DNA from: Adlercreutzia hattorii
GTDB taxonomy: Bacteria; Actinomycetota; Coriobacteriia; Coriobacteriales; Eggerthellaceae
DNA length: 64,000 nt
Direction of reading: 5' to 3'
Assembly (NCBI RefSeq): GCF_011405655.1
Contig: NZ_AP022829.1
Location: forward strand, 977,001-1,041,000
Shown: positions 1-64,000 of the stretch, one piece after another
Position numbering within the stretch: the first letter of the stretch is position 1
Layout of the letters: each line of letters starts with the position of its first letter
Notes under the pieces: generated by a model
Told to the model about the DNA's origin: nothing
Databases searched by the model: none
What the model saw: only the letters and a program-made list of their open reading frames with translations
Translations under genes and position numbers: made by a program

Positions 1-171
1 ACCGCCGAGGGCTATGAGGTGACGCCGGCCAAGAACCAGAGCTCGGGGCTGTTCGGTCCCATCCAGAAAACCAACTGCCTGGCCGTCATGCCCGAGGGCA
101 CTGCGCCCCAGCCCGCCGGCTCCATCGTCGACTGCCTGCTGCTCGATATTCCCGAGGAAGTCGTGCTGTAG
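1..171 (+). CDS. moeA: Molybdopterin molybdenumtransferase MoeA, C-terminal end (partial)
   Basis: This is the last 56 codons of an open frame that enters from the left edge and stops at TAG. It contains the segment NQSSGLFGP followed by a short beta-rich tail ending in VDCLLLDIPEEVVL. That pattern matches domain IV of MoeA, which inserts molybdate into adenylated molybdopterin in molybdenum cofactor synthesis. The next gene is mogA, which makes the adenylated substrate, and this supports the call. The catalytic domain lies outside the window. Confidence 0.8.
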   Translation, partial: TAEGYEVTPAKNQSSGLFGPIQKTNCLAVMPEGTAPQPAGSIVDCLLLDIPEEVVL

Positions 172-189
172 CGGAGGCAACCGTGCATG

Positions 190-309
190 GCGAGGCGGGG
201 GCGCTGGTGCCGCGCGCAGTTCATTCTATGGCATGCGAAAACGCCGTGACCCCCGGCGAGAAATGCCATAGAATGCTGTTTGAGCACGGCACTTGTGCCC
301 CCGCATCGC
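190..309. repeat. Structured intergenic repeat, copy S1
   Basis: About 120 bp between moeA and mogA folds as nested inverted repeats. The outer arms (190-212 and 287-309) pair imperfectly. The inner arms are a perfect 13-bp pair, CATTCTATGGCAT at 222-234 and its complement at 263-275. Between the two stems lie the unpaired conserved strings GCAGTTC and GCTGTTTGAGC. Copies S2, S3 and S4 share these strings. The element sits just before the mogA ribosome-binding site, so it could be transcribed with the operon. Its function is unknown. Confidence 0.75.
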
Positions 310-350
310 CCCTGGGGGTTTCAAGGGAGCTGCTAAGAAAGGAAGTAAAA

Positions 351-884
351 GTGACCATCAAATTCGCTATCATCACGTGTTCCGACACCCGCACTTTGGA
401 AACCGACGAGGCGGGGCAGAAACTGGAGCAGCTCATTGCCGAGCAGGGTTGGGAGTGCATCCGCCGCGTTGTGGAAATGGACGAGCGCCCGTTTATCGCC
501 GGCGCACTCATCGACGCCTGCGACAACACCGATGCCGATATCGTGCTCACCTGCGGCGGCTCGGGCCTCTCGCTGCGCGACGTGACCCCCGAGGCTACCC
601 GCGACGTGGCCGACCGCGAGGTGCCCGGCATCGCCGAGGCCATGCGCGCCCACAGCGTCGCCATCACGCCCTTCGCCATGCTCTCGCGCGCCATCTGCGC
701 CCAGCGCGGGCACACGCTCATCATCAACCTGCCCGGCTCCACCAAGGCGGCCACCGAGAACTGGGAGGGCATCGTGGCGGCGCTGCCCCACGCCGTGAAG
801 ATGATGGCCGGCGAGGGCCACAGCACGCAGAAGGACCTCTCGGAGAAGCTCGCCGCCGCCGCGGCCCAGGGCGAGCTCGGCTAA
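351..884 (+). CDS. mogA: Molybdopterin adenylyltransferase (MogA/MoaB family)
   Basis: The 177-residue protein is a full-length MogA/MoaB-type molybdopterin-binding domain. It carries the glycine-rich TCGGSGLS stretch followed by RDVTPEAT, the family's signature loop. The enzyme adenylates molybdopterin before MoeA inserts molybdenum. A GTG start at 351 is chosen because AAAGGAAG lies 5-7 bases upstream and the protein then begins with the expected strand, KFAIITCSD. Starting further upstream would translate the S1 repeat. It follows moeA in the same direction, so co-transcription is likely. MogA and MoaB cannot be told apart here. Confidence 0.88.
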   Translation: MTIKFAIITCSDTRTLETDEAGQKLEQLIAEQGWECIRRVVEMDERPFIAGALIDACDNTDADIVLTCGGSGLSLRDVTPEATRDVADREVPGIAEAMRAHSVAITPFAMLSRAICAQRGHTLIINLPGSTKAATENWEGIVAALPHAVKMMAGEGHSTQKDLSEKLAAAAAQGELG

Positions 885-1015
885 GGCGCGAATGCGTCTC
901 GGCGCAGAGCCAGCGGCGGCTGCGTTTTTCTTGCGGCACTTCGGAGCTGGGGCCTTCTGATTGGAAGTCTTTGTCCCCTCTCGAAAGAGCGCGCTCCCGA
1001 GCAGCGGGTCTGCGC

Positions 1016-1021
1016 TATACT
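1016..1021 (+). promoter_or_regulatory. Probable -10 element for alr
   Basis: TATACT preceded by TGCGC lies 68 bases before the alr start. The same GCGCTATACT string precedes glmU and ppaC, which suggests a recurrent sigma-70-type -10 in this genome. No good -35 is seen. Confidence 0.45.
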
Positions 1022-1088
1022 TCACGGGGAACGTGTTCTAGATGCGGCCGCGCTCGATAGGGGCGCGGCTGTTTGAGGTGGTAGCACT

Positions 1089-2564
1089 ATGACTGATCTT
1101 CCCAATGGGTTCACGGGGTTTTCGCACCGAGATCCGAACTTCGTGTCCGCGGGCGACGCCCTGCGCGGCTCGCGGTACGACGACACGCCGTTCGCGGCGC
1201 GCAAGCAGGCCCAGGCCCGCAATCTGGCCGAGGCCTGGTCGCCGGCCGCCTCCGAGCGCGCCGGCGCGGGCGTCGCTGCCGAGGGCGGCTCCGATGCGGC
1301 CGCCCGTGGGGCATCGCGTTCGCTGTCCCAGCTGTCATCGGCGGCCAGCGACGTGCTGCGCTTCGCCGAGCAGGGCACCCAGGCCACCGGTGCCCCGCGC
1401 TTCGACCCGGACAAGCTCGCCCGCATCCCCGAGACCGATCGGCGCTGGGCCTGGGTGGAGATCGACCTGAACGCCATCCGCCACAACGCCTCGGCCGTGA
1501 AGCGGCGCCTGAATCCGGGCACCCGGCTCATGGCCGTGGTGAAGGCCGACGGCTACGGCCACGGCGCCGTGCAGTGCGCCAAGACGGCGCTGAACTCCGG
1601 GGCCGAGTACTTGGGCGTGGCCACGGTGGACGAGGCCATCGCCCTGCGCGAGGCTTACGTGAACGCCCCTATCCTCATTTTGGGCGAGCCCCCGGCCACG
1701 GCCATCCCGCTGCTTCTGGCCTACAAGATCATGCCGGCGGTCTACACTGCCGAGTTCGCCATCCGCTATGCCGAGGCCGCCGACGCCTTCGGGGTGTCCG
1801 CGCCCTTCCATCTGAAGGTGAACACGGGCATGAACCGCATCGGCGTGCGTTGGGACGAAGTGGTGGAATTCGCGCGGCAGATATCGTTTCATCGGGCGCT
1901 CGATATGGTGGGCACCTTCACCCACTTCGCCACGGCCGACTGCCCCGGCACCATCGACTTCGAGCGTCAGGTCAAGCGCTTCTACGAGGCTGTAAACGCC
2001 CTGCGCGCCGCCGGCATCAACCCCGGCATCGTGCATGCGGCGAACTCTGCGGCCGCCATCCGCTACCCGGAGGTGCAGCTGGACATGGTGCGCCTCGGCA
2101 TCTCGCTGTACGGCTTCTACCCGTGCCCCGAGGCCTACCCGATGATCGATCTGAAGCCGGCCATGAGCGTGAAGGCCCGCATCACCGATGTGAAGACGCT
2201 GCCGGTGGGCGAGGGCGTCAGCTACGGTCTGAACTACCGCAGCCCCGGCGCCGTGAAGATCTGCACCATGCCCATTGGCTACGCCGACGGCTTCCGCCGG
2301 GGCCTTTCCGGCCGCACCGACGTGCTACTGGCCGGTCGCCGCTTCCACCAGGTGGGAAACATCTGCATGGACCAGTCCATGTTCGAAGTGAACCTGCGCC
2401 AGCGCAACGACCTTGATCCGCAGATCGGTGATACGGTGACCATCGTGGGGGAGCAGGGCGAGGCCTCGGTCACCATCGATCAAATGGCCGAAACGCTGGG
2501 CACCATCCAGCACGAGGTGGCCATCGGCTTCGGCTGCTCCCGTCTGCCGAGGTTATACGTGTAG
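1089..2564 (+). CDS. alr: Alanine racemase with long N-terminal extension
   Basis: This PLP enzyme interconverts L- and D-alanine for peptidoglycan. The catalytic core starts near residue 119 (WAWVEIDLNAI). Lys152 in AVVKADGYGHG is the expected Schiff-base lysine, and Tyr379 in GVSYG is the expected second catalytic base. The C-terminal beta domain ends in GCSRLPRLYV. The whole protein is 491 residues against roughly 370-390 for the family. The extra 117 or so N-terminal residues are Ala/Arg/Ser-rich with no signal peptide. The ATG at 1089 follows GAGGTGG, and the extension has GC-rich third positions like the core, so it is probably translated. Confidence 0.93.
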   Translation: MTDLPNGFTGFSHRDPNFVSAGDALRGSRYDDTPFAARKQAQARNLAEAWSPAASERAGAGVAAEGGSDAAARGASRSLSQLSSAASDVLRFAEQGTQATGAPRFDPDKLARIPETDRRWAWVEIDLNAIRHNASAVKRRLNPGTRLMAVVKADGYGHGAVQCAKTALNSGAEYLGVATVDEAIALREAYVNAPILILGEPPATAIPLLLAYKIMPAVYTAEFAIRYAEAADAFGVSAPFHLKVNTGMNRIGVRWDEVVEFARQISFHRALDMVGTFTHFATADCPGTIDFERQVKRFYEAVNALRAAGINPGIVHAANSAAAIRYPEVQLDMVRLGISLYGFYPCPEAYPMIDLKPAMSVKARITDVKTLPVGEGVSYGLNYRSPGAVKICTMPIGYADGFRRGLSGRTDVLLAGRRFHQVGNICMDQSMFEVNLRQRNDLDPQIGDTVTIVGEQGEASVTIDQMAETLGTIQHEVAIGFGCSRLPRLYV

Positions 2565-2621
2565 AAAGCGATGCGCAGCGACCGCCAAGGTGCGCAGCAG
2601 GTTGAAGGAGAGCGATGCGCA

Positions 2622-2741
2622 GCGAGCGCCGGGAGGGGGTGCCGCGCGCAGTTCATTCTATGGCATACGAAAATGCCGCGACTCTCGGTGAGAAATGCCA
2701 TAGAATGCTGTTTGAGCACGGCACCCCCTCCCGGCGCTCGC
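2622..2741. repeat. Structured intergenic repeat, copy S2
   Basis: This is the best-formed copy. A perfect 23-bp outer inverted repeat (2622-2644 with 2719-2741) surrounds a perfect 13-bp inner pair (2654-2666 with 2695-2707). The inner part and the strings GCAGTTC and GCTGTTTGAGC match S1 closely, but the outer arms have a different sequence that still pairs. Just upstream, a segment containing GCGATGCGCAGCGA occurs twice about 42 bp apart. It lies between alr and the uracil-DNA glycosylase gene. Confidence 0.82.
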
Positions 2742-2785
2742 CCGAGGCGAGTCCCGACGAGGAACTCAAGAAAGAAGGACGCCCG

Positions 2786-3352
2786 ATGGAGCACCCCCAC
2801 ATTCCGCTAGAAGACTTGCAAGTCCAGGTGGCCGCCTGCCGCCGCTGCCCCTTGTGCGACGGTCGCACGCAGACGGTGTTCGGCGTGGGCAATCCCAATG
2901 CGAGGGTTCTCATCGTCGGCGAGGCCCCGGGCAAGAACGAGGATTTGCAGGGCGAGCCCTTCGTGGGCGCGGCCGGCAAGTACCTCAACGAGCTTCTGGC
3001 CATTGCCGGGTTGTCTCGCGAGGACGTCTACATCGCCAATGTGCTGAAGTGCCGTCCCCCTTCCAACCGCGATCCGCGTCCCGAGGAAATTCAGGCCTGC
3101 ACGCCGTTTCTGCGCGAGCAGACGCGTACCATCAACCCGGAGTACATCGTCACGCTGGGCAACTTCTCCACGAAGTTCATCCTGAAGACCGACGTGGGCA
3201 TCACGCGCCTGCACGGCACGCTGCAGCGGGCGGGGCGTTTCAAGGTGTTCCCCATTTTCCACCCGGCTGCGGCCCTCTACGACAGCAAGAAGCGCGAGGC
3301 CCTGGAGAACGATTTCGCCACCTTGGGCGAGCTTTTGCGCGGCGAGGCCTAG
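2786..3352 (+). CDS. Uracil-DNA glycosylase, family 4 (iron-sulfur type)
   Basis: The 188-residue protein removes uracil from DNA to start base-excision repair. GEAPGKNED is the family-4 active-site motif. Four cysteines are placed as in the 4Fe-4S cluster of this family: Cys18 and Cys21 near the N-terminus, Cys89 in VLKCRPP and Cys105 in IQACTPF. FHPAAALYD near the C-terminus is the second catalytic motif. An ATG at 2786 is chosen because AAGAAAGGAC lies upstream; longer readings run back through the S2 repeat. Its TAG shares the four bases CTAG with the stop codon of the convergent corA-like gene. Confidence 0.92.
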   Translation: MEHPHIPLEDLQVQVAACRRCPLCDGRTQTVFGVGNPNARVLIVGEAPGKNEDLQGEPFVGAAGKYLNELLAIAGLSREDVYIANVLKCRPPSNRDPRPEEIQACTPFLREQTRTINPEYIVTLGNFSTKFILKTDVGITRLHGTLQRAGRFKVFPIFHPAAALYDSKKREALENDFATLGELLRGEA

Positions 3353-4272
3353 AGCCAGCGCTTCTTCTTGAAGAACACCACCATCACGATGATCATGATG
3401 GCCGCCAGCGCGATGATGGTGCCGGCCATGTAGGGCCAATCGAGCCCTGGCATGACGGTGAGGTTCATGCCGAACCAGCCGGTGACGAGCGTGAGCGGCG
3501 CGAACATCACCGTGACGATGGTGAGGATCTGCATGGTAGAGTTCTGCTTCAAGTCGATCTGCGTCTGGTGCAGCTCGTAAAGCTGCAGGCTGTACTCGCG
3601 CAGCATGTCGGCGCGGTCGGACAAATGGTTCGCATGGGTGGTGATGTGCCCGAAGGCGCGGGCCTCTTCCCGGCTCATCACCTTGTTCTCGTTGTCGGCG
3701 ATGAGGTCGGCCATGACGCCGATCTGCTGGTAGTAGGAGCCCATGCGCATGGCCGCGCGCCGGTAGCTCATGATGGTCTGCGACGAGATGTCGGCATGGT
3801 GGCCGATCATGGCGTCCTCGAGGCTTTCCATGGCGTCCTCCATGGAGGAGAACCAGCTGAAGTCATCGGCGATGAGCGTCTTCATGAAGGCGTAGAGCGC
3901 ATGCGAAGTGGTGGGCTTCGTGAGAATGCCCGTGGCGGCCACCTTATCCAGGGTCTTCTGCGCGATATCGCCGTCGTCGATGAAGATGAGATGGTCGGCC
4001 TCCAGGTAGAACGACATGGTGTCCGGGTCGCCCGTGGGGTCGGATTTGTCCGGTACCGAGAACGAGCCGATGATGTAGGAGGGGTACAGCTCGACGAAGT
4101 TGGCCGCCGCCAGCTCGAGGGCTGCCAGTTCCGCCCGCGCTTCCGGAGCGATTTGCGTGAGCTGGCTGAACTCGTGGGAGGTGAGGATCTTGACCAAGGG
4201 CGGCTTGCAGCTTTCCGGATCGCACGGCGCCGCCAGCGGGTTCGGCCGATTCAGGTCGTAAATGGCTGCCAT
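3349..4272 (-). CDS. corA: CorA-family magnesium/divalent cation transporter
   Basis: The 307-residue protein has the CorA layout: a long cytoplasmic N-terminal domain, a long stalk helix and two C-terminal membrane helices. The family signature GMN is present in GWFGMNLTV at the end of the first helix. A Lys/Arg-rich tail (FFKKKRWL) follows the second helix. The start at 4272 has GAGGAGGAG six bases upstream, so a 13-codon longer reading is unlikely. It is convergent with the glycosylase gene, with overlapping stops, and divergent from folC. Mg2+, Co2+ or Ni2+ specificity cannot be read from sequence. Confidence 0.9.
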   Translation of the reverse strand: MAAIYDLNRPNPLAAPCDPESCKPPLVKILTSHEFSQLTQIAPEARAELAALELAAANFVELYPSYIIGSFSVPDKSDPTGDPDTMSFYLEADHLIFIDDGDIAQKTLDKVAATGILTKPTTSHALYAFMKTLIADDFSWFSSMEDAMESLEDAMIGHHADISSQTIMSYRRAAMRMGSYYQQIGVMADLIADNENKVMSREEARAFGHITTHANHLSDRADMLREYSLQLYELHQTQIDLKQNSTMQILTIVTVMFAPLTLVTGWFGMNLTVMPGLDWPYMAGTIIALAAIMIIVMVVFFKKKRWL

Positions 4273-4314
4273 GGGCTCCTCCTCTCGTCGCGCGGCCTCT
4301 CGTGTTCGCAACCT

Positions 4315-4320
4315 AGTATA
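4315..4320 (-). promoter_or_regulatory. Probable -10 element for corA
   Basis: On the minus strand TTCTATACT lies about 43 bases before the corA start. It resembles the TATACT boxes seen before alr, glmU and ppaC. No convincing -35 was found. Confidence 0.35.
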
Positions 4321-4398
4321 GAATGGAGCCGTGATATGCTCTATCGGTTACCGTCTTTGTAAGAAAACGGTAGCCGCGTCCCTGAAGGAGAACGTGCT

Positions 4399-5712
4399 GT
4401 GGAAGACGTGTGCCGATTCGACCCCGTCGCCTGGATAAACACGCCGCGTTGGCAGACCTCGCGCCTGGGGCTCTCGCGCATGGTGGATCTGCTGGAGCGT
4501 TTGGGGCGCCCCCAGGACGATTTGCGTTTCGTGCATGTGGCGGGGACGAACGGGAAGGGGTCGGTGTGCGCGTACCTGGCCTCGGTGCTTCAGGCGGCCG
4601 GCTACAAGGTGGGCTTGTTCACAAGCCCGTTCATCCTCTGCTTCGAGGAGCGCATTCGCGTGAACGGGGAGAACATCCGCGCTGAGGAGCTGGCCCGGGC
4701 GGTGCAGGCGGTGCGCCCGGCGGCCGAGGCCGTGGAGGCGGACACGGGGGATCATCCCACGGAGTTCGAGCTCATGGCGGCGGTGGCCTTCGAGCATTTC
4801 CGGGCCGTGGGCTGCGATATCGTCGTGTTGGAAGTGGGCCTCGGGGGGCGACTCGACGCCACCAACGTCATCGACGCGTCCGAGGCGAGCGTGATCTGCC
4901 GCATCGGGCTCGACCATACCGACTTGCTCGGGGACACCGTGGCCGCCATCGCCGGCGAGAAGGCCGGCATCGTGAAGCCGGGGTGCCCGGTGGCGAGCTG
5001 GCCCCAGGAGCGCGAGGCCATGGCGATTATCGAGGCCGTGGCCGCCGAGCGCGGCTGCGAGCTGGTCGTACCCGATTTCGCCGATTTGAATGTGGAGGCG
5101 CTCGCGGGCGCGGCTCTCCGCCGGTTCTCGTGGAAGGGCCGGCCCTTCGAAACGCGCTTGCTCGGCAGCTACCAGCCTTTCAACGCGGCGCTGGCCCTCA
5201 CGGCAGCGGACGTGCTGTGCGGGCGCGGGTGGGCCATCTCCGATGAGGCCGCCGCCTCCGGCATCGCCTCGGCCCGTTGGCCCGGCCGTTTCGAAGTGGT
5301 GGGCACCTCTCCGCTCACCATCGTGGACGGCGGCCACAACCCCCAGGGGGCCGAGGCCCTGGCCGCCTCGCTCGCCGATCTGCTGGGAGGGGAGGGGTGC
5401 GCCTCGGTCGACTTTGCTTTGGGCGTGCTCGCCGACAAGGACTATCGGGCCATGGTGCGCGCCGTGATGCCGTGGGCCCGCAGCTTCTCGGTGTACGCCC
5501 CGAGAAGCCCTCGCGCCCTGGCGGCCGAAGAGCTGGCGGCCTGCGTGCGCAAAGTACTGGGGGAGGAGGGCCGGGCCGATGACGTGCCCGTGCGGGTGTG
5601 CTCCGCTCCCGCCGACGCGCTCAGCGCCGCCCGCGCCGCCGCCGGCCCTGAAGGCTGCGCCGTCGCCTTCGGCACCCTTTACGCCATCGCCGACCTCATG
5701 GCCGCCCTGTAG
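4399..5712 (+). CDS. folC: Folylpolyglutamate synthase / dihydrofolate synthase
   Basis: This 437-residue Mur-ligase-fold enzyme adds glutamate to folates, and often also makes dihydrofolate from dihydropteroate. The ATP-binding loop HVAGTNGKGS lies near residue 50 and is followed by the FTSPF segment. VGLGGRLDATNV and the C-terminal VDGGHNPQGA motif are both typical of FolC. A GTG start at 4399 is used, with AAGGAG upstream. It stands alone, divergent from corA and convergent with nhaA. Confidence 0.93.
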   Translation: MEDVCRFDPVAWINTPRWQTSRLGLSRMVDLLERLGRPQDDLRFVHVAGTNGKGSVCAYLASVLQAAGYKVGLFTSPFILCFEERIRVNGENIRAEELARAVQAVRPAAEAVEADTGDHPTEFELMAAVAFEHFRAVGCDIVVLEVGLGGRLDATNVIDASEASVICRIGLDHTDLLGDTVAAIAGEKAGIVKPGCPVASWPQEREAMAIIEAVAAERGCELVVPDFADLNVEALAGAALRRFSWKGRPFETRLLGSYQPFNAALALTAADVLCGRGWAISDEAAASGIASARWPGRFEVVGTSPLTIVDGGHNPQGAEALAASLADLLGGEGCASVDFALGVLADKDYRAMVRAVMPWARSFSVYAPRSPRALAAEELAACVRKVLGEEGRADDVPVRVCSAPADALSAARAAAGPEGCAVAFGTLYAIADLMAAL

Positions 5713-5751
5713 CGAGCCGGCTGTTCGCGAAAACGACTTGATGCATGAAAA

Positions 5752-5775
5752 AGGGCGCTCCCGAAAGAGCGCCCC
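5752..5775 (-). terminator. Rho-independent terminator of nhaA
   Basis: On the minus strand a GGGGCGCTC/GAGCGCCC stem is followed by TTTTTC, placed 36 bases after the nhaA stop. It may also serve folC in the other direction, but the T tract is only on the nhaA side. Confidence 0.75.
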
Positions 5776-5810
5776 TGCAAGTACGAAAAGCTCGCGAGCC
5801 GGTGCAGCCC

Positions 5811-7412
5811 TTAGGGCCGCGTGCCAGTGACGTCCTCGGCCTCCTCGGCCTCGGCCTCGTCGCGGATCTCGTGCACGACGAACTCCGCCACGCCGCCCTC
5901 GGCTTCCAGCACCTCGCGCACATCGTCGACCAGATCCTCGTCGCCGCAGCCGAGAACCACGTCGTCGGCCATGTCGGCGGCCTCTTCCCCGGCAGTTTGG
6001 CGCACCACCTCATCCAGTGAGGCGGACACATACGAGATGCCCTGGCGCTCGGCCGCCTTCGCCTGCATGAACAGGAACAAGAAGCCAATCACGCCGGCCA
6101 GAAGCGAGGCCGACAAGATACCGATCTTCGCGTCAGCGATGAGCACAGCCTCGGGGAAGGCGAGGTTCGCCACGAAGATGGCCATGGTGAAGCCCACGCC
6201 GCCCAGAATGCCGGCGCCCAGCATATGGATCCAGTTAACATGATCGGGCAGGTTGGCAATCTTCAGCTTCACCGTCAAGAAGCTGAAGAGCAGGATGCCG
6301 ATGGGCTTGCCCAAAAGCAATCCGAAGAACACGCCGAAGAACACCGGGCTCGAGACCATAGCGAGAACATCGCCGCCAAGGAAGCTCACATCGGCGTTGG
6401 TCAGCGCGAACAGGGGCAGCACAGCAAAGTACACCCACGGGTACAGCATATGCTCCAAGCGCGTGGCCGGGGGTACCACCTGACGAGCAACACTGGAGAG
6501 CCGGGTGACGGTGAACATGTAATCCTTCTGAAGCGTCACCGGCTCGGTCTCCACATAGGCGGCGCGCGCCTCGCGAACCCGGTCGCCCGACCATGTCATG
6601 AACTTCTGCAGATCGACGCGCGACCCCGTGGGGATCGTGAAGGCGAGCAGCACGCCAGCGATGGTGGAATGAACACCGGACATGAACACAGCGAACCACA
6701 ACAGGCAACCCACCAGCATGTAAGGCGTCAGGGCGTACACGTGCGCCCGGTTCATCAGTACGAGCACCACGAGAATGGCCGCAGCAATGGCAAGCCACAT
6801 GAGCGAGGGGCTCTGGCCGTAGAAGATGGCAATGACGAGAATGGCGATGATGTCGTCGGCCACGGCCAAGGTGGAGAGGAACACGCGCACGCCGTTGGGC
6901 ACGCGGTTGCCGAGCAGCGCCATGATGCCCAAGGCGAAGGCGATATCGGTCGCCGTCGGCACGCCCCAGCCGTGGGAGGTCTCAGGGTTGGTGGCGTTGA
7001 AGAGGGAGTAGATGACGATAGGGGCCAGAACGCCGCCGCAGGCCGCGATGATGGGCAACGCCGCCTGACGGATGTTCGTGAGCTCGCCGACGGTCATCTC
7101 GTATTTGATCTCTAACCCTACGAGCAGGAAGAACACCGCCATGAAGATGTCGTTGATGATATGGGCCAGCGACATCTCGCCGATAAAGCCGCCGACGCCC
7201 ACCACCACATGGGTGTGCCAGAACTCCTCAAAGGGCTCGAAGAACGGCGAGTTCGCGATAACGAGGGCCACAATAGCCGCCGCCAGCATGATGGCCGCCG
7301 CTTTCGTGGACGAACTCGTAAATTGGATGACTTTCAACCAGCGACGCTGATGCCCCTGGACTTCATCAATGAAGATATGATGCGGATCGGGATTCTTCGC
7401 AGTGGGTTCCAT
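5811..7412 (-). CDS. nhaA: Na+/H+ antiporter NhaA with acidic C-terminal extension
   Basis: This 533-residue membrane protein exchanges protons for sodium. Asp186 and Asp187 in LAVADDIIAI correspond to the essential Asp pair of NhaA, and Asp156 in VPTATDIAFALG matches the other conserved aspartate. The transmembrane core ends near residue 450. It is followed by about 75 acidic residues (repeated GEEAADMADD, EAEAEEAED). Family members without extras are about 390-440 residues long, so this cytoplasmic tail is additional. It is divergent from hpf, with 372 bases between them. Confidence 0.93.
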   Translation of the reverse strand: MEPTAKNPDPHHIFIDEVQGHQRRWLKVIQFTSSSTKAAAIMLAAAIVALVIANSPFFEPFEEFWHTHVVVGVGGFIGEMSLAHIINDIFMAVFFLLVGLEIKYEMTVGELTNIRQAALPIIAACGGVLAPIVIYSLFNATNPETSHGWGVPTATDIAFALGIMALLGNRVPNGVRVFLSTLAVADDIIAILVIAIFYGQSPSLMWLAIAAAILVVLVLMNRAHVYALTPYMLVGCLLWFAVFMSGVHSTIAGVLLAFTIPTGSRVDLQKFMTWSGDRVREARAAYVETEPVTLQKDYMFTVTRLSSVARQVVPPATRLEHMLYPWVYFAVLPLFALTNADVSFLGGDVLAMVSSPVFFGVFFGLLLGKPIGILLFSFLTVKLKIANLPDHVNWIHMLGAGILGGVGFTMAIFVANLAFPEAVLIADAKIGILSASLLAGVIGFLFLFMQAKAAERQGISYVSASLDEVVRQTAGEEAADMADDVVLGCGDEDLVDDVREVLEAEGGVAEFVVHEIRDEAEAEEAEDVTGTRP

Positions 7413-7666
7413 GCCTTACATCCTCAATTTCTCTTACCGACTCAGTCGCCTGCGAGCAAGGCAGCTTCACAGATATCCGTTAATTGTAACCGCTTTCCCT
7501 TTCGCTTCAGCGAAAATCCCTATCTGTAAAGTCCCCGTAGCAGCCTTTTTCACACGAAAACGAGAACCGTTCGACTTCAAAGGCGCTGCATTCCGAAAAC
7601 AGTCCTCAGACGGCAATCGTTTTCTTGCAACCTCAAATTGCTCGGTCAATCTCGCGAAAAGTGCGC

Positions 7667-7672
7667 TATGCT
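7667..7672 (+). promoter_or_regulatory. Possible -10 element for hpf
   Basis: TATGCT preceded by GTGCGC lies about 112 bases before the hpf start, in the 372-base gap between divergent nhaA and hpf. The rest of the gap is less GC-rich than the genes and holds nothing else I recognise. Confidence 0.3.
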
Positions 7673-7784
7673 GTTTTTTCCAGTTTGGAAGGGTGCGTTT
7701 TACGCATGGTGCGCTCAGGTGCCCCAGCGGGCTCGCGCCTTCCACGCTGATTGTGCAAGCAACGAGCTAAAAGAGGTGGAAATC

Positions 7785-8369
7785 ATGACGATCACCGTGT
7801 CCGGACGCAAAATGCCCGTCACCGACGCCCTTCGTCAGTACGCTGAGGAGAAGGTCGGTAACGCGATCAAGGCTGTGGACGCCGACACCGTCTCCACGGA
7901 AATTGTTCTTTACACCGAGAAGAACCCGGCCAACCCGCTGCCGGCTATTTGCGAGGTTACCGTCCGCGTCAAGGGCCACATCGTGCGCGTGGAGGAAAGC
8001 GAAGAGGACATGTACGCCGCCATCGACGTGGCTGCCGCCAAGGTCGCCCGCCAGCTGCGCAAGTACAAGACCCGCGTGCTGGACAAGAAGGTTCGCGCCA
8101 CGGAGCGCATCGTCGACTACGCCCACGAGGACGCCCACCCGGAGAGCGAGCTGGATCTCGACCGTCTGATGGACGAGCTGTCCGAGGACGAGATCGTCCG
8201 CCGCAAGGAGACGGAGTTCACGCCCATGACCGAAGAAGAGGCGCTCGTCCAGATCGATCTTCTGGGCCACGACTTTTTCGCGTACACTGATCGCGACACC
8301 AATCTGGTGCACATCCTGTACCGCCGTGAGGACGGCGGCTACGGTCTGCTCACCCAAAAGGAGGATTAG
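7785..8369 (+). CDS. hpf: Ribosome hibernation promoting factor, long form
   Basis: The 194-residue protein has two domains. Residues 1-100 are the S30AE domain, which binds the 30S decoding region. The C-terminal domain (about 135-194, with DFFAYTDRDTNLVHILYRREDGGYGLL) drives dimerisation of 70S ribosomes. The length fits long HPF of Gram-positive bacteria. The ATG at 7785 follows AAAAGAGGTGG. acpP starts three bases after its stop, so the two are probably co-transcribed. Confidence 0.92.
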   Translation: MTITVSGRKMPVTDALRQYAEEKVGNAIKAVDADTVSTEIVLYTEKNPANPLPAICEVTVRVKGHIVRVEESEEDMYAAIDVAAAKVARQLRKYKTRVLDKKVRATERIVDYAHEDAHPESELDLDRLMDELSEDEIVRRKETEFTPMTEEEALVQIDLLGHDFFAYTDRDTNLVHILYRREDGGYGLLTQKED

Positions 8370-8372
8370 TTC

Positions 8373-8591
8373 ATGGCCACTATCGACACCATCGCCGGCG
8401 TTCTCGAGAGCAACCTCGACATCGACCCCGCCACCGTCACCCCCGAGGCGACCTTCGAGTCCCTCGGTATCGACTCGCTGGACATGGTCGAGCTCATCTG
8501 CGACTTGGAGGAGGCCTGCGAGGTCGACTTCGGCGAGCCCGAGGGGCTTGTCACCGTGGGCGATCTCGTCGCTTACATCGACTCGCTGTAA
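8373..8591 (+). CDS. acpP: Acyl carrier protein
   Basis: This 72-residue acidic four-helix protein carries growing fatty acyl chains. Ser35 in GIDSLDMVEL is the 4'-phosphopantetheine attachment site. The ribosome-binding site AAGGAGG overlaps the end of hpf. A terminator follows closely. It is not next to other fatty acid synthesis genes here, so a specialised carrier role cannot be excluded. Confidence 0.92.
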   Translation: MATIDTIAGVLESNLDIDPATVTPEATFESLGIDSLDMVELICDLEEACEVDFGEPEGLVTVGDLVAYIDSL

Positions 8592-8620
8592 GCCGCCCGC
8601 CGCACAGTATCGCCAACGAG

Positions 8621-8654
8621 GGCCCCGCAGCCGTGAGGTTGCGGGGCCTTTTTC
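8621..8654 (+). terminator. Rho-independent terminator of hpf-acpP
   Basis: A perfect 9-bp GGCCCCGCA/TGCGGGGCC stem is followed by TTTTTC, 30 bases after the acpP stop. Confidence 0.88.
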
Positions 8655-8825
8655 GTTGTCTGGTTCCCTGTGTCTGCGCCGCAAGAGGCCCGTCTGGGCT
8701 CGTGCCGCTTTGCCGGAGGAAACGTGTCTGAGCCCCGTTCGATAAGAGCGGTCGCGCTCCACTTCCATAAGAATCGATTCCGGTCGGCCTTCCGGTAATG
8801 GTCGCTTCACGCTTCGTCTCGTCTC

Positions 8826-9008
8826 GCTCGGTAATTGAAGACCCCTGGCATTGCATGAAATCGCGAGTTGTAAGCGTCTGAAAGCTCATTCTTGTCTTCG
8901 AATTTAATATCTTGCGATAAATCCAGGTGAATGTAGCTCCTTCAGGTATCGCTAGGACGCTTACAACTCGAGATTTCATGCAGAATCGCGTGGTTTCGTT
9001 GACTGAGA
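8826..9008. repeat. MITE-like inverted-repeat element, copy A
   Basis: Two 27-bp arms (8852-8878 and 8956-8982) are inverted copies with one mismatch. They read TGCATGAAATC...TAAGCGTC on the left. Weaker homology extends each arm outwards by about 25 bp to a TTCGTTGACTGA-like end. The 77-bp core between them is AT-richer and unrelated to the cores of copies B and C. The right end lies about 20 bp upstream of the copper operon promoter. There is no gene in this 500-base gap. Confidence 0.78.
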
Positions 9009-9030
9009 CATTTCCCGATGCGTTCCTCTA

Positions 9031-9059
9031 TTGACGAAAATACCCCCTAGGGGTATAAA
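9031..9059 (+). promoter_or_regulatory. csoR-copA promoter
   Basis: TTGACG and TATAAA are separated by exactly 17 bases and lie 42 bases upstream of csoR. The CsoR-type operator fills the second half of the spacer and overlaps the -10, which fits repression by blocking polymerase. Confidence 0.85.
9040..9056. promoter_or_regulatory. CsoR operator
   Basis: ATACCCCCTAGGGGTAT is a 7-3-7 dyad of the G/C-tract type bound by CsoR copper repressors. Copper binding would release CsoR and switch on the operon. Its position over the -10 box and before a csoR gene makes the assignment strong. Confidence 0.82.
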
Positions 9060-9100
9060 TGCTGCGAACATAAGGACAACATCGCAAGCGAAGGAGCGCC

Positions 9101-9523
9101 ATGGCGGACGAGAAAACGCGTAGCGGAGGAGGGGCGGCCCAGGGGGTGGCGAAGGCCGGCGCGAATAGAACGGATCGGACGGATAGAGCAGATCGGACGG
9201 GTAGAGCAGATCAGGCGGACCAGGCGTCCGATTGTCCCTGTCGGCACAAGAGCACGCCGCGCAGCATGGAGCTGCAGGCGGATATGCAGAAGCGGCTGAA
9301 CCGGGCCATCGGTCAGCTTACCGGCGTGAAGGCCATGATCGAGGACAACCGCTACTGCGGTGATGTGCTCACGCAGCTGGCCGCCGCCGAGTCCGCCGTG
9401 CGGCGGGTGTCGGAGATGGTGCTGGCCGAGCATATGCGCACCTGCGTGGTGGAAGAGGTGCGCGCCGGCAACGATGAGGTGATCGACGAAGTGATGGCGC
9501 TCATGCGCCGCTTCTCGAAGTAA
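9101..9523 (+). CDS. csoR: CsoR-type copper-sensing repressor
   Basis: The 140-residue protein ends in a DUF156/CsoR helical domain (about residues 55-138). The copper-binding triad is visible: the Cys in RYCGDVL, then His and Cys in AEHMRTC. The first 50 residues are an unusual extension with repeated Ala/Thr-Asp-Arg/Gln triplets, encoded by an imperfect 9-bp repeat. The ATG at 9101 has AAGGAG five bases upstream. copA follows after 12 bases. Self-regulation through the adjacent operator is very likely. Confidence 0.9.
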   Translation: MADEKTRSGGGAAQGVAKAGANRTDRTDRADRTGRADQADQASDCPCRHKSTPRSMELQADMQKRLNRAIGQLTGVKAMIEDNRYCGDVLTQLAAAESAVRRVSEMVLAEHMRTCVVEEVRAGNDEVIDEVMALMRRFSK

Positions 9524-9535
9524 GGAAGGCGAGCT

Positions 9536-12046
9536 ATGACCCGGCAAGAGACGATTCAGCAGAAGACGACCCAGCAAGAACCGATCCGGCAAGAGCTGCC
9601 GCAGCCCAACGGCGAAGCGCCTCGCGCCAACCTGCGCCTGGCTATCGACGGCATGCACTGCGCGAACTGCGCGGCCAACATCGAGAAGCACTACCGCGCC
9701 ACGCCTGGGGTGGTCGACGTGGCGGTGAACCTGGCGAACAACACCGGGCGCGTGGTGTTCGATCCGGCCCAGGCCAGCGTGGACGACATGCTCGCCGTCT
9801 TCGACAACCTGGCCTTCACGGCCGAGATCATCCCCGATGACGCGCCCTTGGTGGACGAGAGGCGCCGCGCCCGCGAGGCCGTCCGGGCCAAGCGGGACCG
9901 CAAGGTGTTCGGCGCGGCCGCCGTGCTCACGGTGATCATCGTGGCCATCGGCATGATTCCCGGCTGGCACATGGGGGTGGGCAGCGCCCTGGCCGGTCTG
10001 TTCGTGGCCGATCCCACCCATGTGCAGGCCATGTTCGCGGCGAATCTCCTGTTGTTGGCGCTCACGGCCCCCGTGCAGTTCGGCTGCGGCGCGCGGTTCT
10101 ACAAGGGCGCCTGGGGCTCGCTCAAGGGCGGCTCGGCGAACATGGACGTGCTGGTGGCGCTCGGTACTTCCATCGCGTTTCTGTTCTCGCTGTGGATCAC
10201 GTTTCTGCCGGTGGTCACGGGGGACTGGGAAAGCCATGCGGCGCTCGCCATCAACGATGGCATGCCCTATTTCGAGACCTGCGCCATGCTCGTCACCTTC
10301 GTGCTGTTCGGCAAGATGCTGGAAAGCCGCGCCAAGGGCGCCACGAACCAGGCCATCGAGTCGCTCATGAACCTGACGCCGCCCACGGCTCGGGTGGTGC
10401 GCGGCGGCGAGGAGCGCGAGGTACCGTTGGCCCAGGTGGTGGCCGGCGACACCGTGCGCGTGCGGCCGGGCGAGAAGATGCCGGTGGACGGCGTGGTGGT
10501 GGAAGGCGCCACGGAAGCGGACGAGTCCATGCTCACCGGTGAGACGCTGCCCGTGGTGAAAGCCGCAGGCGACGCGGTGACCGGCGGTACCCAGAACACT
10601 ACCGGCTCCGTGACCGTGCGCGCCCTGCGCGTGGGCGCCGATTCCACGCTGGCCCGTATCGTGCGCGCCGTGGAGGACGCCCAGGGCACCAAGGCTCCCA
10701 TCCAGCGCATCGCCGACCGCATTGCGGCGGTGTTCGTGCCCGCCATCCTGCTGATCGCGCTCGTCGTGTTCTGCGTATGGTTCTTCCTCGTGCCGGCCGG
10801 CCCCGACGGGCGCCTGGTGCAGGCGCTCATGCCGGCCATCGCCGTCATCTGCGTGGCCTGCCCCTGCGCGCTGGGCCTAGCGACCCCCACGGCGCTCACC
10901 GTGGGCATGGGGAAGGGCGCCCAGCTCGGCGTGCTCATCAAGGACGGCACGGTGTTGGAGACCATGGGCAACCTGTCGGCGGCCGTTTTCGACAAGACGG
11001 GCACCCTCACCCAGGGCGAGCCGGCCGTGGTGGCCTGCGACGTTCCCGATGACGCCCTGCGCCTGGCCGCCGCCCTGGAGGAAAAAAGCGAGCACCCCCT
11101 GGCCCGCGCCGTCGTGACCTATGCGGCCGAGCGCGGCCTGGTGCCGCTGCCGGCGGCCGCCTCCTTCGAGGCCGTGGTCGGCGAGGGCGTGCGCGGTGTC
11201 GTGGAGGGCCGCGAGGTGTTCGTGGGCGTCGGGAAGGTCGCCGGCGACGGGGCGGGGGCTGCAGGCTCGCTTGTGTCCGTCGACGGCGTGCCCGTGGGCC
11301 GCATCCAGTTCCGCGACGAGCCCAAGCCGGACGCGGCGGCCACGGTGCGCGAGCTGTCCCGCGATTTCTCCGTGACCTCTTACATGGTGACCGGCGACGC
11401 GGCGCCCACGGCCCGGACCATCGCCGAGGAGGTGGGCATCGCGCCCGACCACGTGTTCGCCGGCGTGAAGCCGCTGGAAAAGGCCGATTGCGTGCGGGCC
11501 GTGCGGGGCGCTGCCGACGTCGCCATGCTCGGCAAGGCCGCTGGTGAGGCCTGCGACGCCGAGAAGGACGACGAGCGCATTTTGGAAATGGAGGCGGCCG
11601 ACCCGGCCTTCATAGCCGCCTCTGACCCCGACATGGGCGCTCCCGCCGAGCCTGTGCCCCTCGAGTCCCCGGCGGAGGCCGCCCAAGATGCGGCTGCCGG
11701 CGCGAAGACCGTCGTGGCCTTCGTAGGCGACGGCATCAACGACGCCCCGGCGCTGGCTGCCGCCGACGTCGGCGTGGCGCTGGCCTCGGGCACCGATGTG
11801 GCCCTGGATGCCGGTTCTGTGGTGCTCATGCGCAACCGCCTGTCCGACCTCATCGTGGCCCTGCGCCTGTCGAAGGCCACCATGCGCAAGATCAAGCAGA
11901 ACCTGTTCTGGGCGCTCATCTACAACTGCATCATGATCCCGCTGGCCGCCGTGGGCATCCTCGCCCCGGCCCTCGCCGGCGCCGCCATGGCCCTCTCCAG
12001 CGTCAGCGTCGTCAGCAACTCCCTTTTGCTGAAGCGATTCAAGTAA
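9536..12046 (+). CDS. copA: Copper-exporting P1B-type ATPase CopA
   Basis: The 836-residue pump exports Cu(I). It has one N-terminal heavy-metal domain with MHCANC (Cys42, Cys45), six to eight membrane helices, and the intramembrane CPC at residues 442-444. The phosphorylation site is DKTGT (Asp486), and GDGINDAP lies near residue 730. Between the P-domain helix ending VRAVRG and [11 protein letters not shown] there is an extra stretch (about residues 660-722), rich in Ala, Glu and Asp. This stretch is not part of the standard fold. Transcription starts at the copper-responsive promoter before csoR. Confidence 0.94.
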
Positions 12047-12116
12047 GGGGAGCGGGCGTGAAGCCGGGAGGGATACCCGCGCAAAACGCGAGGTGAGGGC
12101 CGGGCCATCGTGTCAT

Positions 12117-12150
12117 AGGGGCGCCCCTCGCAAGATGCGGGCGCCCCTTC
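12117..12150 (+). terminator. Terminator of csoR-copA
   Basis: An AGGGGCGCCC/GGGCGCCCCT stem with a 12-base loop is followed by TCT, about 70 bases after the copA stop. The T tract is short. Confidence 0.65.
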
Positions 12151-12345
12151 TGGCAAGTTTTCCGAGTTTTTCGACATGCTCGGTTCGCGCCAAAGCCTCT
12201 CGTGGCGTTTCAGCTGTCTTGATCTAGCGATATTCGCTATATGAGGCAGGAATTCCGCCTCGGGCGCCTTTGTCGCCGGCCCTTCGCGTCGAAAAGCGCG
12301 AAAAACTTGCCAAATTCGGCCGAATCTCTCTGCGCAGTCTTAGGT

Positions 12346-12861
12346 CTATCCCTCCATCCGGAAGCGCCAAGCGCAGTTGCAGGTGTCGTCGGCGATGGCG
12401 GGGTAGCAGCTTACGCACTCGCACTGAATGCGATCATCCAGGCCAGCGGCAAAGCCGGCGTATTCCAACTCGCCGACGCTTTTGCAGGGATGAAAGTCCA
12501 TGCCCTTGCGCTTGCGGGCGTTTTGCACGCGGCAGTCGGTGATGCGGAAGGCGAGCGAGCCGTCGTCTTCCCAGCGAATCTCCCATTCGTTCGCAAGTGA
12601 GGTGCAGCGCAAAGGCAGCGCCTCGGCGAGTCCCTCGAGACCGCAGCTATCCGAAAGGCCGAGTAGCTTCTTCAGGCGCCGGGCCTCGCTGGGCACGAAG
12701 CGTCGCCAGGCCGTGCGGTCGTGCTCCATGGCCGCGTCCATGCCCTGCTCGCGTTCCAGCGACTGGAACCACGTGCCGTCCAGCGCGATGAGGTCCTTTG
12801 CAGTGATTTCCAAAAGTTCGATGAGCTCTTCGCGGGTCAGTGCATCCAATCCTTGGGCCAT
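12346..12861 (-). CDS. Conserved cysteine-rich cytosolic protein of unknown function
   Basis: The 171-residue soluble protein starts at an ATG preceded by GGAAAGGAAC. Its C-terminal half is rich in cysteine: CRVQNARK, FHPCKSVGELEY, CECVSCYP and CNCAWRF. This layout suggests a metal site (zinc or iron-sulfur) and resembles proteins annotated as DUF6125, although I cannot confirm the family. No catalytic motif is visible. It is divergent from glmU and downstream of, but opposite to, copA. The 200 bases between it and the copA terminator hold nothing recognisable. Confidence 0.7.
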   Translation of the reverse strand: MAQGLDALTREELIELLEITAKDLIALDGTWFQSLEREQGMDAAMEHDRTAWRRFVPSEARRLKKLLGLSDSCGLEGLAEALPLRCTSLANEWEIRWEDDGSLAFRITDCRVQNARKRKGMDFHPCKSVGELEYAGFAAGLDDRIQCECVSCYPAIADDTCNCAWRFRMEG

Positions 12862-12911
12862 GGTCGTTCCTTTCCCTCGCGTCGACCTGCTCGATTATAG
12901 GCTTCTTGCGC

Positions 12912-12917
12912 TATACT
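12912..12917 (+). promoter_or_regulatory. Probable -10 element for glmU
   Basis: TATACT in the context TTGCGCTATACTAGG lies 56 bases before glmU. It is the same box type as before alr and ppaC. Confidence 0.45.
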
Positions 12918-12973
12918 AGGCCAATCGGAAATGAGCGCCGTGGGGCGCGCGAATGGCTATAGAAGGGCGTTGC

Positions 12974-14350
12974 ATGGAAACTGCTGCGATTATTTTGGCC
13001 GCGGGGGCCGGTACCCGTATGAAGTCGAAGAAGCCGAAGGTGGTTCACGAGGTGCTGGGCCGCCCGCTCGTGCGGTGGGTCGTGGAAGCGGCCAAGGAGG
13101 CGGGCGCCGATAGGGTCGTCACCGTGGTGGGGCATATGCGCGACCAGGTGATCCCTTTGGTGGAAGGCGATACCGAGATCGTCGTGCAGGAGGCCCAGCG
13201 CGGCACGGCCGACGCGGTGCTGGCCGCCGCCGATGCCCTGGCCGGCTTCGACGGCGCCGTCGTGGTGCTCTCCGGCGACTCCCCGCTCATTCAGCCCGAG
13301 ACCATTCGCCAGATGGCGGCTCTGCGCGAGGAGCACAACGCGGCGGTCATCGTGCTCACTATGGAGCTTGAAAACCCCTTCGGCTACGGCCGCATCGTGC
13401 GCGATGGCGCCGGGGAGGTGGCCCGCATCGTCGAGCAGAAGGACGCGAGCCCCGAGGAAGCGGCCATCACCGAGTGCAACTCCGGCGTCTACTGTTTCGA
13501 CGCCCGCGCCCTTTTCGACGCGCTTTCCCAGGTGAACTCCGACAACGCCCAGGGCGAGTTCTACCTCACCGACGTGCTGGCCATCAGCCGCGCCGCCGGG
13601 CGGCCCGTGCTCGCCTATAAGACGAGCGATGCGGAGCAGTGCCTGGGCGTGAACTCCCGCGGTCAGCTGGCCGAGGCGACCCGCGTCATGCAGCGGCGCA
13701 TCAACGACGCGCACATGGCCGCCGGCGTCACGATGTGGGATCCGGCCACGGCCTACATCGGCCCCGAGGTGGAGATCGCCCCCGACGTGGAGCTTCTGCC
13801 CAACGTCATGCTGCTGGGGAAGACGACGATCGGCGAGGACAGCGTCGTGGGCCCCGACAGCCGCCTGACCGACACGCGCGTCGGTCGCGGCTGCCGCATC
13901 GACGAGACCGTGGCGGTGGAGGCGCTCATCGACGACGGCGCCACCTGCGGCCCGCGCGCCTATCTGCGTCCGGCGGCGCACTTGTGCGAGGGCGCCAAGG
14001 CCGGCACCCATGTGGAGATCAAGAAATCCACCATCGGCAAGGGCTCGAAGGTGCCGCATCTGTCCTACATCGGCGACACCACCATGGGGGAGGGCGTGAA
14101 CATCGGCGCCGGCTCCATCACCTGCAATTACGACGGCGCGAACAAGCACGCCACTATCATCGGGGACGGCGCCTTCATCGGCTCCGACACCATGATGGTG
14201 GCGCCCGTGACCATCGGCGCCGGTGCGCTTGTGGGCGCCGGCTCCACCATCACCAAGGACGTGACGCCGGGAGCGCTGGCCCTCGGGCGCGCCAGACAGC
14301 AGGAGATAGAAGGCTGGGTGGCGGCGCACCCCATCGAGAAGAAGAAATAG
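12974..14350 (+). CDS. glmU: Bifunctional GlmU (GlcNAc-1-phosphate uridyltransferase / GlcN-1-phosphate acetyltransferase)
   Basis: The 458-residue enzyme makes UDP-GlcNAc for the cell wall. The N-terminal pyrophosphorylase domain begins with ILAAGAGTRMKS. The C-terminal half is a left-handed beta-helix of hexapeptide repeats (for example IGPEVEIAPDVELLPNV) with the acetyl-CoA region GAGSITCNYDGANKH. The ATG at 12974 is preferred over one seven codons upstream because AAGGG precedes it at good spacing. prs follows. Confidence 0.94.
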   Translation: METAAIILAAGAGTRMKSKKPKVVHEVLGRPLVRWVVEAAKEAGADRVVTVVGHMRDQVIPLVEGDTEIVVQEAQRGTADAVLAAADALAGFDGAVVVLSGDSPLIQPETIRQMAALREEHNAAVIVLTMELENPFGYGRIVRDGAGEVARIVEQKDASPEEAAITECNSGVYCFDARALFDALSQVNSDNAQGEFYLTDVLAISRAAGRPVLAYKTSDAEQCLGVNSRGQLAEATRVMQRRINDAHMAAGVTMWDPATAYIGPEVEIAPDVELLPNVMLLGKTTIGEDSVVGPDSRLTDTRVGRGCRIDETVAVEALIDDGATCGPRAYLRPAAHLCEGAKAGTHVEIKKSTIGKGSKVPHLSYIGDTTMGEGVNIGAGSITCNYDGANKHATIIGDGAFIGSDTMMVAPVTIGAGALVGAGSTITKDVTPGALALGRARQQEIEGWVAAHPIEKKK

Positions 14351-14356
14351 TCGGTC

Positions 14357-14385
14357 GGGCCGCTTCAGCCCGCACGAAGCGGCCC
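14357..14385. terminator. Hairpin after glmU, possible weak terminator
   Basis: A perfect 10-bp stem, GGGCCGCTTC/GAAGCGGCCC, starts seven bases after the glmU stop. No T tract follows, so it may only attenuate or protect the 3' end. Confidence 0.45.
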
Positions 14386-14438
14386 ATCGTACTACAATAA
14401 TCGAAGCTGAAAGACCCGTCGCAGAAGGGACGCACCCC

Positions 14439-15404
14439 ATGACCGAGATGACCAAGCGCATGATCCTGTTCTCCGGCTCGGTGAATCCGGAGCTGGCCGA
14501 GGAGATCGCCAAGTATCTGAACGTGAACCTCGGCAACATCAAGCACGAGAAGTTCGCCAACGGCGAGATCTACGCCCGCTATCAGGAGTCCATCCGCGGC
14601 GCCGACGTGTTCCTCATCCAGTCGGTGTGCGCGAGCGAGACCTTCGACGTGAACGACGCCCTCATGGAGCTGCTCATCATGGCCGATGCCGCCAAGCGCG
14701 CAAGCGCCCGCTCCATCTCGGCGGTCATCGCGCACTACGGTTACGCCCGTCAGGACCGCAAGGCCGCCCCGCGCGAGCCCATCACAGCCAAGCTCGTGGC
14801 CGATCTGCTCGAGGTCTCCGGCATCGACAACATCATCACGGTGGATCTGCACCAGGACGCCATCCAGGGTTTCTTCGACATCCCCGTGAACCACATGACG
14901 GCCATGCCCATTTTCGTGGACTACTTCCGCAACAAGGGTTTCGATCCCGAGCGCTTGTGCGTGGTCTCGCCGGACGTGGGTCGCGCGAAGGCGGCGAAGA
15001 AGTTCTCCACGGCGCTCGATTGCGACATCGCCATCATGCACAAGGACCGCCCGAAGCACAACCAGGCCGAGATCACGGCGCTCATCGGCGATGTCACCGA
15101 CAAGATCTGCATCCTTAACGACGACATGATCGACACCGGCGGATCCCTTGTGGCCGCGGCGGCCACGCTGAAGGCCAAGGGCGCCGCCGAGGTGTACGCC
15201 TGCGCTACCCACGGCCTGTTCTCCGGCCCGGCCTACGAGCGTTTGGAGAACTCCTGCATCGAGGAAGTGGTGGTCACCAACGCCGTGCCCGTGCCGCTGG
15301 CGCGCCAGACCGGCAAGATCAAGGTGCTCTCCATCGCGCCGCTGTTCGCGCAGACCATCGATGTTGTGTACAACAACGGCTCTATTGGGAAATTGTTCGA
15401 ATAG
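14439..15404 (+). CDS. prs: Ribose-phosphate pyrophosphokinase
   Basis: The 321-residue enzyme makes PRPP from ribose-5-phosphate and ATP, feeding nucleotide, histidine and tryptophan synthesis. FANGEIYARYQESIRGADVF near the N-terminus and HYGYARQDRKA in the ATP site are class I Prs motifs. The PRPP-binding loop is NDDMIDTGGSL. It lies between glmU and pth, a common bacterial grouping (glmU-prs-pth). Confidence 0.95.
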   Translation: MTEMTKRMILFSGSVNPELAEEIAKYLNVNLGNIKHEKFANGEIYARYQESIRGADVFLIQSVCASETFDVNDALMELLIMADAAKRASARSISAVIAHYGYARQDRKAAPREPITAKLVADLLEVSGIDNIITVDLHQDAIQGFFDIPVNHMTAMPIFVDYFRNKGFDPERLCVVSPDVGRAKAAKKFSTALDCDIAIMHKDRPKHNQAEITALIGDVTDKICILNDDMIDTGGSLVAAAATLKAKGAAEVYACATHGLFSGPAYERLENSCIEEVVVTNAVPVPLARQTGKIKVLSIAPLFAQTIDVVYNNGSIGKLFE

Positions 15405-15418
15405 CTGCTTGGCTGTCC

Positions 15419-15548
15419 GGCCCGAGTCCCCGGGGAGGAAGCCCGCGCTCAAACAGCATTGAGGCGCGGATCGCTTCGAGGGCTTCGGGCTCTCCCTTTT
15501 TGCACTTCAATGAACTGCGCGCGGGCCCCCTCCCCGGGGACTTGGGCC
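15419..15548. repeat. Structured intergenic repeat, copy S3 (reverse orientation)
   Basis: This 130-bp copy lies between prs and pth and is inverted relative to S1 and S2. The outer arms are 20-bp inverted repeats (15419-15438 and 15529-15548, one mismatch), extended by GCCCGCGC/GCGCGGGC. The conserved strings appear as GCTCAAACAGC and GAACTGC, the complements of those in S1 and S2. The inner stem is short (CATTGA/TCAATG) and its loop differs from the other copies. Confidence 0.75.
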
Positions 15549-15565
15549 TACTCTTCCAAAGATGA

Positions 15566-16147
15566 ATGACGGAAATAGGTGACAAGTTGTATATGATCGC
15601 GGGCCTGGGGAATCCGGGCGAGGAGTACGAGCACACGCGGCACAACGCCGGGTTCGATACGGTGGACGCGCTCGCCGACGAGCTGGGCGTGCGCTACTGG
15701 AAGAACGAGGGCGGGGCGCTCGTGGGGAAGGCGAGCTACCGCGGCCACGAGCTTCTACTTGTGAAGCCCCAGAGCTTCATGAACACCTCTGGCGGCCCGG
15801 TGAGCAAGCTCATGCGCGCCTATGGTGTGGCCCCCGACCATCTCATCGTCGTCCACGACGAGCTGGACATCGAGCCGGGCACCATCCGCGTGAAGTTCGG
15901 CGGCGGGCACGCCGGGCACAACGGGCTGCGCTCCATCTGCGACAAGCTGGGCACGCGCGACTGGTTCCGGGTGCGCATCGGCATCGGGCGGCCGCCGGGA
16001 CGCAAGCCCGTGGTCGACTGGGTGCTCTCGCGCCCGCGCAGCAAGGACGACACCGAGGCTTTCGATCACGCGGTGTCCGAGGGTGCGGACGCGGTGCTGT
16101 GCCTCATCGACAACGGGCTGGAGAAGACCCAGCAGAAATTCAACTAG
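15566..16147 (+). CDS. pth: Peptidyl-tRNA hydrolase
   Basis: The 193-residue enzyme frees tRNA from prematurely released peptidyl-tRNA. AGLGNPGEEYEHTRHNAGF contains the catalytic His and substrate Asn. VKPQSFMNTSGGPV and HDELDIEPG are also family motifs, the latter carrying the catalytic Asp. The start is uncertain: the ATG at 15566 lacks a good ribosome-binding site, while a TTG seven codons later sits behind AGGTGAC. It is the last gene of the glmU-prs-pth group. Confidence 0.93.
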   Translation: MTEIGDKLYMIAGLGNPGEEYEHTRHNAGFDTVDALADELGVRYWKNEGGALVGKASYRGHELLLVKPQSFMNTSGGPVSKLMRAYGVAPDHLIVVHDELDIEPGTIRVKFGGGHAGHNGLRSICDKLGTRDWFRVRIGIGRPPGRKPVVDWVLSRPRSKDDTEAFDHAVSEGADAVLCLIDNGLEKTQQKFN

Positions 16148-16169
16148 CTCGAATTCCAAGATCGAGCGT

Positions 16170-16175
16170 TATAAT
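16170..16175 (+). promoter_or_regulatory. Possible -10 element for the MFS gene
   Basis: A consensus TATAAT (AGCGTTATAATGG) lies 111 bases before the transporter start, just after the pth stop. No clear -35 is seen. Confidence 0.4.
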
Positions 16176-16285
16176 GGCGGAGGGGCGCGGTGCGTCCCTC
16201 CGTTCGTTTTGTAGCCACGTGCCAGATTTCGGGTGCCCGAGCGAAATCTCGAACGCCCTGTCATGCTGAAGGTACGGAGGTTTCC

Positions 16286-17698
16286 ATGCATCTTTCCGAG
16301 AAGGGGCACACCTACGCCCTGTTCGCCATCGTTGTCATCACCTGCGCTTTGGGCTCGCTCACCCAAACGGTGATGAACTCCATGCTCACGGAAGTGTGCG
16401 ACGACTTCGCCATCGATGCGGCGCAGGGGCAATGGGTCACGACCATCTACATGCTCACGATGGGGGTCACGGTGCCGGTGGTCACTTACCTTGCGCGCCG
16501 GTTCTCGTTGAAGCGCTTGGTGTACTTGGCGCTGGGCTTCTACCTGGCGGGTTCCGTGGCCGGTCTCTTCGCTCCGGTCTTCGCCGTGCTTATTGCGGCT
16601 CGGGTGCTGCAGGCCATCGCCACGGGCATTACACTGCCGCTCGTGCAGTCGGTGGCTATGACGCGTTTTCCTCGGGAGCGCACGGGCACGGCTATGGGCA
16701 TCGGCGGTATCGCTATGGGGTTCGCGCCCAATATCGGGCCGCTTATCGGCGGTGCGCTCGCCGGCAGCTGGGGATGGCGCAGCTTCTACATCATACTTGC
16801 GGGCCTTCTCGCCGTGCTGTGGGTCGCCAACGCAGTTCTGGTGAAGAGCCACGGCGACCACGATACGCGCCCGGTGTTCGACTACCCGTCGTTCGTGCAG
16901 TCCACGCTGGGCTTCGGCGGCCTTCTGCTGGGAGCCTCTAACGCGGCCACGATGCCGCTGTCCGCCCCTTCGGTGTGGTTGCCGGCGCTTCTGGGTGCGG
17001 TGTTTATCGCGGTGTTCGTGCGGCGCCAGCGCGTGATCGCCCATCCGCTCATCTGCTTGGATATTTTCGCGTCGCGTCACTACCGGCCCGGGTTCGTGGC
17101 GCAGAACTGCCTGTTCGCGTCGTTCATGGGCATCACGCTCGTTCTGCCGCTGTTCATCCAAGGGCCCTGCCATATGACGGCACTGGATGCTGGCATCGCG
17201 TTCATCCCCGCCACGGTGGTGGCGCTGTTCGTGAACCCGTTGGCCGGCGTGCTGGTGGACAAGGTGGGCGCCCGGGCCGTGTGCATCACTTCCTCGGTCT
17301 TCCTCACGGTGGGAGCCGCCTCGTTCATGTTCGTGGGCCCAGGCACGCCGCTGTGGGTCCTCACGCTGCTGCAGGGTGTGCGCGCCGTGGGTGTGAGCGG
17401 GCTGGTGGGGCCGCTGAACTCCTATGGGTTGTCGGGCTTGAGCGGCGGCCTCGTCATGGACGGCAGCGCGTTCTTCGCCACGGCCCGTCAGGTGTGCGCC
17501 TCGCTGGGCACGGCACTTATGATGCTGATCGTCACCGTGGTGGGTGCGGCCGTAGCCGTCGCGGATCCGGCCGCTGCCGGCGCTGCTGCCGTCGACGGCG
17601 GGGCGAGCCTGTCCGCGCTGCCCTACCAGCTGGCTTTTGCCCTCTCCACGCTGTTCGCCGCCGCCGTGCTGGTGACGGCCCTTTGGAAGATACGCTGA
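16286..17698 (+). CDS. MFS exporter, DHA2 (EmrB/QacA-like) family
   Basis: The 470-residue protein has about 12-14 hydrophobic helices and no signal peptide. Early segments match drug:H+ antiporter-2 proteins: WVTTIYMLTMGVTVPV in helix 2, then VLQAIATGITLPLVQS, and GFAPNIGPLIGGAL with the motif C-like glycine/proline pattern. The ATG at 16286 has ACGGAGG upstream; a longer reading would add 32 hydrophilic residues without a ribosome-binding site. The substrate is unknown. No regulator gene lies next to it. Confidence 0.85.
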   Translation: MHLSEKGHTYALFAIVVITCALGSLTQTVMNSMLTEVCDDFAIDAAQGQWVTTIYMLTMGVTVPVVTYLARRFSLKRLVYLALGFYLAGSVAGLFAPVFAVLIAARVLQAIATGITLPLVQSVAMTRFPRERTGTAMGIGGIAMGFAPNIGPLIGGALAGSWGWRSFYIILAGLLAVLWVANAVLVKSHGDHDTRPVFDYPSFVQSTLGFGGLLLGASNAATMPLSAPSVWLPALLGAVFIAVFVRRQRVIAHPLICLDIFASRHYRPGFVAQNCLFASFMGITLVLPLFIQGPCHMTALDAGIAFIPATVVALFVNPLAGVLVDKVGARAVCITSSVFLTVGAASFMFVGPGTPLWVLTLLQGVRAVGVSGLVGPLNSYGLSGLSGGLVMDGSAFFATARQVCASLGTALMMLIVTVVGAAVAVADPAAAGAAAVDGGASLSALPYQLAFALSTLFAAAVLVTALWKIR

Positions 17699-17722
17699 GC
17701 AGAAAGCGAGTTTAACTCGCTG

Positions 17723-17973
17723 AAATGGCTTGAAAATGACGAAACATCGGTTTTGCGGCCCTTAAAAGTTAGAATAAACTAACCTTCATCTGCGGTTTTC
17801 CGAGACAAATCACTCCTTTTTCGCTGCGGTGGGTGCCGTTTTGCCGATGTTTCGTGATTTCCAAGCCATTTCGCCCGAGAAAGCACCGTTCTGGCCGATC
17901 TTTCGTGATTTCCAAGCCATTTTCCCCGGGACGGTATCAACCTGGCCGATGTTTCGTCATTTCCAAGCCATTT
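17723..17973. repeat. 51-bp tandem repeats plus one inverted unit
   Basis: A 29-bp conserved block (GCCGATGTTTCGTGATTTCC...) recurs at 17843, 17894 and 17945, giving a strict 51-base period. The 22 bases between blocks are not conserved. A fourth block lies inverted at 17723-17750. The period is a multiple of three, so an open frame (17829-18107) repeats a 17-residue unit. The inverted unit and the unconserved spacers argue for a nucleic-acid element. It fills the 470-base gap between the MFS and ABC-F genes. Confidence 0.75.
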
Positions 17974-18038
17974 TGCTCCCGAAGGGCTTCAGTGCTCGTT
18001 TCGTTGAGGGGATGGAGCCGCTGGAAAGAGCCATGGTT

Positions 18039-18044
18039 TATAAT
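18039..18044 (+). promoter_or_regulatory. Possible -10 element for the ABC-F operon
   Basis: A consensus TATAAT (GGTTTATAATCG) lies 126 bases before the ABC-F start. The leader that follows contains a CTCGCG/CGCGAG hairpin. No -35 is clear. Confidence 0.4.
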
Positions 18045-18169
18045 CGATGGCGTATCGAATTGACTTGCGAAGCGTGCCTCGCGGCTTGGTGGAGGCGCGA
18101 GATGTGATAAACGAACGGGGCCGGCAATCCTGAGGTTGGGCGCGGTCTCCAATGTGAAAGGCGGCCTTC

Positions 18170-20071
18170 GTGGCGTTTCTTCTCGGTTGTGAAAAGGTGC
18201 GGGTGGAATTCCCCACGAAGACGGTGTTCGAGGGACTGTCCCTCGGGGTGGACGAGGGGGCCCGCATCGGTATTGTGGGCCAGAACGGCGATGGCAAGTC
18301 CACGCTTCTGCGAGTGCTCTCCGGCGACGTGGAAGTGGACGACGGCCGCGTCATCCGCACCCGCGGCGTGTCGGTGGGCATGCTCGGCCAGAGCGACGAC
18401 TTACGCGATGGGGACACCGTTGAACGGGCCGTCGTGGGGGACCGTCCCGAATACGAATGGGCCGGCGACCCTCGGGTTCGCGCCATCATCGCGGGGCTGC
18501 TCGAGGATGTGGATTGGAACGCGACAGTGGGCACCCTTTCGGGCGGCCAGCGGCGACGGGTCGATCTGGCCCGGCTGCTCATCGGTGACTGGGACGTGCT
18601 CATGCTGGACGAGCCCACCAACCACCTGGACGTGCGCGCCATCACCTGGCTCGCCGAGCACCTGAAGACCCGCTGGCGCCGCGGGGCAGGGGCGCTGCTC
18701 GTGGTGACCCACGACCGTTGGTTTCTCGACGAGGTCTGCGAGGCGATGTGGGAGGTGCACGGCCGCCGTGTCTGGCCCTTCGAGGGAGGCTTTTCCGCTT
18801 ACATCATGCAGCGGGTGGAGCGGGATCGCCTGGAGGCTCTGGCCGAGCAGAAGCGCCAGAACGCCCTGCGCCGCGAGCTGGCGTGGCTATCCCGCGGCGC
18901 CCGCGCCCGGGCCACCAAGCCCAAGTTCCACGTGGCCGCCGCCCAGGCGCTCATTGCCGACGTGCCGCCCTTGCGCAACGAGCTGGAGCTCAAGCGCATG
19001 GCCATGGCGCGCCTCGGCAAGCAGGTGGTCGATCTGAAAGGCGCATCGCTGCGCTTCGGGAACCGCGTCATCTTGGACGATGTCGACTGGATCATCGGCC
19101 CCGGCGATCGCTACGGCATCGTGGGCGCCAACGGCATCGGCAAGACGACGCTTCTGCGCATCATCCAAGGGCTGCAGCCGCTCGATTCCGGGCGCGTGAA
19201 AATCGGCCAGACCGTGCGTTTCGCCGTGCTGTCGCAGCATTTGGACGAGCTGCGCAAGCTCGGCGACGACCGCGTGCGCCAGGTGATCTCGCGCTACTCG
19301 CGGCGCACGATGCTCGACGGCAAGGAGATGACACCGGGGCAGCTGCTCGAACGGCTCGGGTTCACCAAAGATGACCAGAACGAGCCGGTGTGCGACCTGT
19401 CCGGTGGCCAGAAGCGTCGGTTGGCGCTCATGCTCATCTTGCTGGACGAGCCCAACGTGCTCATCTTGGACGAGCCGGGAAACGACTTGGACACCGACAT
19501 GCTGGCGGCGGTGGAGAGCCTGCTCGATGGCTGGCCCGGCACGCTTCTGCTCGTCACTCACGACCGCTACCTCATGGAGCGCGTGACCGACCACCAGTTC
19601 GCGCTCATCGACGGCAAGGTGCGCCACCTGCCCGGCGGCGTCGACGAGTACCTGAAGCTCGCGGAGGAAGCCGACCGTGAAGCGGCGAAAAACACTGAGG
19701 GCGGCCGCGGGGATGGCTCTGGAACTCGTCCTGGAAACGGCATCGCAAACCGTCCTGGTTCCTCCGTCGGGGGCGACCTTGGTCGCCCCTCGCCCGCGGC
19801 GTCCAATGATTCCGGGAATGCGGCCGCCCCTTCCACCCCTGCCCTCTCCGGCGGCGAGCAGCGCGCCCTGCGCAAGCTCATGGCTTCCAACGAGAAGAAG
19901 ATCGAGACCTTAAAGGGCAAGATCGAGAAGAAGCAGCTGGAAATGGCTGCCGCCGACCAGTCCGACTACCTGGTGCTCACCGCCATGCAAGAGGAGATCG
20001 CCGACTTCGAGGCTCAGATAGAATCCCTCGAGCTGGAATGGTTCGAAGCCGCCGAGAAACTGGGGGAGTAG
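18170..20071 (+). CDS. ABC-F family ATPase (Uup/EttA-like)
   Basis: The 633-residue protein has two ABC domains and no membrane segments, as in the ribosome-associated ABC-F group. Walker A motifs are GQNGDGKST and GANGIGKTT. Signature motifs are LSGGQRRR and LSGGQKRR, with Walker B segments LMLDEPTNHLD and LILDEPGNDLD. A Gly/Pro/Ser-rich linker (about residues 505-560) leads to a C-terminal coiled coil (SNEKKIETLKGKIEKKQ), as in Uup-type proteins. The start is GTG behind AAAGGCGG. Translation-factor and antibiotic-resistance roles cannot be separated from sequence. Confidence 0.9.
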   Translation: MAFLLGCEKVRVEFPTKTVFEGLSLGVDEGARIGIVGQNGDGKSTLLRVLSGDVEVDDGRVIRTRGVSVGMLGQSDDLRDGDTVERAVVGDRPEYEWAGDPRVRAIIAGLLEDVDWNATVGTLSGGQRRRVDLARLLIGDWDVLMLDEPTNHLDVRAITWLAEHLKTRWRRGAGALLVVTHDRWFLDEVCEAMWEVHGRRVWPFEGGFSAYIMQRVERDRLEALAEQKRQNALRRELAWLSRGARARATKPKFHVAAAQALIADVPPLRNELELKRMAMARLGKQVVDLKGASLRFGNRVILDDVDWIIGPGDRYGIVGANGIGKTTLLRIIQGLQPLDSGRVKIGQTVRFAVLSQHLDELRKLGDDRVRQVISRYSRRTMLDGKEMTPGQLLERLGFTKDDQNEPVCDLSGGQKRRLALMLILLDEPNVLILDEPGNDLDTDMLAAVESLLDGWPGTLLLVTHDRYLMERVTDHQFALIDGKVRHLPGGVDEYLKLAEEADREAAKNTEGGRGDGSGTRPGNGIANRPGSSVGGDLGRPSPAASNDSGNAAAPSTPALSGGEQRALRKLMASNEKKIETLKGKIEKKQLEMAAADQSDYLVLTAMQEEIADFEAQIESLELEWFEAAEKLGE

Positions 20072-20688
20072 TGGCCGCGTACAAGACCATAGCCGCTCCC
20101 GCCGAGGCGGAGATCGTCGAGAAGAAGAGCCGCTTCATCGGGCAGATCGCGCCGGTGTCCACCGAGGAAGAGGCGCTCGCGTTCATCGCTGAGGTGAAGG
20201 CGGCCCACCGCATGGCGCGTCACAACGTGTATGCCTATGTGCTGCGGGGCGGGCGCGTGCGCTACACCGACGACGGGGAGCCGGCCAAGACGGCGGGCAT
20301 GCCCACCCTCGAGGCCATTCAGCATGCGGGCTTGGAAGATGTGGCGGTGGTGGTCACCCGCTACTTCGGCGGCATTCTGCTCGGCACCGGCGGCCTGGTG
20401 CGCGCTTACACCGACGCCACGAAAGCGGCCATCGAAGCGGCGGACATCGTCACGGTGTCGGTCTGCGTCGACATCGTTCTGGAAGTTCCCTACGGTCTGT
20501 ACGAGCAGCTGTGCCGGGTGGCCGAGGGCTGCGGCGCGAAGCTTGCCGAGAGCGACTTCGCCGAGAACGTCCTGCTCACCTTCCGCATGCTCGACGGCAC
20601 CCAGGCCTCCTTCCTGGAAAAGCTCACCGAGCTCACCCGCGGCCAAAGTGAAATCATCGTGACGGAGCCCTTCGACGCGGCGTTCTAA
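20071..20688 (+). CDS. IMPACT/YigZ family protein
   Basis: The 205-residue protein begins at a GTG that overlaps the ABC-F stop codon by one base (TAGTG), so the two are translationally coupled. It has the family signature KKSRFIGQIAPV, then AHHN-type ARHNVYAYVLRGG, DDGEPAKTAGMP and VVVTRYFGGILLGTGGLVRAY. A C-terminal DUF1949-type domain follows. Bacterial members are implicated in translation or stress control, but the biochemical role is unclear. Confidence 0.88.
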   Translation: MAAYKTIAAPAEAEIVEKKSRFIGQIAPVSTEEEALAFIAEVKAAHRMARHNVYAYVLRGGRVRYTDDGEPAKTAGMPTLEAIQHAGLEDVAVVVTRYFGGILLGTGGLVRAYTDATKAAIEAADIVTVSVCVDIVLEVPYGLYEQLCRVAEGCGAKLAESDFAENVLLTFRMLDGTQASFLEKLTELTRGQSEIIVTEPFDAAF

Positions 20689-20700
20689 GGGGCGCGCCTG

Positions 20701-20709
20701 TGCTATAAT
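20701..20709 (+). promoter_or_regulatory. Promoter of putative antisense RNA 1
   Basis: An extended -10, TGCTATAAT, lies 13 bases after the stop of the IMPACT gene and points towards the 3' end of the oppositely oriented toxin-like gene. The -35 is poor, which is usual with an extended -10. Confidence 0.65.
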
Positions 20710-20715
20710 CGCTCT

Positions 20716-20822
20716 TGCCTAAAGAAGGGCGCCCCAAACGGAACGCCCTTCGGCGAGGGTGCCTAATCCTCGTCATTTTGCGAGGGGTTCCCGCCGTTAT
20801 TCGGCGGGTTCTCTCTTATTTG
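20716..20822 (+). ncRNA. Putative antisense antitoxin RNA 1
   Basis: The inferred transcript of about 105 bases starts after the extended -10 and ends at a CCCGCCG/CGGCGGG hairpin followed by TTCTCTCTTATTT (20789-20822). It is fully complementary to the 3' untranslated region and last 60 bases of the small gene on the other strand. This is the arrangement of RatA/TxpA-like type I antitoxins. Both ends are inferred from sequence. Confidence 0.6.
20720..20750 (-). terminator. Putative terminator of toxin-like gene 1
   Basis: On the minus strand an AAGGGCG/CGCCCTT stem lies 13 bases after the stop codon and is followed by CTTTAGG. The T tract is weak. The matching hairpin in copy 2 has a full T run. 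Confidence 0.55.
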
Positions 20823-20891
20823 GGCCAAAATGGCCACAATTAAGGAGGCCACCCCAAGCAAGACTTGGACTAAGGCCAGCGTATCGCTCAT
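20763..20891 (-). CDS. Small membrane peptide, putative holin-like type I toxin (copy 1)
   Basis: The 42-residue peptide starts MSDTLALVQVLLGV. One hydrophobic helix (about residues 5-23) is followed by charged IREN and a polar, Pro/Asn/Gly-rich tail. The leader AGGAAAGGGGGTGATGCAG before the ATG, and the single-helix layout, resemble the putative holin-like toxins of Firmicutes (TxpA/BsrG-like). A second ATG two codons earlier is too close to the GGGGG ribosome-binding site. It is divergent from queD and overlapped by an antisense RNA. Copy 2 at 23019-23147 is 42 residues with the same architecture. Toxicity is inferred. Confidence 0.72.
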   Translation of the reverse strand: MSDTLALVQVLLGVASLIVAILAQIRENPPNNGGNPSQNDED

Positions 20892-20938
20892 CTGCATCAC
20901 CCCCTTTCCTAGCTAGCATCGTGGTGGGGTGAATGCAG
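20892..20938 (-). promoter_or_regulatory. Leader hairpin that can hide the toxin 1 ribosome-binding site
   Basis: On the minus strand CTGCATTCACCCC (20926-20938) in the leader can pair with GGGGGTGATGCAG (20892-20904), which holds the ribosome-binding site. Twelve pairs form with one bulged base. The same pairing is possible in copy 2. This would keep the full-length mRNA untranslated, as known for several type I toxins. Confidence 0.65.
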
Positions 20939-20963
20939 AGGGCGTATGCTCCCTGCGAGGTTG

Positions 20964-20972
20964 ATTATAGCA
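20964..20972 (-). promoter_or_regulatory. Promoter of toxin-like gene 1
   Basis: The extended -10 TGCTATAAT on the minus strand lies 73 bases before the toxin start, giving a leader of about 65 bases. Confidence 0.65.
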
Positions 20973-21004
20973 TACAAATGTTCGTAGATTGGTGAGAATT
21001 CGAC

Positions 21005-21430
21005 ATGTACGGATTGAAGACGGAGAGCTCGTTCGATGCCTCTCATTTTCTGACCGATTACCACGGGAAGTGCGAGAACTTGCACGGGCACCGCTGGCGC
21101 GTGGTGGCCTATCTGGAGGTGGAGCACCTGCAGGAGGAGGGCACCTGCAAGGACATGGTGGTAGACTTCGGCGAGTTCAAAGCCGAGCTGCGCGCGCTGA
21201 CCGAGCGGCTCGACCACCATTTCATCGTGGAGGAGGGCTCCCTTGCCCCCGACACCCTGACGTGCCTCGAGCGTGAGGGCTTCGCCCTGTTCATCGTGCC
21301 CTTCCGCACCACGGCGGAGAACCTCGCGAAGTGGTTCTTCGACGCGCTCGCTGAACGCGGGTTGCCCGTGGCTCAGGTGGAGGTCTACGAGACCCCCAAC
21401 AACTGCGCCTACTACCGGGAGCAGCGATAG
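21005..21430 (+). CDS. queD: 6-carboxytetrahydropterin synthase
   Basis: The 141-residue enzyme makes 6-carboxytetrahydropterin from dihydroneopterin triphosphate, the first dedicated step to queuosine. Zinc ligands are His14 in FDASHF and His27/His29 in LHGHRW. The catalytic Cys23 lies in GKCENLHGH. LDHHFIVE and YETPNNCAYY are further family motifs. queE starts three bases after its stop. Its promoter was not identified; the divergent toxin promoter lies 33 bases upstream. Confidence 0.94.
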   Translation: MYGLKTESSFDASHFLTDYHGKCENLHGHRWRVVAYLEVEHLQEEGTCKDMVVDFGEFKAELRALTERLDHHFIVEEGSLAPDTLTCLEREGFALFIVPFRTTAENLAKWFFDALAERGLPVAQVEVYETPNNCAYYREQR

Positions 21431-21433
21431 CCC

Positions 21434-22219
21434 ATGGTGCCCGAGGAAGAGAACGACGGCCTGCTGGATGCTGAGCGGCATCAGGCGCGCCATACCATTG
21501 CTCCCCGTGCTCAGCTGTTCCCCGTGGCGGAGAAGTTCGTGTCCGTGAACGGGGAGGGCCTGGCGGCGGGGCGGCCGGCCGCTTTCATCCGGTTCGCCGG
21601 CTGCAACATGTGGTGCACCTACTGCGACACCCGCTGGGCGAACCATCCGCTGGTGGAAGTGGAGGGCTGGAGCGTGCCCGACCTCGCGGCCTGGGTGGCC
21701 GAGACCGGCGTGTCGTGCGTGACGCTCACTGGCGGCGAGCCGCTTTTGCAGCCCTACCTGCCCGATTTGGTGCAGACTCTGCTCGCAGTGGACGACCCGC
21801 GCCCCTTGCGCGTGGAAATCGAGACCAATGGCTCGCGCGACTTGAGTCTCATGGCGCATCTGCGTGAGGCCTGCGTCGAGGCGGGGCTGCCCGGCAGCCT
21901 GCATTTCACGGTGGATTGGAAGACGCCCACGGCCGGCGAGGCGGTGTCCGCCGCCATGCGCCGCGAGAACTATGAGCTGCTGGATACGCGCGATGCCGTG
22001 AAGTTCGTCGTGGGCACCGAGGATGATCTGGCCTTCATGGAGTGCTGCGCCGACGAGGCGGGCCTGTGGGATCGCTGCGCGGTGCTGGTGAGCCCGGTAT
22101 GGGGCGCTATCGAGCCGGCGGAAATCGCCGCCTACCTCATCGATCACGGCCTCGACCGCGCCCGTTTGCAGTTGCAGCTGCACAAGATCATCTGGCCCGA
22201 CGAGACGCGCGGGGTCTAA
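21434..22219 (+). CDS. queE: 7-carboxy-7-deazaguanine synthase (radical SAM)
   Basis: The 261-residue enzyme converts carboxytetrahydropterin to 7-carboxy-7-deazaguanine. The radical SAM cysteines are Cys57, Cys61 and Cys64 (CNMWCTYC). TLTGGEPLLQP is the SAM-binding GGE motif, and EIETNGS follows. The N-terminal VSVNGEG matches the usual QueE start region, but about 30 extra residues precede it. It is directly downstream of queD and 20 bases upstream of queC. Confidence 0.94.
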   Translation: MVPEEENDGLLDAERHQARHTIAPRAQLFPVAEKFVSVNGEGLAAGRPAAFIRFAGCNMWCTYCDTRWANHPLVEVEGWSVPDLAAWVAETGVSCVTLTGGEPLLQPYLPDLVQTLLAVDDPRPLRVEIETNGSRDLSLMAHLREACVEAGLPGSLHFTVDWKTPTAGEAVSAAMRRENYELLDTRDAVKFVVGTEDDLAFMECCADEAGLWDRCAVLVSPVWGAIEPAEIAAYLIDHGLDRARLQLQLHKIIWPDETRGV

Positions 22220-22239
22220 GGATCTGGAAGGAACGAACC

Positions 22240-22929
22240 ATGACCAAAACCAAAGCTCTGGTGCTGTGCTCCGGCGGCGTCGATTCCACGACGCTTTTGG
22301 CCCGGGCTGTGAGCAAGTACGGAGCGGAAAACGTGTATGCGCTTTCCATCAGCTACGGGCAGAAGCATGTTCGCGAAATTGAGGCGGCCCGCACCGTGGC
22401 GGCCTATTACGGCGTGCAGCAGCGCTTCCTCGATTTGGGCGCCATCTTCGCCGACAGCGACTGCTCGCTTTTGGATCATTCCGATGCGGCGGTTCCCCAG
22501 TCCAGCTACGCCGAGCAGCAGGCCGCTGGCGACGGCGGTCCGGTGAGCACCTACGTTCCCTTCCGCAACGGGCTCTTCCTTTCCTCGGCTGCCTCGATGG
22601 CCCTTTCCCTCGGCTGTTCGGTGGTCTATTACGGCGCCCACCACGACGACTGGGCCGGCAATGCCTATCCCGATTGCTCGCTGGAGTTCGTGGAGGCCAT
22701 GAATCGCGCCATCGTGGAGGGCACCGGCGGCGAGCTTCGCTTGGAAGCCCCGTTCGTCACTTGGTCGAAGGCCGATATCGTGCGCGAGGGCTTGGCGCTG
22801 GGGGTGCCCTACGAGCTCACCTGGTCGTGCTACGAAGGAGGAGAGGCGCCCTGCGGCCGCTGCGCCACCTGTCTCGACCGCGCCGCCGCCTTCGCCGCCA
22901 ACGGCGTCGAAGACCCGGCGTTGGGGTAG
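22240..22929 (+). CDS. queC: 7-cyano-7-deazaguanine synthase
   Basis: The 229-residue enzyme makes preQ0 from 7-carboxy-7-deazaguanine, ammonia and ATP. The ATP-binding P-loop is SGGVDS (residues 11-16). Zinc-binding cysteines are clustered in SCYEGGEAPCGRCATC near the C-terminus. YGAHHDDWAGNAYPDC matches the substrate region. The ATG at 22240 is preceded by GGAAGGAACG. The toxin-like module copy 2 separates it from queF. Confidence 0.95.
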   Translation: MTKTKALVLCSGGVDSTTLLARAVSKYGAENVYALSISYGQKHVREIEAARTVAAYYGVQQRFLDLGAIFADSDCSLLDHSDAAVPQSSYAEQQAAGDGGPVSTYVPFRNGLFLSSAASMALSLGCSVVYYGAHHDDWAGNAYPDCSLEFVEAMNRAIVEGTGGELRLEAPFVTWSKADIVREGLALGVPYELTWSCYEGGEAPCGRCATCLDRAAAFAANGVEDPALG

Positions 22930-22937
22930 CGCTTTGC

Positions 22938-22966
22938 TTGTGGCGATCTGGTTTCTGTGGTAAAGT
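22938..22966 (+). promoter_or_regulatory. Promoter of putative antisense RNA 2
   Basis: TTGTGG and TAAAGT are separated by exactly 17 bases, with TGG before the -10 giving an extended form. The position matches the antisense promoter of copy 1. Confidence 0.6.
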
Positions 22967-22972
22967 ATGTCT

Positions 22973-23075
22973 GCCTAAAAAAGGGACGCCCCAACGGAGC
23001 GCCCCGTGGTGAGGGTGCCTAGTCCTCACCGTTGTGATTGGAGTTCCCGCCGCTGGTCGGCGGGTTCTCTTTTAT
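22973..23075 (+). ncRNA. Putative antisense antitoxin RNA 2
   Basis: The inferred RNA of about 100 bases ends at a CCCGCCG/CGGCGGG hairpin (23046-23064) followed by TTCTCTTTTA. It is complementary to the 3' end of toxin-like gene 2. Its 5' part differs enough from copy 1 that each antisense RNA may act best on its own partner. Confidence 0.58.
22977..23005 (-). terminator. Terminator of toxin-like gene 2
   Basis: On the minus strand a GGGGCGC/GGGGCGTCCC-type hairpin with G-U pairing ends in TTTTTT, 13 bases after the stop codon. Confidence 0.65.
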
Positions 23076-23147
23076 CAGAGCCAGAACGGCTACGATAAAG
23101 GTGGCAGCTCCAATCAGGACTTGGACTAAGGCCAGCATATCGCTCAT
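23019..23147 (-). CDS. Small membrane peptide, putative holin-like type I toxin (copy 2)
   Basis: The 42-residue peptide starts MSDMLALVQVLIGA. It has one hydrophobic helix (about residues 4-24), then IKENPPTSGG and a polar tail ending GED. Compared with copy 1 the helix start and the ENPP...GGN turn are kept, while the tail differs. The leader AGGAAAGGGGGTGATGCAG is identical to copy 1. It is divergent from queF and overlapped by a putative antisense RNA. Purifying change within the helix (V/I/L swaps) suggests a functional peptide. Confidence 0.7.
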   Translation of the reverse strand: MSDMLALVQVLIGAATFIVAVLALIKENPPTSGGNSNHNGED

Positions 23148-23194
23148 CTGCATCACCCCCTTTCCTAGCTAGCATGGTTGCGGGGTGAATGCAG
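23148..23194 (-). promoter_or_regulatory. Leader hairpin that can hide the toxin 2 ribosome-binding site
   Basis: On the minus strand CTGCATTCACCCC (23182-23194) can pair with GGGGGTGATGCAG (23148-23160), as in copy 1. The loop between them has changed (GCAACC for ACCACG), but both pairing strands are unchanged. Confidence 0.62.
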
Positions 23195-23220
23195 TGGGCT
23201 TTGTGCTCCCTGCAATACTC

Positions 23221-23229
23221 ATATTAGCA
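23221..23229 (-). promoter_or_regulatory. Promoter of toxin-like gene 2
   Basis: TGCTAATAT on the minus strand aligns with the extended -10 TGCTATAAT of copy 1, 74 bases before the start codon. Confidence 0.5.
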
Positions 23230-23280
23230 TACATGCGTTCGATATACAAGTATGATGGTAAAGAATATTGGAGTTGCAAG

Positions 23281-23952
23281 ATGAAACCAATGGATATGGC
23301 TGAAGCGCTGTTTGGCAGCGATGATGATGCAACGGGGAAGCCCGAGGGATCGGTGGATACCTCGGCCATGGCCGCCATCGCGGCCCATCTGGCTCGCGAG
23401 GACGCCGGTTCTGCGCCGGCCGCCCCTGCCCCTGCCCCCGCGGCTGCCCCGGCCGGGCGCGACCAGGTCGAGACCCGCGCCGGCGGCGTCACCTTGCTCG
23501 GCAACCAGCACACCCAATACCCGACCGACTACGATCCGTCGGTGCTGGAGACCTTCGAGAACAAGCACCCGGGAAACGACTACTTCGTGAAGTTCAACTG
23601 CCCCGAGTTCACGAGCCTGTGCCCCATCACCGGCCAGCCCGACTTCGCCACCATCTACATCTCCTACGTGCCCGATGTGCGCATGGTGGAGAGCAAGTCG
23701 CTCAAGCTGTACCTGTTCAGCTTCCGCAACCACGGCGACTTCCACGAGGACTGCATGAACATCATCATGAAGGACCTCATCGCGCTCATGGATCCGAAGT
23801 ACATCGAGGTCTGGGGCAAGTTCACCCCGCGCGGCGGCATCTCCATCGACCCATACTGCAACTATGGACGCCCCGGCACCCGCTGGGAGGAAGTGGCCTG
23901 GACGCGCCTGTCCCAGCACGACCTATACCCCGAGAAAGTGGACAACCGCTAG
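23281..23952 (+). CDS. queF: NADPH-dependent preQ0 reductase with N-terminal extension
   Basis: The enzyme reduces preQ0 to preQ1 before insertion into tRNA. The core (about residues 70-223) has the nucleophile Cys114 in [14 protein letters not shown], Asp121, and the [20 protein letters not shown] region of type I QueF. About 65 extra N-terminal residues are Ala/Pro-rich ([14 protein letters not shown]) and probably flexible. The ATG at 23281 has GGAG upstream; a longer reading would run into the toxin promoter region. The que pathway here is complete from QueD to QueF. Confidence 0.93.
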
Positions 23953-24123
23953 GCGCTGTGCGACTCGCTGCCGAGCGTCGATTGACGGCTTGCGATGAGC
24001 TGCCCGGGCGGTGCCGTGGGAAATTGCCGCGCCGCCGTCGTGCTGCGGTGACAGAATGCGAGCTTTATGCGAAAATACCTTCCGAACTACGAAGAAGAAC
24101 GCACGTAAGGTAGCTAGCACATT

Positions 24124-27100
24124 ATGACCGCCCAATTCAGCATCCGGGAGGCCGATCCGCAGATCGTCGCGCGTCTGGCGCACGACCTCGGTCTGCCCCG
24201 CTTCATCGCGACGACCCTCGTGGCCCGCGGCATCACCACGGTGCGGGCCGCCAAGCGCTTTTTGAATCCCTCGCTGGACCGCGACTGGCGCAACCCCCTG
24301 GAAATCCCGGGGCTGGCGGAAGTGGCCGACGGACTCATCAACGCCATCCGCGAGAAGAAGCGCATCGTCGTGTTCGGCGACTTCGATTTGGACGGCATCT
24401 CCGCTACCACCGTGCTCACCCGGGGCCTACGGGCTCTCGGCGCCTGCGCCTTCCCCTTCATTCCCCGTCGCTTCGAGGAGGGCTACGGCATCACCGCCGC
24501 TGCCTTCGAGCGCGCCCGGGCCTTAGAGCCGGACGTCATCGTCACCGTGGATTGCGGCATTGCCTGCAAGAGCGAGGTGGCCGACATCCTGAAGGCAGGG
24601 GTGGAGGTCTACATCACCGACCACCACGAGGCGGCCGACCTTGTGCCCGAGGGCGTTCCCGTGGCCGATCCGAAGATGGCCGATGATTGCCCCAGCGCTA
24701 TCCTCGCCGGCGTGGGCGTGGCCTTAAAGCTCGTGCAGGTGCTCGGCAGCCGCCTGGGCTTTCCGCATTTGTGGCGCAGCTACACCGACTTCGCCACCTT
24801 GGGCACCGTGGCCGACCTCATGCCCATGCGCGACGAGAACCGGGCCCTTGTGGCCGACGGCCTCACTCGCATGAACACCAATCCGCGCCCCTGCATCGCC
24901 GCGCTTCTGGCCACCACGGGCCAGGCCGGCAAACCGCTTTCGGCCACGAACCTGTCGTTCTCCCTCATCCCGCGCCTGAACGCCGCCGGGCGCATGGGCA
25001 ATGCCGATTTGGCGCTTGATCTGCTCATGTGCGACAACTACGGCGAGTGTTGCGCCATGGCCGAGGCCCTGGAGGACGTGAACAACCAGCGGCGCGCCAT
25101 CGAGGCGGAGTTGTCGGACATCGCGAAGGAGCAGGCCGGCAGGATCTACCACGGCCAGCGGGCGCTTGTCGTGGCCGGCGAGGGCTGGCACGAGGGCGTG
25201 AAGGGTATCGTGGCTTCCCGCCTCGTGAACACCTACGGGGTGCCGGCGCTCCTGTTCACCATCGACGGCGACGAGGCCCGCGGTTCGGGGCGCTCCGTGG
25301 GCAACGTGAATCTCTTCGAGGCGGTGGAGTCGATCTCGTATCTCACGAAGCGCTTCGGGGGCCATGGGGCGGCCGTGGGCGTCACCATCCCCACCAAAAA
25401 TTTGAAGGCCTTCGCTCAGCGCCTCGACGCCTATATGCAGAAGCTGCCGGAGGCGGCCTTCCATCCGCTGACCGAGGTGGACGCGCTCGTGAGCCTGGAC
25501 GAGCTAACGCTCGAATCCGTGGCGCTCGTGGAGCGGCTCGCCCCCTTCGGCCAGGAGAACCCCCAGCCCACCTTCCTCGCGCGGAACGTGACGCTCGTGA
25601 ACACCCGGGCCGTGGGCCAGACCAAGGACCATTTCGCCTGCACGCTGACGAACGGGCGCGCATCGGTGGCCGGCATCATGTTCCACTGCGCGGCCATCGA
25701 CGCGCTGCTCGTGAACGACGCGGTGGTGGACGCCGCCTTCACGGTGCAGATCGACGAATGGCGCGGCCGCCGCTCGGTGAAGGCCATGCTGGAAACCGTG
25801 GCCCCGGCGCGCAGCTGCTGCGCTTTGGAGGCCTGTCTTGACCCGGACGCCGTGTCGTTCACCGCCGATCTGTTCGCCGAGGCGGAAGGGGAACCCGACC
25901 TTGCGGCCGCCGACGAGGCGCCCGAGCCGGCGCTGCCCGACTTGGCCCCCCGCCGCGCCCAGTGGGAGGAGACGGCCCGGCGCGATCCGGACGGCTTGGA
26001 GGCGGCCATTGTGAAGGCCATCATCGGCGACCGCCCGCTGCATCCGGCCCAGCGAGAGATTCTCGATCGACTGCGGGCGGGGAAGTCCACCTTCGCCGTC
26101 ATGGCCACGGGACGCGGCAAGTCGCTGTGCTTCCAAACCTATGCCGCCTTCCGCGCGCTGACCGACCATGCCGCGAGCCTGTTCATCTACCCCTTGCGGG
26201 CACTCATCGCCGACCAGGTGTTCCATCTGCGGACGAGCCTCGAACGCTTCGGTATCGCGAGCGCCGTCATTACCGGCGAGTCGACGCCCGAGGAGCGCGC
26301 GGCGGTGTACGCGGGGCTTGCCGACGGGAGCCTCGATATCGTGCTCACCACGCCGGAGTACCTCATGTTCCACACCGACGAGCTGGCGGCCTCGGGGCGC
26401 GTCGGGTTCGTCGTCGTGGACGAAGCGCACCACATCGGCCAGGCCAAGGCCGGCCAGCGCGTGGCCTACACCCAGCTCGACCGGGCGCTGACCCGGCTCG
26501 GAGACCCCGTGGTGCTCGCGGTGACCGCCACGGCCAACGACGCCGTGGCCGACGACATCGATGCGGTACTGCCCATTCAGGACTCGGTCATCGACGAGAC
26601 GGCTCGCGACAACCTGTACCTGGACGACCAGCGAAACATTCCGCACCGCGACGACTATTTGGCCTCCCTGGTGGCCACGGGCGAGAAGACCGTCATCTAT
26701 GTGAACTCCCGCGAGCATTCCGTGGCGCTCGCGCGCATGCTGCGCCGGCGGGTGCCGCAGCTCGCCTGCATGATCGGCTTCTACAACGCGGGGCTCTCCC
26801 GCGACGAGCGCAAGCGCATCGAGGAGCTGTTCCGTCGCGACGACTTGAAGGTGCTCGTGGCCACCTCGGCCTTCGGGGAAGGGGTCGATATCCCCAACAT
26901 CCGGCACGTGGTGCTGTATCATCTGCCCTTCAGCGACGTGGAGTTCAACCAGATGAGCGGCCGGGCCGGGCGCGATGGGAAGCCGGCGTGGGTGCATCTG
27001 CTCTACGGGCGCGGGGACGCCTCCATCAACGAGCGCATCTTGGCCGACACCACGCCGGACCATGACGTCATGGCCCAGGTGTACCGCAAGCTGCGCTCGC

Positions 27101-27465
27101 TGCAGCGCAACACCCCCGACGACTACTTCTGCGTGGCCGACGCCGATCTGGCCGAGGCCGCCTCCGACGCTTTCCGCGCCGTGAGCCCCACCTCGGCGGC
27201 CTGCGGCTTGGCCGTGTTCCGCGAGCTCGGGCTCATCGAGACGCGCACCGTTTACGAGGCCGGCCGCCCGCATCTGTGGGTGCGGGTGCGCGAGGGGGCG
27301 TCGAAGGTGGAACTGACCGATTCGGTGCGCTACCGCGAGGGCATCGACGAGCGCACGCTGTTCGGCGGCTTCTGCCGATGGGCGCTGGGCACCGACGAGC
27401 CCGCGCTCACAGTGCGTCTGTGCCATCCCATCGTGCCGAGGAACTGGCCGGGCCAGGGGCACTAA
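24124..27465 (+). CDS. recJ: RecJ-like exonuclease fused to a RecQ-like helicase
   Basis: The 1113-residue protein joins two repair enzymes. Residues 1 to about 590 are a RecJ-type 5'-3' single-strand exonuclease, with DHH-family motifs FGDFDLDG (residues 84-91) and TDHHEA (DHH at 166-168) and the DHHA1 region with RFGGHGAAVG. After an acidic linker, residues 640-1000 are a superfamily-2 helicase: MATGRGKSLCFQ near 660, VVVDEAHHIG near 767, and QMSGRAGRDGKP near 945. The C-terminal 110 residues look like a small RQC/winged-helix-type region. RecJ and RecQ act together in the RecF pathway, so the fusion makes functional sense. The frame is continuous with no sign of error. Confidence 0.9.
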   Translation: MTAQFSIREADPQIVARLAHDLGLPRFIATTLVARGITTVRAAKRFLNPSLDRDWRNPLEIPGLAEVADGLINAIREKKRIVVFGDFDLDGISATTVLTRGLRALGACAFPFIPRRFEEGYGITAAAFERARALEPDVIVTVDCGIACKSEVADILKAGVEVYITDHHEAADLVPEGVPVADPKMADDCPSAILAGVGVALKLVQVLGSRLGFPHLWRSYTDFATLGTVADLMPMRDENRALVADGLTRMNTNPRPCIAALLATTGQAGKPLSATNLSFSLIPRLNAAGRMGNADLALDLLMCDNYGECCAMAEALEDVNNQRRAIEAELSDIAKEQAGRIYHGQRALVVAGEGWHEGVKGIVASRLVNTYGVPALLFTIDGDEARGSGRSVGNVNLFEAVESISYLTKRFGGHGAAVGVTIPTKNLKAFAQRLDAYMQKLPEAAFHPLTEVDALVSLDELTLESVALVERLAPFGQENPQPTFLARNVTLVNTRAVGQTKDHFACTLTNGRASVAGIMFHCAAIDALLVNDAVVDAAFTVQIDEWRGRRSVKAMLETVAPARSCCALEACLDPDAVSFTADLFAEAEGEPDLAAADEAPEPALPDLAPRRAQWEETARRDPDGLEAAIVKAIIGDRPLHPAQREILDRLRAGKSTFAVMATGRGKSLCFQTYAAFRALTDHAASLFIYPLRALIADQVFHLRTSLERFGIASAVITGESTPEERAAVYAGLADGSLDIVLTTPEYLMFHTDELAASGRVGFVVVDEAHHIGQAKAGQRVAYTQLDRALTRLGDPVVLAVTATANDAVADDIDAVLPIQDSVIDETARDNLYLDDQRNIPHRDDYLASLVATGEKTVIYVNSREHSVALARMLRRRVPQLACMIGFYNAGLSRDERKRIEELFRRDDLKVLVATSAFGEGVDIPNIRHVVLYHLPFSDVEFNQMSGRAGRDGKPAWVHLLYGRGDASINERILADTTPDHDVMAQVYRKLRSLQRNTPDDYFCVADADLAEAASDAFRAVSPTSAACGLAVFRELGLIETRTVYEAGRPHLWVRVREGASKVELTDSVRYREGIDERTLFGGFCRWALGTDEPALTVRLCHPIVPRNWPGQGH

Positions 27466-27513
27466 CCGATAACGATCCGCGGATCATCCGCGTTCAGGAG
27501 AAGGGAGGCGTCC

Positions 27514-29898
27514 ATGAGCGCCGAGAGAGACGATTCCGTCCGGGCGGCGGCCGATGCCGTCAGCGCCGGGAAGGCCACGAAAGAGACCGTGGACGCGCTT
27601 CTGGGCCGCCCGCATCCCACGGCCGATTCGGCCATCGAACGCGGGCCCGCCACGCCCGAGGACCGCTTCGCCGAGCTGGCGCGCCTGACGAGTGCCTACA
27701 TGGACGCGCCGGAGGAGGCCATGCTGCGCCGCGCCTTCGAGTTCGCCCGCGACGCCCACGCGGGCCAGTGCCGCAAGTCCGGCGAGCCTTTCATCATCCA
27801 TCCCATCGAGGTGGGCATCATCCTGGCCGATCTGCGCATGGACGCCGAGACCATCACGGCGGCGCTGCTCCACGACACCGTGGAGGACACGAAGGTGACG
27901 GCCGAGGAAGTGGAGCGCACCTTCAACCCGCAGGTGCGGGCGCTGGTGGAGGGCGTCACCAAGATCACCCGCATCGAGGTGGAGTCGCTCACCGACGAGC
28001 AGGCGGCCACCATTCGCAAGATGTTCGTGGCCATGTCCAAGGACATCCGCGTCATCGTCATCAAGCTGGCCGACCGTCTGCACAATATGCGCACGCTGGC
28101 GGCCCTGCGCGAGGATCGGCGCATCTTCAAGTCCCGCGAGACGCTGGAGATCTACGCCCCCATCGCCCACCGCCTTGGCATCAACTCCATCAAGTGGGAA
28201 CTGGAAGACCTCTCCTTCTTCTACCTGGAGCCCAACAAGTACAAGCAGGTCTCCCGCATGGTGACCGAGTCCCGCGCCGAGCGCGAGAAGTACCTGGCCG
28301 ACGTCATCGCCGTGCTCCACGAGGAGATGGGGAAGGTGGGAATTTCGGCCCAGATCATGGGGCGCCCGAAGCATCTGTACTCCATCTACCAGAAGATGAC
28401 GAAGAAGGGCAAGGGCTTCTCGGAGATTTACGACCTCATCGCCGTGCGCATCATCACCAGCTCGGTGAAGGACTGCTACTCGGCCCTGGGCGCGGTGCAC
28501 ACGCTGTGGCACCCCATGCCCGGCCGCTTCAAAGACTACATCGCCATGCCGAAGTTCAACATGTACCAGTCGCTGCACACGACGGTCATGGGGCCGGCCG
28601 GGCGTCCCTTGGAGGTGCAGATCCGCACCGAGGAGATGCACCGCAACTCCGAGTACGGCGTGGCGGCCCACTGGCGCTACAAGGAGACCGGCGCCTCGCG
28701 TCCCGGCGCCGCCGACAACCTGGATGCCCAGCTGGCGTGGCTGCGCCAGATGGTGGACTGGCAGGACGAGACCGAGGACTCCCGCGAGTTCCTAAAGTCG
28801 CTGAAGATGGACCTCGACGACACGGAGGTCTTCGTGTTCACGCCGAAGGGCGAGGTCATGAGCTTGCGCGCCGGTTCCACGCCGGTGGACTTCGCCTACG
28901 CCATCCACACCGAGGTAGGCAACCACTGCGTGGGCGCCAAGGTGAACGGCTCCATCGTGCCTCTGTCCTACCAGCTGCAGGTGGGCGACCGCGTGGAGGT
29001 GCTCACCCAGAAGAGCGCGAGCCCCTCCCGCGACTGGCTAAACATCGTGAAGACGCCCTCGGCCCGCAGCAAGATCCGCTCCTACTTCTCGAAGATCACC
29101 CGCTCCGACGACATGCAGATGGGCCGCGACATGCTCGTGCGCGAGATGCGCAAGCACGGGCTGGGGCTTTCCAGCGCCCAGTCGATGCGGGCGCTGAAGC
29201 TGGTGGCCGAGGCGCTTGGCTTCAAAGACCCCGACGAGATGTACGTGCACATCGGCACGGGCAAGGAGAAGGCCCAGCACGTCACGAACCGTCTGCTGAA
29301 GATCCTGGTGGACAAGGGCAACGAGGAGGCGGAGAAGCCCACGGTGGGCACATCGGCCTCCTCCACGGGCATTATGGCACCCATGCTCACGTCCGTGAAG
29401 CGCCCGAAGAAGCACGAGACCCACTCGTCCCAGGGCATCGTGGTGAAGGGCGTCGACGACGTGCTCGTGCGCCTGTCGCGCTGCTGCAACCCCGTGCCCG
29501 GCGACGACATCTTGGGGTTTGTGACCCGCGGCCGCGGCGTGTCGGTGCACCGGGCCGACTGCCCCAACGCGCTCGATTTGAAGCGGCATCCCGAGCGCAT
29601 CATCGAGGTGGAATGGGAGGGCACGCCCACGGCGGCCACCTACCAGGTGGAGATCTACATCGAGGCGCTCGACCGTATGAACCTGCTTCTGGATGTGACG
29701 CGCGTCATTTCCGAGATGGGCGCCAATGTGCTGTCCTGCAACACCACCACCCACCGCGATGGCATGGTGGAGATGCGCTTCCTCTTCCAGCTGTCCGACT
29801 TGGCGGTTATCGAGCGCATGACAAAGCGCCTGTCCGCCATCGACGGCGTCTTCGATGCCCGTAGAATGATGCCCCAAGGATCAAGCAAGAAAGGTTGA
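27514..29898 (+). CDS. rel: Bifunctional (p)ppGpp synthetase/hydrolase (Rel)
   Basis: The 794-residue enzyme makes and degrades the alarmone (p)ppGpp. The HD hydrolase domain has FIIHPIEVG and ALLHDTVEDT. The synthetase domain has GRPKHLYSIYQKM and PKFNMYQSLHTTV. A TGS domain (VFVFTPKGEVMSL), a zinc-finger region (SRCCNPVPGDDI) and a C-terminal ACT domain follow. Intact HD residues indicate a working hydrolase. The first 55 residues are an extra low-complexity stretch. It starts 48 bases after the recJ fusion gene. Confidence 0.95.
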   Translation: MSAERDDSVRAAADAVSAGKATKETVDALLGRPHPTADSAIERGPATPEDRFAELARLTSAYMDAPEEAMLRRAFEFARDAHAGQCRKSGEPFIIHPIEVGIILADLRMDAETITAALLHDTVEDTKVTAEEVERTFNPQVRALVEGVTKITRIEVESLTDEQAATIRKMFVAMSKDIRVIVIKLADRLHNMRTLAALREDRRIFKSRETLEIYAPIAHRLGINSIKWELEDLSFFYLEPNKYKQVSRMVTESRAEREKYLADVIAVLHEEMGKVGISAQIMGRPKHLYSIYQKMTKKGKGFSEIYDLIAVRIITSSVKDCYSALGAVHTLWHPMPGRFKDYIAMPKFNMYQSLHTTVMGPAGRPLEVQIRTEEMHRNSEYGVAAHWRYKETGASRPGAADNLDAQLAWLRQMVDWQDETEDSREFLKSLKMDLDDTEVFVFTPKGEVMSLRAGSTPVDFAYAIHTEVGNHCVGAKVNGSIVPLSYQLQVGDRVEVLTQKSASPSRDWLNIVKTPSARSKIRSYFSKITRSDDMQMGRDMLVREMRKHGLGLSSAQSMRALKLVAEALGFKDPDEMYVHIGTGKEKAQHVTNRLLKILVDKGNEEAEKPTVGTSASSTGIMAPMLTSVKRPKKHETHSSQGIVVKGVDDVLVRLSRCCNPVPGDDILGFVTRGRGVSVHRADCPNALDLKRHPERIIEVEWEGTPTAATYQVEIYIEALDRMNLLLDVTRVISEMGANVLSCNTTTHRDGMVEMRFLFQLSDLAVIERMTKRLSAIDGVFDARRMMPQGSSKKG

Positions 29899-30080
29899 GA
29901 TGTGGGGAGACGTCGGGTGCCTTGACCGAGCGAGTTCCGCAGATGGTACCGAAGGCGCAGCGAGAAGGGGAGAAGTAAGCCCTGACGCCTTCGATACCAG
30001 CGAGGACTGTTTGAGCGAATCAAGGTACCCGGCGGCTCCCCTTCCAGTTGCTTTCAATATAGTATTCAAGAAAGGTTGAG
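29886..30080. mobile_element. Structured repeat copy S4 between 14-bp direct repeats
   Basis: CAAGAAAGGTTGAG occurs at 29886-29899, covering the rel stop codon, and again at 30067-30080 as the ribosome-binding site of the next gene. Between them lies a 167-bp segment with a nested palindrome (29908-30037). Its outer arms are CGGGTGCCTTGA/TCAAGGTACCCG and its inner arms TGGTACCGAAGGCG/CGCCTTCGATACCA. It carries the family strings AGTTC and CTGTTTGAGC. Removing the segment and one repeat would leave rel and the next gene four bases apart, so this looks like an insertion with target duplication. Confidence 0.72.
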
Positions 30081-30082
30081 CT

Positions 30083-30757
30083 ATGGCGACGGATTTATAT
30101 GAGATCAGCGGGCTGTGCGTCGATGTCGAGTACCTGGTCATGGGCGTGCTCGCCAACAACGTGTACATCGTATCCGACGGCGAGGGCACCATGGTGGTGG
30201 ATCCGAGCTGCTCGGCCGACAAGATTCTCGCGGCCCTGGGCGACCGCAAACTGGATGCCATCGTGCTCACCCATTCCCACTTCGACCATACCGGCGCCGC
30301 CGCCGAGCTGCGTAAGGCCACGGGCGCGCCCGTCATCGCTTCGGCCGTAGACGCGCCGCTCATCGAGGAGCCCCGCGACGAGGACCTTTCCACCCGCGGC
30401 GTGCCGTGCCCGGTCGACCGCACCGTGGCCCACGGCGATGTCGTGGAAGTGGGGAACATGAAGTGGAAGGTCATCGAGACCCCGGGCCATACCCCCGGCT
30501 CCATCTGCCTGTTCGACATCCCGCAGTTCGGCAACCACCCCAAGGGGCTGCCGGTGCTTATCTCCGGCGACACGCTGTTCGCCGGCACCATCGGCCGTAC
30601 CGATTTCGAGGGCGGTTCCATGGCCGACATGCGCGCCTCCCTGAAGAAGCTCGCGGCGCTGCCCGACGACACGGCGGTTCTTCCCGGCCACAACAACCTC
30701 ACCACCATCGGCGCCGAGCGCCGCCGCGTCTTCGCCCTCTACGGCGACCCCGAGTAG
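30083..30757 (+). CDS. MBL-fold metallo-hydrolase (glyoxalase II-like)
   Basis: The 224-residue protein has the zinc-binding THSHFDHTG motif, TPGHTPGSIC with a further His ligand, a metal-bridging Asp in SGDTLFAG, and a C-terminal PGHNNLTT. These match small hydroxyacylglutathione-hydrolase-like members, but the substrate is unknown. The ribosome-binding site AAAGGTTGAG lies in the right-hand direct repeat of the S4 element. It was probably in one operon with rel before the insertion and may still be. Confidence 0.88.
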   Translation: MATDLYEISGLCVDVEYLVMGVLANNVYIVSDGEGTMVVDPSCSADKILAALGDRKLDAIVLTHSHFDHTGAAAELRKATGAPVIASAVDAPLIEEPRDEDLSTRGVPCPVDRTVAHGDVVEVGNMKWKVIETPGHTPGSICLFDIPQFGNHPKGLPVLISGDTLFAGTIGRTDFEGGSMADMRASLKKLAALPDDTAVLPGHNNLTTIGAERRRVFALYGDPE

Positions 30758-30867
30758 GAGCTTTTTCAAAAAAAACACAGCAGTCTGTCTCATTGACGGC
30801 GTGTCATAGGGTAGACTTGGGCCACTGCGCATTTTCTGGGTGCAGTTTATCTGTTGGAAGGAACTCC

Positions 30868-31923
30868 GTGACGATCGAGTGGACCTTTTTCCTCTCCGAG
30901 CTTATGCAGAACCCCATCCTTCTGGTGGTGACCCTGCTTAATATCGGCGTTATCATCGTGAACGGCGCGACGGATGCGCCCAATGCCATCGCCACGGCGG
31001 TCTCCACCCGGGCCATGAAGCCTCGGCACGCCATCATCATGGCGGCGGTGTTCAATTTCCTGGGGCTTTTGCTCGTGTCGCTGGTCTCCACGGCGGTGGC
31101 CCATACCATTTTCTCCATGGTGGATTTCGGCGGCAACTCCCATCAGGCCCTGACGGCGCTCATGGCAGCGATGGTCGCCATTATCGTCTGGGGTGCGGCG
31201 GCCTGGTGGTTCGGCATCCCCACCTCCCAGTCCCATTCGCTCATCGCCGGCCTCACGGGGGCGGCCATCGCCGTCCAGGGCGGCCTCGATGCCATCAACG
31301 GCGCCGAGTGGATGAAGGTCGTCTACGGCATTTTGCTCTCGACGCTGCTCGGCTTCGGTTTGGGCTGGCTCAACTACAAGCTCATCGGGCGGCTGTGCCG
31401 ACATGTGAACCGTCAGAAGGCGAACTCGTTCTTCAAGTGGGCGCAGATTTGCTCCGGCGCCGGCGTGGCCTTCATGCATGGCGCCCAAGACGGCCAGAAG
31501 TTCATGTCCATCTTCATGCTGGCCATCATGATGACCGCCGGCATGGGCATGGATCTTACGGGCGTGGCGATGCCCATGTGGCTCATGCTCTTCTGCGCCT
31601 TCAACATGGGCCTCGGTACGGCCGTGGGCGGCGAGCGCATCATCAAGTCCGTGGGCATGGACATGGTGAAGCTCGAGGCGTTCCAGGGATTCGCCGCCAG
31701 CCTCTCCACCTTCGTGAGCCTCATGCTCGCCACCTTCGGGGGCTTGCCGGTCTCCACGACGCATACCAACACGACGGCCATCATGGGCGTGGGGGCCGCG
31801 AAGAACCCCAAATCCGTGAAGTGGTCTATCGCCATCGATATGGTGAAGACCTGGGTGCTCACCTTTCCCGGGTGCGGCATCTTGGGCTTCGCCTGCGCCA
31901 AGTTATTCCTTATGATCCTGTAA
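30868..31923 (+). CDS. pit: Inorganic phosphate transporter, Pit family
   Basis: The 351-residue protein has about ten membrane helices and the two Pit signature repeats. The first is NGATDAPNAIATAVSTRAM near the N-terminus and the second is FMHGAQDGQKFM in the middle. PTSQSHSLIAGLTGA and PVSTTHTNTTAIMG are the paired re-entrant segments. A GTG start at 30868 is preceded by GGAAGGAAC. The DUF47 gene follows by 18 bases, a classic pairing for low-affinity phosphate uptake. Confidence 0.92.
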   Translation: MTIEWTFFLSELMQNPILLVVTLLNIGVIIVNGATDAPNAIATAVSTRAMKPRHAIIMAAVFNFLGLLLVSLVSTAVAHTIFSMVDFGGNSHQALTALMAAMVAIIVWGAAAWWFGIPTSQSHSLIAGLTGAAIAVQGGLDAINGAEWMKVVYGILLSTLLGFGLGWLNYKLIGRLCRHVNRQKANSFFKWAQICSGAGVAFMHGAQDGQKFMSIFMLAIMMTAGMGMDLTGVAMPMWLMLFCAFNMGLGTAVGGERIIKSVGMDMVKLEAFQGFAASLSTFVSLMLATFGGLPVSTTHTNTTAIMGVGAAKNPKSVKWSIAIDMVKTWVLTFPGCGILGFACAKLFLMIL

Positions 31924-31941
31924 CGCGAGAAGGGAAGTCCA

Positions 31942-32571
31942 GTGGCCAAGAAACACAAGTACGATTACTTCGACGCCTACGAAGAGCTGTCCGATCTGGC
32001 CGTGCAAGAGGCGAGCGTCCTTGTGCGCGCCATGGAGAACTTCACCGATGCCGCTGCCCTGCGCGCGGTGCTCGATGAGGCCCATGCGCTCGAGCACGCC
32101 GGCGACATGATCAACCACGACATCTACAAGCACGTCGGCAACGACTTCATGCCGCCGTTCGATCGCGAGGACATCGTGGCTTTGGCCGGCGCGCTGGACG
32201 AGATTCTGGATGAGATCGAGGACGTGCTGCAGTACTTCTACATGTTCGACATCCATCAGATTCCCGAGGACGCCCTGCGCTTCGCCACCCTCATCCGCAA
32301 GTCGTGCAAGGCCGTGGACGCCGCCATGGAGGATTTCCGCAACTTCAAGAAGTCGAAGAACTTCAAGCAGCTGGTCATTCAGGTCTCCGACAACGAGGAG
32401 GAGGCCGACGCGCTGTACGTGGAGGTCATCCGCAACCTGCACGTGAACCACGCCGACGAGCCCATGCACGTGCTGAAGTGGTCGCGCCTGTACGCCTTCA
32501 TGGAGAGCTGCTGCGACGCCTGCGAGCATACCGCCGATCTCATGAGCACGATTCTGTTGAAGAATATGTAG
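31942..32571 (+). CDS. DUF47/PhoU-like Pit accessory protein
   Basis: The 209-residue all-helical soluble protein belongs to the DUF47 (Pit accessory, TIGR00153-like) group. It has acidic EXXXD-type stretches such as ALDEILDEIEDVLQYFYMFD and NEEEADALY, which would bind metal in PhoU-like folds. It starts at GTG behind AGAAGGGAAG and is co-transcribed with the Pit gene, whose activity it probably regulates. A terminator follows. Confidence 0.9.
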   Translation: MAKKHKYDYFDAYEELSDLAVQEASVLVRAMENFTDAAALRAVLDEAHALEHAGDMINHDIYKHVGNDFMPPFDREDIVALAGALDEILDEIEDVLQYFYMFDIHQIPEDALRFATLIRKSCKAVDAAMEDFRNFKKSKNFKQLVIQVSDNEEEADALYVEVIRNLHVNHADEPMHVLKWSRLYAFMESCCDACEHTADLMSTILLKNM

Positions 32572-32602
32572 GCTCAGGATCGGGGAATCGGTACACCTAC
32601 GT

Positions 32603-32629
32603 AGGGGCGGCGCTTGCGCCGCCCTTTCT
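32603..32629 (+). terminator. Terminator of the pit-DUF47 operon
   Basis: A perfect 9-bp GGGCGGCGC/GCGCCGCCC stem with a two-base loop is followed by TTTCT, 30 bases after the stop. Confidence 0.75.
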
Positions 32630-32649
32630 GCATTGGCGGACGTTCTGGC

Positions 32650-32712
32650 TCGGGAGTGCCGACCAAGGACGGCCCCTACGGGGGCGGTCGGGGCGGCCCC
32701 TGCGGGGGATGG
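32650..32712. repeat. GC-rich dispersed repeat
   Basis: GCCGACCAAGGACGGCCCC followed by TACGGG matches, with one change, the block at 59125-59148 after the LuxR gene. Shorter GGTCGGGGCGGCCCCTGCGGG variants follow it directly. It looks like a short dispersed intergenic repeat. Confidence 0.55.
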
Positions 32713-32725
32713 CAGATGTTCGGGT

Positions 32726-33898
32726 TTAGCGGCGTTTCTTTAGGTCGCGGGGGTTGTGCTGGGGCTTCTTCGGGTCGGGGGTTTGCGGTTCGAAGGGGTC
32801 GAAGGCCGGCTCGTCGTCGGCTTTTCGTGCTGCATCCGCGTCGGCGCTTTCCACGCTTTCCTTTTTCTCGCTTCCCGCATCTTCTGTGTCCTGGGCGTCC
32901 GCGGCAGAATCCTTCACCGCTGCCTGCGGGCCGGTGCGACGGGGCTCGTGGTCGAGGCCGATGATGCGGTAGAGCTCGTCGCGGTCGACGAACAGGCGAT
33001 CGGAGGGGTCCGGCGCCGGCTCTGCGACGTGCTCGTCCTCGTCGGCCAAGGGCACCACCAGTTTATCCATGAGCACGGTGGGCTGGAAGTGCTCGCCGTC
33101 GTCGTCCATCCAGCGGCCGCTCAGGCGATCGTAAAGCTTTTTGCCCTTCCTCTTGAAGCGATCGAATTTGGTTGTGCCCTGGCGCTCGCGGGCCGTCTTG
33201 CCTATGGGCACGTGCACCTTGCGCGCGATGAAGCGCATCGGTCGCGCCACGCTTTCCACCACCGTGTCCGAGTAGTCGCGGGGCGGCTTGGTGCGCCAGC
33301 CCATGATGAGGGACAGGTAGCGCAGAACCATGATGAGGCCGGCGCACAGGATGCCCGCCGTGTCGGGCAGGATGCCGTTGGCCTTCAGCGGGCAGTAGAC
33401 CATGCAGCCGATGAGGGCCGCGCTGCCGTAGATGGGGCCGGTTTGGAAGGCGACGGGCGGCCGGTTCATGAGCACGTCGCGGGAGATGCCCCCGCCGATG
33501 GAGGTGATGGTGCCGAGCACTACCGAGGGGATGACGGTAAGGCCCGCCGAGAGGCTCTTCGACGCGCCGATGATGGCCCACAGGGCTACCGAGATGTTGT
33601 CCAGGAGGTCGACGATGGGGTCCAGGTAGGTGGCCAGCTTGCCGAAGTAGAACACCGCCACGCCGGCCAGGGCGCAGGAAAGGAGAAACCAAGGGCTTTG
33701 GAAGGCGTACAGGCCGTAGTTCTGCAGCAGGATGTCGCGGATGATGCCGCCGCCCATGCCGGTGATGCAGGCGATGGCCACGGTGCCGAAGATGTCGTAG
33801 CGGGCGCGCACGGCGGACATGCCGCCGGACAGGCCGCCGGTGACGGTGGCGGCGAACTCGAACCAGAAGGGGAGGTCGAAGGCGGTCTCGAGGGTCAT
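32726..33898 (-). CDS. TRIC/UPF0126 family membrane protein with long C-terminal tail
   Basis: Residues 1 to about 205 hold two copies of the UPF0126 (YicG/TRIC cation channel-like) unit. Each has a glycine-rich segment before a conserved Arg-Asp: GMGGGIIRDILL and SIGGGISRDVLM. Seven membrane helices are likely. The remaining 185 residues are charged and cytoplasmic, ending in a Lys/Pro-rich stretch. The core is normally about 205 residues, so nearly half of this protein is extra. It lies 8 bases downstream of the phospholipase C-like gene, so the two probably form an operon. Confidence 0.85.
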   Translation of the reverse strand: MTLETAFDLPFWFEFAATVTGGLSGGMSAVRARYDIFGTVAIACITGMGGGIIRDILLQNYGLYAFQSPWFLLSCALAGVAVFYFGKLATYLDPIVDLLDNISVALWAIIGASKSLSAGLTVIPSVVLGTITSIGGGISRDVLMNRPPVAFQTGPIYGSAALIGCMVYCPLKANGILPDTAGILCAGLIMVLRYLSLIMGWRTKPPRDYSDTVVESVARPMRFIARKVHVPIGKTARERQGTTKFDRFKRKGKKLYDRLSGRWMDDDGEHFQPTVLMDKLVVPLADEDEHVAEPAPDPSDRLFVDRDELYRIIGLDHEPRRTGPQAAVKDSAADAQDTEDAGSEKKESVESADADAARKADDEPAFDPFEPQTPDPKKPQHNPRDLKKRR

Positions 33899-33906
33899 GG
33901 GCGTTC

Positions 33907-34905
33907 CTACCGATTCCGCACGTCGGGGACGTCGTCGCCGGCCGCGGCGTCTTCCACGGCCACGACGAGGGCCACCACGGGCTCGCCGTAGAAGTTCACG
34001 TCGGCGGTGAGACGGTGGGAAGCGGCCAGGTCGAAGTCGTCGGCATCCATGGCCTTAATGGCGTCCAGGGCGCCTGCGCGCGCCTGGTCGTACAGATCCC
34101 AGAAGCTGGCGCGGCTGACGGCCTCGGTGGCCGGATGGCGCCAGGGCGCGCGCTCGTCGTTGGCGAAGGCGGAAGTGGCGCGCTCGGCGGCTCGGTGGCT
34201 CATGGCCCCGGTCATGGCATGGGGGCGCACGAGGCGCTCGGCAGCGGAGAGCACGGCGCGCTTGGCGCCGGTAGGGGAGTAGAGGGCCCGCTGGGCCGCG
34301 CGCTCGGCCCGCACGGCGCTTTTGAACATGCCCTTGGGCATCGTGAGGCCGAAGGCGTCGTCGATGGCGGTGGCGTACAGGCGCCCCACGGTATCCAGCA
34401 TGCTGTCGCGTCCGCGCAGCACCGAGGTGGCGGGGTGGTAGGTGGCCACGGTCTCGCCGCGCTTGGCCGTCAGCACAAGCTCGTCCAGCTCGGTCTCGAT
34501 AACGGCGTGCACCTCATGGGCGTCCTCGGCCGCGAGGCCTTCCACACCGGCGGCGCACAAGGCGTTCACCTGGCTTATGACGAGCGGATGCACCGTGCTG
34601 TCCAGCAGGTAGTGGCACACATAGCCCAGCGCGTAGGCGCGTCCGACGGAGCGCTCCTGCGCCGGCAGCTCGCGCACAGCGCTCTTCAGGGCCACGAGGA
34701 ATTCCGCCGGGCGCGCCCGATGCAGGGTCGAGGCCAGCTTTCCCACGCGGCGGTAGCGCGGATCGGGCGCGACGAAGAACAAAGGATCGGGGCCCTGGTT
34801 GCCCAAAAGGAAGGCCTCGGCCGCATCGCGGGAGCCCCCGATGGTATCGAAGGTCTCGCCGTACACGTCTTTCCCGAACAGGTCGTGCGTGATGATGGCC
34901 GGCAT
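33907..34905 (-). CDS. Zinc-dependent phospholipase C family protein
   Basis: The 332-residue protein begins MPAIITHDLFGKDV. The early His, the NQGPDPLFF segment and the GYVCHYLLDSTVHPLV helix with paired His/Asp residues resemble the zinc-dependent phospholipase C (PF00882) fold. No signal peptide is present, so it is probably cytoplasmic and may not be a phospholipase. The start at 34905 has GGAGAGGAG upstream. Longer readings add about 135 low-complexity residues and are rejected. Confidence 0.72.
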   Translation of the reverse strand: MPAIITHDLFGKDVYGETFDTIGGSRDAAEAFLLGNQGPDPLFFVAPDPRYRRVGKLASTLHRARPAEFLVALKSAVRELPAQERSVGRAYALGYVCHYLLDSTVHPLVISQVNALCAAGVEGLAAEDAHEVHAVIETELDELVLTAKRGETVATYHPATSVLRGRDSMLDTVGRLYATAIDDAFGLTMPKGMFKSAVRAERAAQRALYSPTGAKRAVLSAAERLVRPHAMTGAMSHRAAERATSAFANDERAPWRHPATEAVSRASFWDLYDQARAGALDAIKAMDADDFDLAASHRLTADVNFYGEPVVALVVAVEDAAAGDDVPDVRNR

Positions 34906-35072
34906 GGCTTCTCCTCTCCGATGGCGTTGCCCGATGTTGAATGCAAAGCGATCATGATAGGTACACAGGCCATCATAAACAATGGTGCGGCCGCCAGCGG
35001 ACGGTGGGTGCCGTCCGTCGGAAAACCGACATACTAGGTAGATGGAGCAGACGGCGTTCCTGTGGCGGGACG

Positions 35073-35116
35073 GACGGTGCCACCTGGCGGGGTGGACGGC
35101 GCCACGTGGCGGGGTG
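35073..35116. repeat. Two tandem 22-bp GC-rich units
   Basis: GACGGTGCCACCTGGCGGGGTG is repeated once with two changes. Shorter GGCGGGGTGG echoes follow to about 35151. Apart from this and the ask promoter, the 404-base gap holds nothing recognisable. Confidence 0.5.
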
Positions 35117-35249
35117 GCCGGGGGTGCCTCGGCGGGGTGGTCGGCATCCCTGGGGCCGGACGACCGCTCGCCGCCCGTGGCCGCTGATGGCATTCCAACC
35201 GAAGATGCGCCCGTACGGGCTGCGCTCGCCCTCATTGACCTTGCAACTT

Positions 35250-35258
35250 TGCTATAGT
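35250..35258 (+). promoter_or_regulatory. Promoter of the ask-asd operon
   Basis: The extended -10 TGCTATAGT lies 52 bases before the aspartokinase start. TTGACC is present upstream but only 12 bases away, so the extended -10 is the main evidence. No lysine riboswitch-like leader was seen. Confidence 0.5.
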
Positions 35259-35309
35259 GGTGCCCACTTGCATTTTCGACTAGTTCCGTATCGAAGGAGA
35301 GCAAGCGCA

Positions 35310-36587
35310 ATGGCTCTGATCGTCGCGAAATTCGGGGGCACGTCGGTTGCCTCCCCCGAGCGCATCAAAAACGTCGCCAAGCGCCTGGTGGGCATGCGCC
35401 AGCGCGGGGACGAGGTGGTGGCCGTGGTGTCTGCCATGGGCAAGACCACCGACGAGCTCATGGGGCTCGCCTCCGCCATCACGACGGCGCCGCCGGCCCG
35501 CGAGCTGGATCGGCTGCTGTCCACCGGCGAGCAGGTTTCCATGACGCTTCTGGCCATGGCCATCGAGGCTTTGGGCTACAAGTCCATCAGCTTCACCGGA
35601 CGCCAGGCGGGCATCGAGACCAACGGCACGCACAACAAGGCGCGCATCGTGAAGGTGCACAACGAGCGCATCTTAGACGCGCTGGACGACGGCGCCATTC
35701 CCGTGGTTGCCGGGTTCCAGGGCATCGATGCCAACGGCGACATCACCACGCTCGGTCGCGGCGGGTCGGACACGACGGCGGTGGCCATCGCCTGGGGCAT
35801 TAATGCCGACGTCTGCGAGATCTACTCCGATGTGGACGGTGTCTACACCACCGACCCGCGCATCGCGCCCCGGGCCCGCAAGCTCGATTCCATCTGCTAC
35901 GACGACATGCTGGAGCTCTCCAGCGCCGGCTCGGGCGTGCTGCAGAGCCGCGCGGTGGAGTTCGCCCGCAAATGGAAAGTGGTCATCCATTCCCGCTCCG
36001 CATTCTCGGAGGCCGAGGGAACCTATGTCAAGGAGGAGTACGAAATGGAAGAAGCCGTCATCACCGGCATCGCCAGCGACACGTCGGAAGTGAAGGTGAC
36101 CATCCGCCAGGTGCCCGACGCGCCGAACGTGGCCGCCCGCGTGTTCGGGGCGCTGGCCGCTGCCAACGTGAACCTGGACATGATCATCCAGAATGTGTCC
36201 GAGGCCGGCTTCACCGACATCTCCTTCACGACTCCCGGGGCCGATCTGCCCCGCGCCAAGGAGACCATGGAGCGCATCGTGCCCGAGATCGGCGCTCGCG
36301 AGTTCATCGTCGACGAGGACATCGCGAAGGTGTCGCTGGTGGGCACGGGCATGAAGTCGTCGCCGGGCGTCGCCTCGCGCACGTTCCAGACTTTGGGCGA
36401 CAACAACATCAACATCGTGGCCATCTCCACCTCGCCTATCCGCCTGTCCATGATCGTGGACGCGGCCCAGGCGGTGCAGGCCGTCCAGTGCCTGCACACC
36501 GCCTTCGGGCTCGATTCCGACGACGTGTTCGTGGAAACCCAGCTTTCCGCGGAGGAGATCGCCGCCAAAATGAAGAAAGGACGTTAA
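35310..36587 (+). CDS. ask: Aspartate kinase
   Basis: The 425-residue enzyme phosphorylates aspartate for lysine, threonine and methionine synthesis and for diaminopimelate. KFGGTSVASPERI is the N-terminal kinase motif, and GRGGSDTTAVAIA and YSDVDGVYTTDPR complete the active site. Two C-terminal ACT domains (from about residue 250) bind the feedback amino acid. The ATG at 35310 has AAGGAG upstream. Its TAA is followed immediately by the asd ATG. Confidence 0.95.
   Translation: MALIVAKFGGTSVASPERIKNVAKRLVGMRQRGDEVVAVVSAMGKTTDELMGLASAITTAPPARELDRLLSTGEQVSMTLLAMAIEALGYKSISFTGRQAGIETNGTHNKARIVKVHNERILDALDDGAIPVVAGFQGIDANGDITTLGRGGSDTTAVAIAWGINADVCEIYSDVDGVYTTDPRIAPRARKLDSICYDDMLELSSAGSGVLQSRAVEFARKWKVVIHSRSAFSEAEGTYVKEEYEMEEAVITGIASDTSEVKVTIRQVPDAPNVAARVFGALAAANVNLDMIIQNVSEAGFTDISFTTPGADLPRAKETMERIVPEIGAREFIVDEDIAKVSLVGTGMKSSPGVASRTFQTLGDNNINIVAISTSPIRLSMIVDAAQAVQAVQCLHTAFGLDSDDVFVETQLSAEEIAAKMKKGR
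36045..36587 (+). CDS. Probable internal start giving an aspartokinase beta subunit
   Basis: Codon 246 of ask is an ATG placed after AAGGAGG at nine-base spacing, a near-perfect ribosome-binding site inside the gene. Translation from it would give a 180-residue ACT-only protein (MEEAVITGIAS...). Several Gram-positive and actinobacterial aspartokinases make alpha and beta subunits from such nested starts. The beta product here is inferred. Confidence 0.6.
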   Translation: MEEAVITGIASDTSEVKVTIRQVPDAPNVAARVFGALAAANVNLDMIIQNVSEAGFTDISFTTPGADLPRAKETMERIVPEIGAREFIVDEDIAKVSLVGTGMKSSPGVASRTFQTLGDNNINIVAISTSPIRLSMIVDAAQAVQAVQCLHTAFGLDSDDVFVETQLSAEEIAAKMKKGR

Positions 36588-37637
36588 ATGACCTGGACGA
36601 AGGAAACGCCGGCAAACCCCGTGGTGGCTGTGGCCGGAGCGACGGGTGCGGTGGGGCAGGAGTTTTTGCGCGTGCTGCACGACGTGGATTTCCCGGCGAG
36701 TGAGGTTCGCGCTCTTGCGAGTGCGCGCTCGGCTGGCAAGAAGGTGCCCTTCGAGGGGTGCGGACTCGTGCCGGCCGGCGAGCTTACCGTGCAGGAGATG
36801 ACGCCGGAGTCCTTCGAGGGCGTCGACATCGCGCTGTTCTCAGCCGGCGCCTCCGTGTCCAAGGAGATGCGCGAGGCGGTCACCGCTGCCGGCGCCGTCA
36901 TGATCGACAACTCCAGCGCCTTCCGCATGGATGAGGACGTGCCGCTGGTGGTGCCCGAGGTGAACCCCCAGGACGTGGCCTGGCATTCCGGCGTCATCGC
37001 GAACCCGAACTGCTCCACCATCCAGATGGTCGTCGCGCTGAAGCCGCTTTACGACCTCTCCCCCATCAAGCGCGTCGTGGTGTCCACCTACCAGGCTGCT
37101 TCCGGTGCCGGCGCGCCGGCCATGGCCGAGCTGTACGACCAGACCCGCGCCTTCCTGGACGGCACTCCCGAGGACGAGTTGGAAATCTCCGCTTTCGCCC
37201 ACCGCATCGCTTTCAACACCATTCCGCATATCGACGTCTTTTTGGACGACGGCTCCACCAAAGAGGAGTGGAAGATGGTCGTCGAGACCAAGAAGATCAT
37301 GGGCGACCCCGCCATCGAAGTGGCGGCCACTTGTGTGCGCGTGCCGGTGCTGCGCTGTCATGGCGAGGCCATCAACGTGGAGTTCGCCGATGAGGTGACC
37401 GTGGAGGCGGCCCGCGCGGCGCTCGAGGCGGCCCCCGGCGTGGAAGTGATGGATGACACCGCGAACAAGGTGTACCCGATGCCTGGTCTGCTTGTTGGCA
37501 CCGACGGCACCTTCGTCGGACGTTTGCGCAAGGATCCGACCGTGCCCCACGGCATCGCCTTCTGGGACGTGGCCGACCAGATCCGCAAGGGAGCGGCCCT
37601 GAACGCCGTGCAAATCGCCCAGCTGCTTCTGCCGTAG
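36588..37637 (+). CDS. asd: Aspartate-semialdehyde dehydrogenase
   Basis: The 349-residue NADPH enzyme reduces aspartyl phosphate to the semialdehyde, directly after Ask. The Rossmann motif is VAGATGAVGQEFLRVL. The catalytic Cys lies in ANPNCSTIQ, and VVSTYQAASGAG and the HRIAFNTIPHID region follow. The start codon abuts the ask stop with no gap, which suggests translational coupling. Confidence 0.95.
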   Translation: MTWTKETPANPVVAVAGATGAVGQEFLRVLHDVDFPASEVRALASARSAGKKVPFEGCGLVPAGELTVQEMTPESFEGVDIALFSAGASVSKEMREAVTAAGAVMIDNSSAFRMDEDVPLVVPEVNPQDVAWHSGVIANPNCSTIQMVVALKPLYDLSPIKRVVVSTYQAASGAGAPAMAELYDQTRAFLDGTPEDELEISAFAHRIAFNTIPHIDVFLDDGSTKEEWKMVVETKKIMGDPAIEVAATCVRVPVLRCHGEAINVEFADEVTVEAARAALEAAPGVEVMDDTANKVYPMPGLLVGTDGTFVGRLRKDPTVPHGIAFWDVADQIRKGAALNAVQIAQLLLP

Positions 37638-37646
37638 AACAGGCGT

Positions 37647-37681
37647 CATCCTGAGCGAGCGAAGCGAGTCGAAGGATCTCC
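37647..37681. repeat. Widespread short repeat (GTCATCCTGAGCGAGC type)
   Basis: The 35-bp segment GTCATCCTGAGCGAGCGAAG...GGATCTCC directly follows asd. Strings of this type (CTGAGCGAAGCGAAG...ATC) are common intergenic repeats in many unrelated bacteria. Only one copy was noticed in the window. Confidence 0.5.
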
Positions 37682-37824
37682 AATGGAGTCCCGCTATGGG
37701 GCTCCATTTTTCTGCGCGGGCCCGTGCGGCGGCATTGTGCCTACTGGGTCTCGGACAGTCATCGGTCTTTTGCGCGTATCTCGCCCGCGCCGCCTATCGC
37801 GATGATCCGAACGACTGATGGCCC

Positions 37825-38040
37825 GCTCGGTCAACGAACCCCTCGGTTTCTGCATGAGATCTCGAGTTATAAGCGTCTCGGGAGTTGCTGAGGGGCCGGC
37901 GCGAAAGCACCGCAGTTCTGCGCGCTTCTCTGAACTGGTGTTTTCCAAAAGTCCTTTCTAGCTGTGATCTTTCTTGGAAAGAGATGACGCTTATAACTCG
38001 AGATCTCATGCAGAAAAGGGCATCTTCGTTGACTGAACCC
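37825..38040. repeat. MITE-like inverted-repeat element, copy B
   Basis: This is the best copy. The 27-bp arms at 37851-37877 and 37986-38012 (TGCATGAGATC...TAAGCGTC and its complement) are perfect. Homology continues outwards through a GGTCAACGAACCCC-like end on the left and GGGTTCAGTCAACGAA (read in complement) on the right. The 108-bp core is unrelated to copies A and C. It lies in the gap between asd and the nuclease-like gene. Confidence 0.82.
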
Positions 38041-38206
38041 GTCGGCAATCACTCTGCGTGAACCGCCAATGTTCTCAGGACGGTCGTTGCGCTTCGTTTT
38101 CCCGTGAGCGAGGACGGTTCGTGCGAGCTACTTCTGCCAAGCAGTTCAGGCCTTCTTTCAACGTGCAAAGGCGCGGTTGCGATAAAAGTAACTGTTCTGC
38201 TCATGA

Positions 38207-39364
38207 ATGTCGGTTCGGCAGATTTACCGCATGTACGCCTCGCGACAGCTAAAGCCTGTTATCTTGCAGCACATGGAAGTGATCTTCAGTCATACAACAG
38301 CTTTGGATTTTCTCAGGATGTGGTCGTGCAATCATCCTCTGGCTTTGCGTGCCTTCCACGATCTGCGTTCGCGTGATGTGGGGCACCTTCCTTCCTCCCA
38401 TTTGAAGGGCTTCAGCTCGCTTGCCCGTGCCGCAGATACCGAGGCTGCTGTTCGTGCGGCCATCGAGAGTGCGAAAAGGCCCAGCCTGAAGCGAATGCTC
38501 GAAGAGCTATGGGGCAACGCCACGGTCGAGCGCCCTCTTCACGTTCTCGCGCGGCCCAAAATCGGGCGTCATTCCACGAAGCGTGTTTGCTTCCATCAGC
38601 TTGCTGCGCCGCTGCCGCGTGGGGCCTTTCTCGAAATCGCTCCCGGCGTGGCCGTATGCTCTCCTGAACTTGTGTTTGTCCAACTGGCCGAAACCCTCCC
38701 TATGGGCGAGCTCATTGCTTTGGGATATGAGTTTTGCGGATGCTATCCCCTTGAGGCGAATCGTTCGGGCGCGCTCGTGCGGGCGCAGCTTACAACGCCG
38801 GCCCGACTCTCCGCGTTCGTTAACCGCGTCGAGCGCATGAAAGGCCTGCGGAAAGCGCGCATCGCTGTTCAGTTCGTCTACGCGAAATCTGCTTCTGCCA
38901 AGGAGACGGAAATGGATGCGTTGCTTATGACGCCCATGCGGTGGGGCGGTTTGAGCCTGCCTCCGGCACTCGCCAACGAGCCGGTTGCGCTTTCGGAGGA
39001 GGCGGCGCGCATCGCACGGGGCGATCGGGTGGTATGCGACCTTCTGTGGCCGCAGGCCCGCGTTGCGGCGGAGTACGACGGCCTTGCCTTTCATGGCGGG
39101 CGACATCAGCAGGCGCGTGATTCCCGGCGCCGCGACGCCCTCATCGCCGATGGCTTCGATGTTGTAACGGTTACGTCTTCGCAGATCGATAGCGTCTCAG
39201 AGTTCATCGAGATAGCCGACGCCCTCTCGCGCAAAACAAGAGGCAGAACTCCTGTGCGCCCTGTCTCGTTTCTCGACCGCCATCTGCAGCTTCGCCACGA
39301 GCTGCGCGCATTTCACCACCAGCACTTTCCGCCAGTCTCCCCCTCAGAAGAGGGCGACGCGTAG
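38207..39364 (+). CDS. AbiEi/DUF559-like protein with a VSR-type nuclease fold
   Basis: The 385-residue protein is unlike its neighbours in codon use and composition. The N-terminal half (FSHTTALDFLRMW, then CSPELVFVQLAETLP) resembles the AbiEi-type antitoxin/regulator region of actinobacterial proteins. The C-terminal part (VCDLLWPQARVAAEYDGLAFHGG...DSRRRDALIADGFDVVTVTSSQI) has the spacing of a PD-(D/E)XK nuclease of the DUF559/VSR type. No start has a good ribosome-binding site; ATG 38273 is an alternative. It stands alone between MITE-like copies B and C. A defence or mismatch-repair role is possible but unproven. Confidence 0.65.
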   Translation: MSVRQIYRMYASRQLKPVILQHMEVIFSHTTALDFLRMWSCNHPLALRAFHDLRSRDVGHLPSSHLKGFSSLARAADTEAAVRAAIESAKRPSLKRMLEELWGNATVERPLHVLARPKIGRHSTKRVCFHQLAAPLPRGAFLEIAPGVAVCSPELVFVQLAETLPMGELIALGYEFCGCYPLEANRSGALVRAQLTTPARLSAFVNRVERMKGLRKARIAVQFVYAKSASAKETEMDALLMTPMRWGGLSLPPALANEPVALSEEAARIARGDRVVCDLLWPQARVAAEYDGLAFHGGRHQQARDSRRRDALIADGFDVVTVTSSQIDSVSEFIEIADALSRKTRGRTPVRPVSFLDRHLQLRHELRAFHHQHFPPVSPSEEGDA

Positions 39365-39479
39365 CTCACGTTCGCAACCCGTGCGGCCTGCTGAGATGGG
39401 TCAAGCAAGAAGGCGCTTCGTGCGGCCGAGTTCGGGATGGGTGCCGGAGCATCACTTGCAGATGATCATCGGCCTTCGG

Positions 39480-39680
39480 TCGACGAGCTGCCCTGAAATT
39501 GCAGCAGATCGCGAGTTGTAAGCGTCCGATGTCGAGATGCCGAACGGAATCTTTTTGATCTGAAGAGCGTGACCTGGGGGTTTGCTGAAAAGATCCTTCG
39601 AAGTGCCTCAATGGGCTGCTCGCAGACGCTTATAACTCGAGATCTCGTGCAGAAATCGGAGGGTTCGTTGACTGAACCCA
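39480..39680. repeat. MITE-like inverted-repeat element, copy C
   Basis: Arms at 39500-39526 and 39625-39651 are 27-bp inverted copies with four mismatches, so this copy is more decayed. The outer ends again carry TTCGGTCGACGA and TTCGTTGACTGA. The 98-bp core is unrelated to the others. It lies in the 348-base gap between the nuclease-like gene and tlyA. Confidence 0.78.
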
Positions 39681-39712
39681 ATGCGAGTCGCGGAATCGCC
39701 GCAGGCTCCTTC

Positions 39713-40471
39713 TCAGATTGCCTCGGACTTGTTGCGAAAGACGGCGCGGACGAGGTATTCCACGTTGCCTTCGGGGCCGGTGATGGGGGATTCGACCACC
39801 CCGGTTGCGGTGAACCCTGCGGCGGCGAGGGCGGCCTTTACTTCCTCCACAGTGCGCAGTCGCACTGCCTCATCGCGGACGACGCCCCGGTCGGTCTCGT
39901 CGTGGGCCGATTCGAACTGAGGTTTCACCAGGCCGATGAAGATCGTGCCCGGGCGGCTGAAGCGGGGAAAGAGGGGGGCGAGTGCTGCCAGGCCGATGAA
40001 GGATACGTCGATGACAATGAGGTCGAAGGGTGCGCCGACCTCGGCGGGATCGGCGTCCTTGATGTTCGTGCGCTCGAAGACGGCCACTCGCGGGTCTTGG
40101 CGGATCTTCCAGGCGAGCTGCCCGTAGTTCACGTCGAGGGCCGCCACGCGCGAGGCGCCCGCCTGCAGCAGGCAGTCGGTGAAGCCGCCGGTGGACGAGC
40201 CGATATCCAGGCAGTTCATGCCGGCGACGTCCTGCTTGAACGCGTCCAGCGCCCCCTGGAGTTTCTTGCCGCCGCGGGAGACGAATTGCTTGCGGCCGCG
40301 AATGAAGATGTCGGCTGTGGGCGCGACCTTTATCGCGGCGCTCGTGGCGTACACGTCGTCTACCCGCACCTCGCGCGCCATCACGGCCCGCAGCGCGGTC
40401 GCGCGGTCGGGAAAGTCTCCCCGTTCTACCAGCAGGTCGTCCAGGCGTATTTTCTTGGGCTTAGCGTTCAT
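39713..40471 (-). CDS. tlyA: TlyA-type rRNA 2'-O-methyltransferase/hemolysin family
   Basis: The 252-residue protein has an N-terminal S4 RNA-binding domain (IRLDDLLVERGDFPDRATALRAV) and an FtsJ-like SAM domain with CLDIGSSTGGFTDCLL. The catalytic KDK-type residues include the Lys in GGKKLQGAL, the Asp in VIDVSF and the Lys in LVKPQFE. TlyA methylates 16S and 23S rRNA in mycobacteria. Neither of the two possible ATGs has a ribosome-binding site. A TATAAT overlapping the upstream ATG would place the transcript start at the second one, so a leaderless mRNA is likely and that start is used. Confidence 0.88.
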   Translation of the reverse strand: MNAKPKKIRLDDLLVERGDFPDRATALRAVMAREVRVDDVYATSAAIKVAPTADIFIRGRKQFVSRGGKKLQGALDAFKQDVAGMNCLDIGSSTGGFTDCLLQAGASRVAALDVNYGQLAWKIRQDPRVAVFERTNIKDADPAEVGAPFDLIVIDVSFIGLAALAPLFPRFSRPGTIFIGLVKPQFESAHDETDRGVVRDEAVRLRTVEEVKAALAAAGFTATGVVESPITGPEGNVEYLVRAVFRNKSEAI

Positions 40472-40478
40472 GGCGACC

Positions 40479-40484
40479 ATTATA
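40479..40484 (-). promoter_or_regulatory. -10 element placing a leaderless start at tlyA
   Basis: On the minus strand a consensus TATAAT ends eight bases before the ATG at 40471, the usual distance to a transcription start. Confidence 0.5.
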
Positions 40485-40611
40485 CGCGAGTCGGCTGCCT
40501 CGTTTGCACGCCGCGTAAGTGCTGTCGCGAAACGGCTGCGGAAATGTCCTCCTCAGAAGAAGAAACCTTGTGGCCAAGATGGGCTGTCCGGCACGCGAGG
40601 AGCGCTCACTG

Positions 40612-41511
40612 CTAGCGTATCAGCAGCTCGCGGCTTGTGGAGGCGATGTGCTCCGCAAGCTCTGCGCGGTCGATGCCCTTCAGCTGCGCGATGCCGGAAA
40701 GGGCGTTGTTCAGCTCGGCGCGCCAAACTTCGGCGGGTAGGTTGTCGTCCTTGCGGGCGGGCATGTCGGTTTCCAGGAGTAGCTGACCTAGGGGAATCTG
40801 CCGGGCGTATTCGCGTCCGCGCCGCGACGCCAGCATGCGCGGCCCCACCGAAAAGAGGCAGCCAAGCTTGACGGCTCGATGCAAATCATCGGAAGTGCCT
40901 GAGAACCAGTGAAAGATCACGCGATGCAGCGCAAAGGTGCTGGCTTGTTCGAGCGCATCGAGTGCTGCTGCGGCGGCATTGATGGCGTGGATGGAGATGA
41001 GCTTCGGCGCAGTGTCGGTGGCGCTGCGGGTGAGGGTGCCTTCGCTGGGTGGGTTCGCCTCGGGGCTCGTGGTTGCGATACAGGTTCGGTTTTGCCCGCT
41101 GGTTGCTGTCGCGCCTTCGGGATTGGTGGGTGCCAAGGGCGCTGCGGACTCGTTGCATGTGGCCAGAATACAGGCGAAAGCGCTCGTCTGCAGGGCACGG
41201 CTCTCTTCCGTATCGCGCGGGCCGGCGAAGTCGAGCCCGATCTCCCCGATGAATCGGGTCGTGCGCGCAAGCTCGCAGAACCGGGCCAGCTCGGTTTCGC
41301 CCACGCGCCCGTCGGCGATCCACCAGGGGTGTGCGCCCAGGGCCACAGCGACGTTCGGCGCATCGGCCAGGGCTGCGCGCAGCTGCTCGTATTCCGTCGG
41401 CTCCACCGTGCACGAGAGCGCGCCGATGCCCGCTTGCGCCCCCTCAGCCGCTACGGTGGCAGGTGCGGGTGCAAATCCCACATGGCAGTGCATATCGTAG
41501 AGTTTTTCCAT
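40612..41511 (-). CDS. TatD-family metal-dependent hydrolase
   Basis: The protein of about 299 residues has TatD motifs: MHCHVG at the N-terminus, LGAHPWW, FIGEIGLDF with the metal-binding Glu, HWFSG, and LLLETDMPA with the late Asp. A low-complexity Ala/Thr/Pro/Asn-rich insertion of about 50 residues interrupts the middle, where TatD usually continues directly from one helix to ISIHA. TatD proteins are nucleases or deacylases; the substrate is unknown. An ATG four codons earlier is equally possible, as no ribosome-binding site decides. Confidence 0.8.
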   Translation of the reverse strand: MEKLYDMHCHVGFAPAPATVAAEGAQAGIGALSCTVEPTEYEQLRAALADAPNVAVALGAHPWWIADGRVGETELARFCELARTTRFIGEIGLDFAGPRDTEESRALQTSAFACILATCNESAAPLAPTNPEGATATSGQNRTCIATTSPEANPPSEGTLTRSATDTAPKLISIHAINAAAAALDALEQASTFALHRVIFHWFSGTSDDLHRAVKLGCLFSVGPRMLASRRGREYARQIPLGQLLLETDMPARKDDNLPAEVWRAELNNALSGIAQLKGIDRAELAEHIASTSRELLIR

Positions 41512-41523
41512 GAACAGCAGCAT

Positions 41524-41854
41524 ACCACGGCCGAAGGGGTCGCCGCGAAATCGATGAAAACATGGAAGGTAGCGCAGCGTTAAGCGCGAGGCGGATGGCG
41601 GCAGTCAGATTTGGGCTGGCATGCAGAGGCGCAGTCGGGCCGAGGCGTCCTGGGAGAACTCCGCGGCGAGTCCGCGCGCGTCAGGCGGCTGTCTCGTACG
41701 GGTCGCGCGCAGCTCGCCGATTCTGTGGGCACGCCGTGGCAAGTGGGTAACGGATGCCGTCATGCCGTTAAAGAGGTTGACGTGCGGCCTGGGTGTTCTA
41801 GAATCGACAACCGTACGGAACATACGACGATTTGTAAAGGAAGCGATCGATTTT
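41524..41854. other. Intergenic region, nothing recognised
   Basis: The 331 bases between the divergent TatD gene and the small membrane protein gene contain short open frames but none with a ribosome-binding site or family resemblance. No repeat or clear promoter was found. Confidence 0.5.
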
Positions 41855-42169
41855 ATGGCGGAGCTACTCGAGGCCATCATGCTCATCTGCTTCGGTCTGT
41901 CATGGCCGTTGAACGCGTACAAGAACTATCGAGCCGGCACAGCGGTTGGTACCAGCTGGCAGTTCATCGCGCTGATCACTGCCGGTTACTTCGCCGGTAT
42001 CGCGGCCAAGTTCGTTTCCGGCAACCTCAACTGGGTGCTGATCGTCTACTTCATCAACGTGGTGTGCATTGCCGCCAACTGGCTCGTCTACTTCCGCAAT
42101 CGCCGCCTGGACGCGCAGCGCTCAACCGAGGTGGTCATGGAGGAAGAGTCTTTCGTCGTGGTGGCCTAG
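41855..42169 (+). CDS. Small membrane protein, PQ-loop/SemiSWEET-like
   Basis: The 104-residue protein has three hydrophobic helices. The first ends in GLSWPLNAYKNYRAGTAVGTSWQF, where a helix-breaking Pro followed by Asn and a basic turn resembles the PQ-loop of SemiSWEET-type transporters. SemiSWEETs are about 90-100 residues and work as dimers, which fits the size. The ATG at 41855 follows AAAGGAAG at slightly long spacing. The polar tail ends EEESFVVVA. The transported substrate, if any, is unknown. Confidence 0.6.
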   Translation: MAELLEAIMLICFGLSWPLNAYKNYRAGTAVGTSWQFIALITAGYFAGIAAKFVSGNLNWVLIVYFINVVCIAANWLVYFRNRRLDAQRSTEVVMEEESFVVVA

Positions 42170-42299
42170 GCTGTCACTGTCCTCTACTCCTCGTCGAAAG
42201 GCATCTCTTGTATCCTTGAAGCGCCGTAGTCTCTCCTGCCTCTCTAGATGCAGAAGGTTCAGTGCGCGCTGACGCAATTATGCGCGAGGGACGGAAGCA

Positions 42300-42321
42300 G
42301 CATTTAGCTGGCAGCTAATGC
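42300..42321. promoter_or_regulatory. Dyad that could be an operator
   Basis: GCATTTAGCTGGCAGCTAATGC is a near-perfect 22-bp palindrome located 118 bases before the zinc-ribbon gene. No regulator gene is nearby. Confidence 0.35.
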
Positions 42322-42330
42322 GGAGGACTC

Positions 42331-42365
42331 CGCGACTCTTTAGAATAGGATGGATTTGAGTCGCG
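42331..42365. terminator. Hairpin, possible terminator
   Basis: CGCGACTC and GAGTCGCG pair perfectly across a 19-base AT-rich loop and are followed by TTTGCGTTT. The long loop makes this a weak candidate. It could end transcription from the small membrane protein gene. Confidence 0.35.
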
Positions 42366-42438
42366 TTTGCGTTTCTGCGACACTCCCATTCTTTTCTGAT
42401 GGTTCGGATATACCGATCGAGCTTGATTGGAGTATGCC

Positions 42439-42825
42439 ATGCTTATTAAATGTCCCGAGTGCGGCGCCGATGTGAGCAACAGGGCTTGCGCTTGTGTAAA
42501 ATGCGGATGCCCGCTTGGGGGCGATGCCGATGAGGGTAGTGGGACAGTGATTGTCTACGGGCTCTCGCAAATGAACCTCATAGGCGGCTCCCTCAAGATA
42601 TACGCTAATGGCGTTCATGCGGGCACGGTTAAAAAACATGGCGTACTTGAGTTCTCAATCAGAGAGAATTCCATCATCACTACAAAATGCGGCATTAATC
42701 CTAGCAAAGGGGTCATTGAGGTCAAAGTTGGAAGAACCACCAAAATCAAGTACGATTACAATCGTATAACTGGTTGCTTGGTCCCCCAGATTGTCGATGA
42801 GGTTGTCAACCGGCCGGCGTTTTGA
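42439..42825 (+). CDS. Zinc-ribbon protein of unknown function
   Basis: The 128-residue protein starts MLIKCPECGADVSNRACACVKCGCPLG, a zinc ribbon with two CXXC-type knuckles. The rest is a beta-rich domain (YANGVHAGTVKKHGVLEF) ending near VNRPAF. GGAG lies eight bases before the ATG. Base composition is clearly lower in GC than the surrounding genes, and rare codons (AAA, ATA, AGA) are common, suggesting acquisition. Such N-terminal ribbons are often found on membrane-associated or secretion-linked proteins, but this one has no membrane helix. Confidence 0.65.
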   Translation: MLIKCPECGADVSNRACACVKCGCPLGGDADEGSGTVIVYGLSQMNLIGGSLKIYANGVHAGTVKKHGVLEFSIRENSIITTKCGINPSKGVIEVKVGRTTKIKYDYNRITGCLVPQIVDEVVNRPAF

Positions 42826-42935
42826 GTCTGGGGCGTATTCTGGGAAAGATATGAAGTTTGTGGGAGTTGCGGGCAAGCAGAGAAAAACGTATATCGTCAT
42901 TTGGCAAGAAACCCGTGGAGAGAATGGGGGTCGGT

Positions 42936-43634
42936 ATGGACGGGAAGGATGTTGCAGAGGCAGTAGCAGCTGTGGCGGCAATGATGGGTAAGATTCAGAA
43001 TCCGAAGGTCAAAGCTGCTGCAAAGGTGGTGCATAAGGCCGCTCCTGCGGTTGCGGTGGCTGCGCAGGTTGCTCCTGCAGCCGCCAAGGCGGCGGCACCA
43101 GTCGTAAAGAAGGCCGGTCGTGCTGCAGCTGGAGCAGCTGGCGCCGCGAAGGACAAAGTTGTTGAAGTTGTCGGAGACGGCAGGGATAAGATGAGGGAAA
43201 AAAGCCGAGCAGCCTCTGAGAGAAAGCAACAGCAGATGGCACAAGTTGAGGCTCGGAAGGAATTGCTCGCGTGTGCTCCGGTGGTTATCGACGCTAAGAC
43301 GCTGAAGCACGACTCTGGGGATTGCGGAGATGTAAGCGCAGGTCGGTTTGTCAGCTTCCCCGGCTGCTACGTCGCGATAACCTATGGGGAAAAGTTTAGC
43401 GGGAAGCATATTGCCGAATATCGCGAGGCTCGTGTGTTCTATTCCGATAATATGGGACGCTCGATCATCGATGATATAGAAGGGCGAGGAGATGCCGACA
43501 TCTACGCAGATGTAAAGTATGGCCAGGGTGTCAGATTCTACCTATTCCCTTGTGATGAGGAGAATTCTGCCAAGCTTTTAGAGTCTTTGTCGCAAGTGCT
43601 GGTCGAAGACGACAGCGTAGAAGCGCGCGCCTGA
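42936..43634 (+). CDS. Unknown protein with Ala/Lys-rich N-terminal half
   Basis: The 232-residue protein has a first half dominated by Ala, Val and Lys (KAAPAVAVAAQVAPAAAKAAA), then a charged helix (MREKSRAASERKQQQMAQVEARKE). It ends in a globular domain starting near residue 110 (VVIDAKTLKHDSGDCGDVSAG...RVFYSDN). No known motif is seen. ATG 42924 is an alternative start. The stop overlaps the YccF gene start by one base (TGATG), so the two are coupled. Composition is intermediate between the low-GC gene before it and normal genes. Confidence 0.6.
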   Translation: MDGKDVAEAVAAVAAMMGKIQNPKVKAAAKVVHKAAPAVAVAAQVAPAAAKAAAPVVKKAGRAAAGAAGAAKDKVVEVVGDGRDKMREKSRAASERKQQQMAQVEARKELLACAPVVIDAKTLKHDSGDCGDVSAGRFVSFPGCYVAITYGEKFSGKHIAEYREARVFYSDNMGRSIIDDIEGRGDADIYADVKYGQGVRFYLFPCDEENSAKLLESLSQVLVEDDSVEARA

Positions 43635-43993
43635 TGTCTATTATCGCGAACATAATCTGGATCATCTTCGGCGGGCTGGTCACGGCGATTGGGTGGTGTC
43701 TTGCGGGGATTGTGTTCTCCATCACCATCATTGGCATTCCGCTCGGACGGCAGTGCTTTAAGATGGCATCGCTCACGCTGGCGCCCTTCGGGAAGACGAT
43801 CGTCTACGGCGGCGGTGCGCCGTCGCTTATCGCCAACATATTCTGGCTCATCTTGGCCGGCCTGCCCATGGCGGTTTCCTACGCGGTGCTCGGTGTTCTC
43901 TACTGCATCACCGTCATCGGTATCCCCATTGGCCTCCAGTGTCTTAAGATGGCGAAGCTGTCGCTTTTGCCCTTTGGCGCGCAGGTGATGTAG
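43634..43993 (+). CDS. YccF-family inner membrane protein
   Basis: The 119-residue protein contains two copies of the YccF unit: IIWIIFGGLVTAIGW...IIGIPLGRQCFKMASLTLAPFG and a close repeat in the second half (NIFWLILAGLPMAV...VIGIPIGLQCLKMAKLSLLPFG). About four membrane helices are expected. Function is unknown in all bacteria. It is translationally coupled to the upstream gene, so the two products may work together. Confidence 0.85.
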   Translation: MSIIANIIWIIFGGLVTAIGWCLAGIVFSITIIGIPLGRQCFKMASLTLAPFGKTIVYGGGAPSLIANIFWLILAGLPMAVSYAVLGVLYCITVIGIPIGLQCLKMAKLSLLPFGAQVM

Positions 43994-44039
43994 CCGTCGC
44001 ACGATATGGCGGACGGCGGTGGGGGCGTGCTCGCCCGAT

Positions 44040-44420
44040 TTAGGCTGCCTCGGGGTTCTCGTTCGGCCCTAAATCCTCGGGGACGGTTTGCTCCTCGAAC
44101 TCGGTCTGCTGCACCTTCTCGGCCTGGGTGGGGTTCATCCAGTCGCCGGCGGCGGCGAAAGCGATGCAGAGCGCGATGACCGCCACGATGGCGATGATCG
44201 CCCATATGAGCCCGGGATGCTTGCGCGTGTTCGCTTTGGGGCCGCCCTCGTCTACCTCGAACTCCTGCATGGCGGGGAACTCCGGATCGTCGGCCGACGA
44301 TTCCAGCACGGTCGGCTCCTCTGCGGCCAGCGGGTCGCGCTCGGCAAAGGTCTCCTTACGTCCCTTGGGGTGCTTGGGGGCCGTATCGTGCTCTAGTTCC
44401 CGGGCTTTATGGTCGCTCAT
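44040..44420 (-). CDS. Single-pass membrane protein with acidic cytoplasmic domain
   Basis: The 126-residue protein has a charged N-terminal half (MSDHKARELEHDTAPKHPKG, then many Asp/Glu), one hydrophobic helix (HPGLIWAIIAIVAVIALCIAFAAA) and a short acidic tail ending in ENPEAA. The start at 44420 has GAGAGGA upstream; a longer reading lacks a ribosome-binding site. No family is recognised. Confidence 0.65.
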   Translation of the reverse strand: MSDHKARELEHDTAPKHPKGRKETFAERDPLAAEEPTVLESSADDPEFPAMQEFEVDEGGPKANTRKHPGLIWAIIAIVAVIALCIAFAAAGDWMNPTQAEKVQQTEFEEQTVPEDLGPNENPEAA

Positions 44421-44784
44421 AACGGGTCCTCTCTCAACGATGGCATGGGGCGGAAGCGTTGGTGCGCGACGTCGGCTCCGGACGCCTTCCCGCTTGTCCA
44501 CGCCGGTTCCTTTCGCTTTCATGGTAGAGCGCGGGGCCGCGAAGGGCGCTGGCGCGGGCGAGCAGTGGGGAATTGTTGGGGAAACTGCTTCACTTTCGTT
44601 GAAATTCGCCCTCGGGGGATGATGCCGCCGGCCGCTCAGGGATGATGCGCCCGTCCTCGGGGCAGCTATGGTAGGAAGCGACAAGCCACGCGCTCGCGCG
44701 AGAGAGCGGCCGAGCATTGCGTCCCGGCCGCTTCCCGTCGCGCGCCGCTTCGCAGAAAGCCCTGTCCCGAAAGCGAGGAGCCCC
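44421..44784. other. Intergenic region, nothing recognised
   Basis: This 364-base gap between divergent genes holds no clear promoter, repeat or conserved small frame. Confidence 0.5.
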
Positions 44785-45777
44785 ATGACCGATCTGTCCC
44801 TCTCCGCCCGCACCCGCCGCGTGCCGCTCGGCGCGGCCCTTCGCGCTGCGGGTGCCGCTGTGCTCGCGCTGGCCTTCACCGTCGCGCTGGCCGTCTGCCT
44901 GTCCGCTCTCACCGGCTGCTCGTCCGACGAGGCCTCCTCGGCGCAAACCGGCGGCGAGAAGGCGACCGAGGGCGCGCCCACGGCCGAGGCTGGCGTGCTT
45001 ATGGTGGCCTCGGCGCTCAACAGCGAGCCCTACGAGCAGGCAACCAGCACAAGCCAGATCGGCTTTACCGTGGAGCTGCTCCGGCTGGTGGGCGAGCGCG
45101 CCGGGCTGGACGTGCAGTTCGCCAAGGCCGTGAACCACAAGGACGCCGACCAGAACATCACCCCCGGCCGCCCCGAGGACGTCGCCGCGAAGGTGGCCGC
45201 GGGCGAGGCCGACCTGGGCGCGTCGTCCATTCCCGCCGATGCCGCGCTCGAGGGCGTGGCGCTTTCCGAGCCCTACCTGCATGCCGACTACGCCGTGGTC
45301 ACGAAGATGGACACCGGCCACGACGACCTGGCCAGCATCCAGGATGCGGGCACCGTGGTGGCCGTGCAGAACGATGCGGCCATCGCCGCCTGGGTGGCCG
45401 AAAACCTGCCCGAGGCCGAGGTGGTTGCCTTCGAGGACGGCATCGACGCCCTTATGGAGCTGAACTCCGAGCGTGCCCAGGCCGCCATCGTGGACGAGCC
45501 GCGCTTCCGTCGTTACGTGCAGGTGAAGGAGCCGCACCTGCAGGCGGTGGAGCTTGTCGCCTCCGACAAGGACTACGCCTTCGCAGTGGCCGCCGGCAAC
45601 GAGGCGCTGCTTACGGCGGTGAATGAGGCCCTGACCGCCCTGCGCGCCGACGGTTCCTACGACGCCCTGTACGATTCCTGGTTCGGCGACGCCGGCATTG
45701 CCAACGAGGCCGCCGCATCTCGCGAAAAGGGCACGGGGAACGCCCCCGAGGCCGTGCAGGACTCCACCGGCGCCTAG
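44785..45777 (+). CDS. Family 3 solute-binding lipoprotein
   Basis: The 330-residue protein has a long signal sequence ending in the lipobox LSALTGC, so it is probably anchored outside the membrane. The mature part has the order of family-3 amino-acid binding proteins: an early IGFTVELLRLVGERAGL segment, then AGEADLGASSIPAD, SEPYLHADYAVV, and the C-terminal ALTALRADGSYDALYDSWFG. The ATG at 44785 follows GCGAGGAG. No permease or ATPase gene is adjacent, so its partners must be elsewhere or it acts as a sensor. Confidence 0.88.
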   Translation: MTDLSLSARTRRVPLGAALRAAGAAVLALAFTVALAVCLSALTGCSSDEASSAQTGGEKATEGAPTAEAGVLMVASALNSEPYEQATSTSQIGFTVELLRLVGERAGLDVQFAKAVNHKDADQNITPGRPEDVAAKVAAGEADLGASSIPADAALEGVALSEPYLHADYAVVTKMDTGHDDLASIQDAGTVVAVQNDAAIAAWVAENLPEAEVVAFEDGIDALMELNSERAQAAIVDEPRFRRYVQVKEPHLQAVELVASDKDYAFAVAAGNEALLTAVNEALTALRADGSYDALYDSWFGDAGIANEAAASREKGTGNAPEAVQDSTGA

Positions 45778-45991
45778 GGCCTTCGCCGCCGCGCTTGCCT
45801 TGCCGGACGCTCGTTTATCGAACAGGTGGTGAAGCCTTCGTGGCCTTTGGGGCCAGAAGGCCGCGCACAGGATAGAATAGGGGAGCCGCTCTCGGGCGGC
45901 TCTTTTCATGCTCGCCGCCGGGGTTCTCGCCTCGGCATCGCGCGGGCAGCGAACTCCGCGAACGTTCCACCCAACGGCGAAGGATGCAACC

Positions 45992-48406
45992 GTGCCCATC
46001 GACATCGACACCTTGAACGGCCCCCAGCGCGAGGCGGTCGTCACCACCGAAGGTCCGCTTCTGGTGCTGGCTGGCGCCGGCTCCGGCAAGACCCGCGTGC
46101 TCACCTACCGCATCGCGAATATCCTCGATCAGGACCTGGCCGCGCCCTGGGAGATCTTGGCCATCACCTTCACCAACAAGGCGGCCGCCGAGATGCGCGA
46201 GCGTTTGGCGCAGCTCGTGGGCACGCGCTCGCGGGGCATGTGGGTGTCCACCTTCCACTCCATGTGCGTGCGCATTCTGCGGGCCGATGCCGAGCGGCTC
46301 GGCTTCACGAAGAACTTCACCATCTACGATACCGACGACCTGAAGCGCCTGTACAAGGACATCATGGTCGAGCTGGACATCGATCCGAAGCGCTTTCCCG
46401 TGAACCAGCTGATGAACCGCATCTCCCAGGCGAAGAACGACCTCGTTACCCCCGGCAACTTCGACGCCCACGACCCGGTGGGCAAGGTGGCCGAGCGCGT
46501 GTACGAGCGGCTGCAGGAGCGCCTTCGGGCGGCCAACGCCTTCGATTTCGACGACCTTCTTCTGTACGGCTACCTGCTGTTGAAGAACCACGAGGACGTG
46601 CGCGAGGCCTATCAGGACCGCTTCCGCTATCTTATGGTGGACGAGTACCAGGACACCAACCGCGCCCAGTACGCCATCACCCAGCTGCTCGCCGCCAAGA
46701 ACCGCAACATCATGGTGGTGGGCGACGACGACCAGTCCATCTACTCCTGGCGCGGCGCCGATCTGCGTAACATCTTGGAATTCGAAAGCGACTACCCCGA
46801 GGCCAAGGTGGTGAAGCTGGAGCAGAACTACCGCAGCGTGGGCAATATCCTCGCCGCCGCCAACGCTGTCATCGCCAACAACCAGCATCGCAAGGAGAAG
46901 CGCCTGTTCACGGACTCGGGCGACGGGGAGAAGATCTCGGTGTATCTGGCCACCGACGAGCGCGACGAGGGCCGCTGGATCGCCGGGGAGATCGACCGGC
47001 GCCGGGCCGAGGGCACTTCCTACAACAACATGGCCGTGTTCTACCGCACCAACGCCCAGTCGCGTATGCTCGAAGATATGCTGTTGCGCGCCGGCGTGCC
47101 CTACCGCATCGTCGGGGGCACGCGCTTCTTCGATCGCGCCGAGATCCGCGACGTGATGGCCTACCTCACGCTGGTGGTGAACCCGGCCGACGACATCGCG
47201 GCCAAGCGCGTCGTCAACGTGCCGCGCCGCGGTATCGGCAAGACCACCATCGAGCGCATCGACCAGTACGGCCGCGAGATGAACATGCCGTTTCTCACAG
47301 CGGCCGAGCTGGCGGTGGTCGATCCGGACATCCGCGCCTCCACCCGCAATGCCGTGGGGGAGTTCATCCAGGTCATCAAGGACGGCGCCACCTACGTGGG
47401 CGATCTGCGCAAGGTCGTGGAGATGATCATTGACAAGGCCGGCCTCATTCGCGCCCTGCAGGACGAGGGCACCGACGAGGCGCGCGGGCGCGTCGAGAAC
47501 ATCCAGGAGTTTCTGGGCGTTGTGGACGAGTTCGTGCAGACCCACGATGCGGAGGAGTCCGACTTCGCCGCGCCGACGGTGGGCGAGGACGAGTCCGCCG
47601 AGCCCGTGCGCGTACTGCGCGGCGACTCGCTGGCCGATTTCATCGAATGGGTGCGCCTGCGCACCGATCTGGACACGGTGACCGAGGACGGGCAGGCCGT
47701 CACCCTCATGACCGTGCACTCGTCCAAGGGCCTGGAATTCGACTGCGTCTGGGTGGCCGGCATGGAGGAGACCCTGTTCCCCCACATGAACTCCGTGGGC
47801 GACGCGGCGGCCGTGGAGGAGGAGCGGCGCCTCGCCTATGTGGCCATCACTCGCGCCCGCAAGCGCCTGTGCCTTACCTGCGCCCAGCAACGGCAGATTT
47901 TCGGCCAGACGCACGCGAACCCCGTCTCGCGCTTCATCGGCGAGATCCCCAGCGAGCTGCGTCAGACGAGCGGGCTGGGCTCGGCGGGCTTTTCCGGGAC
48001 CGGTTGGGAGAAGCGCGGGAGCCGTCGGGGCATCGCCGGTTCGGGCACCGAGGCGGGGGAGGGCCGCGTGTTCGGGCGCTCGAGCGCCTCGGGGGCGCAG
48101 GGGCGCTCGTTCGCCGAGTACCGCGCGGCCACGGGTACGGGGCGTGCGGCCGGCAGCGTCGGCGGCGCATCCCGCGGCGGTTTGGGCTCGGGCTCGGGCC
48201 GCATTGGCGCAGGGGTGAACCCGAATGAGGGCAAGAAGGCCGCCGCGCAGGCGACGTTCGCTGCGGGAGATGCCGTCGACCACAAGACCTTCGGTCGCGG
48301 TACCGTGGTGAAGGTCGACGGCGACACCCTGCACGTCAAGTTCGCCAAGACCGGCCAGACTAAGAAGCTGCTGAAAGACTACGCCCCCATCGTGAAGATC
48401 GGGTAG
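45992..48406 (+). CDS. pcrA: UvrD/PcrA-type DNA helicase
   Basis: The 804-residue superfamily-1 3'-5' helicase has all expected motifs: LNGPQREAV (Q motif), GAGSGKTR (Walker A), TFTNKAAAEMRERL, VDEYQDTN (Walker B), GDDDQSIYSWRGA, QNYRS, TVHSSKGLEFD and VAITRARKRL. The last 130 residues are a low-complexity Gly/Ser/Arg stretch followed by the Tudor-like domain HKTFGRGTVVKVDGDTLHVKF, which binds RNA polymerase in PcrA. A GTG start at 45992 follows AAGGA. Confidence 0.94.
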   Translation: MPIDIDTLNGPQREAVVTTEGPLLVLAGAGSGKTRVLTYRIANILDQDLAAPWEILAITFTNKAAAEMRERLAQLVGTRSRGMWVSTFHSMCVRILRADAERLGFTKNFTIYDTDDLKRLYKDIMVELDIDPKRFPVNQLMNRISQAKNDLVTPGNFDAHDPVGKVAERVYERLQERLRAANAFDFDDLLLYGYLLLKNHEDVREAYQDRFRYLMVDEYQDTNRAQYAITQLLAAKNRNIMVVGDDDQSIYSWRGADLRNILEFESDYPEAKVVKLEQNYRSVGNILAAANAVIANNQHRKEKRLFTDSGDGEKISVYLATDERDEGRWIAGEIDRRRAEGTSYNNMAVFYRTNAQSRMLEDMLLRAGVPYRIVGGTRFFDRAEIRDVMAYLTLVVNPADDIAAKRVVNVPRRGIGKTTIERIDQYGREMNMPFLTAAELAVVDPDIRASTRNAVGEFIQVIKDGATYVGDLRKVVEMIIDKAGLIRALQDEGTDEARGRVENIQEFLGVVDEFVQTHDAEESDFAAPTVGEDESAEPVRVLRGDSLADFIEWVRLRTDLDTVTEDGQAVTLMTVHSSKGLEFDCVWVAGMEETLFPHMNSVGDAAAVEEERRLAYVAITRARKRLCLTCAQQRQIFGQTHANPVSRFIGEIPSELRQTSGLGSAGFSGTGWEKRGSRRGIAGSGTEAGEGRVFGRSSASGAQGRSFAEYRAATGTGRAAGSVGGASRGGLGSGSGRIGAGVNPNEGKKAAAQATFAAGDAVDHKTFGRGTVVKVDGDTLHVKFAKTGQTKKLLKDYAPIVKIG

Positions 48407-48420
48407 GCGCCCTGCCAAGA

Positions 48421-48456
48421 AGACGGCGGCCCGGATCGCGTCGATCTGGGCCGCCG
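48421..48456. terminator. Hairpin between convergent pcrA and serine dehydratase genes
   Basis: ACGGCGGCCC and GGGCCGCCGT form a perfect 10-bp stem in the 75-base gap between the two stops. There is no T tract on either side. Confidence 0.5.
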
Positions 48457-48481
48457 TGCTGGAAGCGTCTGTCGCGTTACC

Positions 48482-50092
48482 CTAGCACCCCGCGCAGAAG
48501 GCGCAGGCGGACGGGGCCTTGGCGATGCCGCCGAGGGCCGTCTCGCGCAGTTCGGGGGGAAGGCCCCGGCCCACTTCGTCCATGACGGCCACGGCCTCGT
48601 CGAAGCTGATGAGGTTCTGGACGCCGGAAAGGGCGATCTGGGCGCTGACGAAGGCGACGGAGGCCGCCGTGGCGTTGCGCTTCTGGCAGGGCACTTCCAC
48701 AAGGCCGCCCACCGGGTCGCATACCAGGCCGAGCAGCGACATCATCACGTTCGCGCCGGCGGCCAGGCAGCGGTCGGGGGCACCGCCGGCAAGCGTGACG
48801 GCCGCCGCAGCCGCCATGGCGGCCGCGCTTCCCACCTCGGCCTGGCAGCCGCCCTCGGCGCCGGACACGCTGGCGTTGCGGGCGATGAGGTAGCCCAGGC
48901 CCGCGGCGGTGAGGATGCCCTCGCGCAGCTGGTCGTGGGAGAAGCCGCGCTCGTCGCGCAGGGCCAGAAGCACGCCGGGGAGCACGCCGGCCGAGCCCGC
49001 GGTGGGGGTGGCCACGATGACGCCCATGCGCCCGTTGGTCTCCAGGGTCGCCAGGGCGTACTGGGCCGCCCGGGCCGCCAGGGGATCTACCAAGCGGTGC
49101 CGGGGATCGGCATCTTCCAAGGCCGCCCGCAGTTTCGCCGCCTCGCCGCCGATGAGGCCGCCCACGGAGGGCTGCGGGTTGCCCAAGGGCTCGGTGGCGG
49201 CGTTGCCCATCACTTCCAGAACGCGATCGAGATAGGCGTCGATGCCGGCCTCGGTGCCCTGCTTGGCGCACAGCGCCTCCTCGCGGGCGCGGAAGGCTTG
49301 GGCGATGGTGACGTGCTCGCGCTCGCACAGCGCCAGAAGCTCCTCGCCGGATGCGTAGTCCCAGCGGGCGAACCGCTCCTCGGCATCCTCGGGTACGGGC
49401 ACCTCCTCGCCGTCGCCGGCGCAGGTGGCGGGTACGACGCGCGCGTTGATGATGTCCGGGTGGTCCATCAGAAGCTCGCGCACGCTCGCATCCACGGCGC
49501 TATCGGTCTCAAGGACGGTGTAGGCGTCGCCGCGCTTGGCCGTGCGGTGCAGGTTCGCGTTGGCGATGTTGATGCCGCAGTCGGCCAGCACGCCGGCGAT
49601 GTGGGCGAGCACCCCGCGCTCATCGCGCTGGTGCACGACCACGCTCGTGCGTTCCCCGGTGATGTCCACGTCGATGCCGTTGATGCGCCGAATGACCGCC
49701 GCGCCGCCCCCGATGGAGACGCCCCGCATCTCCAGGGTGCGCCCCTCGCGGCTCTCGCAGCGGATGTCCACGGTGTTGGGGTGCGCCACCTCGGTGGTCG
49801 TGTCCCAGACGATGTCCACCTGCACGCCGGCTGCCTTCGCCAGGGCGAAGGCGTCGGCCACGCGCGGGTCGTCGGTCGCAAGCTCCAGGATGCCGGCCAC
49901 CAGCGCCTTGTCGGTGCCGTGGCCGGATCCGGTGGCGGCGAAGGAGCCGTACAGGGTGAAGACGGCGCGTTCGGGCTGCTCGCCGAAGAGCTTCCGCGCC
50001 ATGGAGGCGAGGGCCAAAGCCCCCGCCGTATGCGAGCTGGACGGTCCCACCATGATGGGGCCGATAATGTCCCTCAGACCATAGGTTTTCAC
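48482..50092 (-). CDS. sdaA: L-serine ammonia-lyase, iron-sulfur type, single chain
   Basis: The 536-residue enzyme deaminates serine to pyruvate. The beta part comes first (GPSSSHTAGALALA, then an ACT domain around VVVHQRDERGVLAHIAGV). The alpha part follows, with TPTAGSAGVLPGVL, SGAEGGCQAEVGSA and DPVGGLVEVPCQKRN, which hold the cluster cysteines. The chain ends in CAFCAGC; a C-terminal Cys that reaches the cluster is known for this type. A GTG start at 50092 has AAAGGAG just upstream. It stands alone and is divergent from ppaC. Confidence 0.93.
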   Translation of the reverse strand: MKTYGLRDIIGPIMVGPSSSHTAGALALASMARKLFGEQPERAVFTLYGSFAATGSGHGTDKALVAGILELATDDPRVADAFALAKAAGVQVDIVWDTTTEVAHPNTVDIRCESREGRTLEMRGVSIGGGAAVIRRINGIDVDITGERTSVVVHQRDERGVLAHIAGVLADCGINIANANLHRTAKRGDAYTVLETDSAVDASVRELLMDHPDIINARVVPATCAGDGEEVPVPEDAEERFARWDYASGEELLALCEREHVTIAQAFRAREEALCAKQGTEAGIDAYLDRVLEVMGNAATEPLGNPQPSVGGLIGGEAAKLRAALEDADPRHRLVDPLAARAAQYALATLETNGRMGVIVATPTAGSAGVLPGVLLALRDERGFSHDQLREGILTAAGLGYLIARNASVSGAEGGCQAEVGSAAAMAAAAAVTLAGGAPDRCLAAGANVMMSLLGLVCDPVGGLVEVPCQKRNATAASVAFVSAQIALSGVQNLISFDEAVAVMDEVGRGLPPELRETALGGIAKAPSACAFCAGC

Positions 50093-50190
50093 AAGAGCTC
50101 CTTTCGCGTTTCTCATCCGCAGAGCAGTTCAGGGCTTCATTTCATCGAAGAAGCCTATCATAGCCCATCGCCTAACGGGCGCAGAGGCGC

Positions 50191-50196
50191 TATACT
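50191..50196 (+). promoter_or_regulatory. Probable -10 element for ppaC
   Basis: TATACT in the context GGCGCTATACTGCC lies 38 bases before the ppaC start, like the boxes before alr and glmU. Confidence 0.5.
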
Positions 50197-50234
50197 GCCT
50201 CAAAACCGTAAGTTGGTGAGAAAGGGGAACCTTC

Positions 50235-51203
50235 ATGTCTTCCAAAATCCTCGTCGTGGGCCATCGCAACCCCGACAACGACTCCATCGCCGCAGCCGTG
50301 GGCTACGCGCATCTGAAGAATGCGCTGGCCGCCCGCGACGGCGAGGCCGACGCCGTCGAGTACGTGCCCGCCCGTCTGGGGCCGCTGCCGGTGGAAAGCG
50401 CCTGGATTCTGGAGCAGAACGACATCGCCGAGCCGGTGCTCATCGAAAACGTGAACCCTGTCGAGCGCGATGGCGAGGAAGTCAAGCAGAAGGTCATCCT
50501 CGTGGATCACAACGAGATCGGCCAGGCGGCCCCGGGTATCGAGAACGCCGATGTCGTCGAGATCATCGACCACCATCGCATCGCCGATGTTTCCACGGCC
50601 AACCCCATCCTCTTTTTGAACCTCCCCATCGGCTCCACGGCCACCATCGTCACGCTTCAGTTCCGCCAGACCGGCATCGAGCTGCCCGATTCCATCGCCC
50701 GCGTGCTCCTGTCGGCCATCCTCACCGACACGGTCATCATGAAGTCTCCCACCTGCACCCAGGTGGACGTCGACCAGGTGAACTTCCTCGCCGACAAGCT
50801 CGGCATCGACGCGGTGGAGTACGGCATGGACATCTTCCGCACCCGCGGCGGCGAGGACAAAATGCCCATCGCCAAGTTGGTCGAGGCCGATTCCAAGGAG
50901 TTCAAGGTCAACGACGACGTGACGGTGCTCATCGCCCAGCGCGAGACGGTAGACCTGCCGACTGTGATGGCCCGCGAGGCGGAGATTCGCGATCACATGA
51001 AGAAGCTCGTGGAAGATAACGGCTACGAGTTCGCCCTGCTGCTCGTCACCGATATTCTGGCCGAGGGCTCGCAGTTCATCGTGGAGGGCGATCCGGCCCG
51101 TGTGAACCGCGTCTTCGAGATCGAGTGCTGCGAGGGCGGCAACTGGATGCCCGGCGTGCTGTCCCGCAAGAAGCAGGTGGCGGCCCCCATTCTTGCCTCG
51201 TAA
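50235..51203 (+). CDS. ppaC: Manganese-dependent inorganic pyrophosphatase
   Basis: The 322-residue DHH-family enzyme hydrolyses pyrophosphate. VVGHRNPDNDSIAAA provides the first metal ligands, LVDHNE the next, and IIDHHRIADV the DHH motif. The C-terminal DHHA2 domain has the substrate-binding SRKKQVAAP. No CBS domains are inserted, so adenine-nucleotide regulation is not expected. The ATG follows GAGAAAGGGGAAC. Confidence 0.95.
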   Translation: MSSKILVVGHRNPDNDSIAAAVGYAHLKNALAARDGEADAVEYVPARLGPLPVESAWILEQNDIAEPVLIENVNPVERDGEEVKQKVILVDHNEIGQAAPGIENADVVEIIDHHRIADVSTANPILFLNLPIGSTATIVTLQFRQTGIELPDSIARVLLSAILTDTVIMKSPTCTQVDVDQVNFLADKLGIDAVEYGMDIFRTRGGEDKMPIAKLVEADSKEFKVNDDVTVLIAQRETVDLPTVMAREAEIRDHMKKLVEDNGYEFALLLVTDILAEGSQFIVEGDPARVNRVFEIECCEGGNWMPGVLSRKKQVAAPILAS

Positions 51204-51224
51204 TAATTCCTTGAGGAATTATTA
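51201..51224. other. Perfect AT-rich palindrome at the ppaC stop
   Basis: TAATAATTCC, TTGA and GGAATTATTA form a perfect hairpin that begins with the ppaC stop codon. It is strikingly AT-rich for this genome. Without a T tract it is not a standard terminator. Confidence 0.5.
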
Positions 51225-51235
51225 CGCGACGCTGC

Positions 51236-51336
51236 GGGTCCGACAGGCACCTGGCCTTGCCCCTTGTCTTTGCCACGGCGCGGCACGAAGGCCGCTTGGG
51301 CAAAAGGCGGGGCAAATCCAGGCACCTGTCGGACCC
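51236..51336. repeat. Long imperfect hairpin between ppaC and the M20 peptidase
   Basis: GGGTCCGACAGG at the left is complementary to the right end, CCTGTCGGACCC. The pairing continues inwards through CTTGCCCC/GGGGCAA and further to a small loop near 51286. About 40 bp of stem forms, with mismatches. No other copy was found in the window. It could be a MITE remnant or a structured RNA. Confidence 0.6.
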
Positions 51337-51400
51337 TCGCTGTTTTCCTTGGGCGCATCCCTGCGACAAAAAATTTAGGAATTTGGAAAGAAGGACCCTC

Positions 51401-52594
51401 ATGAACCCCGATCGCGTGCTTGATTCGTTTTTGGAGATGGCGGCCATCGAGAGCCCGTCATGGCACGAGGCTCCCATGGCAGCTTATTGTGCAGAAAAAC
51501 TGGCGGAGATGGGATTCACGGTCACCTTCGACGCTTCTGCGGCGGAAACGGGGTCGGATACGGGCAACCTCATCGCGCATTTGCCCGGCACGGTGCCGGG
51601 GCGCATCGGGTTCTCGGCGCATCTGGACACGGTGAAGCCCTGCGCGGGCATCGAGGCGGTCATCGAGCAGCGCCATATCTGCGACGACGTCACCTGCCGC
51701 ATGGCCGAGGTCGTCTGCTCGGCGGGGGAGACGATTCTCTCAGCCGATGATAAGGCCGGCATCACCGCCATTTTCGAGGGGCTGCGCTCGGTGTTGGAGT
51801 CCGGTGCGCCCCGGCCCGACATCACGGTGCTGCTCACCACCTGCGAGGAGCAGAGCCTGCTGGGGGCCGGCGCCTTGGCCGAGGACGCGCTCGCGTGGCC
51901 GGAGAATCTGCCGGCGGCTACCCCGGAAGCCGAGCGCGACGGATGTTTCCCGCTGTTCGTGCTCGATGCGGACGGGGCGCCGGGCACCATCATCATGGGA
52001 GCGCCCTATCATTGGACGCTGCGCGCTCGCATTGAGGGCCGTGCCGCCCATGCCGGCGTGGAGCCCGAGGAGGGCGTCTCCGCCATTCAGATCGCCGCAG
52101 CCGCCGTGGCCGCCATGCCGCTTGGGCGCATCGACGAGTGCACCACGGCCAACGTCGGCCGCATCGAGGGCGGCGTGGCCGTGAACATCGTGCCCGCCGT
52201 CGTGACGCTCATGGGGGAGTGCCGTTCGCTGTACGAGGATCGCGTGCTCGCCCAGCGCGACGCCATGACCCGCGCCTTGGAAGAAGCCGCCGCCCGCTTC
52301 GGCGGCCAGGTGGAAGTGGCCTGGGAGCTGGACTACCCGGCTGTCATGCACGAGCCCGGCGACGCCATCGTCGCGCATTTGGAGGCCGCTGCGGCCACTT
52401 GCGGCCTTGAGTCCCGCCACGCCACCTCCGGCGGCGGGGCCGACGCGAACATCCTCGGCACGAAGGGCGCCGACGCCATCACCCTCGGCATCGGCATGAC
52501 CAACTTCCATTCCGTCGACGAGTATATAGAGGTAGCCGACCTCCAGAACATGGCCCGCTACGTCGAGGCCATCATCGCCGAGTACGCGGGGTAG
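51401..52594 (+). CDS. M20-family metallopeptidase (peptidase T-like)
   Basis: The 397-residue enzyme has M20 motifs: FSAHLDTVKP with the first metal His/Asp, SADDKAGITAI with the bridging Asp, TTCEEQSLLGA with the catalytic Glu pair, and a late metal-binding His in NFHSVDEYIE. The central dimerisation domain (ARIEGRAAHAGVEPEEGVSA) is intact. It resembles PepT-like tripeptidase/peptidase T-like proteins; the exact substrate is unknown. The ATG at 51401 follows AAAGAAGGAC. Confidence 0.88.
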   Translation: MNPDRVLDSFLEMAAIESPSWHEAPMAAYCAEKLAEMGFTVTFDASAAETGSDTGNLIAHLPGTVPGRIGFSAHLDTVKPCAGIEAVIEQRHICDDVTCRMAEVVCSAGETILSADDKAGITAIFEGLRSVLESGAPRPDITVLLTTCEEQSLLGAGALAEDALAWPENLPAATPEAERDGCFPLFVLDADGAPGTIIMGAPYHWTLRARIEGRAAHAGVEPEEGVSAIQIAAAAVAAMPLGRIDECTTANVGRIEGGVAVNIVPAVVTLMGECRSLYEDRVLAQRDAMTRALEEAAARFGGQVEVAWELDYPAVMHEPGDAIVAHLEAAAATCGLESRHATSGGGADANILGTKGADAITLGIGMTNFHSVDEYIEVADLQNMARYVEAIIAEYAG

Positions 52595-52612
52595 CTTCAG
52601 GAGCGATCCCGT

Positions 52613-52642
52613 GGGGGGGGGCGACCTTGATCGCCCCCCCTT
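52613..52642 (+). terminator. Hairpin after the M20 peptidase gene
   Basis: GGGGGGCGA and TCGCCCCCC pair across CCTTGA, 20 bases after the stop, followed by TT only. It probably terminates transcription despite the short T tract. Confidence 0.6.
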
Positions 52643-52693
52643 GCACGGCCTTTTCCGGCAGGGAGAGCCTTGTCCCGGCACCTGCGGGGACAA

Positions 52694-52881
52694 GGCTCGG
52701 ATTTTGGCAGATGCGGGTACCAGACCGCCTGTTTTGCCAGGCGCAGGGAACCAAACCGCCCGTTTTGGCTGAACTGCGACAAGCCATCTACCAGGCATTA
52801 TAGGAAGTTTTCCCAGATCAGAGCTTCGGGCGAAACTGGAGGTTTGGTACCCGTGGACTGCCAAAATCCGAGGTTTGGTAT
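52694..52881. repeat. 31-bp repeat units in two opposed blocks
   Basis: Three units start at about 52694, 52723 and 52754 on the plus strand, with the pattern A-A/C-CCGCC-GTTTTG-C-G...GGTACCA. Two more units lie inverted at 52832-52881 (for example TACCAAACCTCGGATTTTGG in complement). A 45-bp unrelated stretch separates the blocks. The array fills most of the gap between the peptidase and HTH genes. Confidence 0.6.
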
Positions 52882-52907
52882 CGTCTAAGACAAGATCGCG
52901 TGAAAGG

Positions 52908-53624
52908 CTATGCTTCAGTTTCCGGTATGCGTAGGGATGCGCGTCGGGCTCGCTCTTCGACGAGATCGCCAAAGACGCTGCGAGCAAACTCAAATTCGTT
53001 TTCGTGGCGACGCAAGAAGTTGCGCATGCGCAGGTAGTCGCGCACTTCTACGGCGTCTTCGCTTTCGTCCTCCATGACTTCTTGGGCGAAGGCGCGGGCG
53101 CGTTCGATGGAGTCGGCGTCGTCGGCTTCGAGTTCAGCCACATATTGCGTGCGTTCGCCTGCTGGCGCGTAGAACAGGAAAAGGTTGGCGAACTTCCCTT
53201 GAGGTCCCTCGGGGAGGCCTTGGGCGGCCTTCTGCTCCGCAGCGGCGCGATCGACGAGAATCTTGCCGTTGTCGCGGCGGCCGGGCAGCACGCCCGAGGC
53301 CACCATGGCATTCACGCGGAAGCGACTCACGCCGAGTATCTCGCCAGCTTCGGCAGACGAGATGAGGTCGCTGTCCTCGTCGGCTATCCTTCCCACTTTC
53401 AGGCCAGCTGTTGAAATCGGTGGGGCCAGCTCCAGGCTGCGCTTCGCCTCCTCTAGGGTGGTGAGCTTTTTGAGGGGAAGGTGTGGATAATGGATCTCGA
53501 ACCCTTCGGCGGTTTTCTCGATATAGCCGCCCGGCACGGGGCGGTCGTTGATGGACAGATCCCAGCGCGAGGGCTCGCCCTCGGCGCCGCAATACTCGGT
53601 CCAGGTTCTGACTTGGGTAGACAT
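52908..53624 (-). CDS. Unknown protein with a helix-turn-helix/excisionase-like segment
   Basis: The 238-residue protein has three parts. Residues 1-80 contain a Trp-rich start and a beta segment (YIEKTAEGFEIHYPHLPLKKL). Residues 90-130 (LISSAEAGEILGVSRFRVNAMVASG) look like a MerR/excisionase-type helix-turn-helix. The rest is a charged helical region rich in Glu and Arg. The ATG at 53624 has AGGAGGAACC upstream. It lies just downstream of the U32 gene in the same direction, so co-transcription is possible. The N-terminal part is not recognised. Confidence 0.6.
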   Translation of the reverse strand: MSTQVRTWTEYCGAEGEPSRWDLSINDRPVPGGYIEKTAEGFEIHYPHLPLKKLTTLEEAKRSLELAPPISTAGLKVGRIADEDSDLISSAEAGEILGVSRFRVNAMVASGVLPGRRDNGKILVDRAAAEQKAAQGLPEGPQGKFANLFLFYAPAGERTQYVAELEADDADSIERARAFAQEVMEDESEDAVEVRDYLRMRNFLRRHENEFEFARSVFGDLVEERARRASLRIPETEA

Positions 53625-53641
53625 AGGGTTCCTCCTCGCGT

Positions 53642-54784
53642 TTACAGAGATTGGAATGGGTTTTCAAGGGGCGTCTTTGAAAAGGAGCGGCAAACAGGGT
53701 AGCTGCCTCCGAATTGCGCTTCGATGGCGGCGATCATCGACGTCTGCCCCATATCCTCGAGCATCTCGCGAGTGATCCAGCCATAGCCCAGAAGCTCGTC
53801 GGCCAATTCGGCACAATAGGCGCAGCGCTGGCATTGTCTGTTGCAAGTGGAGGTGCGTTTGAAGAAATTCGTCCTGCCAAGTGCCTTGTTGTCGATGTGC
53901 GCGCGGAATTCGATGCCGTAATAGCCGATGGAGCTGCACAGCAGATCGAAGAGGTTGCCGTCGTAGGACTCGTCCAAGTAGGCTTCGGTGCAGCGAAGCA
54001 CTTTGCTCGGCATCATATCGCGGCCGACAATTTTGAAGAAGCTTGTGATGCCCTCGTAGCGGCGCATATCTTCGGGCCTGATCCAGTTCGATTTGAAAAT
54101 CTGCCCGGCATCGCGGCCGATGATGTCGCCGCAAGCGAAAGAGAAGGCGTTGCCCTCGTCGCGCTCTTCGTGGGATTTGTGGGAGATCAAGTTCATGTGG
54201 AACTTGCGGTAGGGGCATTTGTTCAAGCACCCCTCGTTTACCATGAGCTTGAGCTCTACGCCAAGTTTCTCGCGGATTTGCCGCAAGAGCTTCAGGTCGC
54301 GGTTGATGCTCGTGTCCACGGTCATAGTGGTGGCACCTGCCAGTGCGAAGGCTTCGGCGCGGGAAAAGCAATCGATGTCAGCGAGGACTGAGGCGCTGAT
54401 TTCAAGGTTCGGACAGGTTTGGCGCGCTTGTTCAATGAGGAAGGGATTGGCCAGTGTCACTGCCTCAATGCCGTGTTGCTCGTGCATGTCGCGAATGAAT
54501 CCGATTTGTCGATTGAGGGTCTCCTCGGCGTACCAATCCCCGCCATCGCACGTGGAATTCATTGTGACGTCGACGCGGATGCCCGCTTCGCGAATGATGC
54601 TGACCACTCCGACGAACTCGTCGAGGGTCGTCACGTTTCCAACGCGGCCCGAACCGGTGATGGCTTGCGGCGCATTCAGGTAGATCTCCCGAATAACGTT
54701 GCCGTTGCGTCTTTGAAGCGCGATCAGCTGTCGCAGCGTGGCGGCGTCTCCGTTATAAGGAACGGAAAACTCGAGTTGAGCCAC
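53642..54784 (-). CDS. U32-family peptidase-like iron-sulfur protein
   Basis: The 380-residue protein resembles the U32 collagenase-like family (TIM-barrel with iron-sulfur cysteines). MVNEGCLNKCPYRKFHMN in the middle and a second cluster, CNRQCQRCAYC, near the C-terminus are the likely ligands. Relatives such as UbiU, UbiV and RlhA act in oxygen-independent hydroxylation of quinones or RNA, but this one is not assigned. A GTG start at 54784 has GGAGGGG upstream. It lies downstream of the flavoprotein gene but behind a strong terminator. Confidence 0.72.
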   Translation of the reverse strand: MAQLEFSVPYNGDAATLRQLIALQRRNGNVIREIYLNAPQAITGSGRVGNVTTLDEFVGVVSIIREAGIRVDVTMNSTCDGGDWYAEETLNRQIGFIRDMHEQHGIEAVTLANPFLIEQARQTCPNLEISASVLADIDCFSRAEAFALAGATTMTVDTSINRDLKLLRQIREKLGVELKLMVNEGCLNKCPYRKFHMNLISHKSHEERDEGNAFSFACGDIIGRDAGQIFKSNWIRPEDMRRYEGITSFFKIVGRDMMPSKVLRCTEAYLDESYDGNLFDLLCSSIGYYGIEFRAHIDNKALGRTNFFKRTSTCNRQCQRCAYCAELADELLGYGWITREMLEDMGQTSMIAAIEAQFGGSYPVCRSFSKTPLENPFQSL

Positions 54785-54811
54785 AGAGCCCCTCCTTCCT
54801 CTCTCGTTTAG

Positions 54812-54842
54812 AAAAAGGGCCCGCTTTTCAAGAGCGGGCCCG
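54812..54842 (-). terminator. Terminator of the flavoprotein gene
   Basis: On the minus strand GGGCCCGCT pairs with AGCGGGCCC and is followed by TTTTTCT, 28 bases after the stop. Confidence 0.9.
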
Positions 54843-54869
54843 CTTGTGCTCATCGGCGCCAGGCCGGGC

Positions 54870-56534
54870 CTAGGCCTCGGTTGCGGCATCCCAGGGTTCG
54901 AGGGCGGCGGCATTGCGGCCGGCGATACGGCCGACGCACCAGTTCTCGGAGCCATTGCCGCCGGTGATGGCGTAAGTGTGGCCATTCATGTTGCCGAACG
55001 AGCCGGCGGAGTACAGGCGCGGAATCGGGTTGCCGCTCGGATCGACGATGTTGGCGTTCTCGTTGCGGCGAGCACCGCCGATGGTATTGCAGATGCCCGG
55101 GTACAGCGGAATGGCGTAGAACGGACCGGTCTCGACCTTTGCCAGCTGCTGGCGGCCGAAGTCCTCGTCAGCGCCCTTGTCGCACAGCTCGTTCCAGCGG
55201 GCAACGGAGGCCTTCAGCTTCTCAGCGTCCATCTTGTCGTCCCATTTGCTGGCGGCGATGTTGGCGGCCAGCTCGTCCAGGGTGGCGCCGGTGGTAATCC
55301 AGCCACGCTCGAGCTCCCATTTGTTGTCGGCAGACCATCCGGCCCAGCCACCGAGTTCGGGATCGAGACCCTCGGTCATGTAGCCGATGCCCATGCCACC
55401 GTTCTCGGTGGCCGCGCCGCCGACCATGCCGCCCCAGGAGCCGCCGTCGAAGGAGGTCTGATCGAAGATGTACCAAGAGGGAATACGGTCGAAATCGCAG
55501 ATCTCCTCATCGAAATTGGCGTAGGGCTTCCAGCCACCATGGGGGCTGAAGATTTCCTCGTTACCCCAGCGTTCGCCTAGGCGAGATACTTTGATGTAAT
55601 TGGGCGTGGGGCTCTGCACGGAAACGCCCCCGGGCACGATCTCCGGATCGTCGAACCAGGCGTCGTCGCCGCCACAGACCTGCTGCATGTGCCACAGGTC
55701 GGCACCCACCTTCTGGGCCATGGTGATGCCGTCGCCGGTGTTGTACTTCCAGCCGTAGAAGCCGCGCATCGGGTAGCACTTCAGATACTTGGCCTGCAGC
55801 TCCTCGTTGAATTCGAAGCCGCCAGTGCACAGGATGACGCCCTTGGAGGCCTTCACGGCCTTGGGGGTCTCGTCGGTTCCCATGAGGGTGTAGCAGCCGA
55901 CGATCTCCTTGGTGACGGGGTTCTGGATGAGCTCCTCGTCGTGGCATTCGAACAGCACCTCGATGCCGCGGTCGGCGCGATGTTGGTCCATGGCCTCGAA
56001 GAAGCCCGCGCCGTAGCCGTCGCCGGAACCGACGTACATCTCCTCGTAGCCAGTGAAGAGGTTGTACTCGGCACGGGGGCTATCGCCCAGGGTGTACTCG
56101 AGGCCGTACTCGTCGGCGTAGTCGGGGTTTTGCACGGCTTCCTCGGCCCAGGCCTGGCAGACCTCCATAGGTGTCTGCCCATGGAAGGCCTCGAAAGCAA
56201 ACTGAGCGGCCGCGTCGGCATCGTGGGGGGCAGTCCACTGACCCATGTTGATAGACGAGGACCCGCCTCCGCGGAACGGCGATTTCTCCAGATAGAGCAC
56301 TTGAGCGCCCTCGTCGAAGGCGGTGATGCCGGCCCACAGGCCCGCTCCGCCGTAGCCGATCACCAAAACGTCGGTCTCGTAGTCCCAGGTCTCGGGCATC
56401 CACTCGGGGGTGCTGCCAGTCTCAGAGAGCGCAGCGTCGTTGTTGGCGCACCCGGCCAGGGCGGCGGCGCCGGCAGCGCCGGCGGCAGCCAGGGCGGAGC
56501 CCTTCAAAAAAGAGCGGCGAGATACTTCCTCCAT
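54870..56534 (-). CDS. Tat-exported FAD-dependent reductase (fumarate reductase/Cgr2-like)
   Basis: The 554-residue protein begins with a twin-arginine signal (SRRSFLKG) followed by a hydrophobic stretch and a lipobox-like ALAGCA, so it is probably a lipid-anchored extracytoplasmic protein. The FAD-binding segment is VLVIGYGGAGLWAGITAF. The C-terminal part has the PLYPGICNTIGGARRN and AGSFGNMNGHTYAITGGNGSEN segments of the flavocytochrome c fumarate reductase superfamily. Relatives in Eggerthella reduce varied substrates (for example Cgr2 and cardiac glycosides); this substrate is unknown. It follows the cytochrome gene, its likely electron donor. GGAGGAAAAC precedes the ATG. Confidence 0.88.
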   Translation of the reverse strand: MEEVSRRSFLKGSALAAAGAAGAAALAGCANNDAALSETGSTPEWMPETWDYETDVLVIGYGGAGLWAGITAFDEGAQVLYLEKSPFRGGGSSSINMGQWTAPHDADAAAQFAFEAFHGQTPMEVCQAWAEEAVQNPDYADEYGLEYTLGDSPRAEYNLFTGYEEMYVGSGDGYGAGFFEAMDQHRADRGIEVLFECHDEELIQNPVTKEIVGCYTLMGTDETPKAVKASKGVILCTGGFEFNEELQAKYLKCYPMRGFYGWKYNTGDGITMAQKVGADLWHMQQVCGGDDAWFDDPEIVPGGVSVQSPTPNYIKVSRLGERWGNEEIFSPHGGWKPYANFDEEICDFDRIPSWYIFDQTSFDGGSWGGMVGGAATENGGMGIGYMTEGLDPELGGWAGWSADNKWELERGWITTGATLDELAANIAASKWDDKMDAEKLKASVARWNELCDKGADEDFGRQQLAKVETGPFYAIPLYPGICNTIGGARRNENANIVDPSGNPIPRLYSAGSFGNMNGHTYAITGGNGSENWCVGRIAGRNAAALEPWDAATEA

Positions 56535-56609
56535 GTTTTCCTCCTTAATAAGGCTTGCTATGTCATCCGCCGGAGTGCGGATGATGCTGAGATGGGAATG
56601 GCCGCACTC

Positions 56610-56641
56610 GGACCCCGTAGGGGGAGGGATTGACGGGGTCC
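56610..56641. other. Hairpin between cytochrome and flavoprotein genes
   Basis: GGACCCCGT and ACGGGGTCC form a perfect 9-bp stem in the 141-base gap between the two genes. No T tract follows on the minus strand. It could set the ratio of cytochrome to flavoprotein mRNA. Confidence 0.5.
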
Positions 56642-56675
56642 GGGCGGAACCGGAGTCAATTAAATGCGCCGGGCC

Positions 56676-57308
56676 TTACTCGTGGCAGGTGTTGCACTCG
56701 TAGACGTCCATGTGGTGGCAGCCCTTGCATGCCTTCTTTGCCGTGTCCTCGATGGTGTCGTCGGAATGCATGCTGTGACAGCTGCCGCAGTCGATGGTCG
56801 TATGATCTTCGTTCTCGGGCAGGGCGTGGGGGTTCACTACCGTGCCGTTGGCGTCGGTGAGGATGGCGCAGGCTTCAGTCTTGGCGGCCAGATCCTCCTG
56901 GCTGCCGTGGCAACCGCTGCTGAAGCAGGCGGTGGTATCGATGGTGGTCTTTTTCAGCCGTTTGGGCGTCTTGTCGCCGAACTGCACGCCATCGTGGGCG
57001 GTCGCCAGGCTGTCGATGTCGCTATGGCAGGTGGTGCACTCCTGCGTCGCATGGTTAGATGCGGGCATCGTCGCGTCGCCGAGCGAGTCGCCCTCGGTGC
57101 TGTGGCAGGTGGTGCAGTCGGCATCTGCGGAGAACGCGAAGTCCCCTGTCATTGCGGCGTTCTCGTCGGCTTCAGCCTGTGAGCCGCTGCCCGTTTCGCT
57201 GAGATCTGCCGTTTTCGGGGCGCAGCCGACAGTGCCCAGGGACATAAGTGCGATGACACCCGCGACAGCGGAGGCAAGAACGATCTTGCGCAGGGATACG
57301 TGAGCCAT
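56676..57308 (-). CDS. Multihaem c-type cytochrome lipoprotein
   Basis: The 210-residue protein has a lipoprotein signal ending in GTVGC. It carries five CXXCH haem sites (CTTCH twice, CGSCH, CKGCH, CNTCH) and one CX4CH site (CFSSGCH). Several extra His residues could be distal ligands. It resembles small tetra- to hexahaem donors of the flavocytochrome c fumarate reductase type and of Cgr1-like partners. It would pass electrons from the membrane quinone pool to the flavoprotein encoded next. GGAAGGAGAGGAGC precedes the ATG. The promoter lies in the 272-base gap shared with the divergent LuxR gene. Confidence 0.9.
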   Translation of the reverse strand: MAHVSLRKIVLASAVAGVIALMSLGTVGCAPKTADLSETGSGSQAEADENAAMTGDFAFSADADCTTCHSTEGDSLGDATMPASNHATQECTTCHSDIDSLATAHDGVQFGDKTPKRLKKTTIDTTACFSSGCHGSQEDLAAKTEACAILTDANGTVVNPHALPENEDHTTIDCGSCHSMHSDDTIEDTAKKACKGCHHMDVYECNTCHE

Positions 57309-57400
57309 GCTCCTCTCCTTCCAAGTGGCTCCGGCGGCTCTCTCGTCGTCCCGCCGGATTGAATTCGATGGGCGGCATTGTGCGTCCTCGTCGCCGAAAT

Positions 57401-57463
57401 GCCATCATCCAAAGCCGATGCTTCGCGGGAGGAGACAGATTATTTTGCTGCCAAGCCATCATC
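57401..57463. promoter_or_regulatory. Paired direct repeats in the cytochrome/LuxR gap
   Basis: GCCATCATC followed by two bases and AA occurs at 57401 and again at 57455, 54 bases apart (about five helical turns). Spacing and position suit a regulator-binding pair, but the match is short. Confidence 0.3.
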
Positions 57464-57536
57464 TGAAAAGGATGAAAGACCAGGTGGGATAAGGGATGAC
57501 GAAGGACAGATTGTGGGTGGTTCTCGGCCTTGCCCT

Positions 57537-57545
57537 TGCTATACT
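57537..57545 (+). promoter_or_regulatory. Promoter of the LuxR-type gene
   Basis: The extended -10 TGCTATACT lies 36 bases before the start codon. No good -35 is visible. Confidence 0.5.
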
Positions 57546-57580
57546 GCCCTTGACCGCACATCGATACGGGAGGGTCGGCG

Positions 57581-59077
57581 ATGGTAGGAATTACGAAGGA
57601 CGATGGCGCGCTACCGTCTCAGGGGCTAGGAGGGGCTTCCGAGAAGAGCGGGCTTTTGGTGGTTCTCGGGTATATTGGCGCCCAAACGTGGCTTCCCATT
57701 GTCGGCGTGGTAGCCGATATGTATCGCGGGGGCGATCTGGCGCTGTCGGGGCTGAACCCCCTTCTCTTTTCTTATCTTGTTGTTTTGGGGACGACGGCGT
57801 GCGCAGCGTCTTTCGCGCGTTGGAGGGACGAATGGTCTCGAGGCGTCTTCGGGGCGTTTGCGGGCGCGTTGGCTGCCATCGCCGGCGCAGCGCTTCTGCT
57901 CGTTCCCGAACGGGGCGCCTCTGTGGCAGTTGCGGTTCTGCGCGTCGTGTCCGGCGCGCTGCTCGGCTTGGGCGGCGGTTTGCTCACCATGGTATGGAGC
58001 GAACGCTTTGGACGGCTGGATGCTCCGGCGCGCTCCCGGGTTTCGTTTCTCGTCGTACTCGCTGCCTGCCTGCTGGCGGCCTTCGCTCAGTCCATAGGCA
58101 TCCACTGGTTGCTGCTTGCAGTGGTCGCCGTGTTCTCGGCGGTGTCCAGCGCCTTGTTCATGGTGTCGGCGTCTCGCGGTGAGGCTCCTGCTAAAACCTC
58201 TTCGCCAGTGACGCATCTGCAGGGGGCTTTTGTTCGCATTATCGCGTCCTATGGCCTGTTCGGCCTTGTCTTCGCCCTGATGATCACGCAGTTTCTCATT
58301 GCGCGTCACGGTCACGCCCTGTCGTGGACATGGCTTTTGAGCCTTTCGGGCGTCGTTATCTCCCTCGTGGTCGAGGTTGTGGCAAAGGCGCTGCTCAAAC
58401 AGGGATTCAGCTGGCTGCTCCTTCTACGCTTTGCGGCCATACCGATACTTGTGGCTTTTTACCCCTTCGATGCCGGAAGCGAATTCTCCCTGCGCTTTGC
58501 CATGGGGGCCTCGGCGGTGGCTCTGTGGGTGTACCTTTCCTTGGTGGGTGGCATCGAGGCGGAGGCGGCCGGGCAGATTCGCGTACCTTTTGCTATCGTG
58601 CGGGGTGTGGCTCTGGGCGCGCTTGCTCTGGGCGCGGCTTTGGGGTCGAGTTTGGCGCTTATGATGGAGAGCCTCGATCTCCAGGGCCACGTGAGCGTGA
58701 CGGCCATCGCGGCCATGGTGCTTGCTGTTATCGCGTCGGATATGGTGTTGACGCGCGGAAGTTTGGCGCGGGCCTACAAGAGGGCCGTAACTGCCGCAGG
58801 GGGCAAAGAGGCGGAGTCTGCTGACGGCGGTACGCCTTTCGATGAGCGGGTCGCGGCCGTGGCTGAGGTCTACGCGCTGACTGAGCGAGAGGCAGAGGTT
58901 CTGGGCATTCTGGCGCGCGGGCATGGGCTGGGTCGCGTTCAGGAGGTGCTTTTCATTGCCGAGGGAACCGCCATTACTCATCGTCGGCACATTTATCAGA
59001 AGCTCGATGTCCATTCCAAGGCCGAGCTCATCGATCTCGTCTCCGGCTTCGGAGATGATGGGATAGATGACGATTGA
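57581..59077 (+). CDS. LuxR-type regulator with a 12-helix membrane domain
   Basis: The 498-residue protein has about twelve hydrophobic helices (residues 20-395) arranged like a transporter, then a linker and a C-terminal LuxR helix-turn-helix. In the latter, LTEREAEVLGILARGHG and ITHRRHIYQKLDVHSKAELIDLV match the GerE-type fold. Membrane-embedded LuxR proteins of this kind are numerous in Eggerthellaceae and usually sit next to reductase genes. It probably senses the reductase substrate or a related signal and controls the divergent cytochrome-flavoprotein operon. GGGAGGG lies upstream of the ATG. Confidence 0.87.
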   Translation: MVGITKDDGALPSQGLGGASEKSGLLVVLGYIGAQTWLPIVGVVADMYRGGDLALSGLNPLLFSYLVVLGTTACAASFARWRDEWSRGVFGAFAGALAAIAGAALLLVPERGASVAVAVLRVVSGALLGLGGGLLTMVWSERFGRLDAPARSRVSFLVVLAACLLAAFAQSIGIHWLLLAVVAVFSAVSSALFMVSASRGEAPAKTSSPVTHLQGAFVRIIASYGLFGLVFALMITQFLIARHGHALSWTWLLSLSGVVISLVVEVVAKALLKQGFSWLLLLRFAAIPILVAFYPFDAGSEFSLRFAMGASAVALWVYLSLVGGIEAEAAGQIRVPFAIVRGVALGALALGAALGSSLALMMESLDLQGHVSVTAIAAMVLAVIASDMVLTRGSLARAYKRAVTAAGGKEAESADGGTPFDERVAAVAEVYALTEREAEVLGILARGHGLGRVQEVLFIAEGTAITHRRHIYQKLDVHSKAELIDLVSGFGDDGIDDD

Positions 59078-59121
59078 AGTCGGTTTAGATGACCGGGGGC
59101 GCTGGCCTTCATCGGTCGGGA

Positions 59122-59141
59122 GGGCCGACCAAGGTCGGCCC
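59122..59141. repeat. Perfect hairpin within a GC-rich dispersed repeat
   Basis: GGGCCGACC and GGTCGGCCC form a perfect stem with a two-base loop, 45 bases after the LuxR gene. The block matches 32657-32682. Degenerate versions (CCTCGTCGGCCTCTACGAG, CCTTGTCGGTCGG) follow to about 59215. It could act as a terminator, although no T tract follows. Confidence 0.5.
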
Positions 59142-59300
59142 CTACGGGAAAAGCGCGTCAGTCCTCGTCGGCCTCTACGAGAAAGCGTGCCAGTCCTTGT
59201 CGGTCGGAAGTGCGTGGGGCTTCCTTGCCTGCACTTCCTGCGATTATGGACAAATTGTGCCGCTCGCCGGAGGGGATGGATACGCCCGGGTGCGTGGCGT

Positions 59301-59329
59301 TTGACACACAGCGGAAACCCTCGTAATAT
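59301..59329 (+). promoter_or_regulatory. Promoter of the str-S10 operon
   Basis: TTGACA and TAATAT are separated by exactly 17 bases and lie 73 bases before rpsL. This is the best promoter match in the window, as expected for ribosomal genes. Confidence 0.88.
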
Positions 59330-59401
59330 ACCCCCTCGCGCCTCACAGAGGCGCTTGTTTTGTGCAGTGCAAGCCCGTGGAAAAAGGAAAGGAAAAGAGT
59401 C

Positions 59402-59773
59402 TTGCCTACAATTAACCAGCTGGTCCGCAAGGGCCGCAAGAAGACGGTCGACAAGTCGAAGACCCCGGCGCTCAAGGGCAACCCGCAGAAGCGCGGCGTG
59501 TGCACCCGCGTGTACACCACGACCCCCAAGAAGCCGAACTCCGCTCTTCGCAAGGTCTGCCGTGTGCGTCTCGTCAACGGTATGGAGGTCACGGCCTACA
59601 TCCCCGGCGAGGGCCACAACCTCCAGGAGCACTCCATGGTGCTCATTCGCGGCGGCCGTGTAAGGGACCTTCCCGGTGTCCGTTACAAGGTCATCCGCGC
59701 GGCGCTCGACTGCGCTGCGGTGGACAACCGCAAGCAGGCCCGCAGCCGCTACGGCGCCAAGCGCCCGAAATAA
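59402..59773 (+). CDS. rpsL: 30S ribosomal protein S12
   Basis: The 123-residue protein matches S12 throughout: [11 protein letters not shown] at the start, [19 protein letters not shown] in the centre, and [16 protein letters not shown]. The start is TTG at 59402, because the conserved protein begins there and AAGGAAAGG lies upstream; no ATG is close. The Lys in PKKPNS, where streptomycin-resistance changes occur, has the normal residue. Confidence 0.96.
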
Positions 59774-59880
59774 CGTTCGTTAAGCCGCGCGGGCCGGTAG
59801 AGTCTGGGTAAGGAGCCCCACCGACCTAATGGACGCCGAACCGGTGCCCCGAAGCGCGCAGAAGCAAAAGGAGTAACTAC

Positions 59881-60351
59881 ATGCCGCGTCGTGCAGCAGC
59901 AGTCCGCCGCGAAACGCAGCCGGACGCAAAGTTCAACAACCGTCTCGTCACGCAGCTCATCAACAAGGTTCTGCTTGACGGCAAGAAGTCCATCGCCGAG
60001 AACATCGTCTACGGCGCCTTCGACCTGGTTCAGGAGAAGACCGGCGAGGATCCGCTGACCGTGTTCAAGAAGGCCATGGACAACGTCCGCCCCACCCTCG
60101 AGTGCAAGCCGAAGCGCGTGGGCGGCGCCACTTACCAGGTGCCGATGGAAGTCAACTCCCGTCGTGCCACCACATTGGCGATCCGCTGGATCGTCGACTT
60201 CTCCCGCAAGCGCAAGGAGCACACCATGCGCGAGCGTCTCGCCAACGAGATCATCGACGCCTCCAACAACACGGGCGCCGCTGTGAAGAAGCGCGAGGAC
60301 ATGTACAAGATGGCCGAGGCTAACCGTGCGTTCTCGCACTATCGCTTCTAG
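59881..60351 (+). CDS. rpsG: 30S ribosomal protein S7
   Basis: The 156-residue protein has the S7 pattern: [20 protein letters not shown], then [20 protein letters not shown] and the C-terminal [31 protein letters not shown] precedes the ATG. It follows rpsL by 107 bases and precedes fusA by 15. Confidence 0.96.
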
Positions 60352-60366
60352 GGCTGGTGAAGATGC

Positions 60367-62484
60367 ATGGCTAAAATCGATCTGAAGGATACGCGCAACA
60401 TCGGCATCATGGCCCACATCGATGCAGGCAAGACCACCACGACCGAGCGCATCCTCTACTACACGGGCAAGACTCATAAGATTGGCGAGGTGCACGACGG
60501 CGCTGCCACCATGGACTGGATGGTCCAGGAGCAGGAGCGCGGCGTGACCATCACCGCCGCAGCCACCACCTGCTTTTGGAAGTACCCCGGCGGCGCATCC
60601 GACGGCAAGGAATACCGCTTCCAGATCATCGACACCCCCGGCCACGTGGACTTCACGGCCGAGGTAGAGCGCTCCCTGCGCGTGCTCGACGGCACCGTCG
60701 CCGTATTCGATGCCGTTGCCGGCGTGCAGCCGCAGTCCGAGACGGTGTGGCGCCAGGCCGAGCGTTACGGCGTGCCCCGCATCGCCTTCATCAACAAGTA
60801 CGACCGCGTGGGTGCCGACTTCTTCCATGCCATCCAGACCATGCGCGATCGTCTGGATGCGAAGGCCGTGGCCGCCCAGATTCCCATGGGTGCCGAGGAC
60901 AATTTCTGGGGCATCGTTGACCTGGTGACCATGACCGCTTGGGACTTCAAAGCCGACGACAAGGGCATGACTTACCCCGAGCCCATGGCCGAGATCCCGG
61001 CCGAGTTCAAGGAAGATGCCGAGCTGTACCACCAGGAGCTGCTTGAGGCCGCCGCCGACTGCGACGACGACCTCATGGAGAAGGTCCTCATGGAGGAGGA
61101 AGTCTCCGTCGAGGAGCTGAAGGCCGCCATCCGCAAGGGCGTCATCGCCTGCAAGATCAACCCCGTGTTCGTGGGCTCCGCCTACAAGAACAAGGGCGTG
61201 CAGGAGCTGCTGGACGCCGTGGTCGACTACATGCCGTCCCCGGTGGACATCCCGCCGATCAAGGGCGTGAACCCCGAGACCGGCGAGGAAGAGGATCGTC
61301 CGGCCGATCCGAAGGCCCCGTTCTCTTCCTTGGCCTTCAAGATCATGACCGACCCCTACGTGGGCAAGCTCACCTACCTGCGCGTGTACTCCGGGCATCT
61401 GGACGCCGGCAGCTACGTGCTGAACGCCACGAAGGACAAGAAGGAGCGCATCGGCCGTCTTCTGCAGATGCACTCCAACCAGCGCGTCGACATCGACGCC
61501 GTGTCCGCTGGCGACATCGTCGCCGTCGTGGGCCTGAAGGACACCTCCACCGGCGACACCCTGTGCGCCGAGAACGCGCCGATCATCCTGGAGTCCATGG
61601 AGTTCGCCGATCCGGTTATCGACATCGCCGTGGAGCCCAAGACCAAGGCCGAGCAGGACAAGATGGCCATCGCGCTGCAGAAGCTCGCCGAGGAGGACCC
61701 GACCTTCCGCGTGTCCACCAACCACGAGACCGGCCAGACCATCATCGCCGGCATGGGCGAGTTGCACCTCGAGATCATCATCGACCGCCTGCTGCGCGAG
61801 TTCAAGGTCGAGGCCAACGTGGGCAAGCCCCAGGTTGCCTATCGCGAGCGTCCGGGTCACGAGGTCATGAACGCCGAGGGCAAGTTCGTCCGCCAGTCCG
61901 GCGGTCGAGGCCAGTACGGCCATGCGGTCATCAACATGTACCCGCAGGAGCCGGGAGCGGGCTACGAGTTCGTCAACAAGATCGTCGGCGGCGTGGTGCC
62001 CAAGGAGTACATCCCGTCCATTGACAAGGGCATCCAGGAGGCGCTGAACTCCGGCGTTCTGGCGGGCTATCCCGTCGAGGACGTGAAGGTCGAGCTCATC
62101 GACGGCTCCTACCACGATGTCGACTCCTCTGAGGCTGCCTTCAAGGTGGCCGGTTCCATGGCCATCAAGGACGCCCTGCGCAAGTCCAACCCGGTCATCT
62201 TGGAGCCGGTCATGGCCGTCGAGGTGGAGACTCCCGAGGAGTACACGGGCTTCGTCATGGGCGACATCCCGTCCCGCCGCGGCCTCATCCAGGGCCAGGA
62301 GCAGCGCGGGAGCGCCGTCGTCATCGAGGCGAAGGTGCCTCTGGGCAACATGTTCGGCTACGCGACCGACCTGCGTTCCGGTACGCAGGGCCGCGCCGTG
62401 TACACCATGCAGTTCGACTCCTACGAGCCGGTGCCCAAGTCCGTGCAGGACGAGATTATCAGCAAGGCCGGCGGCAACGCCTAA
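60367..62484 (+). CDS. fusA: Elongation factor G
   Basis: The 705-residue GTPase translocates the ribosome. The P-loop is [15 protein letters not shown], followed by DTPGHVDF and NKYDR. Domains II to V are complete, with SGGRGQYGH and the C-terminal [21 protein letters not shown] standard Met start lies after a short gap from rpsG. No tuf gene follows; rpsJ is next. Confidence 0.96.
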
Positions 62485-62522
62485 GGCGCCCTCAGAGAAA
62501 CTTCTATTTGGAGGTAATGTAA

Positions 62523-62831
62523 GTGGCAAGTCAGAAGATTCGCATCCGTCTCAAGGGATACGATCATGAGATCGTGGATCAGTCCACGCGCCTCATCGTC
62601 GATACCGCCCAGAAGACGGGTGCCAAGGTTTCCGGTCCTATTCCGCTGCCGACGGAGCGCAACCTGTATTGCGTCATCCGTGGGCCCCATGTGAATAAGG
62701 ACTCCCGCGAGCAGTTCGAGATGCGCACCCACAAGCGCCTGATCGACATCTTGGAGCCGACCCCCAACACGGTTGACTCCCTGATGCGTCTCGATCTCCC
62801 CGCTGGCGTTGACATCGAGATCAAGCTGTAA
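62523..62831 (+). CDS. rpsJ: 30S ribosomal protein S10
   Basis: The 102-residue protein reads [21 protein letters not shown] and later [22 protein letters not shown], both typical of S10. It starts at GTG behind GGAGGTAA. It directly follows fusA, joining the str and S10 groups in one run of genes. Confidence 0.96.
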
Positions 62832-62843
62832 GGAGGTTTGGGC

Positions 62844-63464
62844 ATGATTAACGCTATCTATGGCAAGAAGATCGGCATGACCCAGATCTTCGACGACCAG
62901 GACCGCATTGTCCCGGTCACCGTTATCCAGGCCGAGCCGAACACCGTGTGCCAGGTGAAGACTGTGGATACCGACGGCTACGAGGCCGTGCAGATGGGCT
63001 TCGGCTACATCAAGCCCCGCCGCGTGAACAAGCCCATGCAGGGCCACTTCGACAAGCAGGGCGCCGAGCCGAAGCGCTACCTGCGCGAGGTCCGCGTGGA
63101 GAACGCCGGCGAGTACAAGGTGGGCGACGAGCAGACCGTCGCGGCCTTCGCCGACGTGAAGAAGGTCGACGTCACGGGCACGTCCAAGGGCAAGGGCTTC
63201 GCGGGCGTCATGAAGCGCTACGGCTTTGCCGGCGGCCCGGGCGGCCACGGCGCGCACTTCCATCGCGCCCCCGGTTCCGTGGGCCAGTGCGCCACGCCGT
63301 CCCGCGTGTTCAAGGGCCTGCGTCTCCCGGGTCACATGGGCTGCGACACCGTCACTGTGAAGAACCTCGAGGTTGTTCGCATCGACGAGGAGCAGAACCT
63401 CATCCTGGTCAAGGGTGCGGTGCCCGGCGGCAAGAACGGCATCGTCCGCGTCCGCATGGCTTAA
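62844..63464 (+). CDS. rplC: 50S ribosomal protein L3
   Basis: The 206-residue protein starts [19 protein letters not shown] and has the L3 signature [29 protein letters not shown]. The ATG at 62844 follows AAGGAGG; a TTG two codons earlier is less likely. Confidence 0.96.
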
Positions 63465-63498
63465 TTGAAACGATCGGTAACAAGGAGTTACAGCAACT

Positions 63499-64000
63499 AT
63501 GGCAACTATTGAGATTAAGGACGTGAAGGGCGCTGCCGCCGGCACGGTCGAGCTTTCCGACGCCGTGTTCGCCATCGAGCCGAACGTGCCTGTGATGCAT
63601 CGCACCGTGAAGGCGCAGCAGGCATCCTGGCGCCAGGGCACCGCCAACACGCGCACCCGCGGCATGGTTCGCGGCGGCGGCAAGAAGCCGTGGCGTCAGA
63701 AGGGCACCGGCCGTGCCCGTCAGGGTACCATCCGCGCTCCCCAGTGGGTCGGCGGCGGTACCGTGTTCGGCCCCCACACCCGCAGCTACGACCAGAAGGT
63801 CAACAAGAAGGAGATCAAGCTGGCCATGCGCTCGGCTCTCTCCGCCAAGCTGGCCGACGGCGAGCTGTTCATTGTGAAGGACATGGACTTCGAGAAGCCC
63901 TGCACCAAGGATGCCGTGGCGCTCATCAAGGCGCTGGGGCTGGAGGGCAAGCGCATCTGCGTGGTCATCGGCAACGAGGACATCGAGGCCTTCCTCTCCT
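63499..64000 (+). CDS. rplD: 50S ribosomal protein L4 (partial, runs off the right edge)
   Basis: The first 167 residues are present. GGGKKPWRQKGTGRARQGTIRAPQWVGGG is the conserved extended loop of L4 that lines the exit tunnel, and macrolide-contact residues look normal. The ATG follows AACAAGGAG. The end of the gene lies outside the window. Confidence 0.95.
   Translation, partial: MATIEIKDVKGAAAGTVELSDAVFAIEPNVPVMHRTVKAQQASWRQGTANTRTRGMVRGGGKKPWRQKGTGRARQGTIRAPQWVGGGTVFGPHTRSYDQKVNKKEIKLAMRSALSAKLADGELFIVKDMDFEKPCTKDAVALIKALGLEGKRICVVIGNEDIEAFLS

Follow-up and report, generated by a model that had tools for sequence, protein, structure and literature searches.

The closest described systems are the integron attC sites, the REP sequences (the GTAG- and CGTC-tagged superfamilies with TnpA-REP/RAYT) and the REPINs. 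In an attC site one folded strand is recognised through extrahelical bases, and the sequence of the stem is largely free. The hairpin family of Adlercreutzia hattorii described here resembles these sites in that its stem sequence is free and that recognition of a folded strand is proposed. However, its units are dispersed between housekeeping genes, no cassettes were seen, and its core strings appear unlike the attC boxes. Two reports on REPs (PMC3733652, PMC8266576) describe them with a GTAG foot, a mid-stem mismatch and head-to-head dimers. Like REPs, our elements are multicopy, extragenic, imperfect palindromes that prefer co-directional and convergent spacers; a mismatch recurs within their stems, some of them form head-to-head dimers, and many show a GTAG-like 5' foot. 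Unlike REPs, which measure 20-40 bp, they are about 95-145 bp long, their stem sequence is not conserved between the copies, their centre is occupied by a conserved two-stranded core, and most of the Adlercreutzia genomes that carry them have no Y1 transposase. Since length, stem conservation and cognate transposase fail the REP definition, we regard the family as REP/REPIN-like in its working and do not class it as REP. With REPINs it shares the arrangement of two inverted hairpins that keep a constrained spacing and are found or missing as a whole. The difference is that, in the pairs read here, one half is of subtype B and the other of subtype C, both being long hairpins, with a small palindrome such as CTCAACCATGGTTGAG joining them.

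The window, i.e. the whole analysed stretch of 64,000 nucleotides of the A. hattorii genome, contains the four copies that a preliminary description had reported from the sequence, and all of them fold as it described. Copy 1 (type A, 182..321, plus strand) pairs the outer arms 190-212 with 287-309, and its core strings AGTTC and CTGTTTGAGC are read at 218-222 and 276-285. Copy 2 (type A, 2614..2753, plus strand) has outer arms at 2622-2644 and 2719-2741 that form 23 uninterrupted pairs, with AGTTC at 2650-2654 and CTGTTTGAGC at 2708-2717. Copy 3 (type A, 15411..15552) lies on the minus strand between genes that were named from the sequence as prs and pth, with CTGTTTGAGC at 15447-15456 and AGTTC at 15512-15516. 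Copy 4 (29904..30041, plus strand), which was placed by the type B alignment, has outer arms at about 29904-29925 and 30020-30041, AGTTC at 29933-29937 and CTGTTTGAGC at 30007-30016. Copies 1, 2 and 3 belong to the nine type A copies, all of the A. hattorii genome, from which our covariance model R1 was built, so their R1 scores (132.7 bits with an E-value of 2.8e-25, 137.8 bits and 121.8 bits, respectively) are not independent.

The fold z-scores calculated with RNA parameters were -6.0, -8.75 (approximately -8.8), -8.2 and -7.5 for copies 1 to 4, copy 3 being folded on the plus strand although the element is on the minus strand, and no shuffle equalled the native sequence for any of the four. 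With DNA parameters the core strands gave -5.8, -8.4, -5.3 and -6.4. Copies 1-3 share one type of inner stem whereas that of copy 4 is different, which means that the inner stem is variable, not the outer stem alone. The earlier statement that the outer stems differ from copy to copy yet stay paired, with up to 23 perfect pairs, is therefore correct and can be refined. One further CTGTTTGAGC string occurs alone at 58393-58402; inspection of the surrounding sequence by eye revealed no AGTTC partner and no evident hairpin. The window also contains a long hairpin of an unlike kind, GGGTCCGACAGGTGCCTGG...CCAGGTGCCTGTCGGACCC, at 51235-51340 on the minus strand, in a spacer that holds a member of the AGTTC/CTGTTTGAGC family in two other genomes (G002 and G005).

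A genome-wide search with the pattern AGTTCN{40,70}CTGTTTGAGC gave 14 matches as opposed to none for the reversed control pattern. R1 found 27-33 matches in the A. hattorii genome, with both strands of some loci counted, and a count by hand gave about 25 loci of the hairpin family. Every other Adlercreutzia genome searched had 1-16 matches, and matches were found in 8 of 33 genera (41 genomes), including other genera and families of Coriobacteriales; the weaker matches outside A. hattorii were accepted only where the core strings could be read in the sequence. The R1 matches are about 86-167 bp long, most of them 95-145 bp. A search of 396 genomes of the phylum for the pattern GCGCAGTTCN{16,46}CTGTYTGAGC detected it in 15 of the 38 Coriobacteriia among them and in 1 of the other 358 genomes; the control gave 2 matches overall. 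The preliminary description had proposed a covariance-model search of Coriobacteriia; carried out with the nine type A copies, it found further copies widely, i.e. this is a genome-wide family that extends across the class. We found no description of the core string or of matching Coriobacteriia repeats in the open literature. Plasmid records queried with one head-to-head unit and phage records queried with one element gave no match, nor was the Coriobacteriia form of the core matched in viral contigs. Among the top clusters of recurrent open reading frames near the elements, the largest apparently results from frames that run through the hairpins, and others trace shared orthologous loci.

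The general anatomy was deduced from 109 elements (108 of them distinct in the arm analysis) that were collected by a regular expression for the core and a pairing threshold, a procedure that favours well-paired copies. The consensus is GYAG-[outer arm]-CGCGCAGTTC-[inner hairpin]-CTGTYTGAGC-[arm']-CSGAC, where the outer arm is about 20-25 bp long and free in sequence, the sequence of the inner hairpin is also free, and close variants occur at the CGCGCAGTTC position. The GYAG at the 5' foot is degenerate and not universal, being present in 66 of the 109 elements as compared to 9-12 in shifted windows; CSGAS at the 3' foot is likewise found in 66 (5-7 in shifted windows). It is conspicuous that the stem mismatch is oriented: A on the 5' arm faces G on the 3' arm in 65 cases, the reverse (G.A) in 9. 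One copy (L059, at approximately 1505-1674 of G000:C1:81006-84148) has two right arms, of which the second is the pairing partner of the left arm; it looks like the product of an insertion of one element into another, or of a recombination between two.

Inverted partners are a further regular feature. Upstream of 22 of the 109 elements there is an inverted partner (head-to-head), and in 14 of these 22 the core-to-core distance is 77-79 nt, whereas none of the 109 has an inverted partner downstream (tail-to-tail). In the pairs that were read, the type B half faces the type C half round the small palindrome, and the type B of copy 4 is the partner half in the head-to-head units of the relatives. 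Type A was seen in the A. hattorii genome only. A few element pairs lie close to each other, and the genes between them read as housekeeping genes by their translations (gpsA, a desulfoferrodoxin-like protein, an aminotransferase, a PutP-like transporter and trigger factor), with no transposase among them. The resemblance to REP-type elements that the preliminary description had hinted at is visible in the GYAG foot, in the stem irregularity and in the head-to-head dimers.

In the alignment of the nine type A copies 94.8% of the cells are paired and 25 of the 43 pairs changed on both sides. None of 500 shuffles reached any of the covariation measures, and in the slid-partner controls the pairing fell to 36-45%. 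Since these nine copies also served to derive the structure, they must be expected to favour it somewhat; the margin, however, is very large. Within the outer helix 19 of 27 pairs change on both sides, the arms being different copy by copy. Compensatory change, as first proposed, is thus present. As for the selection on structure that had been read from it, the paired change stands but selection itself is not proven by it, because paired changes could also arise from a copying process by which inverted repeats are kept similar.

The way in which the arms change was followed in 15 comparisons of orthologous arms, some of which share a member. Of 390 pairs, 325 are identical, 26 changed from one Watson-Crick pair to another, and 36 are Watson-Crick in one member only. 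By simple arithmetic, about 2 compatible double changes would be expected if the two sides changed independently at the observed rate, as opposed to the 26 seen. On the other hand, the arms of one orthologous group (g3) are identical in four species, with flanks that are 83-98% identical, which indicates that the arms are stable at that site. Paired changes in some orthologues and identity in g3, taken together, suggest that the change is not steady and that it occurs in bursts or through replacement of the arms; substitution as well as independent insertion at the same site fit this behaviour.

The main and strongest rival to a mobile DNA palindrome enters at this point. In template switching (quasipalindrome correction) one arm would be copied onto the other, so that the paired changes would be mutational and selection would act on the core only. 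Homogenisation of inverted-repeat arms by this route is documented (PMC8604942, PMC3820800, PMC7202029). In agreement with it, some of the changes are in adjacent blocks; between L182 and L043, for instance, GA..CC became AG..AT on one arm with a matching change opposite. The unchanged arms of g3 and the 36 half-paired orthologous positions are harder to accommodate, and so are the oriented irregularities, which survive, i.e. the A.G excess described above and a G.T excess next to the core (see below). We consider template switching unlikely, and it is these persisting oriented irregularities that hold it back.

Covariation of this kind is used to find RNAs, and a very stable predicted fold is also in line with a structured RNA, i.e. 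a non-coding RNA or an mRNA 3' element with a conserved internal loop and covarying stems. The mismatches nevertheless are DNA-like. In the outer arms, at positions 15 and further from the core (roughly 1500 pairs), we counted 1460 Watson-Crick, 31 G.T and 36 A.C pairs (binomial p 0.63), and in the inner stems (about 1000 pairs) 999, 6 and 13, respectively; these are counts of elements that are not independent, as orthologues are included, from alignments that scored all mismatches alike. The collecting threshold used RNA energies, which would favour G.T and not A.C. There is thus no tolerance of G-U, whereas a structured RNA would be expected to accept G-U and to exclude A-C. The equal rarity of G.T and A.C in the arms is also what the copying of double-stranded inverted repeats is expected to give, which is a further point for template switching.

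The core-proximal positions 6-14 behave differently, with 139 G.T versus 5 A.C, part of the G.T being fixed sequence inherited by descent. This asymmetry means that one strand, the core strand, is special there, and it could also be that of an RNA. The symmetric mismatches of the outer arms, on the other hand, favour pairing in both strands (a cruciform, or copying of the arms) over recognition of one strand in that zone. With respect to the flanking genes, the elements in co-directional spacers are oriented 18 with and 21 against, i.e. about half are antisense to both neighbours, while 21 elements are in convergent and 4 in divergent spacers, according to a rough gene call in which 38 further elements stayed unassigned and 7 lay at edges. 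As G.T is as rare as A.C and the orientation is indifferent to the genes, a kept RNA structure is unlikely. Rfam 15 gave no match in the window at the gathering score, and six loci compared with Rfam at a relaxed E-value hit sub-threshold microRNA and sRNA models only. We regard a structured RNA as quite improbable. The preliminary description had left the choice between RNA and extruded or single-stranded DNA undecided; the data favour DNA, and to judge from the sequences the covariation looks to be kept at the DNA level rather than at that of RNA.

The location of the elements could suggest that they terminate transcription or stabilise mRNA ends and are fixed where genes end, given that the 3' end of the element is often about 10 bp from the stop codon of an opposing gene, that divergent spacers are rare, and that several species have elements in corresponding spacers. 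A plain terminator, however, needs neither a conserved internal core nor strand-specific irregularities, and the copies read show no conspicuous T tract downstream of the stem. In addition, several spacers differ in the presence of a unit between related species in which the genes are intact. We regard a terminator or stabiliser function as quite improbable.

This presence and absence was seen at several sites. Only one R1 match was found in a scan of 80 orthologous alr regions, and the alr-side spacers corresponding to those of copies 1 and 2 gave no R1 match in the orthologous regions scanned. In one genome (G006) the spacer between alr and UDG aligns with a 24-bp gap and the spacer before mog is about 10 bp, while in another (G003) there are 31 bp at the alr-UDG spacer. 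At a third site a whole head-to-head unit is present in G002 and a short spacer in A. caecimuris (G001); at a fourth, a head-to-head unit is present in A. caecimuris and absent from G002 and G003. The flanks at units that are present or absent between species are about 87-95% identical. No target-site duplication is visible, the diverged spacers leaving the exact junctions unplaced.

Several spacers are occupied in multiple species by different elements. The prs-pth spacer contains type A (copy 3) in A. hattorii versus type C (L187) in A. caecimuris, with the same outermost bases but different middle arms. The spacer 3' of gpsA is occupied in five species (L243, L229, L028, L038, L011) by elements of differing types and even of opposite orientation, and apparent remnants of older arms are found beside newer elements at this locus.

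A mobilising enzyme was sought among transposases of the Y1, IS91 and IS110 types. Y1_Tnp is missing from seven of nine Adlercreutzia genomes (some of them drafts), A. caecimuris included, and these seven carry 1-16 R1 matches each; it is also absent from G036, which has 8. The other two Adlercreutzia genomes have Y1_Tnp copies, six in A. hattorii (L015-L020) and one in G002, which all score like IS200 transposases. Two of the six IS200-like insertion sequences of A. hattorii stand in tandem at 2132178-2133320. As a source of the family the A. hattorii copies were rejected, since the two that were read end in unrelated hairpins. The RAYT-like genes of other Coriobacteriia (L263-L281) were rejected because no AGTTC/CTGTTTGAGC hairpin is beside them; many are flanked by unrelated long inverted repeats, such as GGGGACGG... 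and GACAAAAGGGGC.... IS91-type Y2_Tnp is absent from Adlercreutzia, and the IS110 type is absent from several carriers (e.g. G002, G003 and G036). The search among Y1_Tnp, IS91-type and IS110-type enzymes thus yielded none that tracks the hairpin family, and no gene-carrying version of the element was found. The link to a REP-associated tyrosine transposase, raised in the preliminary description, is not borne out in Adlercreutzia. A GTAG-REP family of the canonical type, moved by a RAYT (a Y1 transposase), would account for the GYAG foot, the mid-stem A.G mismatch and the head-to-head dimers, but with the transposase missing from so many carriers, and with the known candidates lacking the hairpin or ending in others, this explanation is very improbable.

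We favour, with about an even chance of being right, a non-autonomous, non-coding mobile DNA palindrome that is REP/REPIN-like and is recognised as folded DNA through its core. The element would be a dispersed palindrome of about 95-145 bp, with a head-to-head pair of about 300 bp as its fuller form. A structure-specific DNA recombinase acting in trans would recognise a single folded strand by three features, namely the two-stranded core (in which CGCGCAGTTC faces CTGTYTGAGC), the stem next to the core and the GYAG foot. The arms would be required just as inverted repeats, so the sequences of the outer and inner arms could drift in pairs. The presence or absence of units would then reflect transposition, pairing would be kept since only well-paired copies spread, and the mobilising enzyme would probably be encoded at an unlinked place. 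It has to be noted that the symmetric arm G.T and A.C counts fit cruciform extrusion or copying better than a one-strand reading. A more specific version, rather unlikely in our opinion, is a class-wide bipartite hairpin that is moved by a new structure-specific recombinase, not by a REP-type Y1/HUH enzyme, and that is read only by its two-stranded internal-loop motif, whatever the sequence of the arms.

Possible wider relatives were found in six contigs of a viral collection (L294-L299). These contain CTGTTTGAGCGNAGCGAGTTC, which is the core with its inner and outer sides exchanged, and in most of the six its position is at or close to the tip of a predicted hairpin. Three of them (L297-L299) have another inverted repeat, of the type TTTCTTTTG...CAAGACAAAAGAAA, after the CTGTTTGAGCGNAGCGAGTTC hairpin. 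The contig sequences suggest Bacteroidota and Pasteurellaceae as hosts, and the CTGTTTGAGCGNAGCGAGTTC hairpins apparently form a wide repeat family of other phyla. The CTGTTTGAGCGNAGCGAGTTC loop, GCGNAGC, is the very stable DNA mini-hairpin d(GCGNAGC), and a GCGNAGC loop is also present in some of the shortest Coriobacteriia forms. As the permuted motif is found in Bacteroidota- and Pasteurellaceae-like contigs, the system could reach far beyond Coriobacteriia.

Covarying stems are the usual sign of a structured RNA, and here a strong signal of this kind is apparently carried by DNA palindromes; counting G.T versus A.C by zone helps to tell RNA pairing from DNA pairing. Between the housekeeping genes of common gut bacteria the hairpin family also gives rise to gains and losses, and its existence suggests an enzyme acting on folded DNA.

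Follow-up and report, generated by a model that had tools for sequence, protein, structure and literature searches.

In the window (the whole 64,000-nucleotide stretch of Adlercreutzia hattorii DNA that was analysed), a LuxR-type regulator gene diverges from four genes on the minus strand, which we call CYT, FLAV, U32 and HTH. FLAV (54870-56534, minus strand) encodes 554 residues with a FAD_binding_2 domain (104 bits, Pfam profile match) and a Tat-type N-terminus, SRRSFLKG, followed by LAGC; it is predicted to be a respiratory reductase. CYT (56676-57308, minus strand) encodes a 210-residue lipoprotein cytochrome with a Cytochrom_c3_2 domain match (PF14537), a lipobox-like VGC and six haem motifs (five CXXCH and one CX4CH), all present in five of the five block copies described below; compared with solved structures, it gave no match better than E=0.3. 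The regulator (57581-59077, plus strand; 498 residues, about 12 TM segments) has N-terminal TM segments, 12 hydrophobic ones by a simple hydropathy count, and a C-terminal GerE DNA-binding domain (residues 433-486, 43 bits), as in the 10-12-TM LuxR class; its orthologues in other block copies stand at 81, 68, 44 and 43%. U32 (53642-54784, minus strand) encodes a Peptidase_U32-fold protein of 380 residues (PF01136, 25.3 bits against a cut-off of 22.4), whose AF2 model has 5D88 as its top fold match (E 1e-11, TMt 0.74). HTH (52908-53624, minus strand) encodes a small DNA-binding-type protein of 238 residues with a conserved N-terminal part; it matches HTH_17 at E=4.6e-4, under the Pfam cut-off, and has orthologues at 45-81% in five other block or cluster copies. 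Against two relatives, dN/dS is 0.045-0.167 across the genes of the unit (0.045-0.063 for FLAV and 0.067-0.071 for U32; the S12 control rows were out of frame and were left out), and these values, together with orthologues in other genera, indicate real genes rather than chance frames. An earlier note on this DNA had proposed a trio of Tat flavoprotein, multihaem lipoprotein cytochrome and divergent membrane LuxR, and domains, signals, orthologues and dN/dS all bear this out; it had overlooked the two genes that most set the same unit apart, U32 and HTH.

Between the regulator gene and CYT lie two operator-like 18-mers, CATCATCCAAAGCCGATG (57403-57420, plus strand) and CATCATCTGAAAAGGATG (57457-57474, plus strand), 54 bp apart, and a conserved -10-like TATACT (57540-57545, plus strand), assigned from the consensus, stands upstream of the regulator gene. 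The search patterns were derived from the two sites themselves: CATCATCYRNNNNNGATG has two matches in the window against 0.01 expected, and CATCATCYRAANNSGATG has two in the whole genome, both at these 18-mers, with none for the reversed control. The pattern is kept in five block copies from three genera, with copy 2 looser than copy 1 in Raoultibacter and Eggerthella; GCTATACT is invariant across the three Adlercreutzia copies and occurs in Raoultibacter and Eggerthella as well. At the other end, a terminator-like hairpin (54817-54841, minus strand; 9-pair stem, TTTTTC tail) separates FLAV from U32. A hairpin follows FLAV directly on its 3' side in all six copies, four of them with a T-rich tail, so that simple co-transcription is not a given; hairpin sites number 6 in the region against 6.9 expected, and the hairpin is thus weak evidence alone. 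A U32 start at ATG 54853, 16 bp after FLAV, with simple co-transcription was considered and dropped, since two relatives, G002 and G006, each have one stop within the extension in the matched frame and the other copies lack the extension, the hairpin intervenes, and it is GTG 54784, after GGAAGGAGGGG, that has a ribosome site.

The distribution of the genes ties U32 to FLAV. At a cut-off of E<=1e-200, among 395 genomes from the order, six carry FLAV and the same six carry U32; a seventh U32 match, in G500, reaches only 1.4e-37. U32 adjoins FLAV in five of the carriers and is one gene away in the sixth (G036). Where the block is missing, the flanking peptidase gene adjoins rpsL directly in 8/8 informative genomes (L187, whose contig ends before rpsL, was set aside, as were G003, with the peptidase at a contig edge, and G008, without a peptidase match), which argues that the five genes were gained or lost as one block; the boundaries of this block enclose U32 and HTH. 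The copies are not independent, as five of the six occupy the same chromosomal site and three come from a single genus. The sixth (L041 in G036) has no CYT, a reversed HTH/U32 order and one in-frame stop in its LuxR gene, and FLAV, HTH and U32 are still together there despite the other locus and order. In the tree, which held five of the six, the U32-linked FLAV proteins form one clade (100/100). Their 15 sisters, 47-53% identical, include none with an adjacent U32; CYT adjoins 12 of them.

U32 itself belongs to a subfamily with a cysteine pattern of its own. Seven conserved cysteines (C186, C190, C218; C314, C318, C321, C324) follow the pattern CX3C + C + CX3-4CX2CXYC in 15/15 subfamily members listed, from which we predict two Fe-S clusters, one bound by three cysteines and one by four. 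The U32 oxidase motif given in the available text of PMC6747719, CX6CX15CX3/4C, was searched as CX6CX15CX3C and occurs in none of the 15. A scan of the wider contig collection finds U32 at nine loci, and a 396-genome sample of the phylum yields mostly short, weak matches. Distant relatives stand without flavoproteins (L069-L071, L174, L175). A literature search joining Adlercreutzia, U32 and reductase, with most subscription papers beyond its reach, gave no match.

These observations also bear on the strongest rival, in which an ordinary three-gene flavin reductase unit shares the rpsL site with U32 and HTH as passengers of unrelated role, for example in RNA or quinone modification. The hairpin and the sister FLAV proteins that do without an adjacent U32 are in its favour, as is the fact that one distant U32 pair sits with UbiA, UbiE-like methyltransferase and polyprenyl synthetase genes; the U32 enzymes covered by the available text of PMC11574389 modify RNA or quinones. 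Against it, no U32 occurs without FLAV among the 395 genomes at the cut-off used, the two added genes lie inside the block boundaries, and the association survives relocation and reordering in G036. We regard it as unlikely.

For the acceptor, a second and less likely rival makes FLAV a fumarate- or urocanate-type reductase acting on a small unsaturated carboxylate. Of the solved structures, flavocytochrome c3 and urocanate reductase match FLAV best in sequence, and UrdA has the top VIA Z against the FLAV model (35.3, tied within about 2-3). The earlier note had suggested an active-site comparison with characterised reductases, and this goes against the rival: aligned with fumarate and urocanate reductases, FLAV is without Arg across residues 323-340 and 511-531, and the His of HHTMGG is absent from its segment PGICNTIGG. 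We take R402 of Fcc3 (the catalytic Arg), the His of HHTMGG and the Arg of HGxNRLGGN to be functional sites of these enzymes. The same alignment includes a positive control, a paralogue at 1.664 Mb, in which HHTMGG and HGENRLGGN are both retained.

Whole-fold comparison was abandoned as a guide to substrate class, as its scores are tied: Z runs from 35 to 32, with urocanate and fumarate reductases not separated from 3-ketosteroid and cyclohexanone dehydrogenases (KSTD/CDH). The Foldseek top matches have the KSTD/CDH fold, tied in Z with UrdA and Fcc3, and the lowest rmsd values, 3.1-3.4, are those to cyclohexanone dehydrogenase (8AM8) and 3-ketosteroid dehydrogenases. Near the C-terminus, FLAV keeps a KSTD/CDH-like H-x-Y segment, whose Y521 presumably corresponds to the C-terminal Tyr of KSTD (Y487), fitted by hand between residues with pLDDT <50 (517-520 and 522-525). 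The second catalytic Tyr site of KSTD was not found in FLAV; SPHxGW stands in what we take to be that region. The active-site segments contain residues specific to the U32-linked clade (G333, K336, I481, I485, R489, A522, G528, W532, C533 and V534). Because the carboxylate-binding and catalytic arginines are missing and the H-x-Y segment is retained, we propose with moderate confidence, from sequence, that the acceptor would be neutral and alpha,beta-unsaturated or cyclic-enone-like, rather than a dicarboxylate or urocanate. The substrate itself, as the earlier note held, cannot be read from the sequence.

That note had also assigned the unit to the Cgr type; its reading as a respiratory-reductase unit that has a membrane LuxR of its own is supported, and the assignment is not. 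For the comparison, Cgr2 was extracted from the E. lenta DSM 2243 genome and checked by its six published cysteines and Y333; the available text of Koppel 2018 (PMC5953540) gives these six cysteines as needed for activity. That FLAV is a genuine Cgr-type enzyme reducing a cardenolide-like or steroid lactone is highly improbable, and Cgr membership is rejected: a common broad family, Tat export, a PF14537 cytochrome and a nearby TM LuxR fit it, but FLAV is only 26.5% identical to Cgr2, falls in a different well-supported clade and keeps one of the six cysteines (Cgr2 C327 over FLAV C287), Cgr2 pairs instead with another protein of this genome (own_32795, at 32.8 kb; 100/99), and CYT, with its lipoprotein signal, matches the NapC/NirT-like Cgr1 weakly (23% over 131 residues, E=0.005 in a single comparison).

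We return to the five-gene unit, which rests on its gene content, on FLAV and U32 occurring only together and close to each other, on presence or absence as a block, on selection and on motifs. Our preferred reading, which we hold to be probable, is a separately LuxR-regulated unit for anaerobic respiration on a neutral unsaturated acceptor, in which a cytoplasmic Fe-S protein, U32, works on the same chemistry. The membrane LuxR would sense the acceptor and act at the two operator-like sites, which lie in the gap separating its own gene from the four divergent ones. Electrons would pass from the menaquinol pool through the anchored six-haem CYT to the FAD of Tat-exported FLAV, which, judging from family and signals, would reduce the organic acceptor outside the cytoplasm. 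In the cytoplasm, U32 may catalyse a redox reaction whose substrate is that compound, the product formed from it or a cofactor the system uses, and the hairpin after FLAV would hold U32 and HTH at lower levels. A more specific version, which we offer tentatively and think rather unlikely, is a pathway in two compartments, in which exported FLAV reduces the acceptor and cytoplasmic U32, from an as yet undescribed two-cluster (3+4 cysteine) subfamily, hydroxylates the compound or its product without oxygen or, in reverse, dehydroxylates it; if true, respiratory or xenobiotic catabolism, as opposed to quinone or RNA synthesis, would have its first U32 enzyme. Eggerthellaceae genomes each carry dozens of orphan flavin reductases, and sequence gives the substrate of none. 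Here, the strictly linked extra genes, clean presence and absence and private operator pair make the substrate assignable by comparing carriers with non-carriers, and the unit also opens a U32 subfamily to genetic study.

As a class, the trio of FLAV, CYT and LuxR is known already from Eggerthellaceae. The available text of Dong 2022 (PMC9734109) counts 83 TM LuxRs in E. lenta DSM 2243, 50 of them near flavin enzymes, and describes strain-variable reductases in which a Tat-signal FAD_binding_2 enzyme adjoins a 10-12-TM LuxR, as here, where a haem carrier also adjoins FLAV; beyond the reductases described there, this unit has an operator pair of its own, and its U32 and HTH go strictly with a single flavoprotein clade. 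Among the 44 FAD_binding_2-family flavoproteins in the stretches fetched from this genome, 4 have a neighbouring cytochrome of at least three CXXCH and 28 a neighbouring LuxR of at least eight TM segments; FLAV alone joins both to a recognised Tat motif, a count that is too low for Tat because starts were assigned mechanically. The nearest units, in E. lenta DSM 2243 (L157, two copies) and relatives, share FLAV at 47-53%, CYT at about 37-42% and an adjacent LuxR, but have no U32 or HTH and differ from this FLAV in active-site-segment residues. Cyclohexanone dehydrogenase (8AM8) and the 3-ketosteroid dehydrogenases resemble FLAV in fold and C-terminal H-x-Y at about 20-25% identity, but they are dehydrogenases, whereas the FLAV unit looks reductive. 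With Cgr1/Cgr2, as far as the available text of Koppel 2018 describes them, the unit has superfamily, Tat export and a cytochrome partner in common, and it differs in clade, cysteines, cytochrome type and gene content. Finally, UbiU, UbiV, RlhA and TrhP, in the available parts of PMC6747719 and PMC11574389, share with U32 the fold and conserved cysteines that are likely to bind Fe-S clusters, whereas the spacing of those cysteines sets this subfamily apart.

The trio proposed in the earlier note, a Tat-signal FAD_binding_2 flavoprotein (54870-56534, minus strand), a multihaem lipoprotein cytochrome (56676-57308, minus strand) and a divergent membrane LuxR regulator (57581-59077, plus strand), was found as stated in the complete, 2.908-Mb source genome (G000), in which the window is C1:977001-1041000. 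On the 3' side of the flavoprotein gene and on the same strand lie two further genes that the note did not include, encoding a Peptidase_U32 protein (53642-54784) and a small HTH protein (52908-53624); the unit comprises five genes. In the portions of the literature searched, nothing was found that links a U32 gene with a flavin respiratory reductase.

Across 395 genomes of the order, the flavoprotein is present at E<=1e-200 in six. The U32 search over the same genomes (cut-off E<=1e-15) returned seven, and the six at 1e-200 are identical to the flavoprotein carriers; the seventh (G500) reaches 1.4e-37 at best, in another gene context. The carriers are three Adlercreutzia (the window and the fetched stretches L039 and L040), Raoultibacter timonensis (L067), an Eggerthella-genus genome (G655, stretch L172) and, from a different family of the Coriobacteriales, the genome G036 (stretch L041). 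The U32 gene adjoins the flavoprotein gene or sits one gene away in all six, a linkage whose weight is limited by three of the copies belonging to one genus and five occupying a common chromosomal site.

That site is between a peptidase gene and rpsL, where the LuxR-cytochrome-flavoprotein-U32-HTH block is found in every carrier except G036. The peptidase was searched in 11 cluster-free genomes and nine stretches were fetched; all eight that extend to rpsL lead from the peptidase gene to rpsL and lack all five genes in that interval, which places the limits of the block near 52.6 and 59.1-59.2 kb. Ancient presence with losses and repeated insertion at one site fit this pattern of presence and absence alike, and it cannot tell them apart. 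In the interval from the HTH gene to the peptidase gene (52600-52910), about 300 bp are strongly palindromic, with a predicted RNA fold of about -159 kcal/mol, and have no aligning counterpart in L039 and L040, the neighbouring relatives.

The G036 copy, the only one at another locus, keeps FLAV-HTH-U32 (FLAV, the flavoprotein). No multihaem cytochrome occurs at this cluster in the 19.9 kb read, nor any gene like that of the window's cytochrome near the flavoprotein-type genes read in this genome (stretches L041, L048, L049 and L052), which has 249 flavoprotein candidates at first look. The electron route in G036 may differ. Its cluster LuxR gene (L041:11921-13537, minus strand) is interrupted in frame by a single stop at codon 263, and an intact, very similar LuxR gene lies at L041:16275-17891; decay, duplication or assembly error may be behind this.

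The AF2 model of the U32 protein (pLDDT 83.2) has the U32 structure 5D88 as its first structure match (E 1.2e-11, TMt 0.74). CX3C, a middle Cys and CX3-4CX2CXYC are common to all 15 listed subfamily proteins, six from the clusters and nine distant (from DPANN archaea and from Actinomycetota; the list omits L072, L073 and the second G076 copies), and CX6CX15CX3C is found in none of the 15. This 3+4 pattern is absent from E. coli UbiU, UbiV and RlhA, the last of which carries the classic motif. Four-cysteine motifs are described in eight of ten U32 families, with the 3+4 pattern not among them in the sections consulted (PMC6747719). Distant relatives in stretch L175 cluster with genes for UbiA, a UbiE-like methyltransferase, a polyprenyl synthetase and B12-type radical SAM proteins; the locus L175:3162-15496 has two U32 genes of the 3+4 subfamily in tandem amid these genes, those of B12-binding/radical SAM type numbering three, and resembles a quinone or prenyl-lipid cluster of an unusual type. 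In DPANN archaea, a tandem U32 pair directly follows a radical SAM gene (L069:6186-9353, L070:6841-10026, L071:7970-11221), Pfam-checked with SPASM in L069 only, those of L070 and L071 having similar N-termini. As a matter of gene context, the distant relatives (L175, L069) hint at a possible role in redox reactions of small molecules or lipids.

The cytochrome-LuxR intergenic region contains two 18-mers, CATCATC-N7-GATG, 54 bp apart, with a conserved TATACT after them; conservation is good for copy 1 and, in Raoultibacter and Eggerthella, weaker for copy 2. A narrower pattern has two matches in the whole genome, both in this region, and the reversed control has 0; since the pattern was derived from the two sites themselves, this uniqueness indicates a private site and is not proof of binding. 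The pair are putative private operator sites. Each of the six copies has a hairpin 3' of the flavoprotein gene, and four of these hairpins have a T-rich tail. The one in the window matches a terminator well, but such matches are no more numerous in the region than in shuffles. With only about 30 bp from its tail to the start of U32, expression of U32 would depend on readthrough or on a promoter within the flavoprotein gene.

The best Foldseek matches of the flavoprotein AF2 model (pLDDT 83.7) are cyclohexanone dehydrogenase (CDH), urocanate reductase (UrdA), flavocytochrome c3 (Fcc3) and 3-ketosteroid dehydrogenase (KSTD). VIA-align gives similar Z scores for all four (35 to 32), and thus the fold does not decide the class; rmsd is 3.1-3.4 for KSTD and CDH, 4.2-6.5 for UrdA and Fcc3, and 5.0 for 4at0. 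The window's flavoprotein has none of the fumarate-reductase arginines and histidine in the segments where fumarate reductases carry them (R402, one of these arginines, also appears in PDB titles among the structure matches); the alignment that shows this includes a paralogue at 1.664 Mb in which they are present. The segment GHTYAITGGN retains a Tyr that presumably fits KSTD Y487, in poorly modelled surroundings. In an IQ-TREE phylogeny of 69 rows (four own-genome rows were excluded beforehand for poor alignment), the U32-linked flavoproteins, five in the tree, form one clade (100/100); 21 positions distinguish them from 15 sister flavoproteins, 10 within three active-site segments.

The note had assigned the unit to the Cgr type, named for Cgr1/Cgr2, which reduce digoxin. 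The Cgr2 sequence, read from the genome of E. lenta DSM 2243 around the published variant position, agrees with the features in the part of the description used (all six cysteines, Y333 and 16 mature cysteines; PMC5953540). Cgr membership is rejected: the window's flavoprotein is 26.5% identical to Cgr2 by BLAST (31% over 460 aligned columns) and has one of its six cysteines, and Cgr2 groups with the row own_32795 instead (100/99 in the 69-row tree). That row is the flavoprotein at G000:C1:32795-34423 (plus strand, outside the window), the nearest Cgr2 relative in the source genome, which shares 39% identity with Cgr2 across 502 columns and has three of the six cysteines. Cgr1 (by report) and the cytochrome of the unit have Pfam PF14537 in common, although their sequence likeness is small. 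What stands is a real respiratory unit with a predicted activity, larger than noted by the U32 and HTH genes and distinctive in that addition, and of a known kind: the class of LuxR regulators with flavin enzymes, as the consulted parts of the literature describe it, takes in the unit (PMC9734109, PMC5953540, PMC11574389, PMC6747719, PMC13060105, PMC10234575, PMC11334425).
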